A stretch of 64,000 nt of DNA from an uncultured Alphaproteobacteria bacterium (GCA_903897605.1 CAIUCH010000015.1:1-64000), one strand, 5' to 3'. Counted from the first letter of the stretch, positions 1-64,000 are shown. Notes: generated from the sequence alone by a model not told the origin. Program-made: numbers and translations.

Positions 1-765
1 ACCGCCAAGGCGGGTAAGCGATACCGCTATTACATCTCCAACAATCTGGTGACCGGAACCAAGCGCCGCGAACTCACCCCCACTGAAGGCACACGCCTAT
101 CGGCCCAGGAGATCGAGGGCCATGTGATCAAGGCTCTCACCAACTTCCTCAGCGATCCGCAAAAGCTCATGGCCGCCTTCGCATCGGCCGAGCTGGATCC
201 CGCCACAGCCACCAACAGCATCCAACAAGCAAAAGCCTTAAGCCAAGATCTCTCCGGCAAAGACATCAAAGAGATCTACGAGCATGTCAGAGAATTGGTC
301 ACCCGTGTCCAGGTCGATGTTTCATCGATAACCATCACCATAGATCGCAAAGCCATCAGCGAAGAGCTCGGTATTCCAGACCACAACGATCCTGAGAAGT
401 GCATCACCATCACCCTGCCTGCAGAGCTACGCCGTCTGGGCAAAGAGAAGCGGCTCATAATCGCAGCGCACGCGCCGGCATCGAATCAGGATGTGAACCT
501 CATCAAAGCTATCGTTCGTGCGAACAAGTGGTTTGCGCTGCTGAGAGATGGTGACGTTGCATCCATCTCAGACATCGCAAGGTCCGAGAAGCTGCAACGT
601 TCTTATGTGAGCGCGCTGGTGCCGTTTGCCTTCCTAGCACCGGACATTACCCAGGCTATTTTGGAAGGCCATCAGCCCTTGGGTTTGACGCTTGATCGTC
701 TTTTGCATCTCTCGCCGCTTCCACTCGAATGGTCAGCGCAGAGATCTGCCCTCGGTCTCAACTAA
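1..765 (+). CDS. Large serine recombinase / resolvase-family site-specific recombinase, C-terminal part (5' truncated by window edge)
   Basis: Frame open from base 1: TAKAGKRYRYYISNNLVTGTKRRELTPTEGTRLSAQEIE..., typical of the region after the zinc ribbon in large serine recombinases; stop at 765. Confidence 0.75.
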   Translation, partial: TAKAGKRYRYYISNNLVTGTKRRELTPTEGTRLSAQEIEGHVIKALTNFLSDPQKLMAAFASAELDPATATNSIQQAKALSQDLSGKDIKEIYEHVRELVTRVQVDVSSITITIDRKAISEELGIPDHNDPEKCITITLPAELRRLGKEKRLIIAAHAPASNQDVNLIKAIVRANKWFALLRDGDVASISDIARSEKLQRSYVSALVPFAFLAPDITQAILEGHQPLGLTLDRLLHLSPLPLEWSAQRSALGLN

Positions 766-994
766 GGTCTAACTCAATCGCAAATGGCGCCAGTATTGGG
801 CCATCATTGCGTCGCTCATAGATCGGGACCGTAAGTCCAAAAACGGCCTCCGGAGAAAAACCTCCATGATCGGCCTAAAACCACCCGTTTTGCTGCCAGA
901 GACTGACGCAGAATAGGTTTTGTGGCCGACAAGGCTTTGAAACTACGCGGCTATTTTGGAGAGCTGGAGAATGCCACTTGGAGAGCAAACTGAG

Positions 995-1068
995 TGGTTG
1001 GGGGACTAGGATTCGAACCTAGACAGGCAGAGTCAGAGTCTGCAGTCCTACCGTTAGACGATCCCCCA
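995..1068 (-). tRNA. tRNA-Gln (anticodon CTG), CCA encoded
   Basis: Reverse complement TGGGGGA TC GTCTAACGGTAGGAC T GCAGA CTCTGAC TCTGC CTGTC TAGG TTCGAAT CCTA G TCCCCCA A CCA; all cloverleaf stems pair. Confidence 0.95.
1032..1068. repeat. att-like direct repeat, copy in intact tRNA-Gln (5' half)
   Basis: gtcagagtctgcagtcctaccgttagacgatccccca matches 6404-6440 with one mismatch (t/g at 1054). Confidence 0.85.
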
Positions 1069-1205
1069 AAACTCTCGTTTTGGATCAAGCACTTACAGGG
1101 CGAAAGTTGGACAGGCTGAAACAATCAGCGGACTCCTACCTTCGCAACTGCTTCTAGCCAAGTTCATGCCTTATCGGCAAGCCGCATTGCCCCTCTCGGC
1201 TGGAT

Positions 1206-3197
1206 ATGCCTGAATTCGCGCAAATCTTGGCTGTGGGGGCCGGTATGTCAGAAGAAACCGCAGGGGCGGATTCTGCCCCAGAAAGTCCGGGCGCGGGCGT
1301 TGATCCTGTCGCCGTAGCGCTGGCGCTTGGCGGTGCATCCCAGGCACAGGCCGATGCCTATCTTAATAAGCAGGCGCACCTCGCCGATCTGCAAGCCCAT
1401 CATCTGCGCGAGCAATTCAAGCAGCTCAGGCCTTCCTTGTGGCAGGCACGGCTGGGCGTGTTGTTGCGGGTCGCCACCGTTCTGGTTGGTCTGGCAGTGG
1501 TCGCGGTGCTGGGTTTTCTGGTGTGGGACGCGGCCAATGCCCAGGGGCTGGTGATCGACGCCTTTTCGGTGCCGCCCGATCTAGCCGCGCGGGGGCTCAC
1601 AGGCGAAGTGGTGGCGACCCGCTTCCTGGATCAATTCAAGGCGATGCAGGCGGCAACGGAATCCGAGCGCCCTGCGGATACCTACCAAAACAACTGGGGC
1701 TCGGAATTGAAAGTCGAGATTCCCGACACAGGCCTCTCAGTGGGCGAGTTGGGCCAAATGCTGCGTGATCGTTTCGGCAATGTCAGCCATGTCACGGGCG
1801 AGGTGGTGCGCACGCCTTCGGGCATCGCTGTCACGGCGCGATTGGGCGATGCCACGCCCAAAACATTCACCGGGCCGGAAAGCGGTTTTGACGATCTCGC
1901 GCGCCGTTCGGCGGAAGCGATCTATCGCGCCAGCCAACCCTATCGCTTTGCCGAATATGTTGCGAACCAGGGCCGCTATGGCGAAGCCTTCGCCGTGATC
2001 TCCGATCTCGCCACTAGTGGGCCGCCCGGCGAGCGCGGCTGGGCCTATACCGAATGGGGCATGCTGGACATGTACGGCCATGGCGATCTACCCGCAGCCA
2101 TCCGGCATTGCCTGAAGGGGCGTGCCGTCGGCGGCGAATCGACCGTGGCGGCTGACATCTGCCTGACCAACGCCCAGGTCTGGTCCGGTCATGACGAGGC
2201 GGCGCGGGCGCTTGCCCCCGAACTTGCAAAGAGCGCGCAAATCCGGGCACCCGGCGTGACCGAACAATATTTCGAGAACAACAAGATCGTTTCGGTCGCC
2301 TATCTCGAATATGTCAGGGGCGATCTTCTGCAGTCGGCCAAGGATTTTACACGCGCCGAATCCGCGCCGGATTTCAATGGCTCCGTGCAGATGATGCCCG
2401 CCATGGCGGCGATGACCTATGCGCAGGATCATGATTCCATGACCGCCGCCCGAATTATGGGCGATCTGGAACATAGCGGAGACACGGATTTTCTGAAGGC
2501 AGATGCACTTTACGCCTTGCTTGGCCTGCCAGCCTATTGGATCGCGGCGGATCGCGGCGATTGGAGTGCGGCTCTATCGCACGCCCGCGCTGCGGATTCC
2601 TGGCTGGCTGCGCGCCAAAAGGACGATCCTGTGCTGGGCGCACTGTTGGGCCGGATGCGCCCGGTCTGGACCTTGCCGCTGGAAGCGTTGGCCGAAGCGA
2701 AGACTGGCGACATGACCGCTGCCGAGACGCGGATCGCCGATACGCCACTGGATTGTTATCTCTGCCTGCGCGTGCGGGGCCAGATCGCGGCGAACAAAGG
2801 CGATGCGGATAGCGCCAACCATTGGTTCGACAGCGCCGTCAAAGCCGGGCCGTCACTTCCCTTTGCCTATGCCGATTGGGGTCAGGCGTTGCTGGCGCGT
2901 GGCGATGCGCCGGGCGCAATAGCGAAGTTCACCATCGCTAATCAAAAAGGCCCGCACTTTGCTGATCCGCTAGAAGGCTGGGGCGAGGCATTGATGGCGC
3001 AGAACCGCTCAGACCACTCGCTGACAAAGTTCGAAGAGGCTAACAAATACGCGCCCAATTGGGGACGGCTGCATCTCAAGTGGGGCGAAGCGCTCAATTA
3101 CGCGGGAAACAAAGAAGAGGCGCGGAAGGAATTCGTTAAAGCTGCGACGCTCGAACTGACGCCAGCGGAAAAAGCGGAACTGACACACCATTCATGA
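1206..3197 (+). CDS. Single-pass membrane protein with C-terminal TPR repeats
   Basis: TM segment (VLLRVATVLVGLAVVAVLGFLVWDA) followed by TPR-like repeats (FAYADWGQALLARGDAPGAIAKFTIANQKGP, ADPLEGWGEALMAQNRSDHSLTKFEEANKYAP); start could be 1245. Confidence 0.75.
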   Translation: MPEFAQILAVGAGMSEETAGADSAPESPGAGVDPVAVALALGGASQAQADAYLNKQAHLADLQAHHLREQFKQLRPSLWQARLGVLLRVATVLVGLAVVAVLGFLVWDAANAQGLVIDAFSVPPDLAARGLTGEVVATRFLDQFKAMQAATESERPADTYQNNWGSELKVEIPDTGLSVGELGQMLRDRFGNVSHVTGEVVRTPSGIAVTARLGDATPKTFTGPESGFDDLARRSAEAIYRASQPYRFAEYVANQGRYGEAFAVISDLATSGPPGERGWAYTEWGMLDMYGHGDLPAAIRHCLKGRAVGGESTVAADICLTNAQVWSGHDEAARALAPELAKSAQIRAPGVTEQYFENNKIVSVAYLEYVRGDLLQSAKDFTRAESAPDFNGSVQMMPAMAAMTYAQDHDSMTAARIMGDLEHSGDTDFLKADALYALLGLPAYWIAADRGDWSAALSHARAADSWLAARQKDDPVLGALLGRMRPVWTLPLEALAEAKTGDMTAAETRIADTPLDCYLCLRVRGQIAANKGDADSANHWFDSAVKAGPSLPFAYADWGQALLARGDAPGAIAKFTIANQKGPHFADPLEGWGEALMAQNRSDHSLTKFEEANKYAPNWGRLHLKWGEALNYAGNKEEARKEFVKAATLELTPAEKAELTHHS

Positions 3198-3315
3198 GCT
3201 AACAATCCGCAGAGACTCCACCACCCACGCCGGAGGAACCGTCAGTGGAAGTCCACCACAAACCGAAGCCCGTTCATGACGTGCGCTGCTTGGTGGCGCA
3301 CGCCCGCACAGGGAA

Positions 3316-3390
3316 GTGTCCAACTTTTTCGGTTGATGCAGCAAATTCAGGGTGTCTGGAGTCGCGTGTTGAGCGTCTGGAGTTGGACAC
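3316..3390. repeat. Perfect 10-bp inverted repeat GTGTCCAACT ... AGTTGGACAC
   Basis: Arms 3316-3325 and 3381-3390, 55-bp spacer; 11-mer aaagttggaca also present at 1103-1113. Confidence 0.6.
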
Positions 3391-3420
3391 GCTCTAAAGA
3401 AATCAACGGTTTACGGATAA

Positions 3421-3711
3421 CCTACCGGTAGACGATCCCCCAGAACCGGGCGGAAAGCCCTTTGGGACCGCCCGTTTAGACCAGCCAGCCGCCCCTTTCA
3501 AGGACGCCTTTGGGTAGGCGCGTGGCCGCCCCCGGAGCGCGTCCTAATGCTTCTGAATCTGGCCGCGGATCTCGCCATTGGCATAGGCTTGGCTGTGCAG
3601 GTCGACATACATCTTTCCAGCCAGCAGCACGTTTGCCTGTTCGGGCGTCAATGTCACTTTGCCGGTGACAGGCGATTCTGACACGGAAAAAACCGCCAGC
3701 GCGCCCGCATT
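3421..3711. repeat. Direct repeat copy 1: partial tRNA-Gln 5' end + tRNA leader + 3' end of CHRD gene
   Basis: Aligns base for base to 6419-6709 (offset 2998) with only about six mismatches over 291 bp. Confidence 0.95.
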
Positions 3712-3789
3712 ACCGCAGCCGTAACAAAAGGTAATCCACGCGCGAGGCGGTATCGGGATTGTCTGATTTTGCGCTGGGGAACGATACAT
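3544..3789 (-). pseudogene. CHRD-domain protein 3' fragment (duplicate of the end of the gene at 6542-7003)
   Basis: C-terminus VAVFSVSESPVTGKVTLTPEQANVLLAGKMYVDLHSQAYANGEIRGQIQKH shared with 6542-7003; N-terminal part unrelated and derived from the junction. Confidence 0.85.
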
Positions 3790-4513
3790 ATATTTGCTTT
3801 ATATCCTCCATCGATCCCTGTGCCATCAGTGGGTGGATCTTCAGCATGGCGAACATCGGGGTAGCCGTGACCTTTTTCAACAGGCTTTCTAGCACTTCGG
3901 TAATTGGGGGTACCGTCTTTCGTAGATCAAGTCCGCGTGCGTCGAAGGCATCGCCCCATCGCGGATCGACGATGAACAGGGTTGGTCGGTCTTCGATATA
4001 AGCGTCGCACTCTGTCCAATTTCCCTGGTGCAATTGCAGATCGTCAATCCTGAGTCGGCCGAAGACGCGCAGACGCGCGAAATTGCGCCGTATTAAGTTC
4101 ATCACATCGCCACTATTATCAAGGCCGATGGCGCGGGTTGCTTTGGTCGCGCGCGCTACATGGAACAGGAGATTGCCGGAGCCCACAAACGGATCGATCA
4201 CATCGGAAACACGCACACCGATCTTGGCCAGTGTGTTGGCCACGCTCCGACCCAGAAATTCTGCATGCCCGTCCCTTGTGAGCTCGACCGCCGTACGTCC
4301 GCGAATTCGGATTCCGAGACAATGCCAAGCCAGCGGGACCATACCAAACAGCCGCAAATCGTTTGGGTTTCCGGCCAGTTCCCATCCCGCGCGCCGGACA
4401 TCGCCGAGGGTCAGCTGCTTGCTTTCCCACGGTGCATTAAGAAAGCGGCGGCGCGTAGCAAAATAGGAGGATTCCTGCTGTGGGCTGCCTTGGCCATCCG
4501 ACTCACGCCCCAC
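3710..4513 (-). CDS. SAM-dependent methyltransferase, RNA-methylase/TGS1-like Rossmann fold
   Basis: Motif I VIDPFVGSGNLLFHVARATKATRAIGLD; motif IV-like FIVDPRWGDAF; start codon uncertain. Confidence 0.65.
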   Translation of the reverse strand: MGRESDGQGSPQQESSYFATRRRFLNAPWESKQLTLGDVRRAGWELAGNPNDLRLFGMVPLAWHCLGIRIRGRTAVELTRDGHAEFLGRSVANTLAKIGVRVSDVIDPFVGSGNLLFHVARATKATRAIGLDNSGDVMNLIRRNFARLRVFGRLRIDDLQLHQGNWTECDAYIEDRPTLFIVDPRWGDAFDARGLDLRKTVPPITEVLESLLKKVTATPMFAMLKIHPLMAQGSMEDIKQIYVSFPSAKSDNPDTASRVDYLLLRLR

Positions 4514-4694
4514 GTCAGCCCCGCCAGGAAAATTCCGCTAACAGATAGCGTAATCCCTACAACACCCCGTTAACAATTTAGCATCCGGATTACTCTAGAA
4601 TTTCGCCGCAAAGTTTTGCGGATTAATTAATAATGCTTACCGGCTCACATGGCATCCCATCTCTGCCAAACCACAAGCACAAACGGAGTGCCAC

Positions 4695-5561
4695 GTGGCA
4701 GATGGTTTGAAAGCGCATACCCATCAGGATCGAGCCCGAGTTGTCGAGGCGCTAATTCCGCTAATCAAGCGTCACATGGGGCGCGAGCTAGTGGCGCTCG
4801 CAGCGTCGGGGTCGTTCGCAAAAAACAGTGACGGGCCCTATTCGGATATTGATTTAATTGGCTTTGTAAAAAGACCTCAAGATGATGATAGGAAAATCGT
4901 AAACATAATTTTCGATGGGATGTTGATTCATATTTGGTTCCTTACGCCTGCGCAATATCTGCATATTCATAAAAGAAAAATCAACGTCGAATGGGTTTTT
5001 GCAGGATCAAACTCTCTCGTCCCGCTGCTCAATGCATCATTGATTTGCGAGCTTGCTCAAGCTCCATGCAATCAATTGCCTAATGAATATTTGAAAACAC
5101 TCCGGGAATATTGGCCGCAGGTTCAAGAGGCAGCTGCCAAGTTTTTGACGGCCATATCGCGCAACGACACGGCGGTTCTACCAATTCTATATTGTGGAGC
5201 TATAGAAAAAATATGCATTGCATTGTCATTTCTGAACGCACGCCCATTCACAACGAGGGCCGCGATTTTTGAGGAGACGCGGAAATTTCCGAAAGTGCCG
5301 GCACATTTTGCAGCGCTTTTGCCTCCTCACGGTTTGGAACTCGAGCCTAAAGTTCTTTATGAGAGAATTCTAACTGTGTTCGCAGAGACGGAAGCCCTAC
5401 TTTATTCGAGCGGTCTGACCCTCTGCGAACAAAACTTGGATGCGTTCGTGAAGCCTTTGTCTATGAATGAAATGATCCGCCGCCGGTTTTGGATCAACCG
5501 TATATTCCGAAAAGTGGTGACTGTTCGCGACAAATTGCAGCTTAAGCTCGGATCGGCCTGA
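4695..5561 (+). CDS. Nucleotidyltransferase-domain protein resembling kanamycin nucleotidyltransferase (ANT) architecture
   Basis: GSFAKNSDGPYSDIDL motif (GS...DxD) plus helical C-terminal half with LNARPFTTRAAIFEETRKFPKVPAHFAALL; GTG start; visibly lower GC than neighbours. Confidence 0.65.
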   Translation: MADGLKAHTHQDRARVVEALIPLIKRHMGRELVALAASGSFAKNSDGPYSDIDLIGFVKRPQDDDRKIVNIIFDGMLIHIWFLTPAQYLHIHKRKINVEWVFAGSNSLVPLLNASLICELAQAPCNQLPNEYLKTLREYWPQVQEAAAKFLTAISRNDTAVLPILYCGAIEKICIALSFLNARPFTTRAAIFEETRKFPKVPAHFAALLPPHGLELEPKVLYERILTVFAETEALLYSSGLTLCEQNLDAFVKPLSMNEMIRRRFWINRIFRKVVTVRDKLQLKLGSA

Positions 5562-5771
5562 CCGGCTCTTTTTGTACCAAGCGGTTTGAGAAACTGTCTT
5601 GGAAAGGACGCTGATTATGCCAAAAAATTGGTTTAGCCCCTAGTAGACCGTGACAGTGGTTACTCACTGAGGGATGGCGTCGAAACAGATGAGCGAATGT
5701 CCGTCGTGAGCAAAGAGTAGGGTTTCAACAGCGCGCGGAAGATGTTCGGTGTTGACGCGGCGACCTGCATA

Positions 5772-6233
5772 TTATTGATGCAGCCAATCCACCAATCCGC
5801 CGGGAAAAAATGCTGAATTGGTGATAGCGATTGGGCCGGTCTCCAAAACCAAGTACATCGCGCTGACGCCAGATGAGTGATGTGTAAAACCTTGCCAGCC
5901 TGTGACGATGTGGATAAGGGCCGGGCCCACGTCAGCCAGTAGGCGATGAGCGTCCCGGACTACAATGACGAGCGGCGATTGGAAGGTGAGGCGTTCAAGG
6001 TTTTCGAGGAGCGCTTGAAATGAGCCGGACCTCACGCCACATGAAATGGCGATATTGTCAAAAAGCGTGGTTATGCCGCCGCCTTTATATTGAATGTCAA
6101 TCAATCTCGCTTGCTTAATAGCAGGCCATTGTTCGGGAAATTTGGCCTCTTTGGCGACCGCAAAAACTCTTGGTTCGCCGCCCAACCAAGGTCTGGGATA
6201 TGGCTGCAAAATGAATTCAGAATTATCGTCCAT
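5772..6233 (-). CDS. Barstar-like (RNase inhibitor family) protein
   Basis: LIDIQYKGGGITTLFDNIAISCG...SFQALLENLERL...LVIVVRDAHRLLADVGPALIHIVTGWQ follows the barstar-domain pattern; no search run. Confidence 0.45.
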   Translation of the reverse strand: MDDNSEFILQPYPRPWLGGEPRVFAVAKEAKFPEQWPAIKQARLIDIQYKGGGITTLFDNIAISCGVRSGSFQALLENLERLTFQSPLVIVVRDAHRLLADVGPALIHIVTGWQGFTHHSSGVSAMYLVLETGPIAITNSAFFPGGLVDWLHQ

Positions 6234-6403
6234 CTGAACTATTCGCCCAGAATTTTCGTGTGGCAGGATACCTAGGACTCTAGCACTTCTCGGCTTGAGC
6301 GGCTTCGATCTGATCGAGAAACGTTACGACTGGGTCGAGGATTAAACGATCAGGCCGAAAGCCGGGCATTTTAAACCGGAGGACGGTTGAACAGCTCGTC
6401 AGC

Positions 6404-6440
6404 GTCAGAGTCTGCAGTCCTACCGGTAGACGATCCCCCA
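6404..6440. repeat. att-like partial tRNA-Gln 5' half (anticodon arm, D arm, 5' acceptor strand)
   Basis: gtcagagtctgcagtcctaccggtagacgatccccca = 5' half of the tRNA at 995-1068, one mismatch; homology stops inside the anticodon loop. Confidence 0.9.
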
Positions 6441-6709
6441 GAACCGGGCGGAAAGCCCTTTGGGACCGCCCGTTTAGACCAGCCAGCCGCCCCTTTCAAG
6501 GACGCCTTTGGGTGGGCGCGTGGCCGCCCCTGGAGCGCGTCCTAATGCTTCTGAATCTGGCCGCGGATCTCGCCATTGGCATAGGCCTGGCTGTGCAGGT
6601 CGACATACATCTTTCCAGCCAGCAGCACGTTCGCCTGTTCGGGCGTCAATGTCACTTTGCCGGTGACAGGCGATTCTGACACGGAAAAAACCGCTACCGC
6701 GCCCGCATT
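6419..6709. repeat. Direct repeat copy 2 (partner of 3421-3711)
   Basis: See 3421-3711. Confidence 0.95.
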
Positions 6710-7003
6710 TTCGCCCGGTGCCGCCGGGCCATGAAGATCGATCCTGGTCGGCGCCGCGCCGTCATAAGTCACGTAATAATCAAGCTGCCGCGTTTCGCTA
6801 TCGTAAGTGAATTGCGCTTCGCCATAGGCGTCGCTTTTGGTCTGCGGCACCACCGAATTCCCAAATAGATGTGCGGCCAGCGAGGCGGTTTGCGCATCGG
6901 CGGCGGAAATGACCGCCAGGACAAGCGCCCCCGCCAAAGCGGATATCCGCCATATTTTCCCTGTCATCTGATTCAACATCCGATCCATGCGATTGGGTGG
7001 CAA
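6542..7003 (-). CDS. CHRD-domain secreted protein
   Basis: Signal peptide then SLAAHLFGNSVVPQTKSDAYGEAQFTYDSETRQLDYYVTYDG...GEIRGQIQKH (CHRD). Confidence 0.85.
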   Translation of the reverse strand: MPPNRMDRMLNQMTGKIWRISALAGALVLAVISAADAQTASLAAHLFGNSVVPQTKSDAYGEAQFTYDSETRQLDYYVTYDGAAPTRIDLHGPAAPGENAGAVAVFSVSESPVTGKVTLTPEQANVLLAGKMYVDLHSQAYANGEIRGQIQKH

Positions 7004-7008
7004 ATTCT

Positions 7009-7611
7009 TCAGTCGTAGTGCTTCACCGGGAATGGCCGGTCGTCGGGATAGAAGCCATCCTTGTTGGGCATCTGCACCTTCGGCAGGGACTTGGCATCCA
7101 TCACCGCATTCTTGCCGACGATATTGCCGTCGCCGAGAATGAACGCCACCAGCGCATAGACTTCATCGGGTTTCAGCGAGCCGGGCGCGGTATAGGGCAT
7201 GGCGCGGATGATGTAATCGTAAAGCGTACTGGCATAGGGCCAATAGCTTTCCACCGTGATCTTGAATTTGGGCGTGTTAAGCGTGCCGCGCCCGCCGATC
7301 AGCGCCGGGCCGCCGCCTTGCGGCAAATTGGGATCGCGCACGCCTTCCAGCTTGGCGCCATGGCAGGAGGCGCACTGTTCGCCATAAATCTGCTGTCCCA
7401 CTTTATGGGTGCCGCTGCCGGCGGGCAGACCCTTGCCGTCGGGCCGCACATCCTTGTCCCAGGCGGCGATGTCGGCCTCGGTCGCGGGTGTGCCGAAAGG
7501 ATAGGCGCTGCCACCGGGATAGCCGCTCTGCTGTCCCGACACCGTCAGCGGCGTCAAGGCGACGCCCAATGCCGTCACGGCGCCAAGCAGATATCTAGCC
7601 GTTGAGAACAT
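7009..7611 (-). CDS. c-type cytochrome, SoxD/SorB-like sulfite dehydrogenase subunit
   Basis: Signal peptide, GEQCASCHGAKLEGVRDPNLPQGG haem-binding motif; directly follows soxC-like gene. Confidence 0.8.
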   Translation of the reverse strand: MFSTARYLLGAVTALGVALTPLTVSGQQSGYPGGSAYPFGTPATEADIAAWDKDVRPDGKGLPAGSGTHKVGQQIYGEQCASCHGAKLEGVRDPNLPQGGGPALIGGRGTLNTPKFKITVESYWPYASTLYDYIIRAMPYTAPGSLKPDEVYALVAFILGDGNIVGKNAVMDAKSLPKVQMPNKDGFYPDDRPFPVKHYD

Positions 7612-8944
7612 TGGTCACGCTCCCATCCGGTGAAATCTTCCAGCTCTGAATGCCGTTGTAATGATAGGTCGGCCCAACGCCTTCGGTCCGGGTGAGGAAG
7701 GATTTGGTGGGCTGGACATAACCGGTCTGGTCAGTGGCGCGGCTTTCGATGACGGCTTCGCTGCCGTCCCAGGTCCAGGGAAAGCGGAAACGAACATGCG
7801 CCTTGGGCAACACCGGCTCTTGCAACGAGGCGAGATTCCAACTCTTGCCGCCATCAGTGGTGATCTCCACCCGTTCGATCGGCGCGCGGCCCGACCAGGC
7901 CAGGCCGGAGATTTCATAGAAACCTTTCCCTGGCAGGCGCATGTCGCCGGACGGAAAAGTGATCAGTGACTTGGCCTCCATCACCCAGGTGAACTGGCGC
8001 GCCTTGCCGGTCAGCGTAATGAGATCGGAATATTTCGAAGTCTCTTCGCGGGTCATGAAAGGCTTATCGCCGATCTTCAGACGCCTGAGCCATTTGATGT
8101 TGATGTTGCCTTCCCAACCGGGAAGGATCAGCCGCATCGGATAGCCATTCTCGGGCCGGACCGCCTCGCCATTCTGGGCATAGGCGACGAAGGCATCATC
8201 CATGATCTTGTCGATGGGCACGCTGCGCGACAGCATCGCGCCGTCCGCGCCTTCGGCCAGCACCCAGGCGGCGCCATCCTTGACGCCGACTTGCGCCATC
8301 AAGGTGGAAAGGCGCACGCCCGTCCATTCCGATGTGCTGGTCAAGCCATGGGCTTCCTGCGCCGTCTTCTGGCTGGCGCTGCGCGAAGCGGCGTTGGAAT
8401 TGCCCGAGCATTCGATGAAGATGGTGCGGGAGATCGAGGGAAAGCGTTTCAGATCCTCCACCGAATATTTCATCGGCCGGTCCACCATGCCATGGATGAT
8501 CAACCGGTGGTCGCGTGGATCGATGGCGGGAATGCCATTGTGATGGCGCTCGAAATGAAGACCGCTGGGAGTGATGATGCCCACGCCGGCCTGCAGCGGC
8601 GTCAGGCTGGAGGTGCCACCGATCGTGGCCAGCCGCATCACTTTTTCAAACGGTGCGCGTTCGCCGTAATCGCTTTTGGCGAGCCGGCCGGGCACGCTCC
8701 AGGACGGATCGAGCGCGCCAGAAGCAGCCGAAGACGCTTCAGCGGCCAGGGCGGCGCGGGCGGGAAGGATGGCCGCCGCCGCGGTGAGCAGGCTTCCGTT
8801 GCGCAGGAATTGGCGGCGGCTGGCGCGGGGAAACATGCCCTCCTTGCAGGCGCAGTCCTCTTGCGCTGGCGGCGCGAAATCCAACTCCGTCGCCGGCTCG
8901 CCGATTTGCGGCTCGCCAGTCACCTGCGATCGATCCATTTTCAT
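7595..8944 (-). CDS. soxC: Sulfite dehydrogenase, molybdopterin subunit (SoxC-like)
   Basis: TAT motif SRRQFLRNGSLL; FIECSGNSNAASRSASQ, PGWEGNINIKWLRRLKIGDKPFMTREETSKYSD typical of the SoxC/sulfite oxidase family. Confidence 0.8.
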   Translation of the reverse strand: MKMDRSQVTGEPQIGEPATELDFAPPAQEDCACKEGMFPRASRRQFLRNGSLLTAAAAILPARAALAAEASSAASGALDPSWSVPGRLAKSDYGERAPFEKVMRLATIGGTSSLTPLQAGVGIITPSGLHFERHHNGIPAIDPRDHRLIIHGMVDRPMKYSVEDLKRFPSISRTIFIECSGNSNAASRSASQKTAQEAHGLTSTSEWTGVRLSTLMAQVGVKDGAAWVLAEGADGAMLSRSVPIDKIMDDAFVAYAQNGEAVRPENGYPMRLILPGWEGNINIKWLRRLKIGDKPFMTREETSKYSDLITLTGKARQFTWVMEAKSLITFPSGDMRLPGKGFYEISGLAWSGRAPIERVEITTDGGKSWNLASLQEPVLPKAHVRFRFPWTWDGSEAVIESRATDQTGYVQPTKSFLTRTEGVGPTYHYNGIQSWKISPDGSVTNVLNG

Positions 8945-9158
8945 CTCCCTCTTATCGGGCAAAATCGCGGTGATTGCCCGCCGGCCCGAGCCAGAGATCG
9001 CGCGAGATCACCGCCCGTCCCCGATTGCCGCGATGGTGCCCGAAGTCGCTGTTTCCGCACAGTCATTTTTCCGGCCAGCCCAGGCCCGATTGAATTGTCC
9101 GCACCGCATTTGCCCATGCTAGCGTCCGGGGCGGATCACCCCGCAAACCGAGGCGGAA

Positions 9159-10184
9159 TTGCAGCAAAACCGGGCATCTGCGAGCGGACAGAAGGGCGAA
9201 TCGGTCAAGCCGGCCGGGCCGCTCATGGCCGTGCTCGACCTGGGCACCAACAATTGCCGTCTGCTGATCGCGCGGCCACAGCCGCCCGACAGTTTCGGGG
9301 TGGTGGATTCCTTTTCGCGCATCGTGCGCCTGGGGGAAGGGGTGGGGGAGACCGGACGGCTTTCCGACGCCGCCATCGACCGCACCTTGGCGGCCTTGGA
9401 CATCTGCGCCCAGCGCATCGCCCATCATCGCGTCCGCCATGTCCGGGCCATTGCCACCCAGGCGGCGCGGCAGGCGTCCAATACGGAAAAACTGATCGCC
9501 CGCGCCCTTGACGAGACCGGGATCGCCCTCTCGGTGATCTCGCCGGAGGAGGAAGCGGATCTGGCGGCTCTGGGTTGTGCGCCGCTGGTCGGACGCAAAT
9601 ACCGGGGTGGGTTGATCTTCGATATCGGCGGCGGTTCGACCGAAATCGTCTGGCTGCACAAGGGCGAACGCGGATTGGAAAGACGCTTTGCTGCCTCGCT
9701 GCCGGTGGGTGTGGTCAATCTGGCGGAGACGTATGGCGATGTCGCGCGCGGCCGTGCCGGTTTTGAAACCATGCAAAGGGCGGTGCAGGCGCGCTTCGCG
9801 CCCTTGGCGGACCAAACCCGGGCCTTCGACCCGGCTTGCGAGCATCTGCTGGGCACCTCCGGCACCGTGACCACTTTGGCCGCCATCGCGCTCCAATTGC
9901 CGCGCTACAACCGCAGCAGGGTCGATGCCAGCTGGCACCAGACCAGCCAGCTTCTGTCGGTGGTGGAGCGGATTTCACGTCTCGACCAGCAGGCGCTGGC
10001 GAAGATTGGCGCCATCGGGCCGGAACGCGCCGATCTGATGTTGGCCGGCTCCGCCATTTTTGCGGCCATCTGCGCGCTTTGGCCCAGTCCCATGTTGCGG
10101 GTGGCGGATCGCGGTCTGCGTGAAGGCATGCTGCGCCAGATGCGTGACGAAATCCAGGCGCCGCGGCGAAAGGCTTCGGCATGA
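9159..10184 (+). CDS. Ppx/GppA phosphatase family protein (start may be 9225)
   Basis: MAVLDLGTNNCRLLIARPQ; FDIGGGSTEIVWL; LLGTSGTVTTLAAI; RVADRGLREGML. Confidence 0.92.
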   Translation: MQQNRASASGQKGESVKPAGPLMAVLDLGTNNCRLLIARPQPPDSFGVVDSFSRIVRLGEGVGETGRLSDAAIDRTLAALDICAQRIAHHRVRHVRAIATQAARQASNTEKLIARALDETGIALSVISPEEEADLAALGCAPLVGRKYRGGLIFDIGGGSTEIVWLHKGERGLERRFAASLPVGVVNLAETYGDVARGRAGFETMQRAVQARFAPLADQTRAFDPACEHLLGTSGTVTTLAAIALQLPRYNRSRVDASWHQTSQLLSVVERISRLDQQALAKIGAIGPERADLMLAGSAIFAAICALWPSPMLRVADRGLREGMLRQMRDEIQAPRRKASA

Positions 10185-10858
10185 AGGGGCCCGCGGGATC
10201 GGGGCGCGGTGAAGTGCGCGTCAAGGTGAAGAAGACGCGCGGTCTCAAGCCTTCGTCACGCGAATGGCTGGCGCGCCAGCTCAACGATCCTTATGTCCAG
10301 GCCGCCAAGGCGAAAGGCTATCGCAGCCGCGCGGCCTTCAAGCTTCTCGACCTGGACGCCAAATTCCATTTCCTGAAAAAAGGCGCACGGGTGCTGGATC
10401 TGGGCGCGGCGCCGGGCGGCTGGAGCCAGGTCGCCGCGGCGCGTGGCGCCAGTGTGGTCGCCGCCGATGTGCTCGAGATGGAGGAGATCCCCGGCGTTAC
10501 CTTTTTCCAGGCCGATCTCACCGACGCAGGAGTGCCCGCGATGCTGAAAAAAGCACTGGGCAGTCCCGCTGATTTGGTGCTGACCGACATGGCGGCGCCC
10601 ACCACCGGGCATCGCGCCACCGATCATTTGCGCACCACCGCCCTGGTCGAGATCGCGCTGGAGGTGGCGGAAGATTGCTTGCGCCCCGGTGGGGCTTTCG
10701 TCGGCAAAGTGTTTCAGGGCGGCGCCACCAATCAATTGCTGGCACGGATCAAGAAATCCTTCCGCGAAGTGAAGCATGTGAAGCCGCCCTCCAGCCGCGC
10801 GGATTCCGTCGAGCTTTATCTCGTGGCGCTTGGCTACAAGAAAACCTCCGGTGACTGA
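10181..10858 (+). CDS. rlmE: 23S rRNA (uridine-2'-O-)-methyltransferase RlmE/FtsJ
   Basis: KAKGYRSRAAFKLLDLDAKFHFLKKGARVLDLGAAPGGWSQVA; VLTDMAAPTTGHRATDHLR. Confidence 0.95.
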   Translation: MKGPAGSGRGEVRVKVKKTRGLKPSSREWLARQLNDPYVQAAKAKGYRSRAAFKLLDLDAKFHFLKKGARVLDLGAAPGGWSQVAAARGASVVAADVLEMEEIPGVTFFQADLTDAGVPAMLKKALGSPADLVLTDMAAPTTGHRATDHLRTTALVEIALEVAEDCLRPGGAFVGKVFQGGATNQLLARIKKSFREVKHVKPPSSRADSVELYLVALGYKKTSGD

Positions 10859-10875
10859 TCGCCGGAGGTTTTTTG
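10841..10875 (+). terminator. Intrinsic terminator after rlmE (overlaps stop codon)
   Basis: AAAACCTCCGGtgactgatcgCCGGAGGTTTTTTG. Confidence 0.85.
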
Positions 10876-10914
10876 TTTCACACGCGACCCGGCAATTGGC
10901 CGGAGGCGTCTTGG

Positions 10915-13095
<2,181 letters not shown>

Positions 13096-13112
13096 GGCGC
13101 GGATTTGAAAAA

Positions 13113-14285
13113 TTGACCCCCGCCGCCCGCATTCAGGCTGCGATCGACATTCTCAGCGCCGACAGCGCCCAGCCGATCGACCGCTATTTAAAGGCCTGGT
13201 TTCGCGATCATCGCTTCGCCGGTTCCAAGGATCGCCGCGCCATCACCGAGCGGGTTTATGCGATCCTGCGCCGGCACGCGCATCTTGCCCATCGCATGGG
13301 GACGGATGAGCCGCGGGCGCTGGCGATCGCATCCCTGCTGGCAGAAGGCGAGAATCCCGAGACGGTTTTTTCCGGCGGTTATGGACCGGCACCCTTGACG
13401 CAGAGCGAGCGCGCCGCGATTGCCGCGACGCCGGCATCCGAACCTTCCTGGGTGGCGGGCGAATATCCGAAATGGCTGGAAGCGGAATTGATCCGCGCGT
13501 TCGGTGCGCGCCTGCCCGAAGAGATGAAAGCTTTCCAGGACCGTGCGCCGGTCGACTTGCGCGTCAACACGCTGAAGGCGAAGCGCGATGAGGTGCTGGC
13601 GGCGCTGCGTGCGGATGGGTTCGAATGCGTCCCGCTTGATGATCTTCTCGATGCGATCCGCTGCAGTCCGGGCGCGGCATTGACCGCGCATCCGCTCTAT
13701 GAATCCGGCGCCTTCGAGATTCAGGATGCATCGGCCCAAAAAGCGGTTGGGCTGTGTGAAGCAAAACCCGGCATGCGGGTGTTGGACCTGGCAGCCGGAG
13801 CGGGGGGCAAATCGCTGGCGCTGGCGGCGGCGATGCGGAACCAGGGCGAGATCGTTGCCAGCGACATTCGCGGCGCCGCCTTGTTCGAGCTGGAGCGCCG
13901 CGCCGTTCGGGCCGGGATCACCATTATCCGCACTTGTATATTGGGTGCGCTTCCGGCGGGGCCGTTCGATCTGGTGCTGCTGGATGCGCCTTGCGGCGGC
14001 TCGGGCACCTGGCGGCGGCAACCGGAGTTGAAATGGCGCCTGACCCCGGAGCAGCTGGCGCAAAGGACCGCCTTGCAGGACACGCTTCTGGCCCAGGCCG
14101 CCTCGGTCGCGGCCAGCCGGCTGGTCTACGCCACCTGTTCGGTGCTGCCTTGCGAAAACCAGGACCGAATCCAGGCATTCCTGGCCGCAAACCCGGCTTT
14201 TGGCCGTGTCCGGCCGGATTTTCACGCGTCACCCGCGTCTGGCGGCGGCGACGGGTTTTACGCGGCGGTCCTGGCCCATGGCTGA
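13113..14285 (+). CDS. RsmB/NOL1/NOP2-type rRNA m5C methyltransferase
   Basis: VLDLAAGAGGKSLALAAAM; LLDAPCGGSGTWRRQPELKWRL; YATCSVLPCENQDRI. Confidence 0.9.
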   Translation: MTPAARIQAAIDILSADSAQPIDRYLKAWFRDHRFAGSKDRRAITERVYAILRRHAHLAHRMGTDEPRALAIASLLAEGENPETVFSGGYGPAPLTQSERAAIAATPASEPSWVAGEYPKWLEAELIRAFGARLPEEMKAFQDRAPVDLRVNTLKAKRDEVLAALRADGFECVPLDDLLDAIRCSPGAALTAHPLYESGAFEIQDASAQKAVGLCEAKPGMRVLDLAAGAGGKSLALAAAMRNQGEIVASDIRGAALFELERRAVRAGITIIRTCILGALPAGPFDLVLLDAPCGGSGTWRRQPELKWRLTPEQLAQRTALQDTLLAQAASVAASRLVYATCSVLPCENQDRIQAFLAANPAFGRVRPDFHASPASGGGDGFYAAVLAHG

Positions 14286-14335
14286 TGTTTATTGGACGCA
14301 TAGCTGGCGGCGGCGGTTTTGACTAAAGTCCGGCC

Positions 14336-14746
14336 ATGACCCGCCCCCAAGATTCCCTGATTTTGGCGTTTGTCCTGCTGGCGACTCCGGCCTTGGCCGC
14401 CAAGCCACACGCCACCGCAAAAACTCCGGCGCCGGTCGCGGCGCCAGTGTCGGCCGATCCGGCGGGCGATCTGATCGACCAGGCGCAAGCAGCACAGGGC
14501 AGGGGCGAAAAGGAACTGGCATTGCGGCTGGGCCAGGCCGCCATCGTCGCCGATCCGGCCCGGACCGCTGCCTATGACATGGTGGGCGATCTCTACGCCG
14601 CCGATGGCAGCACCGATTACGCCCGCTTCTATTATAACAAAGCGCTGGCGATCGATCCCATCGACGCCAATGCAACCAAGGCCATCGCGGCCCTGGACCA
14701 TCCCGACGGCCAGCGTGCCGCGAAGGCAGATACGTCCAGCAAATGA
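14336..14746 (+). CDS. Small secreted TPR-like protein
   Basis: Signal peptide, Ala/Pro linker, TPR-like helices [31 protein letters not shown]. Confidence 0.65.
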
Positions 14747-16278
14747 CGGTTCTGGTCCTCGATTTCGGCAGCCAAGTCACCCAACTCATCGCTCGGCGCG
14801 TGCGCGAAGCGGGCGTCTATTGCGAGATCGTTCCCTACAACAAGGCGGACGAAGCGCTGGCGAAAAAGCCGCGCGCCATCATCCTATCGGGTGGTCCCGC
14901 CAGCGTCACCGAATCCGACACGCCACGCGCGCCGCAGGCGGTGTTTGAGATGGGCGTGCCGGTCCTTGGCATTTGTTATGGCGAAATGACCATGGTGGCC
15001 CAGCTGGGTGGCCGGGTTGAAGCCGGACATGCCCGTGAATTCGGCCGCGCCGACATTCATGTCCAGCGCCCTTCGCGCCTGCTCGAAGGGCTGGCGGAAA
15101 GCGGCAGTGAGCCGGTGTGGATGAGCCATGGCGACAAGATCGTGGCGATCCCGGATGGCTTCTCGGTGGTGGCGACCAGCCAGGGATCGCCCTATGCCGC
15201 GATTGCCGACGAGAGGCGCCGTTTCTATGGCGTGCAATTTCATCCCGAAGTCGCGCATACGCCGCGCGGTGTCACCATCCTGGCCAATTTCGTGCGCAAC
15301 ATCGCCGGCATCGAACCGGAATGGAACATGCATGCCTTCCGCGCCGCCATGGTCGAGCGCATCCGCAAGCAGGTCGGCAAGGCGAAAGTCATTTGCGGCT
15401 TGTCGGGCGGCGTCGATTCTTCCGTCGCCGCGGTACTGATCCATGAAGCGATCGGCGACCAGCTCACCTGCATTTTCGTCGATACCGGGTTGATGCGGAC
15501 GGGCGAAGCGGACGAGGTGGTGAACCTGTTCCGCGATCACTACAATATTCCCCTGATCCATGCCGAAGCCGCCGATATGTTCCTGGGAAGGCTCAAGGGC
15601 GTCAGCGATCCGGAACAGAAGCGCAAGATCATCGGCGCCGCCTTCATCGATGTGTTCGACCGGGAAAGCCAGAAAGTCGGCGGGGCGGAATTCCTCGCCC
15701 AGGGCACGCTCTATCCCGACGTAATCGAAAGCATCTCCGCCACCGGCGGGCCGTCGGTCACCATCAAATCGCATCACAATGTCGGCGGCCTGCCGGCCTA
15801 TATGAAGATGAAGTTGGTCGAACCTCTGCGCGAGCTCTTCAAGGATGAAGTCCGCGTGCTGGGCCGCGAGCTCGGCCTGCCGCCGGCCTTTGTCGGCCGC
15901 CATCCGTTCCCTGGACCGGGCCTTGCCATCCGCATTCCCGGCGAGATCACGCCGGAGAAGCTCGAGATATTGCGCCAGGCCGATGTGGTCTATCTCGATG
16001 AAATCCGCAAAGCCGGGCTTTACGACCAGATCTGGCAGGCTTTCGCGGTGCTGTTGCCGGTGCGCACGGTGGGCGTGATGGGCGATGGCCGCACCTACGA
16101 TCATGTCTGCGCGCTGCGCGCGGTGACCTCTTCCGACGGCATGACGGCGGACTATTATCCCTTCGAGCACCGCTTCCTGGGCCGCGTGTCGACGCGCATC
16201 GTCAATGAAGTGAAGGGCATCAACCGCGTCGTCTATGACGTCACATCCAAGCCGCCCGGCACGATTGAGTGGGAGTGA
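14743..16278 (+). CDS. guaA: GMP synthase (glutamine-hydrolysing)
   Basis: [51 protein letters not shown]-terminal [10 protein letters not shown]. Confidence 0.97.
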
Positions 16279-16330
16279 GCTGCGACCGGCCGAAGCCGGT
16301 CAAATCGATCCTGCGGATCGATTTGAGCAG

Positions 16331-16360
16331 CGAACGCGCCGAGCTAAAGCGAGGCGCGAG
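16331..16360. repeat. Dispersed short repeat, copy A (cgaacgcgccgagctaaagcgaggcgcgag)
   Basis: Related to 20848-20877 (copy C) and 16391-16415 (copy B). Confidence 0.5.
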
Positions 16361-16439
16361 CTTGGCCAAGCGGCGATGAAGACACCGGCCCTGCGCCGAG
16401 CTAAAACGAGACGCAATCGGCGGCGTGCCAACAAGGCCG

Positions 16440-16943
16440 TCACACCGTCAACTCTGGCTTTCCTGCGAGCCTCAAGCGGTCTCTCAGACGGACGGCAGCG
16501 AAATCCAGAAAACTGCGCATCTTGAGGGGCATTCGCCCTCGGCTGGCGTGAATGAGATGGATCGGGAGTGGATCGGGCTCGGTTTCCGGCAAAAGCACAA
16601 TCAGTTCTCCGCGTTCGATCGCTGGCGCCGCCTGATAGTGAAGCAGGCGCGTGACGCCGACGCCGGCGACCGCCGCATCTATCGCGGCCGAAGCGGTCGA
16701 GACCGACAGGCGCGGACGAATGGGCACATCGATGCCGCGGAGCGCCCAACTTGCGGGGGACGGCATCATGTCGAAGCTCACGCAGGGCAGGGACGACAGA
16801 TCCCCTGGTGTTTTCGGTTTGCCGTGCCTTGCTAGCAACGCGGGACTCGCGCAGATCACCATCCGCATCTCACCGACCCGTGTCGCCACCACCGTTGCGC
16901 TGTCGTCGAGCGCGCCGCCAAGATGACCGAAGCGCGCGGGCAT
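16440..16943 (-). pseudogene. LysR-family regulator remnant (substrate-binding domain only, HTH missing)
   Basis: RFGHLGGALDDSATVVATRVGEMRMVICASPALLARHGKPKTPGDLSSLPCVSF; ends abruptly at the divergent gene fragment. Confidence 0.8.
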
Positions 16944-17108
16944 GTCAGCGATGGCGACATCGCGGCGGTGCGTGTCGCCGGCTATACCGACGCACAGATC
17001 GTCGAGATCGTCGCGATCGTTGCCGAAAATGTCTTCACCAATTTCCTGAACGAAGTCGCGCTGACCGACATCGATTTCCCAGCCGTGAACGCTCGCGAGG
17101 CAGCCTGA
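16923..17108 (+). pseudogene. Carboxymuconolactone decarboxylase/AhpD-like C-terminal remnant
   Basis: EARGHVSDGDIAAVRVAGYTDAQIVEIVAIVAENVFTNFLNEVALTDIDFP matches the C-terminal region only. Confidence 0.75.
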
Positions 17109-17167
17109 CCGGCGCGGGCTGGAGCTTCGTCCCGCTCCGGCCCGCCTGCTTCTCCAGGAGACAGATC

Positions 17168-17794
17168 ATGTCCTATGGTTTTCTTGATATCGCCGTCACG
17201 CCGAGTGTCCGGGCCGCGCAGACGGCAATGGGCAGCGACAAAGTGTGGATCGACTTCAAGGGCTACCGCGAGTTCGATCGCTTCACCGAGAACGAAGTCG
17301 CCTTCATCGCCGAACGTGACAGCTTCTACATGGCGAGCGTCTCGCAAACCGGCTGGCCTTATGTCCAGCATCGCGGCGGGCAGAAGGGCTTCCTCAAGCT
17401 CGTCGACGACAGGACGCTCGTATTCGCCGACTATCGCGGCAATCGGCAATATCTGAGTGTCGGCAATCTTGCCGCCGATGACCGGGTCGCGCTGATCTTG
17501 ATGGACTATGCCGGACGCTCGCGTCTCAAGATCTTGGCGCATGTCGATATCGTCGCGCTCGATGCCGATCCGGCGCTTGCCGAATTCGTCGCGATGAAGG
17601 GCCGCAAGGTGGTTCCCGAGCGGACCATGCTGCTGCATCTGGAGACGTTCGACTGGAACTGCGCGCAACACATTATCCCACGCTTTACCGAGGCCGAAAT
17701 CGCTACGGCAGTTGCGCCGCTCAAGCAGCGCCTTGTCACACTCGAAACCGAGAACGATCTTTTGCGGGCTCGGCTCGCTACCCACGGAGAATGA
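17168..17794 (+). CDS. Pyridoxamine 5'-phosphate oxidase family protein
   Basis: [53 protein letters not shown]. Confidence 0.85.
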
Positions 17795-18267
17795 TGATGG
17801 ACACCGAACGCCCGCCGCTGCCGCCCTTCACGATGGAAGGCGCGCTTCAGAAGGTCCGCCTTGCCGAGGATGGCTGGAACAGCCGCGATCCCGAACGCGT
17901 CTCGCTGGCTTACACGCCCGATTCTCACTGGCGCAATCGCGCCGAGTTCATCGAAGGCCGCACCGCCATTCAGGCATTCCTGACACGCAAATGGCAGTGC
18001 GAGCATGAGTATCGCCTGATCAAGGAACTGTGGGGCTATCGCGAGAACCGCATGGCGGTGCGCTTCGCTTACGAATGGCATGACGATGTCGGCCACTGGT
18101 TCCGATCCTACGGCAACGAGCTGTGGGAGTTCGACGAACGCGGCCTGATGCGCCGTCGCGTCGCCAGCATCAACGACGCGCCGATCGCGTTAGCTGAGCG
18201 GAAGTATCACTGGCCGCTCGGCCGACGCCCCGACGATCACCCCGGATTGAGCGTTTTCGGCTTCTGA
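17791..18267 (+). CDS. DUF1348 / NTF2-like superfamily protein
   Basis: [45 protein letters not shown]. Confidence 0.85.
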
Positions 18268-18429
18268 CTTGCGATCTGTCGGTCAGCCGTCTCCCCCGCT
18301 TTGCTCGGTCGCGCGAGCCAAGGCCGGGCGCAATTTTGGCTCACGCGCTGACGGAACGCTAGACCGGTGCCTCGGCTATCAACTTTTCCACGATCAGGGC
18401 GCAAAGCCCGCCGATCCCGCAGACCATGC

Positions 18430-18609
18430 GCGCGAACGGCAACGGGGCGCACCCGGCGCGGATTTTCCGTCGACGATATCGCCGATATCATCTGGAGCCT
18501 GAATTCGCCGGAATTCTATCTTCTGCTGGTCGAGCAGCGCGGCTGGTCGCCGGAGACTTTCGAGCAATGGCTTTCGGATGCATGGATACGGCTGCTGCTG
18601 GAACCTTAA
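18430..18609 (+). pseudogene. TetR-family regulator C-terminal remnant
   Basis: FSVDDIADIIWSLNSPEFYLLLVEQRGWSPETFEQWLSDAWIRLLL resembles a TetR C-terminus; no HTH upstream in frame. Confidence 0.6.
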
Positions 18610-18771
18610 ATACGGGACTGTCCGAAGGTGGGGGACAACGGCCTTCTTCCAGATGAGCGCGCATTATTGCAATGCACTTCAAGCGCCCTGTTTCGGACTG
18701 AAACAATGGTTGCATCTAATCCGACCCATTGCAATAACAGAACGCAGGCCGCGACGGACTAAGTTCGATGG

Positions 18772-19107
18772 ATGTGGAACGGCCATCTCGCCCACTTCCG
18801 GTCGAAGGCGCAATGTCACCGCGACGAGCGTCTGCGGCGGCTGCTTGAAAAGCTGGCTGTCGCTTTTGCTGTCGCGGCGGCGATGTATGCCGGCCTTTTC
18901 ATTCTTGCTCACATAAATGGAACCGGCGCCGCGTTGATATCCCCGCAATACAATCTGGCGGAGGTATATTACCCCAACTGTGCTGCCGCGCGGGCCGCGG
19001 GCGCCGCGCCGATCTATCGCGGTCAGCCGGGCTATCGCGCGGGCCTCGATGCCGACAATGACGGCATCGCCTGCGAACCCTACCGCAACTGGGGCGCCAA
19101 CAATTAG
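18772..19107 (+). CDS. Excalibur (calcium-binding-like) domain protein with N-terminal TM
   Basis: YYPNCAAARAAGAAPIYRGQPGYRAGLDADNDGIACEPYR. Confidence 0.8.
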   Translation: MWNGHLAHFRSKAQCHRDERLRRLLEKLAVAFAVAAAMYAGLFILAHINGTGAALISPQYNLAEVYYPNCAAARAAGAAPIYRGQPGYRAGLDADNDGIACEPYRNWGANN

Positions 19108-19112
19108 CGCCT

Positions 19113-19535
19113 TCAGTCAGGCGGCATCGCTTCGAACACGGTGACGCCCGGCGGCATGATTGCCCAATGGGGACGGCTGCGCGCAAAAATCGCGATTTTG
19201 GGATGGAAAAGCGATTTATCGTCCAGCGAACCGGCATAGATGGTGAAGGAATCCGATTCTCCAACCACGCCGCCAAACACCAGGCCGCTGCAGACCGGGC
19301 AGAAATTGCGCGTCGCGACGCCGCCATTGGCGGCTTTCGAGACGAAGGGACGAAAGGCACCGTGGATGCGCAAGGCGCTGGCGGGAAATCCCATGAAAGG
19401 GATGAAGCCAGAGCCGGACACTTTCTGGCAATCGGTGCAATAGCAGTGCCCGGCATTGAGCGGTTCGCCGTCAGCCTCATAGCGCAATGCGCCGCAAAGG
19501 CAGCCGCCGGTAAATCGCTTTATGCCGTCGCGCAT
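19113..19535 (-). CDS. GFA (CENP-V/glutathione-dependent formaldehyde-activating) family protein
   Basis: GGCLCGALRYEADGEPLNAGHCYCTDCQKVSGSGF. Confidence 0.9.
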   Translation of the reverse strand: MRDGIKRFTGGCLCGALRYEADGEPLNAGHCYCTDCQKVSGSGFIPFMGFPASALRIHGAFRPFVSKAANGGVATRNFCPVCSGLVFGGVVGESDSFTIYAGSLDDKSLFHPKIAIFARSRPHWAIMPPGVTVFEAMPPD

Positions 19536-19683
19536 CGCAAAATTTCGTTGGTTTCAACGCAAATGCACAATAGCGCGACAGGCCTGACGAGAGGAAGGCC
19601 ATGGCCATGGCGCGCCAGGGCCGGTGGCGGAAAGGGCGGCGCGCGATCGACTGCTGGCCGTCGCAATCACTGAACCATCCGCG

Positions 19684-20565
19684 TCACCCCGAACCGGAAT
19701 CGGTTCGCGCTTCGATCGCGCGGATGACCGCGGCCATGTCGGACTGGCCGTGACCTTGCGCCACCGCTTCGCTGTACAAGGCGTCGCAGACATCCAGCAG
19801 CGGCGACGCTATGCCCATTTCCCGCGCCGCCGCGGTGGTCAACCGGGCGTTCTTCAGCACGTCGGTGATCGTCGCTTGCACCGCGAAATCGCGGGCGGCC
19901 AGCTTGGCGCCCTTCACGCGCGAGACGTTGCTCGCCATCGGCCCGGCATCCAGCACGGCCAGAAGCTGTTGCACATCCAGTCCGTGCCGGTCGGCGAAAT
20001 GAAACGTTTCCGCCAACGCCGCCACCAAGGGAATGAGAAACGAATTGATTGCGATCTTCATCAACAGGGCATTGGGTACGGCGCCACACACAAAGGCCTG
20101 CCGGCAGATGGGCCCCAACAATGGGCGGATCTCATCGACATATTCCAGCTCACCGGCCAGCATCGCCACCAATTGCCCGGTTTCGGCGGGTTTCAAGGAA
20201 CCGGAAACCGGCGCTTCGACATAGGCTCCGCCGCAGGCGCGAATATCGGTTTCCAGTTGTTTGGAATAGCCCGGCGCGGGCGTGCCCATCTGAACAAGGA
20301 CATGTCCGGCGACATTCTGGCGGAACGCGGGGGAGCCGCGGCCCAGGACTGCGTCAATCGCCGCCGCGTCGTACAGCATCAGGATTACGATGCGCGTCTG
20401 CGCGAAAAGGTGGGCGGGATCGGCGGCGATTTTCGCGCCTGCCGCGCGCAATGGCGTGGCGCGATCGCTGGAGCGGTTCCAGACCAGTAGCGGCGTTCCG
20501 GCACGGGCCATATTGAGCGCCATGGGCTGGCCCATCACCCCCAGGCCGATGAACCCTATGTCCAT
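19684..20565 (-). CDS. NAD(P)-dependent oxidoreductase, 3-hydroxyisobutyrate dehydrogenase family
   Basis: [55 protein letters not shown]. Confidence 0.9.
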
Positions 20566-20847
20566 GATGTGCTTCCTCCGGCCGCCACCGAACAGAGCCT
20601 AACCTATTACACGGCACGCGGCCCCCCGCGGTTGCGCGGGGACGGTGCCGCGTTCCGCGCATATAGAGTCATGCCCGGCCCGCCGTTCCGGGGATCACGC
20701 CGCGCTGCGAGTTTGGCGCCGGACCATTCGCCGCGCGATTGACCCCGGCGGCATGGATCGTCACCATCTCTGGCACCAGAAATGCGACAGGAAGATGCAG
20801 CCCGGGCAAAGCTGGGACAAAACGGTCGGTCGGACCGATTTGGGCAT

Positions 20848-20877
20848 CGAACGCGCCGAACTCAAGCGAGACGCAAG
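20848..20877. repeat. Dispersed short repeat, copy C (cgaacgcgccgaactcaagcgagacgcaag)
   Basis: Similar to copy A at 16331-16360. Confidence 0.5.
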
Positions 20878-20885
20878 GTAGCGCG

Positions 20886-21233
20886 ATGATTGTCATTTAC
20901 GGAATCAAGAATTGCGACACGATGAAAAAGGCGCGCACCTGGCTGGACGCCCATCGGATCGCCTACACTTTCCATGACTACAAGGCATCCGGCGTGGAAA
21001 AAGCCAAGCTGGCCCATTGGGTGAAAGAGCTGGGGTGGGAGGCGGTGCTCAATCGCGCTGGCACGACCTTCCGCAATCTGCCGCAAGCCGACAGGTTCGA
21101 TTTGACGGAAACCAAGGCGATTGCGCTGATGCTGGCCCAGCCATCCATGATCAAACGGCCGATCCTTGAGGCCGGCGGCACTTTCACGGCGGGTTTTCGC
21201 CCCGAACACTATGAAAAGCTGCTGGGCCGCTAG
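20886..21233 (+). CDS. ArsC/Spx/YffB-family protein
   Basis: MIVIYGIKNCDTMKKARTWLDAHRIAYTFHDYKASG; RPILEAGGTFTAGFRPEHYEKLL. Confidence 0.9.
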   Translation: MIVIYGIKNCDTMKKARTWLDAHRIAYTFHDYKASGVEKAKLAHWVKELGWEAVLNRAGTTFRNLPQADRFDLTETKAIALMLAQPSMIKRPILEAGGTFTAGFRPEHYEKLLGR

Positions 21234-21287
21234 ATTCCGGTGGGGATGCGGGCCTAGAATTCCCCCGTGAGGCATGGGGGCTGAAGC

Positions 21288-21983
21288 ATGATGCGCAAAT
21301 TGGCAGCGGAGTTCATCGGTACGGCATGGCTGGTGCTGGGTGGTTGCGGCGCGGCGGTTCTGGCCGCGGCTTTCCCGCAATTGGGGATCGGTTTTGTCGG
21401 CGTCGCGTTGGCCTTCGGCTTGACGGTGCTGACCATGGCCTTCGCCATCGGTCATGTCTCGGGCTGTCATCTCAATCCTGCCGTGTCGGTGGGCCTTTGG
21501 GCCGGCGGACGGTTTCCCGCCGGCGATCTGCCGGGCTATATTATCGCCCAAGTCGCGGGCGGCATTGCCGGCGCCGGTATTCTTTATCTGATCGCCAGCG
21601 GTCATGCCGGCTTTGATGTTCATTCCGGTTTTGCCAGCAACGGTTATGGCGAGCATTCGCCGGGCGGCTATGGCATGACCGCGGCGCTGGTCTGCGAAGT
21701 GGTGATGACCTTTGCCTTCCTATTCGTGATCTTGGGCTCGACCCATCGCCGCGCCCCAGCTGGCTTCGCGCCGATCGCGATCGGGCTCTGCCTCACCCTG
21801 ATCCATCTGATATCGATTCCGGTCACCAACACCTCTGTCAATCCGGCCCGCTCCACCGCGCCCGCATTGTTTGCGGGCGGCTGGGCGCTGGACCAGCTCT
21901 GGCTGTTCTGGGTGGCGCCGATCCTGGGCGCTTTGCTGGCGGGCTTTGTCTATCGCTGGCTCAGCCCGGACGAGCCCCAGTAG
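21288..21983 (+). CDS. aqpZ: Aquaporin Z
   Basis: [17 protein letters not shown] and [15 protein letters not shown]: the two NPA motifs. Confidence 0.95.
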
Positions 21984-22067
21984 GTGTCGGGCCGCTGATC
22001 CGCTTACGCCGCCGGAAAATCGCTACGATATCCGCCGATTGGCATTGCGACTTGCGAAGAGGAAAGC

Positions 22068-22850
22068 ATGACGGTTCATGTCGGCGTCGGCGGCTGGGTG
22101 TTCGAGGAATGGCGAAATAATTTCTATCCCAAGGGGCTCAGCCAGAAACGCGAGCTGGAATATGCCAGCCGGCATCTCACCGCCATCGAGGTCAACGGCA
22201 CCTATTACGGCTCGCAGAAGCCGGAGAGCTTCGCGCGCTGGCATGACGAAACGCCGGAGGATTTCGTCTTCACCCTGAAGGGCCCCCGGTTCGCCACCAA
22301 TCGGCGGGTGCTGGCGGAAGCGGGCGGCTCGATCGAGAAATTCCTGGACAGCGGTATCTACCGGCTGAAGAAGAAACTGGGCGCCATCAACTGGCAATTC
22401 ATGGCGACCAAGAAATTCGATCCGCAGGATTTCGCCGCCTTTCTATCCCTGTTGCCGCAGCAGCCGGATGGCGCGGCGCTTCGCCATGCCGTCGAGGTGC
22501 GGCATGTAAGCTTCGCCTGCACCGAATTCGTGGCCCTGTGCCGCAAGCATAAGGTCGCGATCATTACCTCCGGCGACAGCGAATTTCCCCTGATCGCTGA
22601 TGTCACCGCGGATTTTGTCTATGCCCGCATCATGGGCACCAGCGACAAGGAGAAGCTGGGTTATTCCAAGGCGGCGATCAGCAAATGGGCTGGCCGCGCC
22701 AGGGACTGGTCGCGCGGCGGAACGCCGGCGGATCTGCCTCTGCTCGCCAAGGCGGCGGCCAAGACGCCGCGCAATGTCTTCCTGTTCGTGATCTCCGGGG
22801 CCAAGGCCAAAAATCCGGCCGCCGCCCAGGCCCTGATCGCAGCGCTGTGA
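22068..22850 (+). CDS. DUF72-domain protein (YecE-like)
   Basis: VGVGGWVFEEWRNNFYPKGLSQKRELEYASRHLTAIEVNGTYYGSQKPESFARWHDETPEDF. Confidence 0.9.
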   Translation: MTVHVGVGGWVFEEWRNNFYPKGLSQKRELEYASRHLTAIEVNGTYYGSQKPESFARWHDETPEDFVFTLKGPRFATNRRVLAEAGGSIEKFLDSGIYRLKKKLGAINWQFMATKKFDPQDFAAFLSLLPQQPDGAALRHAVEVRHVSFACTEFVALCRKHKVAIITSGDSEFPLIADVTADFVYARIMGTSDKEKLGYSKAAISKWAGRARDWSRGGTPADLPLLAKAAAKTPRNVFLFVISGAKAKNPAAAQALIAAL

Positions 22851-22926
22851 TGCGATCGATACGCATGACGGGTCCGGGCTTGTCAAAGCACCCTGACCCG
22901 CCGAGGATCGCACTGCCGGGGAGACC

Positions 22927-23541
22927 ATGATGCGCCTGATTGGAATGCTGGATTCGCCTTATGTGCGGCGGGTGGCGATATCGCTGAAGCTGATGGGGCT
23001 CGATTTCGCGCTGGACCAGATCTCGGTGTTTCGCGGGTTCGATGAATTCAAGGCGATCAATCCGGCGGTCAAGGCGCCAACCTTGGTGACGGATGACGGC
23101 GTTGTGCTGATGGAGTCCGGTCTGATTCTGGAATACCTCGCGCGCCTTGTCGATCCGTCGCGCAGTCTGATGCCCGCGGATCCGCATGAATTGGCCAAGG
23201 CGCTGCGGGTGATCGGCCTGGCGCTGGTGGCGTGCGAGAAAACAGTGCAGATCGTTTATGAGCGCAATCTGCGGCCGCCCGAGAAGCAACATCAACCCTG
23301 GCTCGATCGCGTACAGGGCCAGATGCTTGCGGTCTACGCGGAACTGGAAAAAGAGATTGCGCAACGGGCCGCCTGGTTTGGCGGCAGCAAATTGATGCAG
23401 CCGGACGTCACGGTCGCGGTGGCTTGGCGTTTTACCCAGCACACGGTTCCGCAGATCGTGACGGCGGCGGAATTTCCGCGCCTGGCCGGCCATTCGGTTC
23501 GCGCGGAAAGCCTGCCCGCTTTCGTGGAGACGTCCTTTTAG
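22927..23541 (+). CDS. Glutathione S-transferase family protein
   Basis: MMRLIGMLDSPYVRRVAISLKLMGLDFAL...VLMESGLILEYLARLVDP. Confidence 0.9.
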   Translation: MMRLIGMLDSPYVRRVAISLKLMGLDFALDQISVFRGFDEFKAINPAVKAPTLVTDDGVVLMESGLILEYLARLVDPSRSLMPADPHELAKALRVIGLALVACEKTVQIVYERNLRPPEKQHQPWLDRVQGQMLAVYAELEKEIAQRAAWFGGSKLMQPDVTVAVAWRFTQHTVPQIVTAAEFPRLAGHSVRAESLPAFVETSF

Positions 23542-23554
23542 GTCTCGCTGGCTT

Positions 23555-24256
23555 CTAGGTCTCGCCGGGTTGGCGATGGCGCAACACCGTCAACCGCATG
23601 TTGGCGCGATGGCGGAATCTCAGTTTTTCATAGACGGCGATCGCGCCCTTATTGTGGGGATAGACATGCAGGAAAAGCTGCTCGCCCCGGGCGACAATCT
23701 TGGCGGCCACCACTTGCATCAGGATGGCGGCCAATCCCCGGCCCCGTGCGTCCGGATGGGTGCAGACCGCGCTGATTTCGGTGAAGCCGGGCACCCGCAT
23801 CCGCTCGCCCGTCATCGCGATCAGCCGGCCATTCTCGCGGATGCCGACAAATTCACCCAGCTCGTGGGTGCGGGCATGAAAGGGGCCGGGCTGGGTCAGT
23901 TCGGCCAGGGCCCGCATCTCGGCCGCGTCGGCATCGCCCAACGGGATGATGCCGGGATCGCTTTGCGGGTCGGCAATCCGCACCGCGATCATTTGACAAA
24001 CCGGTTCCTGAAATAAGGTGATCAGGCCGGGCGGCGGCATGATCCCATGCCGCTCGACAATCGCCACACCGCCATCCATGGGCGTCAGTGCGCCCAAGGC
24101 TGATAATTGCTCGGGCGTGTCGGCGGGGGTGGCGCCGAAAGGTTCCATATCCGCCGGGAACCGCAGCGCCATTGCGGGATTACCCAGCGCCAGATGGGCC
24201 TGGCGCGTGGTGAGGGCATTCCAGACCGGACGATCAAGCGGATGCGGATTTTCCAT
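23555..24256 (-). CDS. GNAT family N-acetyltransferase
   Basis: EISAVCTHPDARGRGLAAILMQVVAAKIVARGEQLFLHVYPHNKGAIAVYEKLRFRHRANMRL. Confidence 0.9.
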   Translation of the reverse strand: MENPHPLDRPVWNALTTRQAHLALGNPAMALRFPADMEPFGATPADTPEQLSALGALTPMDGGVAIVERHGIMPPPGLITLFQEPVCQMIAVRIADPQSDPGIIPLGDADAAEMRALAELTQPGPFHARTHELGEFVGIRENGRLIAMTGERMRVPGFTEISAVCTHPDARGRGLAAILMQVVAAKIVARGEQLFLHVYPHNKGAIAVYEKLRFRHRANMRLTVLRHRQPGET

Positions 24257-24510
24257 GGATACCCCTTAGGCCTCTATCTGGGGCCGACCGGACCGCAAAA
24301 CAAGCGCCGCAAAAGCGAGGAGACAGCGTAAACAGTCGCTGTAAACACTGCCGTCAACATTGCCGGGAGGTGCTGACGCCGACATTAAAATCGCATTACT
24401 CTTTATCGAGTTATTGCGCATCACTCGCATCAATACGTTTTACGACAAATTTGTAATCTTCCGCGAAGAAGCCTCCCCACCCGCCCCTAGCTTTTGTCCG
24501 AGTCGATCTA

Positions 24511-25305
24511 TTGCGGGCGGTGGTAATGGCAGTTTCAGAGCGCGATTTGCGCGCGCAATGGCCGGATTCCAAGGCGATCCATCGCACCCTGTTCGGTGTC
24601 TATTACGAGGAAGACATCTTCGACAAGTTCTGCGGCCTGATGCCGCGCGCGATGCGCTTATTTCATTGGCGGGTGGAAGAGGGAATGCGCCGCCGGAACC
24701 TGATCTTTATTCATGTCCCGCGGGTGGCGGGCACGTCCATCTCGCATACGCTTTATGGCTCCCGCTGTACCCGTCATCACAGCATCCGATATTACAAGAC
24801 CGTGGCGCCCGATCTTTGGGCGCGCGCCGATTCCTTTGCCGTGCTGCGCGATCCCTTCGACCGTTTCGCCTCGGCCTATGCCTTTGTGCGCGGCGGCGGC
24901 ACCGAAAGTTGCCGGCTCAGCGACGTCTTTGTCCGTCAGACCGCCGGGCTGCGCACGGTCGACGACTATCTTTGCTTTGTCGAGGAGCGCGACGCCCTGT
25001 CGCTGGATTTTGTGATGCGGCCGCAAAGCTGGTTCGTCTGCGACCTGGAAACGGGGATGCCGCTGGTGAAGCGGTTGTTTCTTTATGGCCAGGATCGCGC
25101 GGCGCTGGCCGCTTATCTAAAGCCGCATGGCGTGAAAAGGCTGCCCTGGCTCAATCTTTCGGCGCGGATTCCGCTTGATCTTTCCGCGCGGCAAAAGCGC
25201 CGGATTGAGAAAATCTATGCCCGTGATTTTGAACTGGTGGAGAAATTGCGAAGCCAGCACGCCCGCGAAGCATTCGACCGCATCACCAGAATCGCTGCCG
25301 AATGA
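24511..25305 (+). CDS. Sulfotransferase family 2-like protein
   Basis: RRNLIFIHVPRVAGTSISHTLYG (PAPS 5'-loop-like) and SFAVLRDPFDRFASAYAF (3'-binding-like). Confidence 0.75.
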   Translation: MRAVVMAVSERDLRAQWPDSKAIHRTLFGVYYEEDIFDKFCGLMPRAMRLFHWRVEEGMRRRNLIFIHVPRVAGTSISHTLYGSRCTRHHSIRYYKTVAPDLWARADSFAVLRDPFDRFASAYAFVRGGGTESCRLSDVFVRQTAGLRTVDDYLCFVEERDALSLDFVMRPQSWFVCDLETGMPLVKRLFLYGQDRAALAAYLKPHGVKRLPWLNLSARIPLDLSARQKRRIEKIYARDFELVEKLRSQHAREAFDRITRIAAE

Positions 25306-25567
25306 TGATGGGTCGCCAGCTTCGATCGGCGCGCCGCTGACCGAGCCGGACGGGCCGCAAGCCAAGAATATTGCGATCCCGGCGAACTTATTGAGCCGAC
25401 CGGTCTGTTCGCCAATTCGCCTTTCCAGATTGTGATTTCCATCGGCCGCGCTACTAGGTCTAGATGGGCGCCATGCCGGGGATTGTGAAGCTGTGCGCGA
25501 GTTGAAATCGCGCTTGCCCACTCCCCCCGCGCCCGGTTGATTGGATTTCTTTCGAGCATGAGCGCTG

Positions 25568-27010
25568 ATGGAACAGGAAGCCTACCGCCACGTCCCCTAT
25601 GATGTCGAAGTCGAGCAGGCTCTGCTCGGCGCCATCCTGGTGGACAATCAGGCGCTGGAACGCGTCGCCGCACTGCTGCGCCCTGAGCATTTCTACGATC
25701 CCCTGCATGCACGCATCTTCGAGACCATGAGCTTGGCGGTGGAGCGGGGCAGTTTCGTGCTCACTCCGCTCACCTTGCATGCGGCGATGAAAGCCGATCC
25801 CGGCCTGATCGAAGTGGGCGGCACCGCCTATCTGGCGGGATTGGCGCAAGCCGCGCCCGCCATGCCCAATGTGCGCGATTTTGCCCGCATCCTGCATGAC
25901 CTGGCGGTGCGCCGCAGCCTGATCCGCATCGGCGAGGATATCGTCAACACTGCCTATGAAGCGCCCACCGAAAAAGGCCCCCAGGCCCAGATCGCCGAAG
26001 CGGAAAAGGCCCTCTACGCCGTCAGCGAGACCAGCAAATACGGCGAAGGGCCGCTGGAATTTCACGAAGCCCTTCGCCGGACGGTGGAGTCCGCGGAAAG
26101 GGCCCAGGCCCGCGGCGGCCGCATCTCCGGCATCACTTCGGGTTTTACCGAGATCGACAATCTGCTGGGCGGCCTTCAGCCCTCCGATCTGCTGATTCTG
26201 GCAGGGCGCCCGGGCATGGGCAAAACGGCGCTGGGCACCAACATGGCCTTCAATACCGCGCGCGCCTATGTCCAGGACATGGAAGCGGGTGCGGAGTATC
26301 CGCGCGGCGCGCCGGTGCTGTTCTTCTCCCTGGAAATGGCGGCGCAGCAGCTGTCGGCCCGTATTCTGTCGGAACAGACGGAAATCGAAGGCTGGAAGAT
26401 CCGCAATGGCCGCTTCCTGGAAAGCGAATGGGAAAAATTCATTCTCACCATGCAGGACCTTTCCAGCCTGCCGCTTTATATCGACGATACGGGCGGCATT
26501 TCCATCGCCCAGATCGCGGCCCGCGCCAGGCGATTGAAGCGCGAGAAGAATATCGGTCTCATCATCATCGATTATCTGCAGCTGGTCGAACCGTCACGGC
26601 GCCAGGAAAACCGGGTGCAGGAAATCACCGAAGTCACCAAGGGCCTCAAGGCCCTCGCCAAGGAATTGAATCTGCCGATCCTGGCCCTGTCGCAGCTTTC
26701 ACGCGGCGTCGATTCGCGCGACGACAAGCGGCCGGTGCTGTCGGACCTGCGCGAATCCGGCTCCATCGAGCAGGACGCGGACGTGGTGATGTTTGTCTAT
26801 CGCGAGGAATATTACCTGAAATCACGCGAACCGGAGGCCGGGTCCGCCGAGCATGCCAAATGGATGGACAAGCTGGACCGGGCCACGAACCGGGCGGAGG
26901 TGCTGGTGGAAAAACACCGCCATGGCCAGACTCGTTCGATCGAACTTGTGTTCGAAGGCAATTTCACCCGCTTCAGCAACAAGGCCGAGGATTCAGTTTC
27001 CGGGCGCTAG
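25568..27010 (+). CDS. dnaB: Replicative DNA helicase
   Basis: PYDVEVEQALLGAILVDNQAL; LLILAGRPGMGKTALGTNMAFN; IIIDYLQLVEPSRRQENRVQEITEVTKGLKALAKELN. Confidence 0.97.
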   Translation: MEQEAYRHVPYDVEVEQALLGAILVDNQALERVAALLRPEHFYDPLHARIFETMSLAVERGSFVLTPLTLHAAMKADPGLIEVGGTAYLAGLAQAAPAMPNVRDFARILHDLAVRRSLIRIGEDIVNTAYEAPTEKGPQAQIAEAEKALYAVSETSKYGEGPLEFHEALRRTVESAERAQARGGRISGITSGFTEIDNLLGGLQPSDLLILAGRPGMGKTALGTNMAFNTARAYVQDMEAGAEYPRGAPVLFFSLEMAAQQLSARILSEQTEIEGWKIRNGRFLESEWEKFILTMQDLSSLPLYIDDTGGISIAQIAARARRLKREKNIGLIIIDYLQLVEPSRRQENRVQEITEVTKGLKALAKELNLPILALSQLSRGVDSRDDKRPVLSDLRESGSIEQDADVVMFVYREEYYLKSREPEAGSAEHAKWMDKLDRATNRAEVLVEKHRHGQTRSIELVFEGNFTRFSNKAEDSVSGR

Positions 27011-27789
27011 TCTTTTGCCACCCGGGTGAAGCGCGCGCGCCCCGTCGCCAGCAGGGCGAGCTGGCCCGGCAACAATTTCAAGTCATAGCCAAAGCGGATC
27101 AGTTCGCGCCGGGCGTAGGTGAGATTGAATTTCCGTAAGCCCTTCCGCCATCCTTCGATGTCGGATTTGTCACCGACGAAATCCTGTTGTCGTGCCACGG
27201 TCGGCAGCAACTGCCAGGGCTTAAGCCGGGCGAAGATTTTCGAATTGTTGGGATTGAACAGAAGATGATCCACCGGCAGGTCGAAGCGCGCAATGGCCAG
27301 CAGCATTTCCGCCGCCCGGCGTGACAGGATATAGGCCGCGGCACCGGTATGACGCGAGCGCATGCGGGCGATGCGAAAGCCTTGGCCCAGATCGGTGAAA
27401 TCCGACAGCAGCACGCTCTGGCCGGGCGGGCCGTAATGTTCCAGCTTGATCAGATCGATGTTCTGGGGGATCCAACCCGTGCCGCCCAGCGCGAAGGCCG
27501 CGCCGTCTTCCAGCACCACGTCGTCTTCCAGCACCGCCCCAAACGCCGCGCCGCTTGCCACCAGCCGGCTCCAGGCCTGGCGATGGGAGAGCGAGCAGCA
27601 TTTGTCGCCGCGGGGGATTTCTCCCAATGGCCCGTCGGCCTGGAACCAGCGGTCCACGCTCGAGACGTCGGCGTCCCTTGCATCCAGCGCATTGACGCGG
27701 GTCAAGGCAAGACCAAGCTTTTCGGCCTGGATTTGCATTTCCGCCAGCCGGTCGGGCCGCCGCGCCAGGTTGATCAGGTAAATGTCCAT
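27007..27789 (-). CDS. Glycosyltransferase family 25 (LPS-type) protein
   Basis: MDIYLINLARRPDRLAEMQIQAEKLGLALTRVNALDARD; SHRQAWSRLVASGAAFGAVLEDDVV. Confidence 0.9.
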   Translation of the reverse strand: MDIYLINLARRPDRLAEMQIQAEKLGLALTRVNALDARDADVSSVDRWFQADGPLGEIPRGDKCCSLSHRQAWSRLVASGAAFGAVLEDDVVLEDGAAFALGGTGWIPQNIDLIKLEHYGPPGQSVLLSDFTDLGQGFRIARMRSRHTGAAAYILSRRAAEMLLAIARFDLPVDHLLFNPNNSKIFARLKPWQLLPTVARQQDFVGDKSDIEGWRKGLRKFNLTYARRELIRFGYDLKLLPGQLALLATGRARFTRVAKD

Positions 27790-27919
27790 ACAGGTTTATG
27801 CAACGCCAGTTGCATTTTGGGAAACCCCAGGAGAATTACTCGAGATTGGTGCGGCGCGGCGCAAGTCGATATGATGTAGGCTGATCCGCTTTGAAGCGCT
27901 CCGGCAAGTCACGAAAGAA

Positions 27920-28567
27920 TTGCTTTTGACCGATCACGCTTTGGCTTTTTACGGGAACCGGGTCGCGCGCCCGTCCAGCGAAGAAGAGCGGCGGCTGATG
28001 ATCCGGCGCATCGTGTCCTGGACACTGGTGGTGCTGATCCATGTCGTTCTTTTGTCGGCCTTCATTCTGGATCAATACCGGACAAGCCATTTCACTTTCA
28101 GAAAGCCTGTCGAAACCATTCTGGACCTGATCAAGCTGCCGGCCGGGCAGGCGCCGCCCGTCCGGATGATTCAGCCCATCGTGCCGCATGCCGAAGAACC
28201 AAAAATCACCACCGCGCCCGTGATCGTGGTGCCGCTGCCCAATCCCGACCAGGCCATCCCCCAGACCCCCGCCGACATTCTCAAGGCAATCGGTGAAGCC
28301 TTGTCTTGCGGCGCGGAAAATTTCGAGAATCTCACCCAGACCGAACGCGCCCGCTGCAAGCGCGAACCCTGGGTGGCGCGCAGACGGCCCGACGGCACCA
28401 TCGTGCTGGAGGCGGCCAATCCATCGCCCTTCGCGCCGCCGGCGGAGCTCAAACTTTCCGGCGCCGACGCCTTGCGCCGCCAACTGCGGACCGCGCCGCC
28501 TTGCCCGATCATGCTCAACATTCCCTGTGTGCAGACCACGCCGATGATCAGCATTCCGACGAATTAG
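27920..28567 (+). CDS. Inner-membrane-anchored protein with Pro-rich periplasmic region, unknown function
   Basis: TM segment IVSWTLVVLIHVVLLSAFIL followed by Pro-rich linker and Cys-containing C-terminus; codon use matches neighbours. Confidence 0.55.
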   Translation: MLLTDHALAFYGNRVARPSSEEERRLMIRRIVSWTLVVLIHVVLLSAFILDQYRTSHFTFRKPVETILDLIKLPAGQAPPVRMIQPIVPHAEEPKITTAPVIVVPLPNPDQAIPQTPADILKAIGEALSCGAENFENLTQTERARCKREPWVARRRPDGTIVLEAANPSPFAPPAELKLSGADALRRQLRTAPPCPIMLNIPCVQTTPMISIPTN

Positions 28568-28628
28568 CGATGATCAACTGGCCGGGGCAAGCTAGACGAG
28601 AGTGCCCGGCACGGGCCATTGTCAGGCC

Positions 28629-29723
28629 ATGAGGGAAAGCGATTTCGAGGCCTGCCGCTTGATGGTGCGGCTGGGGGCGATCACCGAGAATTATAAGAGC
28701 TTCCAGCGGCTGGCGGGGCCGGCCGCCGTGGCGGGCGTAGTCAAGGCCGACGCTTACGGGATGGGAGCCGAATTTGTGGGCCCGGCCTTGGCCGCGGCCG
28801 GCTGCGATACTTTCTTCGTCGCACGGCTGGAAGAGGGGTTGGCGCTGCGCCGCGCGCTTGGCGCGGGGCCCCGCATTTTCGTGCTGGATGGCGCGCCGTC
28901 CGACGCGGTGCCGGCATTGATCGCGCATCAATTGACACCGGTCTTGAATTCGCTGGCCCAAATCGCGGGCTGGAGCGCCGCCGCCGCCGCATCGCATTGC
29001 GCTCTGGATGCGGCGATCCACATCGACACCGGTATGAACAGGCTCGGTCTGCCGGGGGAGGAATTGGGATTGCTGGCGGCGGAATCGAAGATCCGACTCA
29101 AGGCTCTCAATCCTGTGCTGCTGATGAGCCATCTCGCCTGCGGCGACGAGGTGGACAACAAGATGAACGACATGCAGCTGTCGCGCTTTCGCAGCGCGCT
29201 GGCCATGCTACCGCCCGCGCCCGCGAGCCTGGCGGCTTCGGGCGGTTCGTTCCTGGGCCAGCCCTATTGGTTCGATCTGGTGCGGGCCGGTATCGGGCTT
29301 TATGGCGGTGCCCCCCAGATCGGCGGAAAGCCTTTGAAAACCGTGGCGGTTTTGACCGCGCGGGTGCTGCAGCTGCGCCGAATTGACAAGGGAGATGGCG
29401 TTGGCTACGCAGCCACGTTCCGCGCCAAAGAGCCCACCATGATTGCCACCGTGGCGCTGGGTTATGCCGGTGGCATACCGCGCGCCTTGTCCAACAAGGG
29501 TTCCGCCTTCGCGGCGGGCAAGTGTGTGAATTTCGCGGGCCGCGTCTCGATGGATATGACGACGGTGGATGTGAGCGGTCTGGAACTGAAAGCGGGAGAC
29601 AGTGTGGAGTTTCTAGGGGACCGGATGATGCTGGAAGAAGCGGCGGCGCTGGCCGACACCAATGCCTATGAAATTCTCACCCGTCTGCGCGTCCCGCGTC
29701 ACTATACGGACGCGGCGTCATGA
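28629..29723 (+). CDS. alr: Alanine racemase
   Basis: GVVKADAYGMGAEFVGPALAAAG; VRAGIGLYGGAPQ; VGYAATFRAKEPTMIATVALGYAGGIPRALSNKG. Confidence 0.95.
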   Translation: MRESDFEACRLMVRLGAITENYKSFQRLAGPAAVAGVVKADAYGMGAEFVGPALAAAGCDTFFVARLEEGLALRRALGAGPRIFVLDGAPSDAVPALIAHQLTPVLNSLAQIAGWSAAAAASHCALDAAIHIDTGMNRLGLPGEELGLLAAESKIRLKALNPVLLMSHLACGDEVDNKMNDMQLSRFRSALAMLPPAPASLAASGGSFLGQPYWFDLVRAGIGLYGGAPQIGGKPLKTVAVLTARVLQLRRIDKGDGVGYAATFRAKEPTMIATVALGYAGGIPRALSNKGSAFAAGKCVNFAGRVSMDMTTVDVSGLELKAGDSVEFLGDRMMLEEAAALADTNAYEILTRLRVPRHYTDAAS

Positions 29724-30493
29724 ATTTGTTTGCCGCCATTGGACGCGCTGTTCTGATTTTGCTGGCACAGATCGGGCGCGTGACCCGCTTCACCGGCCAG
29801 ACCCTGGCGGCGATCTTCAGCCCGCCTTTTTATGGCCGCCTGCTGGGGCAACAGATCATGCGGATCGGCTATTTTTCCTTGCCGGTGGTGGGATTGACGG
29901 CGCTTTCCACCGGCGCGGTGCTGGCGCTGCAGATCTATCTGGGCGGCAATCGCTATGGCGCCGAGGCCATCGTGCCGCAGATCGTGGTCCTGGGTATCAC
30001 CCGCGAGCTGGGTCCGGTGATTGCGGGCCTGATGGTGGCGGGCCGGGTTGCCGCCGCCATCGCGGCCGAGCTCGGCACCATGAAAGTGACGGAGCAGATC
30101 GACGCGCTCACCACGCTCGCCACCAATCCGATCAAATATCTGGTGGTGCCGCGGCTGCTGGCGGCGGTGATCTCGCTGCCGTTCCTCACCGCAGCGGGGG
30201 ATTCCATCGGCGTGCTGGGCGGTTATCTGGTCTCGACCTACAATCTGGGCTTCACCGGCTCGATCTATCTCAAGAACACGGTCGATTTCGCCAAGAACGA
30301 GGACATCACGTCGGGCTTGATCAAGGCCGCGGTGTTCGGATTCATCATCGCCCTGATGGGTTGCTATAACGGATTTTACTCCAAGGGCGGCGCCCAAGGC
30401 GTCGGCGCGGCCACCACCAACGCCGTGGTGTCGTCCTGCTGTCTGATCCTGGCGGCCGACTTTGTTCTCACCGCCATCTTGTTCCACACATGA
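29720..30493 (+). CDS. mlaE: MlaE-type ABC transporter permease
   Basis: VLGITRELGPVIAGLMVAGRVAAAIAAELGTMKVTEQIDALTTLATNPIKYLVVPRLLA. Confidence 0.93.
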   Translation: MNLFAAIGRAVLILLAQIGRVTRFTGQTLAAIFSPPFYGRLLGQQIMRIGYFSLPVVGLTALSTGAVLALQIYLGGNRYGAEAIVPQIVVLGITRELGPVIAGLMVAGRVAAAIAAELGTMKVTEQIDALTTLATNPIKYLVVPRLLAAVISLPFLTAAGDSIGVLGGYLVSTYNLGFTGSIYLKNTVDFAKNEDITSGLIKAAVFGFIIALMGCYNGFYSKGGAQGVGAATTNAVVSSCCLILAADFVLTAILFHT

Positions 30494-31257
30494 CCGCAAT
30501 GATCGAGATTATCGGCCTTAAGAAACGCTTTGGCCCCAAGGTGGTGCTGGACGGCATCGATCTGACGGTCGAAAAGCAATCCTCCACGGTGATCATCGGC
30601 GGGTCGGGTACCGGCAAGTCCGTCGCCATCAAATCCATTCTGGGCATCATCACCCCGGACGAGGGCACCATCCGGATCGATGGCCAGGACGTGACGGATC
30701 TGAGGGGCGCGGCCCGCGATCCCCTGATGAAGAAATTCGGCATGCTGTTCCAGGGCGGAGCCTTGTTTGACAGTCTGCCGGTCTGGGAAAATGTCGCTTT
30801 CGGGCTGATCCAGGGCCATGGCATGGCGCGCGCCAAGGCTAAGGATGTCGCCATTGAGAAGCTGGCCAAGGTGGGCCTTGGCAGCGACGTCGCCTATCTC
30901 AGCCCGGCGGAATTGTCGGGCGGCATGCAGAAGCGCGTCGGCTTGGCCCGCGCCATCGCGGCGGACCCGCAGATCATCTTTTTCGACGAGCCCACCACGG
31001 GGCTTGATCCCATCATGGCTGACGTCATCAACGATCTCATAATTTCGACCGTCAAGGATGTCGGCGCCACGGCATTGTCCATTACCCACGACATGACAAG
31101 CGCCCGGAAAATCTCCGACCGCATCGCCATGCTCTATGCCGGCAAGATCATCTGGAACGGTCCCACCGGCGACATCGACCATAGCAGCAATCCCTATGTC
31201 GATCAGTTCATCCATGGGAAAGCCGAGGGGCCGATCAAGATGGCGGTAAAGGCCTAG
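30490..31257 (+). CDS. mlaF: MlaF-type ABC transporter ATPase
   Basis: IIGGSGTGKSVAIKSILGI; LSGGMQKRVGLARAIAADPQIIFFDEPTTGLDPI. Confidence 0.93.
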   Translation: MTAMIEIIGLKKRFGPKVVLDGIDLTVEKQSSTVIIGGSGTGKSVAIKSILGIITPDEGTIRIDGQDVTDLRGAARDPLMKKFGMLFQGGALFDSLPVWENVAFGLIQGHGMARAKAKDVAIEKLAKVGLGSDVAYLSPAELSGGMQKRVGLARAIAADPQIIFFDEPTTGLDPIMADVINDLIISTVKDVGATALSITHDMTSARKISDRIAMLYAGKIIWNGPTGDIDHSSNPYVDQFIHGKAEGPIKMAVKA

Positions 31258-32222
31258 TGCCGGCGGGGGCAGGCTCGCTGTCGGACAGCTATACGCAATT
31301 CGCGCGCGCCGCGACGGGCCGCTCGCCGCTCTATGTCGAGCTGGCCAACGGGGTCGCCCAGGATAGCGAATTGCTGGCGCGCATCGCTGTCCTGCCGAAT
31401 GAAAAACAGCAGCCCAATCTTCTTTTGGGGGCGATGAAATATCTGTTCGGCCCGGCCCAGGACTGGCCGCATTTTCGCGGCCAGGCGCAGGACAATTGGC
31501 CGGCGATCGAGGCGGTGATGCGGGTTCGCCGCACCCAGACCAACGAGCCGGCACGCTGCGCCACTTTGCTGCCGTTGCTGGCGCAGTTGCCGCAGCCGCT
31601 GGCATTGCTGGAGGTCGGCGCCGCGGCAGGGCTTTGTCTGCAGCCGGACAAATATGCCTATGACTATGGCGGACGGCGGGTCGCGCCGTCGGTCATCACC
31701 ACCAATGCGCCGGTCTTTCATTGCCTCGCGGATGCCGGCACGCCGATCCCGCACCGCAATGTCCAGGTGGCGTGGCGCGCTGGCCTGGATATCAATCCGC
31801 TGGATGTCGGCAATGACGAAGACGTGCGCTGGCTGAAGGCGCTGGTCTGGCCGGGCGAGGGGAATCGCGAGGCGCTTCTGGGCCAGGCCCTCGCGATTGC
31901 GCGTACCGACCCGCCCCGCATTGTGCGGGGCGATCTTCGCCGCGATCTTCCGGCATTGGCCGCCGAGGCGCCGAAAAATGCCACCCTGGTGATCATGCAC
32001 AGCGCCGTGCTCAATTATGTTTCCGATCCAGCCGAACGCATCGCATTTGCCGATACCGTTCGCGCCACCGGTGCCCGCTGGGTTTCCAATGAAGGTCCGG
32101 ATGTTTTTTTCTGGGACAACCAGCGTGCCTGGCCCGCCGGATCATTTTTCATCCTGGCGCTGGACGGCAAACCTGTCGCCCGCACCGAATCCCACGGCGC
32201 CTCGATTGAATGGCTGGCTTGA
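31257..32222 (+). CDS. DUF2332 family protein
   Basis: SLSDSYTQFARAATGRSPLYVELANGVAQDSELLARIAVLPNEKQQPNLLLGAMKYL. Confidence 0.85.
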   Translation: MPAGAGSLSDSYTQFARAATGRSPLYVELANGVAQDSELLARIAVLPNEKQQPNLLLGAMKYLFGPAQDWPHFRGQAQDNWPAIEAVMRVRRTQTNEPARCATLLPLLAQLPQPLALLEVGAAAGLCLQPDKYAYDYGGRRVAPSVITTNAPVFHCLADAGTPIPHRNVQVAWRAGLDINPLDVGNDEDVRWLKALVWPGEGNREALLGQALAIARTDPPRIVRGDLRRDLPALAAEAPKNATLVIMHSAVLNYVSDPAERIAFADTVRATGARWVSNEGPDVFFWDNQRAWPAGSFFILALDGKPVARTESHGASIEWLA

Positions 32223-32243
32223 CGAATATGCTAAACTAGAATC

Positions 32244-33659
32244 ATGGCCAAAAGCGCTTCCTCATTTGTCTGCCAATCCTGCGGCGCGACTGCGCCCAAA
32301 TGGTCGGGCAAATGCGAAGCCTGTGGCGGCTGGAACACCATCACCGAGGAAGGTGCCGCTCCGCCCATCGGCGCCAGCGCCACCAGGCGGATAAAGGGCC
32401 GAAAATTTGTCCTGGAAGATTTGAAGACCGAAGACGCGCCCCCGCCCCGCCGCATTACCGGCATCGGCGAATTCGACCGGGTTTGCGGCGGCGGCCTGGT
32501 GCCCGGTTCCGCCATCCTGGTGGGTGGCGATCCGGGCATTGGCAAATCCACACTGATCCTTCAGGCGCTGGGCGAGTATGCCCGCAAGGGTGGTCACGCG
32601 GTTTATATTTCCGGCGAAGAGGCGATGGCGCAGGTGCGCATGCGCGGCGCCCGCATGGATCTGTCACAGGTGCCGCTCAATCTGGGCGCGGCCACAAACG
32701 TCGAGGATATTCTTGCGACCCTGGAAGGCGCCTCTTTTCATGGGAAGAATAGGCCCCCCGGCATCGTCGCCATCGATTCCATCCAGACCCTGTGGACCGG
32801 CGCGCTGGATGCGGCGCCCGGCACCATCGCCCAGGTCCGTACCGCCAGCTTCGATCTGGTGCGTTACGCCAAATCTTCCGGCGCGGCGGTGATCCTGGTT
32901 GGGCATGTCACCAAGGACGGCCAGATCGCGGGCCCCAAGGCGGTCGAGCATCTGGTGGATGCGGTGCTCTATTTCGAGGGCGAGCGTGGCCATCATTTCC
33001 GCGTGCTTCGGGCGGTGAAGAACCGTTTCGGCCCCACCGATGAGATCGGTGTGTTCGAGATGACGGGCAAGGGGCTGGCGGAAGTGGCAAACCCCTCCGC
33101 GCTGTTCCTGGGCGACCGGGATTCCAGCGCCCCCGGCACGGCGGTATTCGCGGGGCTTGAAGGCACGCGGCCCTTGCTCTGCGAAATCCAGGCGCTGGTG
33201 GCGGCCACGAGTTACGGCACCCCGCGCCGCGCCGTGGTGGGCTGGGATACCGGCCGGCTGGCCATGATCCTGGCGGTTCTGGATGCGCGGGCCGGCGTTG
33301 GAATTTCGGGGTCGGATGTCTATCTCAACATCGCTGGCGGCTTGAAAATCTCGGAGCCCGCCTGCGATCTGGCGGCCGCGGCGGCGCTGGTGTCATCGGT
33401 GGGAGGCGCGCCTTTGCCCAAGGACACGGTATTCTTCGGCGAGATTTCGCTATCGGGCGATATCCGCCCCGTGCCCCAGGCGGAAGGGCGGCTGAAGGAA
33501 GCGGCCAAGCTGGGCTTCAAGCAGGCCTTTGTTCCCAAGGGAACCAAGGTGGATGGGCTTGGGCTGAAATTAACGGAAGTTACCAGCGTGGCGGATCTGC
33601 TGGTTTTTGCCCCGCGCCCGTCCCGCTCGCAGCCTGCAAAAGTGCCGTCCTCGAATTGA
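32244..33659 (+). CDS. radA: DNA repair protein RadA
   Basis: FVCQSCGATAPKWSGKCEACGGWNTI; LVGGDPGIGKSTLILQ; KNRFGPTDEIGVFEM. Confidence 0.97.
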   Translation: MAKSASSFVCQSCGATAPKWSGKCEACGGWNTITEEGAAPPIGASATRRIKGRKFVLEDLKTEDAPPPRRITGIGEFDRVCGGGLVPGSAILVGGDPGIGKSTLILQALGEYARKGGHAVYISGEEAMAQVRMRGARMDLSQVPLNLGAATNVEDILATLEGASFHGKNRPPGIVAIDSIQTLWTGALDAAPGTIAQVRTASFDLVRYAKSSGAAVILVGHVTKDGQIAGPKAVEHLVDAVLYFEGERGHHFRVLRAVKNRFGPTDEIGVFEMTGKGLAEVANPSALFLGDRDSSAPGTAVFAGLEGTRPLLCEIQALVAATSYGTPRRAVVGWDTGRLAMILAVLDARAGVGISGSDVYLNIAGGLKISEPACDLAAAAALVSSVGGAPLPKDTVFFGEISLSGDIRPVPQAEGRLKEAAKLGFKQAFVPKGTKVDGLGLKLTEVTSVADLLVFAPRPSRSQPAKVPSSN

Positions 33660-33709
33660 GACCTGACGTTTTTCGCAAAGCCAAACCCTAAAACTGCTAG
33701 AATCGAATC

Positions 33710-34435
33710 ATGACCCTGCCCCTCACATTCATTGATGTTCTGGTGGTGCTGGTGGTGATTGTTTCCGCCGCCTACGCCGCCTGGCGAGGGTTCTTGTCCG
33801 AGGCGCTTGGCATATTCGCCTGGGGCGCGGCCGCGTTCGCCACCATCTATTTTGGCCCCTGGTTGATTCCGCTGATGCGGGATGTGATCGCCACGCCCTG
33901 GGTGGCTTCCCTGGCGGCCTATGCCGGCATTTTCCTGGTCGTGCTTATTCCACTTTCCTTTATCGGGAATCGCTTTTCCGAAACCGTGAAACATTCCCCG
34001 ATCGGGCCACTGGACCGGGCGCTGGGCATCGCCTTCGGCGTGGTGAGGGGGCTGGTGATCGTGGGATTGGCTTATCTGGCGTTTACCTATTTCGTGCCCA
34101 TCCGCCAGCAGCCGTCCGCATTGACGCAGGCGCGCAGCTTGCCCCTGATGCAATCCACCGCCGAAGTGCTGCTGTCTCTGGCTCCAGACCGCGATTACGC
34201 GGATTTCGCCGCCACGCCTCCCAAGCGGGGCGGGGCGCATCATGATGAATTGGGCGATCTGATCCGCCGCAATGGCGAGGCAAACCAGGTCTCGGACTCC
34301 ACGCAGAGTGGGGATCATGTGCAACACAAAAGCACATCGTCCGCGCCCGTCCAGAAAGCCTATGGCGCCAAGGACCGCCGCGCGCTAGACAGCCTTTTCG
34401 GGGCCACAGGGAACGGCGGAAACGGCAAGCCATGA
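33710..34435 (+). CDS. cvpA: CvpA family protein
   Basis: FIDVLVVLVVIVSAAYAAWRGFLSEALGIFAWGAAAF; directly upstream of purF. Confidence 0.92.
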   Translation: MTLPLTFIDVLVVLVVIVSAAYAAWRGFLSEALGIFAWGAAAFATIYFGPWLIPLMRDVIATPWVASLAAYAGIFLVVLIPLSFIGNRFSETVKHSPIGPLDRALGIAFGVVRGLVIVGLAYLAFTYFVPIRQQPSALTQARSLPLMQSTAEVLLSLAPDRDYADFAATPPKRGGAHHDELGDLIRRNGEANQVSDSTQSGDHVQHKSTSSAPVQKAYGAKDRRALDSLFGATGNGGNGKP

Positions 34436-35910
34436 CCGGCCAAAATGACCATATGCCCAATGCGGCCACTTTCGACGACGATACGCTGCATGAAGAGTGC
34501 GGCGTTTTTGGCATTTTCGGCCATGCCGATGCTGGCGCGCTGAGCGTGCTGGGCCTGCATGCGCTTCAGCATCGCGGTCAAGAAGCGGCGGGCATCGTCA
34601 CTTACGACAATGGCCAGTTCATTGCCGAGCGCCATATCGGTCTGGTGGGTGACGCCTTTGGGCGCAAATCCGACGCCGCCAAGAATCTGAAGGGCCAATA
34701 TGCGGTGGGCCATGTGCGCTATTCCACCGCCGGCGGCTCCAACGCCCGCAACATCCAGCCAATCTTCGCCGATCTGACCGGCGGCGGCATTGCGGTGGCG
34801 CATAACGGCAACCTCACCAATGCGCATACCTTGCGCACCGGCCTGGTGGCCCAGGGCGCCATCTTCCAGTCCACCTCCGACACCGAAACCATCGTGCATC
34901 TAGCGGCGCGCAGCACCTGCGTGCGCATCGTCGACAAGCTGATCGACGCCCTGCGCCAGGTGGAAGGCGCCTATTCGCTGGTGGCATTGACTTCCAAGAA
35001 GTTGATCGGCGTGCGCGATCCTTTCGGGGTGCGTCCGTTGGTTCTGGGGATGCTGGAAGGTGCGCCGATCCTGGCCTCGGAAAGCTGCGCCCTGGACATC
35101 ATCGGCGCGCAATTCGTGCGCGACATCAAGCCGGGCGAGATGGTGGTGATCACCACCGACGGCATCGAAAGCCATTATCCCTTCAAGCCGCAGCAGCATC
35201 GCTTCTGTGTGTTCGAATACATCTATTTCGCGCGGCCGGATTCTACCATGGAAGGCCGCAATGTCTACGACGCCCGCAAGCGCATCGGTGAAGTGCTGGC
35301 CGAGGAATCGCCGATCAACGCCGACATGATCATCCCGGTGCCGGATTCCGGAGTGCCGGCGGCGCTGGGTTATGCGAATGCGGCGAATATTCCTTTCGAG
35401 CTGGGCATCATCCGCAATCATTATGTCGGCCGTACCTTCATCGAACCGTCGGACCGTATCCGCCATCTGGGTGTCAGGCTGAAGCACAACCCCAACCGGG
35501 CCATGCTCAAGGGCAAGCGGGTGGTGCTGGTGGATGATTCCATCGTGCGCGGCACCACTTCCAAAAAGATCGTGGAAATGGTGCGCGACGCCGGTGCCGC
35601 CGAAGTGCATTTTCGGGTCGCCAGCCCGCCGACGACCCATTCCTGTTTTTATGGCGTGGACACGCCCAACACCGACGATCTTCTGGCGCACCGCATGGAT
35701 GTCGAAGGCATGCGCCGCTTTATCGGCGCCGACAGTCTGGCCTTCATTTCCATGAACGGGCTTTACCGGGCGATGGAAAAGCCGGTCCGCGATCCGCGTG
35801 CGCCTGGCTTTTGTGACGCCTGCTTCTCCGGCGAATATCCGATCGAGCTCACCGACATCTCCGGCGGTGCCCGCGATCGCCAGCTTTCGCTGCTCGCCGA
35901 CGTCGCTTAA
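34432..35910 (+). CDS. purF: Amidophosphoribosyltransferase
   Basis: HEECGVFGIFGHADAGALSVLGLHALQHRGQEAAGIV; VVLVDDSIVRGTTSKKIVEMVRDAGA. Confidence 0.97.
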   Translation: MTGQNDHMPNAATFDDDTLHEECGVFGIFGHADAGALSVLGLHALQHRGQEAAGIVTYDNGQFIAERHIGLVGDAFGRKSDAAKNLKGQYAVGHVRYSTAGGSNARNIQPIFADLTGGGIAVAHNGNLTNAHTLRTGLVAQGAIFQSTSDTETIVHLAARSTCVRIVDKLIDALRQVEGAYSLVALTSKKLIGVRDPFGVRPLVLGMLEGAPILASESCALDIIGAQFVRDIKPGEMVVITTDGIESHYPFKPQQHRFCVFEYIYFARPDSTMEGRNVYDARKRIGEVLAEESPINADMIIPVPDSGVPAALGYANAANIPFELGIIRNHYVGRTFIEPSDRIRHLGVRLKHNPNRAMLKGKRVVLVDDSIVRGTTSKKIVEMVRDAGAAEVHFRVASPPTTHSCFYGVDTPNTDDLLAHRMDVEGMRRFIGADSLAFISMNGLYRAMEKPVRDPRAPGFCDACFSGEYPIELTDISGGARDRQLSLLADVA

Positions 35911-35925
35911 ATCTTCAGAGACGCC

Positions 35926-36636
35926 ATGACCAAAGCTTATTCCGGCAAGATCGCGCTCGTCACCGGTGCGTCGCGCGGCATCGGCCGCGCCGCCGCCGTC
36001 GCCTTGGGACGGGAAGGCGCACATGTGATTTGCGTTGCCCGCACGGTGGGCGGCTTGGAGGAAACCGACGACGCCATCCAGAAGGCCGGCGGCAGCGCCA
36101 CCCTGGTGCCGCTCAATTTGAAGGACTTCGCCGCGATCGACCGGCTGGGCGCTTCGATTTTCGAGCGCTGGAAAAAGCTCGACATGTTTCTCGGCAATGC
36201 CGCCATACTGGGTGTGCTGACGCCGCTGGCGCATCTGGACCCCAAGATCTTTCAGGAATTGTTGGACATCAACATCACTGCCAATTGGCGATTGATCCGC
36301 TCCCTCGATCCCCTGCTGCAGCAATCCGACGCCGGGCGCGTATTGTTCGTCAGTTCGGCGGCGGCGCGCCGCCACACGCCCTATTGGGGCGGCTATGCCA
36401 TGAGCAAGGCGGCATTGGAAATGCTGGCCTTTACCTATGCCGCGGAGTGCGGCGGCACCAAGGTAAAGGTGAATGCTTTGGATCCTGGTCCGGTTCGCAC
36501 CATGATGCGGATGAAGGCGATGCCGGGGGAGGATCCGGCCACCTTGCCGCGGCCGGAAGAGTTGACCCCGATGATCCTGGAAGCCCTGTCGCCCTCGAAC
36601 GACAAGAATGGTGAACTGATCAAGTTCCGCAAATGA
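35926..36636 (+). CDS. SDR family oxidoreductase
   Basis: GKIALVTGASRGIGRAAAVALGREGAHVICVART; YWGGYAMSKAALEMLAFTYAAE. Confidence 0.93.
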   Translation: MTKAYSGKIALVTGASRGIGRAAAVALGREGAHVICVARTVGGLEETDDAIQKAGGSATLVPLNLKDFAAIDRLGASIFERWKKLDMFLGNAAILGVLTPLAHLDPKIFQELLDINITANWRLIRSLDPLLQQSDAGRVLFVSSAAARRHTPYWGGYAMSKAALEMLAFTYAAECGGTKVKVNALDPGPVRTMMRMKAMPGEDPATLPRPEELTPMILEALSPSNDKNGELIKFRK

Positions 36637-36749
36637 CACGCGAAGGTCGTTCTTCGGCGTCGCATCCAAAATGATTCGCCATGGGTGGATTTGATCCGCC
36701 CATCCATGGATGATCGGCTCAAGGCCGGTGATGGTGAGATTTTGAGAGA

Positions 36750-38210
36750 TTATTTTTTCGGATCGTAGGGATTCTTGGTATTGCGCATGACCAGGCGCAG
36801 CGGCGTTCCCTTGAGGTCGAAATTATCCTTGAGGCCGTTCACCAGATAGCGCTGGTAATCCTCCGGCAAGGCGTCGAGCTGGTTGCCGAACAGCGCGAAG
36901 GTGGGCGGCCGCGCTTTGGTCTGGGTCATGTAGCGGATGCGCACCCGCCGTCCCCGGATCGCGGGTGGTGCGTGACGGGCAAGGGCGCTTTCCAGAAACC
37001 GATTCAGGACCGAGGTCGAGATGCGGCTGTTCCAGGCCCGGTCGGCTGCCAGGATAGCCTCCGGCAATCGATTCAGCCCTTCGCCGGTGCGCGCCGATAT
37101 CGCGACCATGGCGGCGCCCGCCACTTGCGGCAACAGCCGGTCGAGCTTTTCGCGCAGCTCGGAAATCGCGCCCTGCTTGTTGTTCTTGAGGTCCCATTTG
37201 TTGACGGCAAAGACGACGGCGCGGCCTTCGCGCGCGATCAGGTCGGCGATCACAAGATCCTGTTTCTCGAAAGGCTGTTCGGCGTCGATCATCACCACCA
37301 CGCAATCGGCAAAGCGGATGGCATCCAAGGTCGAGCCCACCGACATTTCTTCCAGGGTCTCGCCGGCAACCCTGGCTTTCTTGCGCAGGCCCGCCGTGTC
37401 GTGCAGCAGGACCTCGCGATCCTCGATTTTCCAGGGCGCGGCGATGGAATCGCGCGTCAGCCCCGCTTCCGGTCCGGTGATGGAGCGCGCTTCGCCCAGA
37501 AGCTGGTTGAACAGGCTCGATTTGCCCACATTGGGCCGCCCCACCAGCGCCAGCCTGAGCGGCTTTGAGCGGTAATCGAAATCGGCCTCTTCGCTTTCCT
37601 CTTGGTCTTCCTCGCTCTGGAGGACGTCTTCCTCTTCCTCGACCGGCGCGCGGGGTGCGAACTGTTCCAGGGCCGACGCCAGTTCCGCCATCCCAAGGGC
37701 ATGTTCGGCGGATATCTTGAGTGGTTCGCCGAAACCGAGCGCGAAGACATCGGTCATCGCCGAGGGTTCGATGCGGCCTTCGCATTTGTTGGCGGCCAGG
37801 ATCACCGGCTTGCCGGCCCGGTGCAGCGCCGCCGCAATGATTTCATCCCCAGTGGTGACGCCGGCCCTGGCATCGATCACGAACAGCAGGGCATCGGCCT
37901 CCTCGATGGCGGCCAGGGTCTGGCCGGTCATCCGCGCGCTCAGGCTTTCGGACGCGCGTCCTTCCGGGACGTCCTCGAAACCGGCCGTGTCGATCAGCCG
38001 CAATTCCATGCCGTCGAACACCGCATCCGCCACCCGGCGATCGCGGGTCACACCCGGCGTGTCATGCACAAGGGCGATGCGCCGTCCGGCGATGCGGTTG
38101 AAGAGGCTCGATTTGCCGACATTGGGCCTGCCGACAATCGCCAAGGTGAAATGGCGCGGTTCTTTTGGCCCCTGGGTTCGTCGCTTGTCGCTCATGGACG
38201 TCATGTCCAC
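36750..38210 (-). CDS. der: Ribosome biogenesis GTPase Der (EngA)
   Basis: Two G domains: IVGRPNVGKSSLFNRIAGRR and LVGRPNVGKSSLFNQLLGEAR; KH-like C-terminus. Confidence 0.97.
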   Translation of the reverse strand: MDMTSMSDKRRTQGPKEPRHFTLAIVGRPNVGKSSLFNRIAGRRIALVHDTPGVTRDRRVADAVFDGMELRLIDTAGFEDVPEGRASESLSARMTGQTLAAIEEADALLFVIDARAGVTTGDEIIAAALHRAGKPVILAANKCEGRIEPSAMTDVFALGFGEPLKISAEHALGMAELASALEQFAPRAPVEEEEDVLQSEEDQEESEEADFDYRSKPLRLALVGRPNVGKSSLFNQLLGEARSITGPEAGLTRDSIAAPWKIEDREVLLHDTAGLRKKARVAGETLEEMSVGSTLDAIRFADCVVVMIDAEQPFEKQDLVIADLIAREGRAVVFAVNKWDLKNNKQGAISELREKLDRLLPQVAGAAMVAISARTGEGLNRLPEAILAADRAWNSRISTSVLNRFLESALARHAPPAIRGRRVRIRYMTQTKARPPTFALFGNQLDALPEDYQRYLVNGLKDNFDLKGTPLRLVMRNTKNPYDPKK

Positions 38211-38282
38211 ATCGCTCCTCGCTCCTGCCCAGGAACCAAAATTCCTCGCGCCGGGCGGTTTGGTTGAAAACGAAAGGCGTTT

Positions 38283-39695
38283 TTACTTCAGCGCCACCAG
38301 TTCGGCGTTGTTGGTGTAGATATAGAGCGTATCGTCCGCCACCACTGGGGCGATGCTGGTGCCGCCTGGAATTTCGATCCGGCCCATCAAGGCGCCAGTA
38401 TAGGGCGAAATCGCTTCGGCATAGCCATCCGACGACAACAGAATAAGCTTGTCGGAAACCAGCACCGGTCCGGCCCAATCGATCGCGTGCCGCTTGCGGT
38501 CGGGATCGGTGAAAGCCGGCAATTGGTGAATCCAGCGCACCCGGCCTTCCTTGCGCGTCAGGCACATCAGTTGTTCGTCGCCGGTCAGGACATAGACATT
38601 GTCGCCCGCCACCCATGGCGTCTGCGTGCCGCCAATGTCGCGCGTCCAGGCGCGGTCGCCCGAGGCCAGCGCGATCGCCGCCATCACGCCGGAATGGCTG
38701 ATGGAGAATACCATGTCACGGTCGATCACTGGACGGGCGGCGATATCATCCAGTTCGGACAGGGCCGTGACCTGGCCCGAATGCGACAGCACATCGTTCC
38801 AGGCTTGCTGACCGTTCTGCACTCGAAGAGCGAAAAGCTCACCCGAGGTATAGGGCGCGATCACGAACTGGCCTGACACTGCGGCGCTGGTGGACGACAG
38901 AATGCCGGCGGATTCCGCCACGCCCTGCTGGTCCCACAAAGTGCGGCCATCGGCCTCGGCAAAGGCATAGAAGTGATTGTCGTGCGTCGAGAAGAAGATG
39001 CGCCCGCCATTGATCACCGGGGCGTTGACGATGGGAACGGCAAGGTCGTGCCGCCAAAGTTCGCGACCGGTGGCCGCATCCATCGCGATCAGCACGCCGA
39101 ACCCGGAAGTGACGAATATCTTGCCCGCGTCATAGGCGACGCCGCCGCCCATGCCCGACACCGGCTTGATCGTGTTGGGTTTGCCCAGAAGGCCCCACAA
39201 GGTCGGCATGTCGGTGCCATTCTTGGGCGCCAGCCTCTTGTCCCAGATGGCCTGCCCGTTCTTGGCATCAAAAGCATAGACATGCGCTTCGGAATCCAAG
39301 GTGAAGATCCGCCCGCCGCCCACCACCGGCGACGCGGTCAGGCGCGAGGTGGCGTCGGAGCCTTTGCCGGCATCCGCGTCCCAGACCTGGCGCAGGTGAC
39401 CGCTGGCCTCCAAGTGATAAACCGCATTGGAGGCAAAGCCGCCCGGCTGCGGCCATTCGGAATTGCGGTAGGGCGGCGGCAGAAGGACGGGCGCTGCCAC
39501 CAGCGCGACATCCGGCTTCAAGGCATCATCCAGGGCGGTGAGCGGGATGCGCTCGCCGCGCAATTTGCTCTTGTTGTTTGGTGAGAACCAATCGCTCACG
39601 GTATCGCCCATGTCTTGCCAGACGCTGCAGCCGGCAAGCAACAGGACGGCCGCAAGCGCGCAGCCAAAACGCAGGCGCTGGGAAATGCGGATCAT
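38283..39695 (-). CDS. bamB: PQQ-repeat outer-membrane assembly lipoprotein BamB
   Basis: Lipobox LLAGC; PQQ-like beta-propeller repeats; sits directly upstream (own strand) of der. Confidence 0.9.
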   Translation of the reverse strand: MIRISQRLRFGCALAAVLLLAGCSVWQDMGDTVSDWFSPNNKSKLRGERIPLTALDDALKPDVALVAAPVLLPPPYRNSEWPQPGGFASNAVYHLEASGHLRQVWDADAGKGSDATSRLTASPVVGGGRIFTLDSEAHVYAFDAKNGQAIWDKRLAPKNGTDMPTLWGLLGKPNTIKPVSGMGGGVAYDAGKIFVTSGFGVLIAMDAATGRELWRHDLAVPIVNAPVINGGRIFFSTHDNHFYAFAEADGRTLWDQQGVAESAGILSSTSAAVSGQFVIAPYTSGELFALRVQNGQQAWNDVLSHSGQVTALSELDDIAARPVIDRDMVFSISHSGVMAAIALASGDRAWTRDIGGTQTPWVAGDNVYVLTGDEQLMCLTRKEGRVRWIHQLPAFTDPDRKRHAIDWAGPVLVSDKLILLSSDGYAEAISPYTGALMGRIEIPGGTSIAPVVADDTLYIYTNNAELVALK

Positions 39696-40420
39696 GGTTT
39701 GGCCGGCGCTCCGGCGGCGGGCGGGGCGGCCACCGTGCCGGGCGCGGGCACCGGCGCCGGCGGCGGCACGATGCCGAAATCCTTGGCGCCGCCCTGTTTC
39801 AAGAACGCGGCCATGGCGCGGGCGCGTGTGCGCAGCTGTGCGGGCGAATTGGCGTCATTCGCCAAGGCGTCGAATTCGGTTGTCGCTTTGGCCGTTTGGG
39901 CATTGCGATAGTCGCTATAGGCGAGAACCTCGTCGGCCAACTGTTTCCAGCTGCTGCTGGGATTGCGCAACGGCGCGAGCAGGTTTTCCAGATCGGCGCG
40001 TGAGGCGGTGTCGGCCAGCGCCCAGGCTTCACGCAGGCGCGCGACCGAGCCGGTACTGCCTTTGTCTTCGTCCGAAATTTCCTTGTAGAGCGCGATGGCG
40101 GCGTCGCGTTGTCCGGCGGCGAGCATGGCATGGGCCTGTTCCAGCCGCGCCAGCAGGCGGTAGCCCTTGGGCGCGGTCTTGGCCAGATCGGCGAAAGCCA
40201 CCGCCGCGGATTTGGGGTCGCTGATGCGCTGGGCGGCGGCGAAGGCGACCGAGGCCTGGTCACGCTGCCTGGCCTCATAGCGCTGCCATAACTCGAAACC
40301 GGCGATGCCGATAATGATCACCGCGGCCAGGGCGATGACATAGTCGCCATAGGCTTTCCAGAATTTTTGCAGCTTTTCGCGGCGAACGTCTTCTTCGACT
40401 TCGCGGAAGATATCACTCAA
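39692..40420 (-). CDS. YfgM-like tetratricopeptide membrane protein
   Basis: MSDIFREVEEDVRREKLQKFWKAYGDYVIALAAVIIIGIAGFELWQRYE; next to bamB. Confidence 0.88.
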   Translation of the reverse strand: MSDIFREVEEDVRREKLQKFWKAYGDYVIALAAVIIIGIAGFELWQRYEARQRDQASVAFAAAQRISDPKSAAVAFADLAKTAPKGYRLLARLEQAHAMLAAGQRDAAIALYKEISDEDKGSTGSVARLREAWALADTASRADLENLLAPLRNPSSSWKQLADEVLAYSDYRNAQTAKATTEFDALANDANSPAQLRTRARAMAAFLKQGGAKDFGIVPPPAPVPAPGTVAAPPAAGAPAKP

Positions 40421-40567
40421 CGGAAATTCCTTTCGACTGGCTGCAAAGCCAGGGACTTTCGGGGAAGCCCTTGAGGGCGCGCGTTAATTAGCCCGCTCTG
40501 GGCCTGAGGCGCAATGCGTTTCCACCCCGCCAGGGGAGCTCTTGACGCGGCGCCGGATGCTTTGATA

Positions 40568-40585
40568 GTTAAGTATATGCTTAAC
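40568..40585. promoter_or_regulatory. Inverted repeat GTTAAG-TATATG-CTTAAC overlapping ArsR-family start codon
   Basis: Perfect 6-bp arms; ATG at 40577 lies in the spacer. Confidence 0.55.
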
Positions 40586-40918
40586 CATCATGCGTCCCTC
40601 GATATGGCCTTCCAGGCTTTGGCCGATCCCACCCGCAGGGCGATGGTGGACCGGCTCACTTTGGGTCCCGCCACGGTCAGCGAATTGGCAGGGCCGCTGT
40701 CCATGTCGCTGCCGGCGGTGATGTTGCACCTGAAAGTGCTGGAAAAAGGCGGGCTGGTGAAGAGCCAAAAGGCGGGACGCGTCCGAACTTGCCGGATCGA
40801 GCCGCAGATCCTGTCTCAGGCCGAGCGCTGGATCACCGAGCGCCGTCAAATGTGGGAACGGAATTTGGACCGGCTAGGCGCTTTTCTGGATCAGGCCAAA
40901 CCGGAGGATGAAAAATGA
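40577..40918 (+). CDS. ArsR family transcriptional regulator
   Basis: MLNHHASLDMAFQALADPTRRAMVDRLTLGPATVSELAGPLSMSLPAVMLHLKVLEKGGLVKSQKAGRVRTCRIEP. Confidence 0.93.
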   Translation: MLNHHASLDMAFQALADPTRRAMVDRLTLGPATVSELAGPLSMSLPAVMLHLKVLEKGGLVKSQKAGRVRTCRIEPQILSQAERWITERRQMWERNLDRLGAFLDQAKPEDEK

Positions 40919-41481
40919 GAAAGCTGGTGTCGCTGATCCATCTGTCCCTGGACGGCTTTTGCGCCGGACCCAAGGGCGAGATCGATTGGGTTTCGATCAA
41001 TCCCGCCATCTTTGATGATGCCGACCGGGTGATCCAGATGGCAGGCGCGGCGGTCTACGGCCGCACCACCTACGACATGATGCGCGGCTATTGGCCCGGC
41101 GTGCTGAAGGACGACAAGGCTCCGCAGGACCGGCGCGCCCACGCCCGCTGGGTCGAGGAGATCGAGAAATTCCCATTTTCGCGCACCCTCGGGCAGACTG
41201 ACTGGAACAATGTCCATCTCAAGCATGACGCGAAGGACATTCTGGAGCTCAAGCAGCGGCCGGGCAAAAATCTCCTGATCTTCGGCAGTCCGGGCCTGGT
41301 GAAAAGCTTTCAGGCGCTCGATGCGATCGACGAATATTGGATGTTCCTCAACCCGGTGCTGCTGGGCGCGGGCATTCGCTTTTTCGAGGACGCGCACAAG
41401 GCGCGGTTTCGGATCGCCGAAGCCAGGCGCTTGGATCCGGATGTGATGCGGTTTCATTATGTCCGCGAAGAGCAGAGTTGA
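40915..41481 (+). CDS. Dihydrofolate reductase family (RibD C-terminal domain) protein
   Basis: RKLVSLIHLSLDGFCAGPKGEIDW; GAAVYGRTTYDMMRGYWPG. Confidence 0.9.
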   Translation: MRKLVSLIHLSLDGFCAGPKGEIDWVSINPAIFDDADRVIQMAGAAVYGRTTYDMMRGYWPGVLKDDKAPQDRRAHARWVEEIEKFPFSRTLGQTDWNNVHLKHDAKDILELKQRPGKNLLIFGSPGLVKSFQALDAIDEYWMFLNPVLLGAGIRFFEDAHKARFRIAEARRLDPDVMRFHYVREEQS

Positions 41482-41513
41482 GGAACATTGATCGTAGTCA
41501 AAGGCAGAAAATC

Positions 41514-41972
41514 ATGAGCAACCGTTCCGTCGTCCATGCCAGCTTCACCATTACCCGCGTATACGACGCGCCGCCGGCGCGGGTGTTCAAGGTTTTTTCC
41601 AACGAGGAAGCCAAGCGCAAATGGTTCGCCGGCCCGCCGGGCTGGACTTTGCTGAAACGCGAATTCGATTTCCGCGAAGGTGGGCGCGAGCATCTGGCCG
41701 GCCGCCATGGCGCAGGCACTGTCTCGGTGTTCGACTGTTTCTATCAGGACATCGTGCCCGATGAGCGCATTATCTACAGCTATGTGATGCATCTGGACGG
41801 GCGAAAGATTTCCGTGTCCCAGGCCGCGATCGAGCTGAAGCCCGAAGGCAAGAAGACCAAGATGACCTTGACCGAATATGGCGACTATCTCGACGGTTAT
41901 GACGATGCCGCCAGCCGCGAGCATGGCACCAATTTCCTGATGGATGCGCTGGGCAAGTCGCTGGCGGATTGA
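41514..41972 (+). CDS. SRPBCC/AHSA1 domain protein
   Basis: FTITRVYDAPPARVFKVFSNEEAKRKWFAGPPGW...EHGTNFLMDALGKSLAD. Confidence 0.92.
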   Translation: MSNRSVVHASFTITRVYDAPPARVFKVFSNEEAKRKWFAGPPGWTLLKREFDFREGGREHLAGRHGAGTVSVFDCFYQDIVPDERIIYSYVMHLDGRKISVSQAAIELKPEGKKTKMTLTEYGDYLDGYDDAASREHGTNFLMDALGKSLAD

Positions 41973-41990
41973 TCCGCTACTACCCGAAAC

Positions 41991-42022
41991 AAAAAACCCG
42001 GCCCTTGCGGACCGGGTTTTTC
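41991..42022. terminator. Bidirectional intrinsic terminator between AHSA1 gene and rplI
   Basis: AAAAAACCCGGcccttgcggaCCGGGTTTTTCTTTT. Confidence 0.88.
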
Positions 42023-42042
42023 TTTTACCGATACCAAAACGA

Positions 42043-42639
42043 TCAGGCTTCGGCGGGTTCTTCCTCGGACGCGTCGCCTTCCGCTTTCGGGGCAGCGCCT
42101 TCCTCGAACATTTCTTCCGCCGCGGCGACGGCTTCTTCCTGTTCGGTGCGTTCGGCCAGGACGTCTTCGCCGCGCGCCTGGCGCTCGGCTTCGTCCTCGC
42201 TGCGCGCGACATTGACGGTGACGTTTATTCGCACTTCCGGATGCAGCACCACCGGAATGGTGAAGAGGCCGATGGCCTTGATCGCCTGGCTGATATGCAC
42301 CTGATTGCGGTCGATCTTGAAGCCGCCTGCCTCGACCACGGTCGCGACATCGCGCGGCGAGACCGAGCCATAAAGCTGGCCGCGGTCGCCGGCCTGACGG
42401 ATCAGGATGAACGACTTGCCGTCCAGCTTCTTGGCGATGGCCTCGGCGTCCTTCTTGCGCTCCAGATTATGGGCCTCGAGCTGCACCTTTTGGGTGAGGA
42501 AATATTCGCGGTTTGCCTTGGTGGCGCGCAGCGCTTTCTTCTTGGGCAGAAGGAAGTTGCGGGCAAAGCCGTCCTTGACCCGGACTTCGTCGCCCATCTG
42601 GCCCAGTTTCTCGACTCGTTCGAGCAAAATGACTTGCAT
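42043..42639 (-). CDS. rplI: 50S ribosomal protein L9
   Basis: [40 protein letters not shown]. Confidence 0.97.
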
Positions 42640-42649
42640 GGTCAGATCC

Positions 42650-42979
42650 TCACTTCACGACGTAAGGCAGCAGCGCCATGAAGCGGGCGCGTTTGATCGC
42701 GTTCGCCAGGGCACGCTGGTTCTTGTTCGAGACCGCGGTGATGCGCGACGGCACGATCTTGCCGCGCTCGGAGATGTAACGCTGCAGCAGCTTCACATCC
42801 TTGTAGTCGATCTTGGGCGCATTGGCGCCGGAGAAGGGGTCGGTCTTCTTGCGGCGGAAGAAGGGACGGCGCGCGCCATCGCGGTCGCCGCCACGTCCAC
42901 CTTCGCGATCGCCACCGCGTCCGCCGTCACGATCGCGGTCGCCGCCGCGTCCGCCGTCACGATTTCCACCATAACTCAT
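42650..42979 (-). CDS. rpsR: 30S ribosomal protein S18 with Arg/Gly/Asp-repeat N-terminal extension
   Basis: Core [69 protein letters not shown] preceded by [39 protein letters not shown]. Confidence 0.95.
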
Positions 42980-43356
42980 TATACGGCCTCCTCGGTGGCT
43001 TCGCCTTCCGGCTTCGCGGTGCGTGGGGTTTCGGCATCGTCGCGGCGGTTCTTGTTCGACGAGACATCGAACTGATCGACCTTGACGGTGATGTAGCGCA
43101 GCACGTCTTCGTTGATCTTGAGCTGGCGTTCCAGCTCGATCACCGCACCGGACGGCGCGTTGATATTGAGGAGCACATAATGCCCCTTGCGATTCTTCTT
43201 GATGCGATAGGCAAGACCGCGCAGGCCCCAATATTCCTGTTTCTCGACTTTGCCGCCTTCGCCTTCGACGATGGTTTTGAGATGGGTGGCGAGTGCGTCC
43301 ACCGCCTGCGCGCTGATATCCTGGCGCGCGATCAGGAGATGCTCATAAAGAGCCAT
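42979..43356 (-). CDS. rpsF: 30S ribosomal protein S6
   Basis: [65 protein letters not shown]. Confidence 0.96.
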
Positions 43357-43630
43357 GTGTGGTCCTTTTCCTCGAGCTGCGGAGCAGGGCTGGGCGGACC
43401 GCCCGGCGCTGCTTCGGCTCGCTGGACCCGCGTGACATCACGCTGCCTCGTTCAAGAGGTGTCCGGCGACCGCAGCCGTCTGAAGTGCGGCGATATAGGG
43501 GAAAGACCCCGCAGCAGCAAGGGAAAGTTCGCCCCCAAGGGGCCGGTCGGGGCAGGAAGGGGCCCGAAGGGCGGGAAAACCCCGTTCGGGCGCGCGGGAT
43601 CAGGCTCCCGCGCCCCCGATTCCGGGGTGC

Positions 43631-43765
43631 TTAATGGCTGTGATGAACGCGGTGATGGTGATGAACCGCATGGTGCCGGGCGTGGTGATGGTGCCGGGTC
43701 GCGGCGCTGGCGGCGGTCGAGCCCAGCACGGCAAGCGCGACAAGGGAAGCGATAAGGGTTTTCAT
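43631..43765 (-). CDS. 44-aa secreted histidine-rich peptide
   Basis: MKTLIASLVALAVLGSTAASAATRHHHHARHHAVHHHHRVHHSH: signal peptide plus His-rich mature region. Confidence 0.6.
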   Translation of the reverse strand: MKTLIASLVALAVLGSTAASAATRHHHHARHHAVHHHHRVHHSH

Positions 43766-43877
43766 TGCGATCTCCAGAATGGATAGTCTGCCGGCACGGG
43801 CCGAATCCTTAGATGCGAGGGGTCGGTCCCGGCCCTGTCGCGATGACAATAAGCCGTCGAGTTTGAACACAGCGTGA

Positions 43878-45242
43878 ATGCCGCCATTACCAAGCGGCAA
43901 TGAAGCGGGGATCGGAGGCAGCCTCCCCCCGAAATGGGCGGGGAGCATGGCGGAGCTTTATCGGGACGATTCGCGCGCGGATGCGATCCTGGCGCGCGCG
44001 GCCCGGCGCCTGATCCCGGTGATGGCCGCGATCTATGTGGCGAGTTTTCTCGACCGGGTGAATATCAGCTTCGCGGCCCTGACGATGAATCACGATCTGG
44101 GTTTCTCGGAGGAAGTGTTCGGCATTGGCGCGGGCATCTTCTTCTTAGGCTATTTTTTCTTCGAAATCCCCTCCAACCTGATGCTGGAAAAATTCGGCGC
44201 CCGGATGTGGATGTGCCGTATCATGGTGAGCTGGGGGCTGATCTCGATGGCCACCGCCTTTGTGCAAGGCCCGACCTCTTTCTATGTGCTGCGCTTTCTC
44301 CTCGGCCTGGCGGAGGCGGGGCTTTATCCCGGCATGATCCTTTACATGACCTACTGGTTTTCGCAGGCGACACGGGCGCGCTTCATCGCGCTCTTCCTGG
44401 CGGCGGTGCCGGCGGCAAGTGTGATCGGGGCACCGATTTCCGGCTGGCTCTTGGGATTGGAAGGCGGCCTGCATGGATGGCAATGGATGCTGCTGCTGGA
44501 AGGCATTCCATCTTTGCTGCTGGGCGCGGCCATTCTGTGGCTCCTGCCGGACCGGCCCGCCGATGCGGCCTGGCTCAGCAACGAGGAAAAAGCGATCCTG
44601 GCGGCGCGATTGGCGGCCGACCAGCTGAACGATGCCAAGCTGGGCGCGATCACCGGCTTCTGGGAGATGCTGGCCGACCGGCGCATCTGGATTTTGATCA
44701 TTCCGGATTTCTCCATCGTGATCGGACTCTATGGCATGGGGTTGTGGATGCCGCAGATGATCAAGGTGTTGGGTTTCTCCAATCTGGAAACCGGATTTCT
44801 GGTCGCCTTGCCCTACATCGCCAGCATGATCGCGATGGTGGTGCTGGGCCTTTCCAGCGACCGCGCCGGCGAACGGGTCTGGCATGTGGCGGGGGCGGCC
44901 TTTGCCGGCGCGTTGGGACTTCTGGGCGCGGTCCTGCTGCACAATCCCGTGCTCATCATCGCCAGCTTCTGCCTCGCCGCATCGGGCATCTATGGCGCGC
45001 TGGCGGTGTTCTGGACCTTGCCCACCGCGATCTTGCGCGGCATGGCGGCGGCAGGCGGGCTGGCGCTGCTCAACTCCTTTGCCAATCTCGGAGGGTTTTT
45101 CGGGCCATATCTGATGGGCTGGCTGAAGCAAACCACCGGCGACTATATCGTGGGGATGTCGTTGCTGGCGGCGATGCTGACATTCGCGGGCATCGCAACG
45201 CTTGTGATCGGGCGCGTATTTTTCAAGTCGATGAGGATATGA
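43878..45242 (+). CDS. MFS transporter, anion:cation symporter (ACS)-like; start may be 43947
   Basis: LIPVMAAIYVASFLDRVNISFAALTMNHDLGFSEEVFGIGAGIFFLGYFFFEIPSNLMLEKFGARMWM. Confidence 0.92.
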   Translation: MPPLPSGNEAGIGGSLPPKWAGSMAELYRDDSRADAILARAARRLIPVMAAIYVASFLDRVNISFAALTMNHDLGFSEEVFGIGAGIFFLGYFFFEIPSNLMLEKFGARMWMCRIMVSWGLISMATAFVQGPTSFYVLRFLLGLAEAGLYPGMILYMTYWFSQATRARFIALFLAAVPAASVIGAPISGWLLGLEGGLHGWQWMLLLEGIPSLLLGAAILWLLPDRPADAAWLSNEEKAILAARLAADQLNDAKLGAITGFWEMLADRRIWILIIPDFSIVIGLYGMGLWMPQMIKVLGFSNLETGFLVALPYIASMIAMVVLGLSSDRAGERVWHVAGAAFAGALGLLGAVLLHNPVLIIASFCLAASGIYGALAVFWTLPTAILRGMAAAGGLALLNSFANLGGFFGPYLMGWLKQTTGDYIVGMSLLAAMLTFAGIATLVIGRVFFKSMRI

Positions 45243-45685
45243 GCGTTACTGTCATCCCCTATTCGGACCGCCATTTCGAAGACGTCGATCGCTTGTGGCG
45301 CGAGGCCTTTGGCGATGATTTGCCGCGCCATCGCGCTGATGTCGTGATCCCCGCCAAGTTGGCGTTTCAGCCGGACCTTCTGCTGGTGGCGGTCGAGCAG
45401 GATCGCGTCATCGGTAGCGTGATGGCCGGATATGACGGCCATCGCGGATATATCAACAGGGTCGCGGTTCTCAAAAACTGCCGCTCCCGAGGCATCGGAG
45501 ACCTGCTGATGCGCGCGGCGGAGGAGAAATTGGTGGCCCTGGGTTGCCGCAAGATCAATCTGCAGGTGCGGGCATCGAACCAAGCGGTGGTCGATTTCTA
45601 CCGCACGCTTGGCTATGGCGTGGAGGAACGCGTCAGCATGTCGAAGCTGACCAGCCCCTCGCTTGACTCGGAGAAAGCCTCTTGA
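45239..45685 (+). CDS. GNAT family acetyltransferase (YpeA-like)
   Basis: GSVMAGYDGHRGYINRVAVLKNCRSRGIGDLLMRAAEEKLVALGCRKINLQVRASNQAVVDFYRTLGY; ATGA overlap with preceding gene. Confidence 0.9.
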   Translation: MSVTVIPYSDRHFEDVDRLWREAFGDDLPRHRADVVIPAKLAFQPDLLLVAVEQDRVIGSVMAGYDGHRGYINRVAVLKNCRSRGIGDLLMRAAEEKLVALGCRKINLQVRASNQAVVDFYRTLGYGVEERVSMSKLTSPSLDSEKAS

Positions 45686-45701
45686 TTTGTCTGGCCTCAC
45701 A

Positions 45702-46646
45702 ATGACACGCGCATTCCTGTTTCCCGGACAAGGCAGCCAGGCGGTCGGCATGGGCAAGGCCCTGGCCGAGGCATTCTTTCCCGCGCGCGAAGTCTTTCAG
45801 GAAGTGGATGACGCGCTGTCCCAGAAATTGTCCCGCATCATGTGGGAAGGACCGGATAGCGAACTGACGCTGACGGAAAATGCCCAACCCGCCATCATGG
45901 CCGCCAGCATCGCCGTGATCCGTATTCTGCAAAAGGAAGGTGGCCTGGATCTGGCGCGACATGCCCGTCTGGTCGCCGGTCATTCGCTGGGCGAATATTC
46001 CGCGCTCTGCGCCGCCGGTGCTTTCACCGTGGCGGACACCGCGCGGCTTCTCAAAATTCGCGGACAGGCGATGCAGTCCGCTGTGCCGGTGGGCGAGGGC
46101 GCCATGATCGCCCTGATCGGCGCCGATATCGAAACCGCCGAAGCCGTGGCGAAGGACGCAGCGGCTGGGGGCGGCATCTGTGTCGTCGCCAATGACAATG
46201 CCCCCGGTCAGGTGGTGCTGTCGGGATCGAAGGACGCGATGGACCGCGTCGCCGAGATTGCCAAGGCCAAAGGCGTCAAGCGCGCGATCCCGCTGACCGT
46301 GTCCGCGCCCTTCCATTGCCCCCTGATGCAGCCCGCCGCCGATGCCATGCGCGATGCGCTGGCCAAAATCGCGATTCGCCCGCTGGCCGTGCCCGTGCTG
46401 GCCAATGTCATAGCGGCCGAAACCGTCGAACCGGAGACGGTGCGGCGGCTGCTGGTGGAACAAGTCACCGGGCGCGTGCGGTGGCGCGAAAGCATTCTGG
46501 CGCTGAAGGGATTGGGCGTGGATACCACGATCGAGATGGGCGGCGGCAAGGTTCTGACCGGCATGGTCAAACGGATTGACAAGGACCTGCAAACCATCAC
46601 TCTCGATACGCCCGACGAAATCGAAACTTTCGCAAAGGCACTCTGA
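45702..46646 (+). CDS. fabD: ACP S-malonyltransferase
   Basis: MTRAFLFPGQGSQAVGMGKAL; LVAGHSLGEYSALCAAGA. Confidence 0.96.
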   Translation: MTRAFLFPGQGSQAVGMGKALAEAFFPAREVFQEVDDALSQKLSRIMWEGPDSELTLTENAQPAIMAASIAVIRILQKEGGLDLARHARLVAGHSLGEYSALCAAGAFTVADTARLLKIRGQAMQSAVPVGEGAMIALIGADIETAEAVAKDAAAGGGICVVANDNAPGQVVLSGSKDAMDRVAEIAKAKGVKRAIPLTVSAPFHCPLMQPAADAMRDALAKIAIRPLAVPVLANVIAAETVEPETVRRLLVEQVTGRVRWRESILALKGLGVDTTIEMGGGKVLTGMVKRIDKDLQTITLDTPDEIETFAKAL

Positions 46647-47386
46647 TGTTTGATCTCACTGGCAAGACGGCTCTTGTGACCGGCGCGTCCGGAGGTATCG
46701 GCGGCGCGATTGCAAGGGCGTTGCACGCGCAAGGCGCGATCGTGGTGCTTTCCGGCACCCGCGCCGAAGCCTTGGAAGCCGTCAAGGCCGAACTCGGTTC
46801 ACGCGCCTTCATCGCTCCGGCCAATCTCTCCGACATTGCTTCGGTCGAGGCCTTGCCCAAGGCGGCGGAACAAGCCGCTGGCGGCAGTATCGATATCCTG
46901 GTCAACAATGCCGGCATCACCCGCGACAATCTTTTCATGCGCATGAAGGATGACGAATGGGATCAGGTGATCGCGGTCAATCTCACCGCCGCCTTTCGTC
47001 TTTCGCGCGCCGTGCTGCGCGGCATGATGAAGAAGCGCTGGGGGCGCATCATCCAGATCACCTCGGTGGTGGGTGCCACTGGCAATCCCGGTCAGGGCAA
47101 TTACGCCGCCGCCAAGGCAGGCCTGGTGGGGATGACAAAATCGCTGGCCGCCGAGGTTGCTTCGCGCAGCATCACCGTGAACGCGGTTGCGCCCGGTTTT
47201 ATTCAAACTGCGATGACCGACGTCCTGACCGACCTTCAGAAGCAAACCATCGCCACCCGCATTCCCGCCGGACGGATGGGCTTGCCCGAGGATATCGCCG
47301 CCGCCGTGGTCTATCTGGCGTCGCCGGAAGCAGCCTATGTCACCGGCGAAACCATCCAGGTCAATGGCGGGATGGCGATGTTATGA
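46646..47386 (+). CDS. fabG: 3-oxoacyl-ACP reductase
   Basis: GKTALVTGASGGIGGAIARALH; VNNAGITRDNLFMRMKDDEWDQVIAVNLTA. Confidence 0.97.
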   Translation: MFDLTGKTALVTGASGGIGGAIARALHAQGAIVVLSGTRAEALEAVKAELGSRAFIAPANLSDIASVEALPKAAEQAAGGSIDILVNNAGITRDNLFMRMKDDEWDQVIAVNLTAAFRLSRAVLRGMMKKRWGRIIQITSVVGATGNPGQGNYAAAKAGLVGMTKSLAAEVASRSITVNAVAPGFIQTAMTDVLTDLQKQTIATRIPAGRMGLPEDIAAAVVYLASPEAAYVTGETIQVNGGMAML

Positions 47387-47465
47387 TAGATAAATCAATA
47401 ACTTAACTGTGAAGTGGCGGGGCCGGAGCGATTATGTTACTGAACCGCCCACCCACGAAGCACCC

Positions 47466-47477
47466 CACCAATTGGTG
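47466..47477. promoter_or_regulatory. Perfect 12-bp palindrome CACCAATTGGTG upstream of acpP
   Basis: Self-complementary, in the fabG-acpP intergenic region. Confidence 0.45.
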
Positions 47478-47544
47478 AAACAAGTGTGGTCCCGGCCGTT
47501 CCCTGACGGACCGGGTTGCAAATCTAGGAGAGGCTTTAAAGTCC

Positions 47545-47781
47545 ATGAGCGATACTGCGGAACGCGTGAAGAAGATCGTTGTCGAGCATCTGAATGTCGA
47601 TGCCGAGAAGGTCACCGACAATGCGTCCTTCATTGAAGATCTGGGTGCCGACAGCCTCGACACCGTCGAGCTGGTCATGGCGTTCGAAGAGGAATTCGGC
47701 ATCGAAATTCCCGACGATGCGGCGGAATCCATCGTGACGGTCGGCGACGCGGTCAAATATATCGACAAAGCCAACGCCTGA
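47545..47781 (+). CDS. acpP: Acyl carrier protein
   Basis: [58 protein letters not shown]. Confidence 0.98.
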
Positions 47782-47790
47782 TCCCTGCCC

Positions 47791-49047
47791 ATGCGCCGGG
47801 TTGTGGTAACGGGACTAGGCCTGGTCACGCCGCTGGCCTGCGGCGTCGAAGAAAGCTGGGCCGCGCTACTGGCCGGCAAATCCGGCGCCAGCACCATCAC
47901 CAAATTCAAGACCGAGGACCTGGCGACCAAGATCGCTTGCCAGGTGCCTCGCGGTGACGGTGCCAATGGCACCTTCAATCCCGATCAGTGGGTCGATCCC
48001 AAGGAACAGAGGCGCATGGATGATTTCATCATCTATGGCCTGGCCGCCGCCAAACAGGCGGTGGTGGATTCCGGCTGGGAGCCCAAGACCGAGGAAGATC
48101 GCCATCGCACCGGCGTTCTGATCGGCTCGGGCATCGGCGGCCTGGAGGGAATCGAAGCCGGTTCGATCCTGGTGCATGAAAAAGGTCCCAGGCGGCTGTC
48201 GCCCTTCTTCATTCCCGGACGCCTGATCAATCTGGTGTCCGGCTATGCCTCCATCGAGCATGGCTATAAGGGCCCCAACCACGCGGTGGTGACCGCCTGC
48301 GCCACCGGTGCCCACGCTATCGGCGATGCGGCGCGGCTGATCGGGCTGGACGATGCGGATTTGATGCTGGCTGGCGGAACAGAGGCGGCGGTCTGCCGCA
48401 TCGGCATTGCCGGCTTCAATGCCTGCCGCGCGCTTTCCACCGGATTCAACGACACGCCCGCCAAAGCCTCGCGTCCCTATGACAAGGACCGTGACGGGTT
48501 CGTGATGGGCGAAGGCGCCGGCGTGGTGATGTTGGAAGAACTGGAACACGCCAAGGCACGCGGCGCAAAAATCTATGGCGAAGTGAAAGGCTATGGCTTG
48601 TCAGGCGACGCGTTCCACATCACGGCGCCGTCGGAGGATGGCGATGGCGGCTTTCGCGCCATGCAGATGGCGCTGAAGCGGGCCGGTATGGCCGCGTCGG
48701 GCGTCGATTACATCAACGCCCATGGCACCTCGACCATGGCCGACGGCATTGAGCTGGGCGCGGTGGAGCGGCTATTGGGCAATGCCGCGCCAGGCAAACC
48801 CATATCGTCCACCAAATCTTCCATCGGTCATCTGCTGGGCGCGGCGGGATCGGTCGAAGCGATCTTCTGCCTGCTCGCCATGCGCGACAGCATGCTGCCG
48901 CCCACCATCAATCTGGACCATCCCGACGTGATCACCGCCATGGACCTGGTGCCGCTGACATCGCGGCCGCATGAGGTCAATGTCGCCATGTCCAACAGTT
49001 TCGGTTTCGGCGGTACCAACGCCGCGCTGATTCTCTCCAAGGTTTGA
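47791..49047 (+). CDS. fabF: Beta-ketoacyl-ACP synthase II
   Basis: MRRVVVTGLGLVTPLACGVEESWAALLAGKSG; VTACATGAHAIGDAARLI; NAHGTSTMADGIE. Confidence 0.97.
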   Translation: MRRVVVTGLGLVTPLACGVEESWAALLAGKSGASTITKFKTEDLATKIACQVPRGDGANGTFNPDQWVDPKEQRRMDDFIIYGLAAAKQAVVDSGWEPKTEEDRHRTGVLIGSGIGGLEGIEAGSILVHEKGPRRLSPFFIPGRLINLVSGYASIEHGYKGPNHAVVTACATGAHAIGDAARLIGLDDADLMLAGGTEAAVCRIGIAGFNACRALSTGFNDTPAKASRPYDKDRDGFVMGEGAGVVMLEELEHAKARGAKIYGEVKGYGLSGDAFHITAPSEDGDGGFRAMQMALKRAGMAASGVDYINAHGTSTMADGIELGAVERLLGNAAPGKPISSTKSSIGHLLGAAGSVEAIFCLLAMRDSMLPPTINLDHPDVITAMDLVPLTSRPHEVNVAMSNSFGFGGTNAALILSKV

Positions 49048-50090
49048 TGTTTCGCGTCCTGATCTTTCTGATCGTGCTGGTGGTGGTCGGCGTCGGCGTG
49101 GCGGAATGGGCGAACGAAGCCTGGACCGAAGCCGGACATGGGGCCCGTGAAGCGGTGGTGCTGATCGCGCCGCACAGCCGCACCCACGACATTGTCGGCC
49201 AGATTCAGAAGGCCGGCGCCGTGGCGAACGCGCTTTTGTTCGAAGCCGAACTGCATTTTCATGGCGCGGCTTCGAAGGTGAAGGCGGGGGAATATGCCTT
49301 GCCCCCTTATGCCAGCATGGCCGACATCGCCAAAATTCTGGTGGATGGAAAATCCATTCAGCACAAGCTGACCGCCGCCGAAGGCCTTACCTCCGACATG
49401 ATTCAGAAGCTGGTGGTAACCGATCCGGTGCTGGTGGGCGATGCCGGACCGGTGCCGGACGAAGGGGCGCTGCTGCCGGAAACCTATCTTTTCACCCGCG
49501 GCACCAGCCGCTCTGAAATCACCGGCCGCATGCAGGATGCGCAAAAGAAATATCTCGATCAGCAATGGTCGGGGCGCAGCCAGGGCCTGCCCATCACCAC
49601 GCCCGAACAGGCGGTGATCCTGGCGTCCATCGTGGAAAAGGAAACCGCGCTGCCGCAGGAACGCCGCCATATCGCCGCCGTCTTCGTCAACCGGCTAAGG
49701 GTGGGAATGAGATTGCAATCCGATCCGACCATCATCTACGGCATCACCAAGGGTTATCCCTTGGGGCGCGGGATCCGCGAGAGCGAAATTCAGGCCCAGA
49801 CGCCTTACAACACCTATGCCGTCTCCGGCTTGCCGCCGACACCGATCTGCAATCCGGGCAAGGGTTCGCTGACCGCGGTGCTGAAGCCCGAACTGAGCGC
49901 CGATCTCTATTTTGTCGCCAACGGCAAGGGCGGCCATGTCTTTGCCGCGACCAAGGCCCAGCATGATCGCAATGTGGTGGCATGGCGCGCCGTGGAGCGT
50001 GCCAAGGCTGGACTGCCTCCCGAGGAGACCGCCAAGCCGGCGAAAGCGAAAGCCGCGGCCAAACCGACCAAACGCCGCCATGCAAGGTGA
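49044..50090 (+). CDS. mltG: Endolytic transglycosylase MltG
   Basis: ILASIVEKETALPQERRHIAAVFVNRLRVGMRLQSDPTIIYG; SGLPPTPICNPGKGSL. Confidence 0.96.
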   Translation: MMFRVLIFLIVLVVVGVGVAEWANEAWTEAGHGAREAVVLIAPHSRTHDIVGQIQKAGAVANALLFEAELHFHGAASKVKAGEYALPPYASMADIAKILVDGKSIQHKLTAAEGLTSDMIQKLVVTDPVLVGDAGPVPDEGALLPETYLFTRGTSRSEITGRMQDAQKKYLDQQWSGRSQGLPITTPEQAVILASIVEKETALPQERRHIAAVFVNRLRVGMRLQSDPTIIYGITKGYPLGRGIRESEIQAQTPYNTYAVSGLPPTPICNPGKGSLTAVLKPELSADLYFVANGKGGHVFAATKAQHDRNVVAWRAVERAKAGLPPEETAKPAKAKAAAKPTKRRHAR

Positions 50091-50138
50091 CAGGCGCCTG
50101 GCCGCCGTCTAAATTTCCGTGAATCCGGAGTTTCACCC

Positions 50139-51026
50139 ATGAGTATTGTCAGCATGACCGGCTTCGCCGAAAGCCCGGGCGGCCATGAAGGGCTGCGCTG
50201 GCGCTGGGAAGCCAAAAGCGTCAATGGCCGTGGACTAGATTTGCGCCTGCGTACGCCGCCCGGATTCGATTCCCTGGAACAGCCGGCCCGAATACTGGCA
50301 ACGGAGCGATTCCGGCGGGGCAATTTCCAGATTTCCCTGATGGTGGAGACGCAGGAAACGGCGCGTGGATTGAAGGTGGACCCGGTGGCACTGGCCAGCG
50401 CGGTGAAACTGGCCCGCGAGCTTGCCTCCGAAACCGGGCTGGCGCCGGCGCGGATCGACGGCATTCTGGCGCTCAAAGGCGTGATCGTGCAGGAGGAAGG
50501 CAATGTGCCGGATCCGGTGGCGCGGGCGCATCGCGACGCCGAGATTCTCAAAAGCCTGGCGATGACATTCGACGCGCTCAACAAAGCGCGGATCGGCGAG
50601 GGCGCCAAGCTGGCGCAGCTTCTGTCCGCCCAGATGGATGAAGTCGAGCGGTTGGTGGGTGAGGCCGAATGCCTGGCGGCGGCGCAACCGGAAAGTTTTC
50701 GCCAGAAGTTGACGGCGCAGATGCAGGAATTGCTGAGCGGTGCGCCGCTTTCCGAAGAGAGGCTGGCGCAGGAAGTGGCGTTGCTGTCCACCCGCGCCGA
50801 TGTGCGCGAGGAGTTGGATCGCTTGAAGGCGCATGTCCAGGATGCCCGTGCGCTGCTCAAGAGCCGCGAGGCGGTGGGGCGCAAACTTGATTTTCTCTCC
50901 CAGGAATTCAACCGCGAGGCCAATACGCTTTGCTCCAAATCCGCCGATATCGCGCTGACACGGGTGGGCTTGGCGCTGAAGGCCGTGATCGACCAGTTCC
51001 GGGAGCAGGCGCAAAATGTTGAATGA
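50139..51026 (+). CDS. YicC/YloC family endoribonuclease
   Basis: MSIVSMTGFAESPGGHEGLRWRWEAKSVNGRGLDLRLRTPPGFDSLE. Confidence 0.95.
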   Translation: MSIVSMTGFAESPGGHEGLRWRWEAKSVNGRGLDLRLRTPPGFDSLEQPARILATERFRRGNFQISLMVETQETARGLKVDPVALASAVKLARELASETGLAPARIDGILALKGVIVQEEGNVPDPVARAHRDAEILKSLAMTFDALNKARIGEGAKLAQLLSAQMDEVERLVGEAECLAAAQPESFRQKLTAQMQELLSGAPLSEERLAQEVALLSTRADVREELDRLKAHVQDARALLKSREAVGRKLDFLSQEFNREANTLCSKSADIALTRVGLALKAVIDQFREQAQNVE

Positions 51027-51648
51027 TGCGAATCATCGCCGTGGCCTGATGCTGGTCCTGTCCTCGCCTTCGGGCGCAGGCAAGACCACTTTGTCGCGCC
51101 GTCTGATGGAGACGGATCCGGATGTCACCATGAGCGTGTCGGCGACCACGCGCCCGCGTCGCCAGGGCGAAGTGGAAGGCAAGGATTATTTCTTCGTCTC
51201 CTCCAGCATGTTCACCGGCATGGTGCAGAGCGGCGCCTTCCTGGAGCATGCGCTGGTGTTCGACAATCAATACGGCACACCAAAAGAGCCGGTGATGCTA
51301 GCGCTGGCGAAGGGGCGCGATGTGCTGTTCGACATTGACTGGCAGGGCACCCAGCAATTGCGCCAGCAGGCTGGCGACGATCTGGTCAGTATATTCGTGC
51401 TGCCGCCGAGCCACGATGAATTGGAACGGCGACTGCGGGTTCGCGCCCAGGATGCCGAGGATGTGGTGGCCCAACGCATGGCAAAGGCCAGCAGCGAGAT
51501 CAGCCATTGGGCGGAATATGATTATGTCGTGATCAACGACAATCTGGACACGACCTTGGTCAATATCCGAACCATTCTGGCGGCCGAGCGCATGAAGCGG
51601 AGGCGCCAGACCGGTATCCCCGCTTTTGTCAGCCAAATCCTGCGTTAA
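51016..51648 (+). CDS. gmk: Guanylate kinase
   Basis: [51 protein letters not shown]. Confidence 0.97.
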
Positions 51649-52553
51649 TTGTTCAACGCGTTGGCCAGGGCCGCGAACTGGGCGACATTCAGTTGCTCGG
51701 GCCGCGCGGTGGGATCGATGCCCGCTTTTTCCAGGAGCGCTTCACCGCCCAAGGGCTTCAGGCTGTGGCGCAGCATCTTGCGGCGCTGGCCGAACGCAGC
51801 CGCGGTCACGCGCTCCAATCGCCGGATATCCGCAGGCGCGACAGGTTCCGCCAGCGGATCGAGCCGCACGATGGACGAGGTGACGGAAGGCGGCGGCACG
51901 AAAGCGCTGCGGTTCACATCGAACAGGATTTTCGCTTTGGTCCGCCAGCCCGCCAGCACCGACAGACGACCATAATGTTCGCTGTCCGGTTTGGCAATGA
52001 TGCGTTCGGCGACTTCGCGCTGGAACATGAGGGTGAGACTTGACCAGAAAGGCGGCCAGTTTTTGTTGGGTCGCACGCCCGGACGCAAGCCCGCTCCGGT
52101 CTGCTCGCATTGCGAGTTGCCCTCCGCATTTTTGCTGGTCGATGCTCCCGTTAGCCATTTGATCAACAGCGCCGTGCCGACATTGTAGGGCAGGTTGGAC
52201 GCGATCCGTACTCCGGGCGGCAGGATTTCGCGCTCATCCAAGCTCAGCGCATCGGCGTTGATGATCTCCAGTTGGCCCGGATAAGCAGCGGCGATATCAC
52301 CCAGCGCTGGAAGGCAGCGCTGGTCGCGTTCCACCGCGATGACTTTCCCCGCGCCTTCGCTCAGCAAGGCGCGGGTAAGGCCGCCAGGGCCGGGCCCGAC
52401 CTCGTAGAATGTGCCACCTTCCGCGGCGCCGGCGGCGCGTGCGATCTTGCGCGTGAGATTGAGATCGAGAAGGAAATTTTGGCCCAGGGACTTCTTGGCC
52501 GCCAAATCGTAGGAGGCGATCACGTCCCTCAGCGGTGGCAGGCTATCCGACAC
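51645..52553 (-). CDS. rsmA: 16S rRNA (adenine1518/1519-N6)-dimethyltransferase, with about 29-aa internal insertion
   Basis: [72 protein letters not shown]; likely GTG start at 52553. Confidence 0.93.
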
Positions 52554-53565
52554 TTTTACTGGTCGCGCTTGCGGATGGAAAACCGATTCCCGTTTGCACG
52601 CCGCCGCTCCGAACGCCTGCAAGCGCTCGTGCATCGGCCATCACCGCCGCCATCCGAATCGCGGCGATCATGCTGCGGACATCCGCCTTGCCGGTGCCGG
52701 CAATATCGAAAGCGGTGCCATGGTCGGGCGAGGTGCGCACGATCGGCAGGCCCAAGGTCACATTCACGCCATCCCAAAAGGACAAGGTCTTGATCGGAAT
52801 CAAGCCCTGGTCGTGGTACATGGTGAGCACCGCGTCATAAGTTTTGCGCGCTTCGTCGTGAAACAGCGTATCGGCGGAAAGCGGTCCGGTCACATGATGA
52901 CCGCGCGCCTTCAGCGCTGCCACTGCCGGACCGATCACCCGGCCTTCTTCGCTGCCCAGCATGCCTTCCTCACCGGCATGAGGATTGAGACCGGCGATCG
53001 CAAGGCAGGGGTTGGCAATGCCGAAATCCCGCGCCAGGGCCATGAGGGTGATCTCCGCGGTCTCGATGATCGCTTCGGCGGTGATGGTGGCCGGCACCTT
53101 CGCCAGCGGCATGTGGATGGTGAGCGGCACCACCCGCAATTTCTCGCTCGCCAGCATCATCACCGCGCGGGGCGCACCGGTCAGGTGGCCAAGAAACTCG
53201 GTATGGCCAGGATAAGGGAAGCCCGCCTCGGCCAGAACCGCCTTATGAATCGGCGCCGTGACCATGGCGGCGGCTGTTCCCGCGAGACAGGCCCTGGTGG
53301 CGATTTCGATCGCTTCGATGACCGCGGGCGCGTTGGCGGTATCCGGTTTGCCTGGTATCGCCCTGACTTTCGCCCGGGTGGCGATCAGCGCCGCACCGTG
53401 ACGGGCAAAAATGCCGGCATCTCCCACCAGCTTCAGCGAACGGCCGTTGATTTCTCCGTTCAGTTGATCGAACGCGGCCATCGCAATCTCCGGCCCGATG
53501 CCGGAGGGTTCGCCCATCGTCACGGCAATCGGCAATGCGTGTTCGGGCTTACCGGATTTCGACAT
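52543..53565 (-). CDS. pdxA: 4-hydroxythreonine-4-phosphate dehydrogenase
   Basis: [86 protein letters not shown]. Confidence 0.97.
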
Positions 53566-55105
53566 CGACGCCGCGTCTCAGGTCGCGCATATAGCGCCGC
53601 GCCATGGCGGAAATCTGCTGCTGGAAAAGCTGGTTCTCGACATCCTGCCGCGACGGCAATGTGTAGGCGGTCTGAACCACGATTTTTTTGTCGCAGCGCC
53701 CGATCAATTCGATGCCGGCTTGAGAAACAAAGGGCATGGCTGCTTCGCCGGAATGTGTCGTGGCAAGCGCCTTCAGAATTTCCGGACTGAGATCGCTTAA
53801 TTTCATGTTGCCGAGATTCATATAGACCGCACCGGAAAGCTGCTGCGGCAGCTTCTGCAGCATCTCGCACCCGCCATAATTGGCGCGAAGACTGTTGGCG
53901 ATCTTTGTTGCGGCCTCGACAGTATCTTTGGTCGGTGAAGGCCCCAGCGGCAGCAGCAGGCGCGCCAGCGGCAGAGTGCTGTCGGGGTTGATGGCAGCTT
54001 CCGCCGGCGCATTGATCTTGGTGCCCAGGGGCTCCTGGCGTGCGCGCAGGGAGACAATGTAATAGCCGCCAATGGAGCGGATCGGCGGAGACACCGAATT
54101 GATCGCCATTTTGGTCAGAGCGGCGTTCAATTCGGGCGCCAACTGGCCTTCATGCACCCAGCCCATATCGCCACCGGCGGCAGCCGAGGGCGACTGGCTG
54201 AACTGGCGCGCCACCAGAGCGAAATTGCCGCCGACCTTGAGCTGGTCCTCGACGCCCTGCGCGGTCTTCTGCACTTCGGCATCCTTGTCCGGATTGTCCA
54301 CCGTGAAGAAGATTTCGCTCACCAGATAATGCGGCTTGTCGGCGCCTTCGGCGTAGCGGTTCATCTCGGAATCCACTTCGGCCGGCGTGATATTGATGCG
54401 ATCCTGATATTCCTGGGACACTGTCTTTTCCCAGGCGATCTGGGCGGTGAGCTGGGTGCGCAACGCCAACTCGCTGGAGCCGGCATTGTTCAGAACATCG
54501 CGGAGCTGCGCGATGGTGAGGTGATTGTCGCTCATCATGTGATTGATCTGGTTGTCGACTTCGCTTGGCGCGACCGTGATATGTTTCTTGATCGCTTCCT
54601 GCAGCTCCAGCTTTTCATTTTCCAACTGTTCCAGGATCTGGGTGCGGATACGCTTCTTTTCCTCGTCATTGGGCTGAAGACCGGCGGTGGCCAGGAACAG
54701 CGCCATGCGCTGGCGCACTTCATATTCGGAGACTGAAATGTCGTTGATGGTGGCGGCGATGCCGTCGCTGTCGGAATTGTCGGGATCGGCGCTGAGCAGC
54801 GGCGGATGATAGGCTTTCTGCTTGGGCGTCAGGGCAGCGCTTTTCTGCGCTGGCTTGGCCGCGGCAGCGGGCTTGGCGGCAGCCGGCTCTGGCGCCCCAA
54901 TTGGCGTCGCCGTTGCGGCAGCCGTTGCGGCTGCGGGGGCGGCCGGCGCCACTGCCGGGGAGACGGGATCGGCCGTGGGCGCGGCATCGGCGGTGGGTGC
55001 GGGCTCGACGGCGGCCAGATTCTGCTGCTGGGCCCGCGCGCCGACGGCGACGCACAACAGGGCGGCGATGCCGAACAGCGCGGTATGGACGATACGCATG
55101 GTCAA
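53549..55105 (-). CDS. surA: SurA-like periplasmic peptidyl-prolyl isomerase
   Basis: Signal peptide, SurA_N-like domain, rotamase-like GGNFALVARQFSQSPSAAAGGDMGWVHEGQLAPELNAAL; between lptD and pdxA. Confidence 0.9.
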   Translation of the reverse strand: MTMRIVHTALFGIAALLCVAVGARAQQQNLAAVEPAPTADAAPTADPVSPAVAPAAPAAATAAATATPIGAPEPAAAKPAAAAKPAQKSAALTPKQKAYHPPLLSADPDNSDSDGIAATINDISVSEYEVRQRMALFLATAGLQPNDEEKKRIRTQILEQLENEKLELQEAIKKHITVAPSEVDNQINHMMSDNHLTIAQLRDVLNNAGSSELALRTQLTAQIAWEKTVSQEYQDRINITPAEVDSEMNRYAEGADKPHYLVSEIFFTVDNPDKDAEVQKTAQGVEDQLKVGGNFALVARQFSQSPSAAAGGDMGWVHEGQLAPELNAALTKMAINSVSPPIRSIGGYYIVSLRARQEPLGTKINAPAEAAINPDSTLPLARLLLPLGPSPTKDTVEAATKIANSLRANYGGCEMLQKLPQQLSGAVYMNLGNMKLSDLSPEILKALATTHSGEAAMPFVSQAGIELIGRCDKKIVVQTAYTLPSRQDVENQLFQQQISAMARRYMRDLRRGVDVEIR

Positions 55106-55237
55106 GGTCTGGTCTTTGCCGCTGGTTCGATCACAGGGTATGGCTCAAGGCAGCGCTCCCGAGAAGTGCCGGTTGCCCTTAACCCACGCGACAGAATAAG
55201 CAATTTCCCCGCCCGATCAAGGTTTCACGAAAAACCC

Positions 55238-57499
55238 TTACGGATGGCTGGTGGCGAAGACATTTTGCGGGAACAGGCTGAACGGTTGCACCGGCTGGTC
55301 GCCGGTCTTGAGCGAAAACCGCAGAATCACGGACGTCGAGGGCGGCACGCCCTGAATGGCGTCGAAGGTGTATTTGCGGCGATAGGCGACCGAGATCGCC
55401 AGACATTCGTCCTCATAGCCCAGGCCATACTCCGTATCGAGCATCTTGCCGGCCAGAAGGTCGCGCTCGACCGCGGCGAAGGCCTGCCAATTCTGGTAGA
55501 AATTGACGTCGCCCTGGACATTGACCTGCTCGCGGGTGGGCAAGCCCAGATTGATGGCTTCCGCGGGCAGTTGCACATAGGCGACCTGCAGCGAGGAACG
55601 GCCATAAGTTCCCGTAACATAGATTTCATGCCGCCTGAGTGTGCCATTGCCGCGATCAAGATCCAGACGGTCGGTGAAATCCAAATGCGGGAATTTGAGC
55701 GAGACGCGGCCGATCACGTCGGAGGCGGTGCCGTTGTTGCCGGTGAGATTGGCGAAGATGGGATCTGGCTTGAGGCGATAGGTCTGACCCACCAGGCCCT
55801 GAATCTCTCCGCCCTTGAAGATGGCATCGGCAATCAGGCCGACATTGGCGCGCGGGCCGCTTTCGACCAGATCGTAACCCGGCAGCTGGTTGATGCTGAA
55901 AAGATTGTTGTCGTCGAACTCGAATGCGTTGGCGTCCTCGATGGGAAGTCCGGCCGGGTTGCCGCCATAAGGTTGCGCGATCATTTGCGCTACCGGCTCC
56001 AGCACATAGGAATTTCCGTTATGGCCATTGGCGACGAAGGGCCAGCGCCAGTCCAGCGCCACATAGGGAATGCCGCGCGAGACATAGCGGCTCTTGTCCG
56101 GCACGCCAGGAAAATCCACCGGATCATTGTTGTCGACATGGAAGACGTCGCCCCGCGCATCCGCAATCAGGGTCCAGAGCTGACCGCCGCCAAAGACAAG
56201 GGGCAGCCGCCAATTGAGTTCGGTGGTCAGGCGCTGGCTGTCCGGTCCGCTGCTGCGCGACAAGGACACGCTGTTGATGTCGAAACGAAGCCGGCCGCCC
56301 CCAACCTTTCCGTCGGGAATGAAAGTGTAATCCAGCTGCGGCAGGACATAGGGGATCGCGCTCTGCCTGTCGGTGGCGCGCAGGCCCTGGAAATAATAAC
56401 CGGTAAGCGCGAAACGGCTGCGCCCGCTTTCCTCCTCGATGAAGAGGTCGTTCACCAGCCGGTCGAGATAGGAAATGTCGTAGAAGCGCATATAGGCGCT
56501 GTTGTTGGTCATCTCCGCATCGAAACCGGCGCGCCAGCCATTGTCGTTTGCCCAGCCATTGTCGAGCGCGAAACGGCCGGAACCGAACAAATGGTCGTAA
56601 TATTGCGGGCCCGCGCTTCCGCCCAGGGCGCCTTTGCCGTTATAGGCGAGCGAGCCTTGCAGCCACATGCCGCTATTGTTCCAGCGGGCGCGATATTCCC
56701 CCTCCACCAGGTCGCCGCCCTCGGTGGAGAATTGCGGCGCGATCGTCAGGTCGTTGGTGGGCGAGATCGCAATGTAATAGGGAATGCGCGCGAAATAACC
56801 GATCTTGGTGGAATTGCCGATGTCGGGCGCCAGGAGGCCGCTGGCATATTTTACGGTGGGATCGGGCTCGGACAGGACCGGCGTGTAGAGGATCGGTATC
56901 CCGAACAGATCCAGAGTCGCGTCGGTAAAATGAATGCGATGCTTGACCTGGTCATAGACCACGCGTTCGGCCTTGACCCGCCAGACCGGTGTGCGCTGGC
57001 CCGGCTGGTTGCAGATCTTGCAAGGGCTGTAGACGGTCTGACGCGCGATCACCATGGTGCCGCCGACACGCTGGGCGCTGGCGGCGGCCAGCCGCCCATT
57101 CTTGCCGATCAGTGCGCCGAAGCCCGACAGCACGCCATCGCGCATGTGATCGGTGAGGACGACATGATTGGAGAAGACGACATTTCCGGCGGCGTCGGTG
57201 ACGGTGACATGGCCATCCGCGGTTACCTGATCGGTCTTTTGGTTATAGGTGACCTTGTCGGCATCGACGATGCGGCCCTGGTCGACAATTTCGACATGGC
57301 CTTGGGCGGAAACCGTCTGGCTGTCGCCATCGTAAATCACCTGATCCGCCTGCAACAGGATCTGACCGTCCGCGGTCGCCGCCGGTTTGGTTGACTTTGC
57401 TGGAGCGGACGCAGCCTCGGCCGCGGCCTGCGCCAGCCAGGGGGTGAGCGCCGCGCCGAGCAACAACAGCCTGAGCAGCGCCGAACGGCGCGGGCTCAT
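55238..57499 (-). CDS. lptD: LPS assembly outer-membrane protein LptD
   Basis: ILLQADQVIYDGDSQTVSAQGHVEIVDQGRIVDADKVTYNQKTDQVTADGHVTVTDAAGN; C-terminal beta-barrel. Confidence 0.96.
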   Translation of the reverse strand: MSPRRSALLRLLLLGAALTPWLAQAAAEAASAPAKSTKPAATADGQILLQADQVIYDGDSQTVSAQGHVEIVDQGRIVDADKVTYNQKTDQVTADGHVTVTDAAGNVVFSNHVVLTDHMRDGVLSGFGALIGKNGRLAAASAQRVGGTMVIARQTVYSPCKICNQPGQRTPVWRVKAERVVYDQVKHRIHFTDATLDLFGIPILYTPVLSEPDPTVKYASGLLAPDIGNSTKIGYFARIPYYIAISPTNDLTIAPQFSTEGGDLVEGEYRARWNNSGMWLQGSLAYNGKGALGGSAGPQYYDHLFGSGRFALDNGWANDNGWRAGFDAEMTNNSAYMRFYDISYLDRLVNDLFIEEESGRSRFALTGYYFQGLRATDRQSAIPYVLPQLDYTFIPDGKVGGGRLRFDINSVSLSRSSGPDSQRLTTELNWRLPLVFGGGQLWTLIADARGDVFHVDNNDPVDFPGVPDKSRYVSRGIPYVALDWRWPFVANGHNGNSYVLEPVAQMIAQPYGGNPAGLPIEDANAFEFDDNNLFSINQLPGYDLVESGPRANVGLIADAIFKGGEIQGLVGQTYRLKPDPIFANLTGNNGTASDVIGRVSLKFPHLDFTDRLDLDRGNGTLRRHEIYVTGTYGRSSLQVAYVQLPAEAINLGLPTREQVNVQGDVNFYQNWQAFAAVERDLLAGKMLDTEYGLGYEDECLAISVAYRRKYTFDAIQGVPPSTSVILRFSLKTGDQPVQPFSLFPQNVFATSHP

Positions 57500-58587
57500 C
57501 CGTCCTCCTGATTGAACAGGAGAGTCATGCCGATCAGGATCGCGGCTATGGCCGGAGCGGTGGCCGCCAGCAACACAGGTACCGCGCCCGATTGGCCCAG
57601 CACGCGGGTAAGATCAGAGAAGAAATAGACCCCGAAGCCGCAGGCGGCGCTGAACAGGATCACTTTGGCGACGCCACCTTCGCGCGACAGGCGCACCGAA
57701 AAACTCGCCGCCATGAATACCATCGCCGCGAACAGGGCTGGCAGGGCGTAAAGCGTGTAAAGATAAAGCTGATAGCGCGTGGCGGAAAATCCTGCCGCTT
57801 GGGCGGCGTGGATGAAACCCGGCAAATCCCAAAAGGAGAGCGTGTCCGGCGACGCGAAGCTTTCCTGAATCTGCTCCGGCGTCAGCGTCGTGCTCAACAG
57901 ATAGCTGTCATGATGCTGGGGCCTTCCCTTGGTATCCGACACCCAGGCGTCGCTGAGCTGCCATTCATGGTCCCGCAGCTGGCCGGTCTTGGCGTCGATA
58001 CGGCCGGTGAAATGATCGTTTGCGCCATAGAGAAAGACGATGACATCTTCCAGATGCTGGCCCTGGTCGGCGACGCGCAGGGCGTGAATCACCGATTGCT
58101 GCTTCTCGTCGCCTTGGCGCAGCCAGAGTCCGTTCTGCGACACCGAAAGCTGCGATGCTTCGCCTTTGACATAGCGTGCTTCCATACCGGCGAACTCCGC
58201 GAACATGCGGGCCGAAACCGGCGTGAAGACAGTGACGGCGAAAATGCCGATCGCAACCGACACCGCCAGCGGCGGCAGCAGGAAATCCCAGGCCGAGACG
58301 CCGGCGGCGCGCGTCGCCACCAGTTCCTGGCTGCGCGACAGTCGCGCGAAGGTGAAGACGCCGCCCAGCAGGATCGCGAATGGCAGCATCTTCTGGCCGA
58401 GATCGGGCAATTGCAGCGCCGCCATGCCCACGATCACCGACGTGGTGACGGCATGGCCCGAGGTGCGATTGAGAAGATTGACGATGTCGATGGAGAAGGC
58501 CAGCACCAGGAAGGCGCAATAAACCACCGCCACGCCCAGAAAGAATTGCAGCGCCAGATAGCGATAGAGCGTCCAGGACCAACTCAT
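57496..58587 (-). CDS. lptG: LPS export ABC transporter permease LptG
   Basis: MSWSWTLYRYLALQFFLGVAVVYCAFLVLAFSIDIVNLLNR; ELVATRAAGVSAWDFLLP. Confidence 0.94.
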   Translation of the reverse strand: MSWSWTLYRYLALQFFLGVAVVYCAFLVLAFSIDIVNLLNRTSGHAVTTSVIVGMAALQLPDLGQKMLPFAILLGGVFTFARLSRSQELVATRAAGVSAWDFLLPPLAVSVAIGIFAVTVFTPVSARMFAEFAGMEARYVKGEASQLSVSQNGLWLRQGDEKQQSVIHALRVADQGQHLEDVIVFLYGANDHFTGRIDAKTGQLRDHEWQLSDAWVSDTKGRPQHHDSYLLSTTLTPEQIQESFASPDTLSFWDLPGFIHAAQAAGFSATRYQLYLYTLYALPALFAAMVFMAASFSVRLSREGGVAKVILFSAACGFGVYFFSDLTRVLGQSGAVPVLLAATAPAIAAILIGMTLLFNQEDG

Positions 58588-59795
58588 GCCGGAACCTCGC
58601 TCGTGCGGCGGCGCGCCAGGATTGCGCTGGGGCTGTAGCCCATCAACACCGCCAGCGCGAGGCCGGCGCCGAGAAGTGGAATGATGTAAAACAGGCTGAT
58701 CAGGGCGGGATGATTGGAGGCGGGTCCCGCCACGCCATAGCCGGCAATGCGCACAGCCGCCGCCGCCAGCGCCGCAATGGTGAGCCGGATGGCAAGCGCG
58801 CCGCGTTGACGGCGGCCTCGCAGGATCGTGGCCAATGCGATCATGGCGAAGGCCAGGCAATAGAGCGGCTGCGAGATCCGGTTATGAGCTTCCGCCAGAT
58901 AGGCGTTGCGGATGCGATCGGTGAGCGCAGGGTCGGTGGGGTGCAGCAATTCGCCCAGGAACCGTTCATTGGTCTGGCGCAGATTGGCGCGCGCCGGACC
59001 GGCGAACTGATCGAGATCGAAGACGTCGCGCTGGAATTTCAGCACCGACAATTGGCTGCCGCCCTGGGCACTCTGCTCCACCGTGCCATCCAGCATGATG
59101 AGACGGGCGCCCTGCGGCGTCTGTGCCAGCACGCCGCGTTCGGCCAGATAGGTGACGGGCCGCTTCACGTCGCGGCTGTCATGCACCAGAATGCCCTTGA
59201 TCTGGCCGTCGCTGCTCAGTTGGCGGATGAAGACGGTGAGGCCGGGGGCGGGAGGGTTGAACTCGCCTTCGTTAAGCAACGCCGCGCCGATATCGGCGCG
59301 AATGTCCAGCACCTTGGCGTTGAGGGCGCGCTGTCCCGCCGGGTTCAGCCAGAGCGCGCAAGTCCATGTCAGCACCATCACCAGCAGCGCGGCGATGAAG
59401 ACGGGCATGGCGAGCTGGCGCTGGCTGTAGCCGGCCGAGGCCATGACCACCAATTCGCTGTCGCCATTGAGCCGCGACAGGGTGAAGAGCGTGCCGAAGA
59501 AAAAGGCGATGGGCAGAATGATGACCAGCAGCCCCGGCAGGATCAGTACGGTCAGATAAACGAAAGTCGGCGCCGACTGGCCGCGGTTGATCACCAGGTC
59601 CAGCAGCCGGAGTGACTGGGTGAGCAGGATGACGCAGGTCATCAGCAATGTAAGCAGCGCCACCGGCCCCAGAATCTGGCCCAGCACATACCAGGACAGT
59701 TGAGGCAGCTTTGTAAGTTCGCGGCGTGGCTGTTCCTGCCCCTGGCCGCTATGGTCGTGCTCTGTCATGTCACCCCGGGAGTGGGCGGCGGCCAT
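58584..59795 (-). CDS. lptF: LPS export ABC transporter permease LptF
   Basis: LSRLNGDSELVVMASAGYSQRQLAMPV; adjacent to lptG with ATGA overlap. Confidence 0.94.
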   Translation of the reverse strand: MAAAHSRGDMTEHDHSGQGQEQPRRELTKLPQLSWYVLGQILGPVALLTLLMTCVILLTQSLRLLDLVINRGQSAPTFVYLTVLILPGLLVIILPIAFFFGTLFTLSRLNGDSELVVMASAGYSQRQLAMPVFIAALLVMVLTWTCALWLNPAGQRALNAKVLDIRADIGAALLNEGEFNPPAPGLTVFIRQLSSDGQIKGILVHDSRDVKRPVTYLAERGVLAQTPQGARLIMLDGTVEQSAQGGSQLSVLKFQRDVFDLDQFAGPARANLRQTNERFLGELLHPTDPALTDRIRNAYLAEAHNRISQPLYCLAFAMIALATILRGRRQRGALAIRLTIAALAAAAVRIAGYGVAGPASNHPALISLFYIIPLLGAGLALAVLMGYSPSAILARRRTSEVPA

Positions 59796-59878
59796 GGACT
59801 TTCGCCCCTCTCACGATTCGACCTAAACTAGCATTGCTATTCGGCCCTTCGCCAACCCCGCTATTTCCGGAGATATTC

Positions 59879-61378
59879 ATGCAGATTTCCTTCGCCGCGC
59901 CGTCCCCCAAGGTTCAGACCGGAAGCTGGGTGGTGGCGGCATCGGAGGGCAAGGCGCTCAGCCCGGCCGCGGTCAAGGCCGACAAGGCCAGCGGCGGGGC
60001 GCTGACCCGGGCGCTGAAATTCTCCCGCTTCACGGGAAAATCCGGGCAATTGCTGGAAGTGCTGGCGCCCGAAGGGCTGGGCGTCTCGCGCCTTCTTCTG
60101 GTCGGGCTCGGAAAACCCGCCGCACTGGACGGCAAGGGGCTGGAAGTGATCGGGGCCCAGATCACCGCGCGGTTGGACAGCGCGGGTGAAACCTCCGCTA
60201 CCTTCGAGATCGAAGTTCCCAAGGGATCGAAGATAAAGAATGGCGAAGCGGCGGCGCATCTGGCCTTCGGCGCCCGGTTGCGCGGCTATAGTTTCGAGAA
60301 ATACCGGACCCGCAATCTGGACGAACATAAAAGGCACTTGAACGCGCTGAAGTTGACGACGGCGGAGATATCGGCCGCGAAACGCGCCTGGCAGGGTCTG
60401 GATGCGGTGGCGGATGGCGTTTTGCTCGCCCGCGATCTGGTCAACGAGCCGCCGAATATTCTTTATCCGGTCGAGTTCGCGCGCCGGGTCAAGGCGCTTG
60501 CCAAGCTCGGCCTGAAAGTCGAGGTGCTGGGCGAGGCTGAAATGAAGAAACAGGGTTTCGGCGCGCTGCTCGGCGTTGGTCAGGGCAGCGAACGCGAAAG
60601 CCAGCTGGTGGTCATGCAATGGAACGGCGCGCGCAAGAAAGGCAATCCCGTGGCCTTTGTCGGCAAGGGCGTGTGTTTTGATTCCGGCGGCCTGTCGCTC
60701 AAGCCCGGCGCCGGGATGATGGGCATGAAGGGCGACATGGGCGGCGCCGCGGCAGTGACCGGAACCATGCTGGCCCTGGCCACCCGCAAGGCCAAGGTCA
60801 ATGCGGTGGGCGTGATCGGGGTGGTCGAAAACATGCCCGATGGCGGCGCCATCCGTCCCGACGATGTCCTGACTTCGCTGTCAGGCCAGACCATCGAGGT
60901 GCTGAACACCGACGCGGAAGGAAGGCTGGTGCTGGCGGACGCGCTGACCTACACCCAGCGCCGCTTCAAGCCGAAATTCGTCATCGACCTGGCAACCCTG
61001 ACCGGCGCGATCGTGCAGGCGCTGGGCTTTGAGCATGCCGGCGTATTTTCCAATGACGACAAACTGTCGGATCGCCTGGCGCAAGCGGGACGCACCACCG
61101 GCGAACGGGTGTGGCGGCTGCCGCTCGACCCGGCCTATGACAAGATGATCCGCTCCAAGATCGCCGATGTGAAGAATATCGGCGGCGCCAATTCCGGTTC
61201 GATCACCGCGGCGCAATTTCTCAAGCGATTCATCGACGACGGCATGGTGTGGGCGCATCTGGATATCGCCGGTGTCGCCTGGCAAGACGGCGAACACAAG
61301 CCGATGATCCCAAGCTGGGGCACAGGCTGGGGTGTCAAGCTACTCGACCGCTTGATACACGAGCATTACGAATCGTGA
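59879..61378 (+). CDS. pepA: Leucyl aminopeptidase
   Basis: FVGKGVCFDSGGLSLKPGAGMMGMKGDMGGAAAVTG; VLNTDAEGRLVLADALTY. Confidence 0.97.
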   Translation: MQISFAAPSPKVQTGSWVVAASEGKALSPAAVKADKASGGALTRALKFSRFTGKSGQLLEVLAPEGLGVSRLLLVGLGKPAALDGKGLEVIGAQITARLDSAGETSATFEIEVPKGSKIKNGEAAAHLAFGARLRGYSFEKYRTRNLDEHKRHLNALKLTTAEISAAKRAWQGLDAVADGVLLARDLVNEPPNILYPVEFARRVKALAKLGLKVEVLGEAEMKKQGFGALLGVGQGSERESQLVVMQWNGARKKGNPVAFVGKGVCFDSGGLSLKPGAGMMGMKGDMGGAAAVTGTMLALATRKAKVNAVGVIGVVENMPDGGAIRPDDVLTSLSGQTIEVLNTDAEGRLVLADALTYTQRRFKPKFVIDLATLTGAIVQALGFEHAGVFSNDDKLSDRLAQAGRTTGERVWRLPLDPAYDKMIRSKIADVKNIGGANSGSITAAQFLKRFIDDGMVWAHLDIAGVAWQDGEHKPMIPSWGTGWGVKLLDRLIHEHYES

Positions 61379-61839
61379 CGGAGACGCTGTTCTATCATCT
61401 CGAACGGCGGGCACTGGAAGACGTCTTGCCGGGCCTGATCGAAAAATCGCTGGAGCGCGGCTGGCGGGCGGTGGTCAAGACCGACAGCTCCGAACGCTCC
61501 GACGCGTTGGACAATTTGCTCTGGACGTATGACGACCAGTCCTTCTTGGCCCATGCGCAATCAGGCGATGGCGATGCGGCGCGCCAACCGGTACTGATCA
61601 CGGTGGAAGACGAGAATCCCAATCAGGCTCAAATATTGTTTTGCGTGGGCGGTTCGCGGCCTGCCGATTGGAAGGCCAATGGCCTCTCATCGCTGGCGCG
61701 GGTGGTGATGCTGTTCGACGGGCGCGACGCCGCCATGCTGGATGCGGCGCGCGCCGCCTGGAAGGACGCCAAGGATGCCGGCCATGACGTGACCTATTGG
61801 AAGGAAACGCCTTCCGGCAAATTCGAGAAGCAAGGCTGA
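61375..61839 (+). CDS. holC: DNA polymerase III subunit chi
   Basis: LFYHLERRALEDVLPGLIEKSLERGWRAVVKTDSSERSDALDNLLWTYDDQSFLAHAQSGDG; GTG start overlapping pepA stop. Confidence 0.93.
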   Translation: MTETLFYHLERRALEDVLPGLIEKSLERGWRAVVKTDSSERSDALDNLLWTYDDQSFLAHAQSGDGDAARQPVLITVEDENPNQAQILFCVGGSRPADWKANGLSSLARVVMLFDGRDAAMLDAARAAWKDAKDAGHDVTYWKETPSGKFEKQG

Positions 61840-61844
61840 ACGGA

Positions 61845-62591
61845 ATGTTCTACGGCATCGGCATCACCGCGCTTCTCATCGACCTGGCGTTGGCCTATCA
61901 CGTCATCCGCACCGGCCGTTCCTTTCTTTGGATTCTCGCCATTGCGGTGGTGCCGCCGCCATTTGGCTGGATCACTTATGGCGTCTTCGCCATCCTGCCC
62001 GACATGTGGTCGAGCGGGCCGGCGCGACGTTTTGCCGACAATGTGGTGAATGTCGCCGATCCCGGCCGCGGTTTTCGCGAAAAGCAACGCCAAGTGGCGA
62101 CCGTGGGCTCCGCCGACGCCAAGCGCGTCCTGGCCGAGGAATGCATCCGGATGGGCCGCTTTACCGACGCGGTGGAGTTGTATGAAAGCGCCATGGCGGG
62201 ACCTTTGGGCGCCAGCGACGCCACGCTGCTGAAAGGTCTTGCCCGCGCCAAGATGCTGGCGGGCGATGGCGCGGCGGCGCAAGCCCTGTTCCTGCAATTG
62301 AAACAGACCGATCCCAATGCCTCCGACGCCGATGCCGAGCTGGACTATGCCCGCGCCCTGGCGTTGCAAGGCAAGAATGACGCGGCGATGCGGCAATATG
62401 AGAATGTGGTGCCGCGCTATCCCGGCGAGGAGGCCCGTTGCCGCTTCGCGATGCTGCTGCAGCAATTGGGACAGGAACAACGGGCGCAGCAGCTGTTTCG
62501 TGAAATCCTGGATTCGGTGAAGGGCGCGCCGGGTTACTATCGCCGCCGCCAGGCCGAGTGGGTGCGCATCGCGCGCCAGCAGCTGAAATAG
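61845..62591 (+). CDS. TPR-containing membrane protein
   Basis: Two N-terminal hydrophobic segments then TPR-like repeats (LDYARALALQGKNDAAMRQYENVVPRYPGEEARCRFAMLLQQLGQEQRAQQLFREIL). Confidence 0.8.
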   Translation: MFYGIGITALLIDLALAYHVIRTGRSFLWILAIAVVPPPFGWITYGVFAILPDMWSSGPARRFADNVVNVADPGRGFREKQRQVATVGSADAKRVLAEECIRMGRFTDAVELYESAMAGPLGASDATLLKGLARAKMLAGDGAAAQALFLQLKQTDPNASDADAELDYARALALQGKNDAAMRQYENVVPRYPGEEARCRFAMLLQQLGQEQRAQQLFREILDSVKGAPGYYRRRQAEWVRIARQQLK

Positions 62592-62595
62592 CCGC

Positions 62596-63624
62596 TTATT
62601 CCTTGCCGCTGACGCGGGCGACCAATTTCGCCAGAGCCGCTGACTGTTTGTGCCACTGCCGCACCGGCACGGCGGGATAGCCCGCCACCGTCTCGCCCGG
62701 CGCCACATCGCGCATCACGCCGCTCTTGCCGGCAATCTTGGCGCCGGTGCCGATGGTGAGATGATCGCTGATCGACGTCGCGCCGCCCACCATCACGAAA
62801 TCGCCAAGGGTGGTGGACCCCGCGACCCCCGCCTGTCCGGCCAGGATGCAGCCTCTGCCGAGTTTCACATTGTGGCCAATCTGGACCAAATTATCGAGCG
62901 CGCTCATCGCCCCAATCACCGTGTCGCCCAGCGAGCCGCGATCGATGGCGCAATTGCCGCCGATCTCGACTTGGTCTTCGATGATGACGCGGCCGACCTG
63001 GAAGACCCGCATCGGACCTTTGGGGCCGGGCACGAAGCCGAAACCTTCGCCGCCGATCGAGACATTCTCCGCGATGCTGACATGGGCGCCGATCAGGGCG
63101 TGACTGATGCTGCTGTTGGCGCCAATCGCGGTGTCATCGCCGATGGTGACGCCGTCGCCGATCACGGCATTGGGGCTGATGCGGCAGCGGGCGCCGATTT
63201 GGACATTCTCGCCCACCACGGCACCGGCGCCGATTTCGGTGTCATCGCCGATGCGGGCGCTGGCGGCAACGAAGGCGCGCGAATGGATGAAGGCCTTGGG
63301 CAGCGCGCGCGGATAAAACAATTTTCCGATCCGCGCAAAAGCAAGGCGGGGATCGTCGATCAGCAGCAACGTGCTGCCATTGTGCGGATAGGCGCTGAGC
63401 TTGCGGCTAGTGACGACCACGCTGGCATGGCATTTGGCAAAGGCGGTGGCGTGCCTCGGATCGCTGAAAACGGCCAGTTCGCCGGCGGTCGCATCTTCCA
63501 ATTCGGCGACATCGCGGATCATTTCGCCCGCGCGTTCGGGCTGGGCGAGTTCAGCGCCCACGGTTCCGGCGATATGGCCCAACGAAAACGGGCCATCCGC
63601 ATGAAAAAAACGGCTATCCGGCAT
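62596..63624 (-). CDS. lpxD: UDP-3-O-(3-hydroxymyristoyl)glucosamine N-acyltransferase
   Basis: Hexapeptide repeats; [49 protein letters not shown]. Confidence 0.96.
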
Positions 63625-63754
63625 GCGCGCCCCTGGCACCGAAACCCGGCCGCTCCCGCATCCAAGTTTCTGCCCAGGACGCTAACACAGATTTAAGGTG
63701 GGCACAGTCAAATGATAAACATTAACCAGCCGGTCTCAGTGACAACAAGTTGCT

Positions 63755-64000
63755 TCACTCTCCCGCCATCGCCCCATCATATTCTTCCTGCGCCGCGACC
63801 CAGAGGCTTTCCGCCGCCGCCAATTTGCGCGCAGCCTCCGCGCGCTTCTTGGAAACGGCGCTTCCCTTGGCGGGATCGCGTGTAAAAAGCAGCGGGTCGG
63901 CCAGGGCACGATCCAGCTTAGCGAGTTCCGTCTGCAAGGTGGCGATCTGGGATTCCGCCGAATCGATTCGGTCCTTGAGCGGCTTCAGTTCCCGGCGCCG
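63755..64000 (-). CDS. ABC-F ATPase C-terminal coiled-coil (truncated by window edge)
   Basis: RRELKPLKDRIDSAESQIATLQTELAKLDRALADPLLFTRDPAKGSAVSKKRAEAARKLAAAESLWVAAQEEYDGA. Confidence 0.75.
   Translation of the reverse strand, partial: RRRELKPLKDRIDSAESQIATLQTELAKLDRALADPLLFTRDPAKGSAVSKKRAEAARKLAAAESLWVAAQEEYDGAMAGE

Follow-up and report, generated by a model that had tools for sequence, protein, structure and literature searches.

Tandem insertions on the 5′ side of a tRNA-Gln(CTG) gene in an uncultured alphaproteobacterium, one of them with a phage-type attachment-site layout

The window analysed here (64,000 nucleotides, C15:1-64000) covers the opening 64 kb of an 84-kb contig belonging to a draft genome of 60 contigs (G000) from an uncultured Alphaproteobacteria bacterium. 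It carries an intact but hybrid tRNA-Gln(CTG) gene, detected by ARAGORN on the minus strand at 995-1068. The first 37 nucleotides of this tRNA, a stretch whose final base is also the last one of the anticodon loop, occur again on the same strand at 6404-6440 with 36 of 37 positions identical, and no second match of at least 24/37 to this segment was found elsewhere in the 64-kb window. The recurrence of the tRNA 5′ half, noticed with its single mismatch in a first-pass annotation, is therefore confirmed. A repeat search revealed a third 5′ copy, corresponding to tRNA nt 1-22, at 3421-3442 (minus strand). It is identical at 21 of 22 positions to the tRNA block at 1047-1068 (minus strand; acceptor 5′ strand and D-arm to nt 23), after which the two sequences diverge, with TTATCC on the displaced side versus ACTGCA in the tRNA. 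Moreover, the 296 bp at 3421-3716, comprising this remnant, a native tRNA promoter and the 3′ end of a CHRD gene, are 97% identical to 6419-6714. The two remnants delimit element 1 (1069-3420, 2352 bp) and element 2 (3443-6403). On the far side lie CHRD, cytochrome c and molybdopterin oxidoreductase genes on the minus strand, followed by Ppx/GppA and RlmE-like genes on the plus strand (6542-10858); Ppx and RlmE are the usual neighbours of tRNA-Gln(CTG) in the family.

Empty sites were identified in relatives G014, G024, G016, G066, G095 and G098, where the tRNA directly adjoins a CTTGAAAGG...GGTCTAAACGGGCGGTCCC leader, and in same-genus relatives the genes found beyond this leader on the tRNA 5′ side are usually Ppx and RlmE. 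In the window, this conserved promoter and leader is present at 6441-6515 (minus strand) and again from 3443 on, and is absent beside the intact tRNA, whose 5′ flank differs. Since the leader accompanies only the displaced copies and not the intact gene, the native 5′ part was displaced together with its promoter, the fragment at 6404-6440 being the displaced native 5′ half that the first-pass annotation had recognised. The AACGG/ACCGG difference and the dissimilar 5′ flanks reported there were also found as described. Its expectation for empty sites, namely both a CHRD gene and the ACCGG variant, was not borne out: relatives mostly have Ppx/RlmE next to the promoter, and they read AACGG or AATGG, so that ACCGG, present in the displaced copies, characterises the fragment displaced in this lineage and does not represent the ancestral state.

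The same annotation had proposed a single island of 5.4 kb that had entered at the anticodon loop, and the end of the 37-nt identity at 6404 does coincide with that loop. Insertion on the 5′ side with an element-borne 5′ part and promoter stands, as two tandem insertions instead of one. A single island is contradicted by the separate 22-nt remnant at 3421-3442, with its phage-type junction and its own copy of the native promoter, as well as by the unequal GC content of the two halves, and we consider it very unlikely. Nor does the anticodon-loop crossover apply to the insertion that made the present tRNA (1069-3420), which shares only 22 nt with its displaced fragment. Mobile DNA has entered the 5′ side of this tRNA at least twice, each time replacing the leading portion of the tRNA together with its promoter.

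Element 1, probably the younger of the two insertions, contains one gene, encoding a 663-aa TPR protein (TPR_2; 1206-3197, plus strand), and no phage structural genes. Paralogues of this TPR family are found in 33 of the 96 family genomes, often as tandem arrays; arrays of genes of about 1.9 kb were seen in several genomes of the genus (G004:C40, G003:C31 and G008). Between the TPR gene and the tRNA lies an element-borne flank (1069-1205, minus strand) with a TGTAAG motif (reverse complement of 1092-1097), and a similar flank is present in G011 and G015. We infer that this flank supplies a replacement tRNA promoter, a proposal that rests on conservation because simple consensus scans found no sigma-70 promoter in either flank.

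At the opposite end of element 1, an octamer AGTTGGAC (3381-3388) is situated 32 nt from the displaced 22-nt block (3421-3442, minus strand) and is followed further out by its inverse, GTCCAACT, at 3318-3325. Six junctions have this layout in common, which reads, from the displaced block outward, 32 nt, an octamer, 55-56 nt and the exact inverse octamer: those of element 1 in G000, of G015, G018 and G088, of the MAG contig L179 and of the IMG/VR contig L180. The octamer is GTCCAACT in the window, L179 and L180, GTCAGACT in G015 and G088 and GTCAAACT in G018. Beyond these six junctions, no palindromic octamer pair of this form was detected in the 2.5 Mb of two-strand sequence from all loci. In the 96 genomes, the pattern GTCAGACTN{50,62}AGTCTGAC matched only the G015 and G088 junctions, which were also the only places with an exact GTCAGACT pair. 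When perfect palindromy was not demanded, viral contigs L200 and L201 gave matches that were rejected as false, being located inside genes or repeats. Octamers of the same kind are present on the tRNA side, 35-37 nt from the tRNA 5′ end (in the window AGTTGGAC at 1105-1112, 36 nt away; in G088 with one mismatch), and these, which coincide with -35-like sequence, carry less weight than the distal arms. As the octamer varies from element to element and is nevertheless matched within each, the octamers are putative arm-binding sites, read by each element's own integrase.

Among the 96 family genomes, and setting aside the second whole tRNA-Gln genes of G087 and G089, extra copies of the 22-nt block were restricted to G000, G015 and G088, the only three cases with both ends on one contig; in G018 the displaced block, with native promoter and Ppx, is on a short contig without an intact tRNA. 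The G015 element (2404 bp) has both ends intact, lacks an integrase and encodes an HslV-like peptidase as well as a protein of 143 aa that matches a candidate defence model. In G088, whose genome is a single 5.0-Mb contig, 64 kb separate the displaced block from the intact tRNA, with the native leader, Ppx and RlmE outside the displaced block. This island encodes portal, tape measure, DnaB-like helicase and replication proteins together with a Phage_integrase, an intact tyrosine integrase ORF of 407 aa ending 153 bp before the tRNA, and is a complete prophage. Close to its integrase end, the prophage also carries a reverse transcriptase gene (L141 7402-8787) with matches to several defence-associated RT models. 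The existence of the same junction type in independent genomes, including this single-contig one, makes it scarcely credible that the region reflects chance similarity or faulty assembly, even for a 60-contig draft in which a contig start is located 1 kb away.

The G088 integrase retrieved only itself and one 26% match in the family, and the idea of an integrase common to the family was dropped. Its peptide patterns had no match in the genome or viral contigs, and five remote phage relatives were identified. No integrase was found among the ORFs checked in 1069-6403, and neither G000 nor the rest of the family has a close relative of the G088 enzyme; element 1 is therefore left without an assigned enzyme. 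The viral contig L180, on which the octamer of the window also occurs, encodes a holin and a spanin, and its 40,966-bp record gave no Phage_integrase match. Element 1, which has the attachment-site arm layout of the G088 prophage, would be a prophage remnant, or perhaps a small cargo element transported by such phages, and the G015 element may likewise be a remnant or a small phage-moved element.

For tyrosine integrases, strand exchange takes place inside sequence that the two partners share. Because the shared block measures 22 nt in G088 and element 1 and 23 nt in G015 (one added upstream base), the anticodon loop is excluded as the crossover point in these three cases, and strand exchange for element 1 would have taken place in the tRNA D-arm, within the first 22 nt. 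Lambda-type temperate phages integrate by means of arm-type integrase sites, and the elements described here resemble them in having short repeated sites at a fixed distance flanking the core and, in G088, a tyrosine integrase gene next to one att site. They differ from the lambda type in that the putative binding sites form an inverted octamer pair whose sequence changes between elements, and in that element 1 has neither an integrase nor phage genes.

Element 2 is of another kind. It encodes a methyltransferase-like protein of 267 aa with weak matches (3710-4513, minus strand), a nucleotidyltransferase distantly like ANT(4′)-I (4695-5561, plus strand) and a 153-aa ORF without convincing family match (5772-6233, minus strand); none of the three proteins has a known Pfam domain. 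Given the weakness of the ANT(4′)-I resemblance (32 bits against a family cut-off of 350), no resistance role is claimed for the nucleotidyltransferase. The inner end of element 2 (3443-3716, minus strand) is the 97% copy of the native tRNA promoter and CHRD gene 3′ end. Since the 37-nt remnant at 6404 holds bases that were left with the tRNA when element 1 entered, element 2 is probably the older insertion. It shares 37 nt with the tRNA, up to the last anticodon-loop base as in islands integrated at this loop (subsite A), and may be such an island or a Campbell-type homologous insertion. In the latter case, a circle carrying a diverged CHRD-promoter-tRNA 5′ segment would have recombined into the chromosome, so that its cargo came to be flanked by the 296-bp duplication. 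The duplication of host flank at both ends with 97% identity, the lack of both integrase and attachment-site arms and the low GC content of the cargo (47-53% against 60-66% around element 2) all favour a Campbell-type event. The outer remnant, on the other hand, stops precisely where the anticodon loop ends, which is a classical site of crossover, and we judge the Campbell-type origin to have slightly less than an even chance.

The 3′ side of the tRNA is occupied by a different class of recombinase. A large serine recombinase gene, truncated by the contig end so that only its C-terminal part is present, lies at 1-765 (plus strand; phrog_14161, E 2e-26), outside the 5′-side insertions. At 966-1000 (plus strand), a conserved 35-nt sequence that forms the end of serine-recombinase elements adjoins the 3′ end of the tRNA; it recurs with 0-2 mismatches in 9 of the 96 family genomes and goes with this first recombinase type. 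The recombinase gene, or its 3′ end, borders the tRNA on that side in G000, G006, G046, G095 and G096, and a different serine recombinase does so in G015 and G059; in all, the two types were observed at this position in at least seven genomes (window 1-1000; L041, L035, L142, L150, L169 and L170). In L167 (G014:C22) and L058 (G017:C398) the 35-nt end is followed by TGTAGGCAGTG in place of the tRNA, perhaps a tandem or attP-like junction, and G017 has a 114-bp tandem copy as well. The far ends of the serine-recombinase elements were not found. When Islander was published in 2014, no serine recombinase was known to target tRNA genes (PMC4383910), and the arrangement seen here is a possible instance of such integration. 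Two further observations concern this side: TrbI/VirB10-like, DUF736 and other conjugation-type genes to the left of the tRNA in G015 (L035 1-5300) may belong to an integrative conjugative element, and in G009 a displaced 3′ half of this tRNA is found about 9.7 kb away on the 3′ side (L145 7505-7548), as in an ordinary 3′-fragment island.

The serine recombinase was considered as the agent of the 5′-side insertions, since in the window 230 bp separate the end of its gene from the tRNA and a different one abuts the tRNA in G015. We rejected this candidate as highly improbable, given that the same recombinase goes with a native 5′ side in G006, that G015 has an unrelated recombinase and yet the same 5′ junction, and that the complete 5′-side element in G088 has a tyrosine integrase.

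Islands bearing a 5′ tDNA fragment are a minority among those catalogued by Islander (159 of 3919; PMC4383910). As in those islands, a displaced 5′ fragment is found here upstream of an intact tDNA in the same orientation, the tRNA is restored from the island and relatives keep an empty site. Islander requires an integrase inside the island, which element 1 does not have, and recognises crossovers at the anticodon loop, the T-loop and the T/acceptor junction only (PMC4383910), whereas here the identity breaks off within the D-stem. Older sublocation work outside the literature covered may contain an earlier instance of D-arm use. The archaeal pTN3 integrates in the 5′ half of tRNA-Leu through 41 bp including the anticodon and separates the tRNA from its promoter (PMC5495485), a change of promoter upon integration that has been called rare in bacteria (PMC8371274). 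The present locus is similar in that the 5′ half is restored and the tRNA is cut from its original promoter (PMC5495485, PMC8371274), but only 22 nt without the anticodon are shared, and, in contrast to the pTN3 integrase gene, which is split on integration, that of G088 is intact at 407 aa. Islands with 5′ tRNA fragments are known but rare, and the D-arm crossover with its conserved arm layout looks new.

Taken together, the remnants, the 22- and 37-nt blocks, the layout of the six junctions, the empty sites and the integrase-bearing prophage beside the tRNA, all observed directly, make it probable that the 5′ side of tRNA-Gln(CTG) serves as an attachment site at which element 2 and then element 1 inserted, the latter by site-specific recombination in the D-arm with phage-type arms. 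Element 2 would have entered first on the tRNA 5′ side, and element 1 would then have recombined between it and the tRNA, within nt 1-22, bringing a replacement 5′ block and promoter. Its arms are of the type carried by a set of temperate phages that use tyrosine integrases, the G088 prophage being the complete example. Only tentatively do we propose that the D-arm is a further sublocation for bacterial integrases, exploited by phages that combine a fixed arm layout with element-specific octamers, and that integrase-less elements of about 2.4 kb with such ends depend for their movement, in trans, on phages whose octamer matches theirs. The two integrase-less elements of 2352 and 2404 bp, both with intact ends, make this cargo-element hypothesis testable, and the fixed arm layout provides a sequence signature for detecting such elements. 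A D-arm crossover, if true, would extend the list of three tRNA sublocations used in island finding. Finally, replacement of the 5′ end must bring a promoter too, so that expression of a host tRNA passes to the mobile element.
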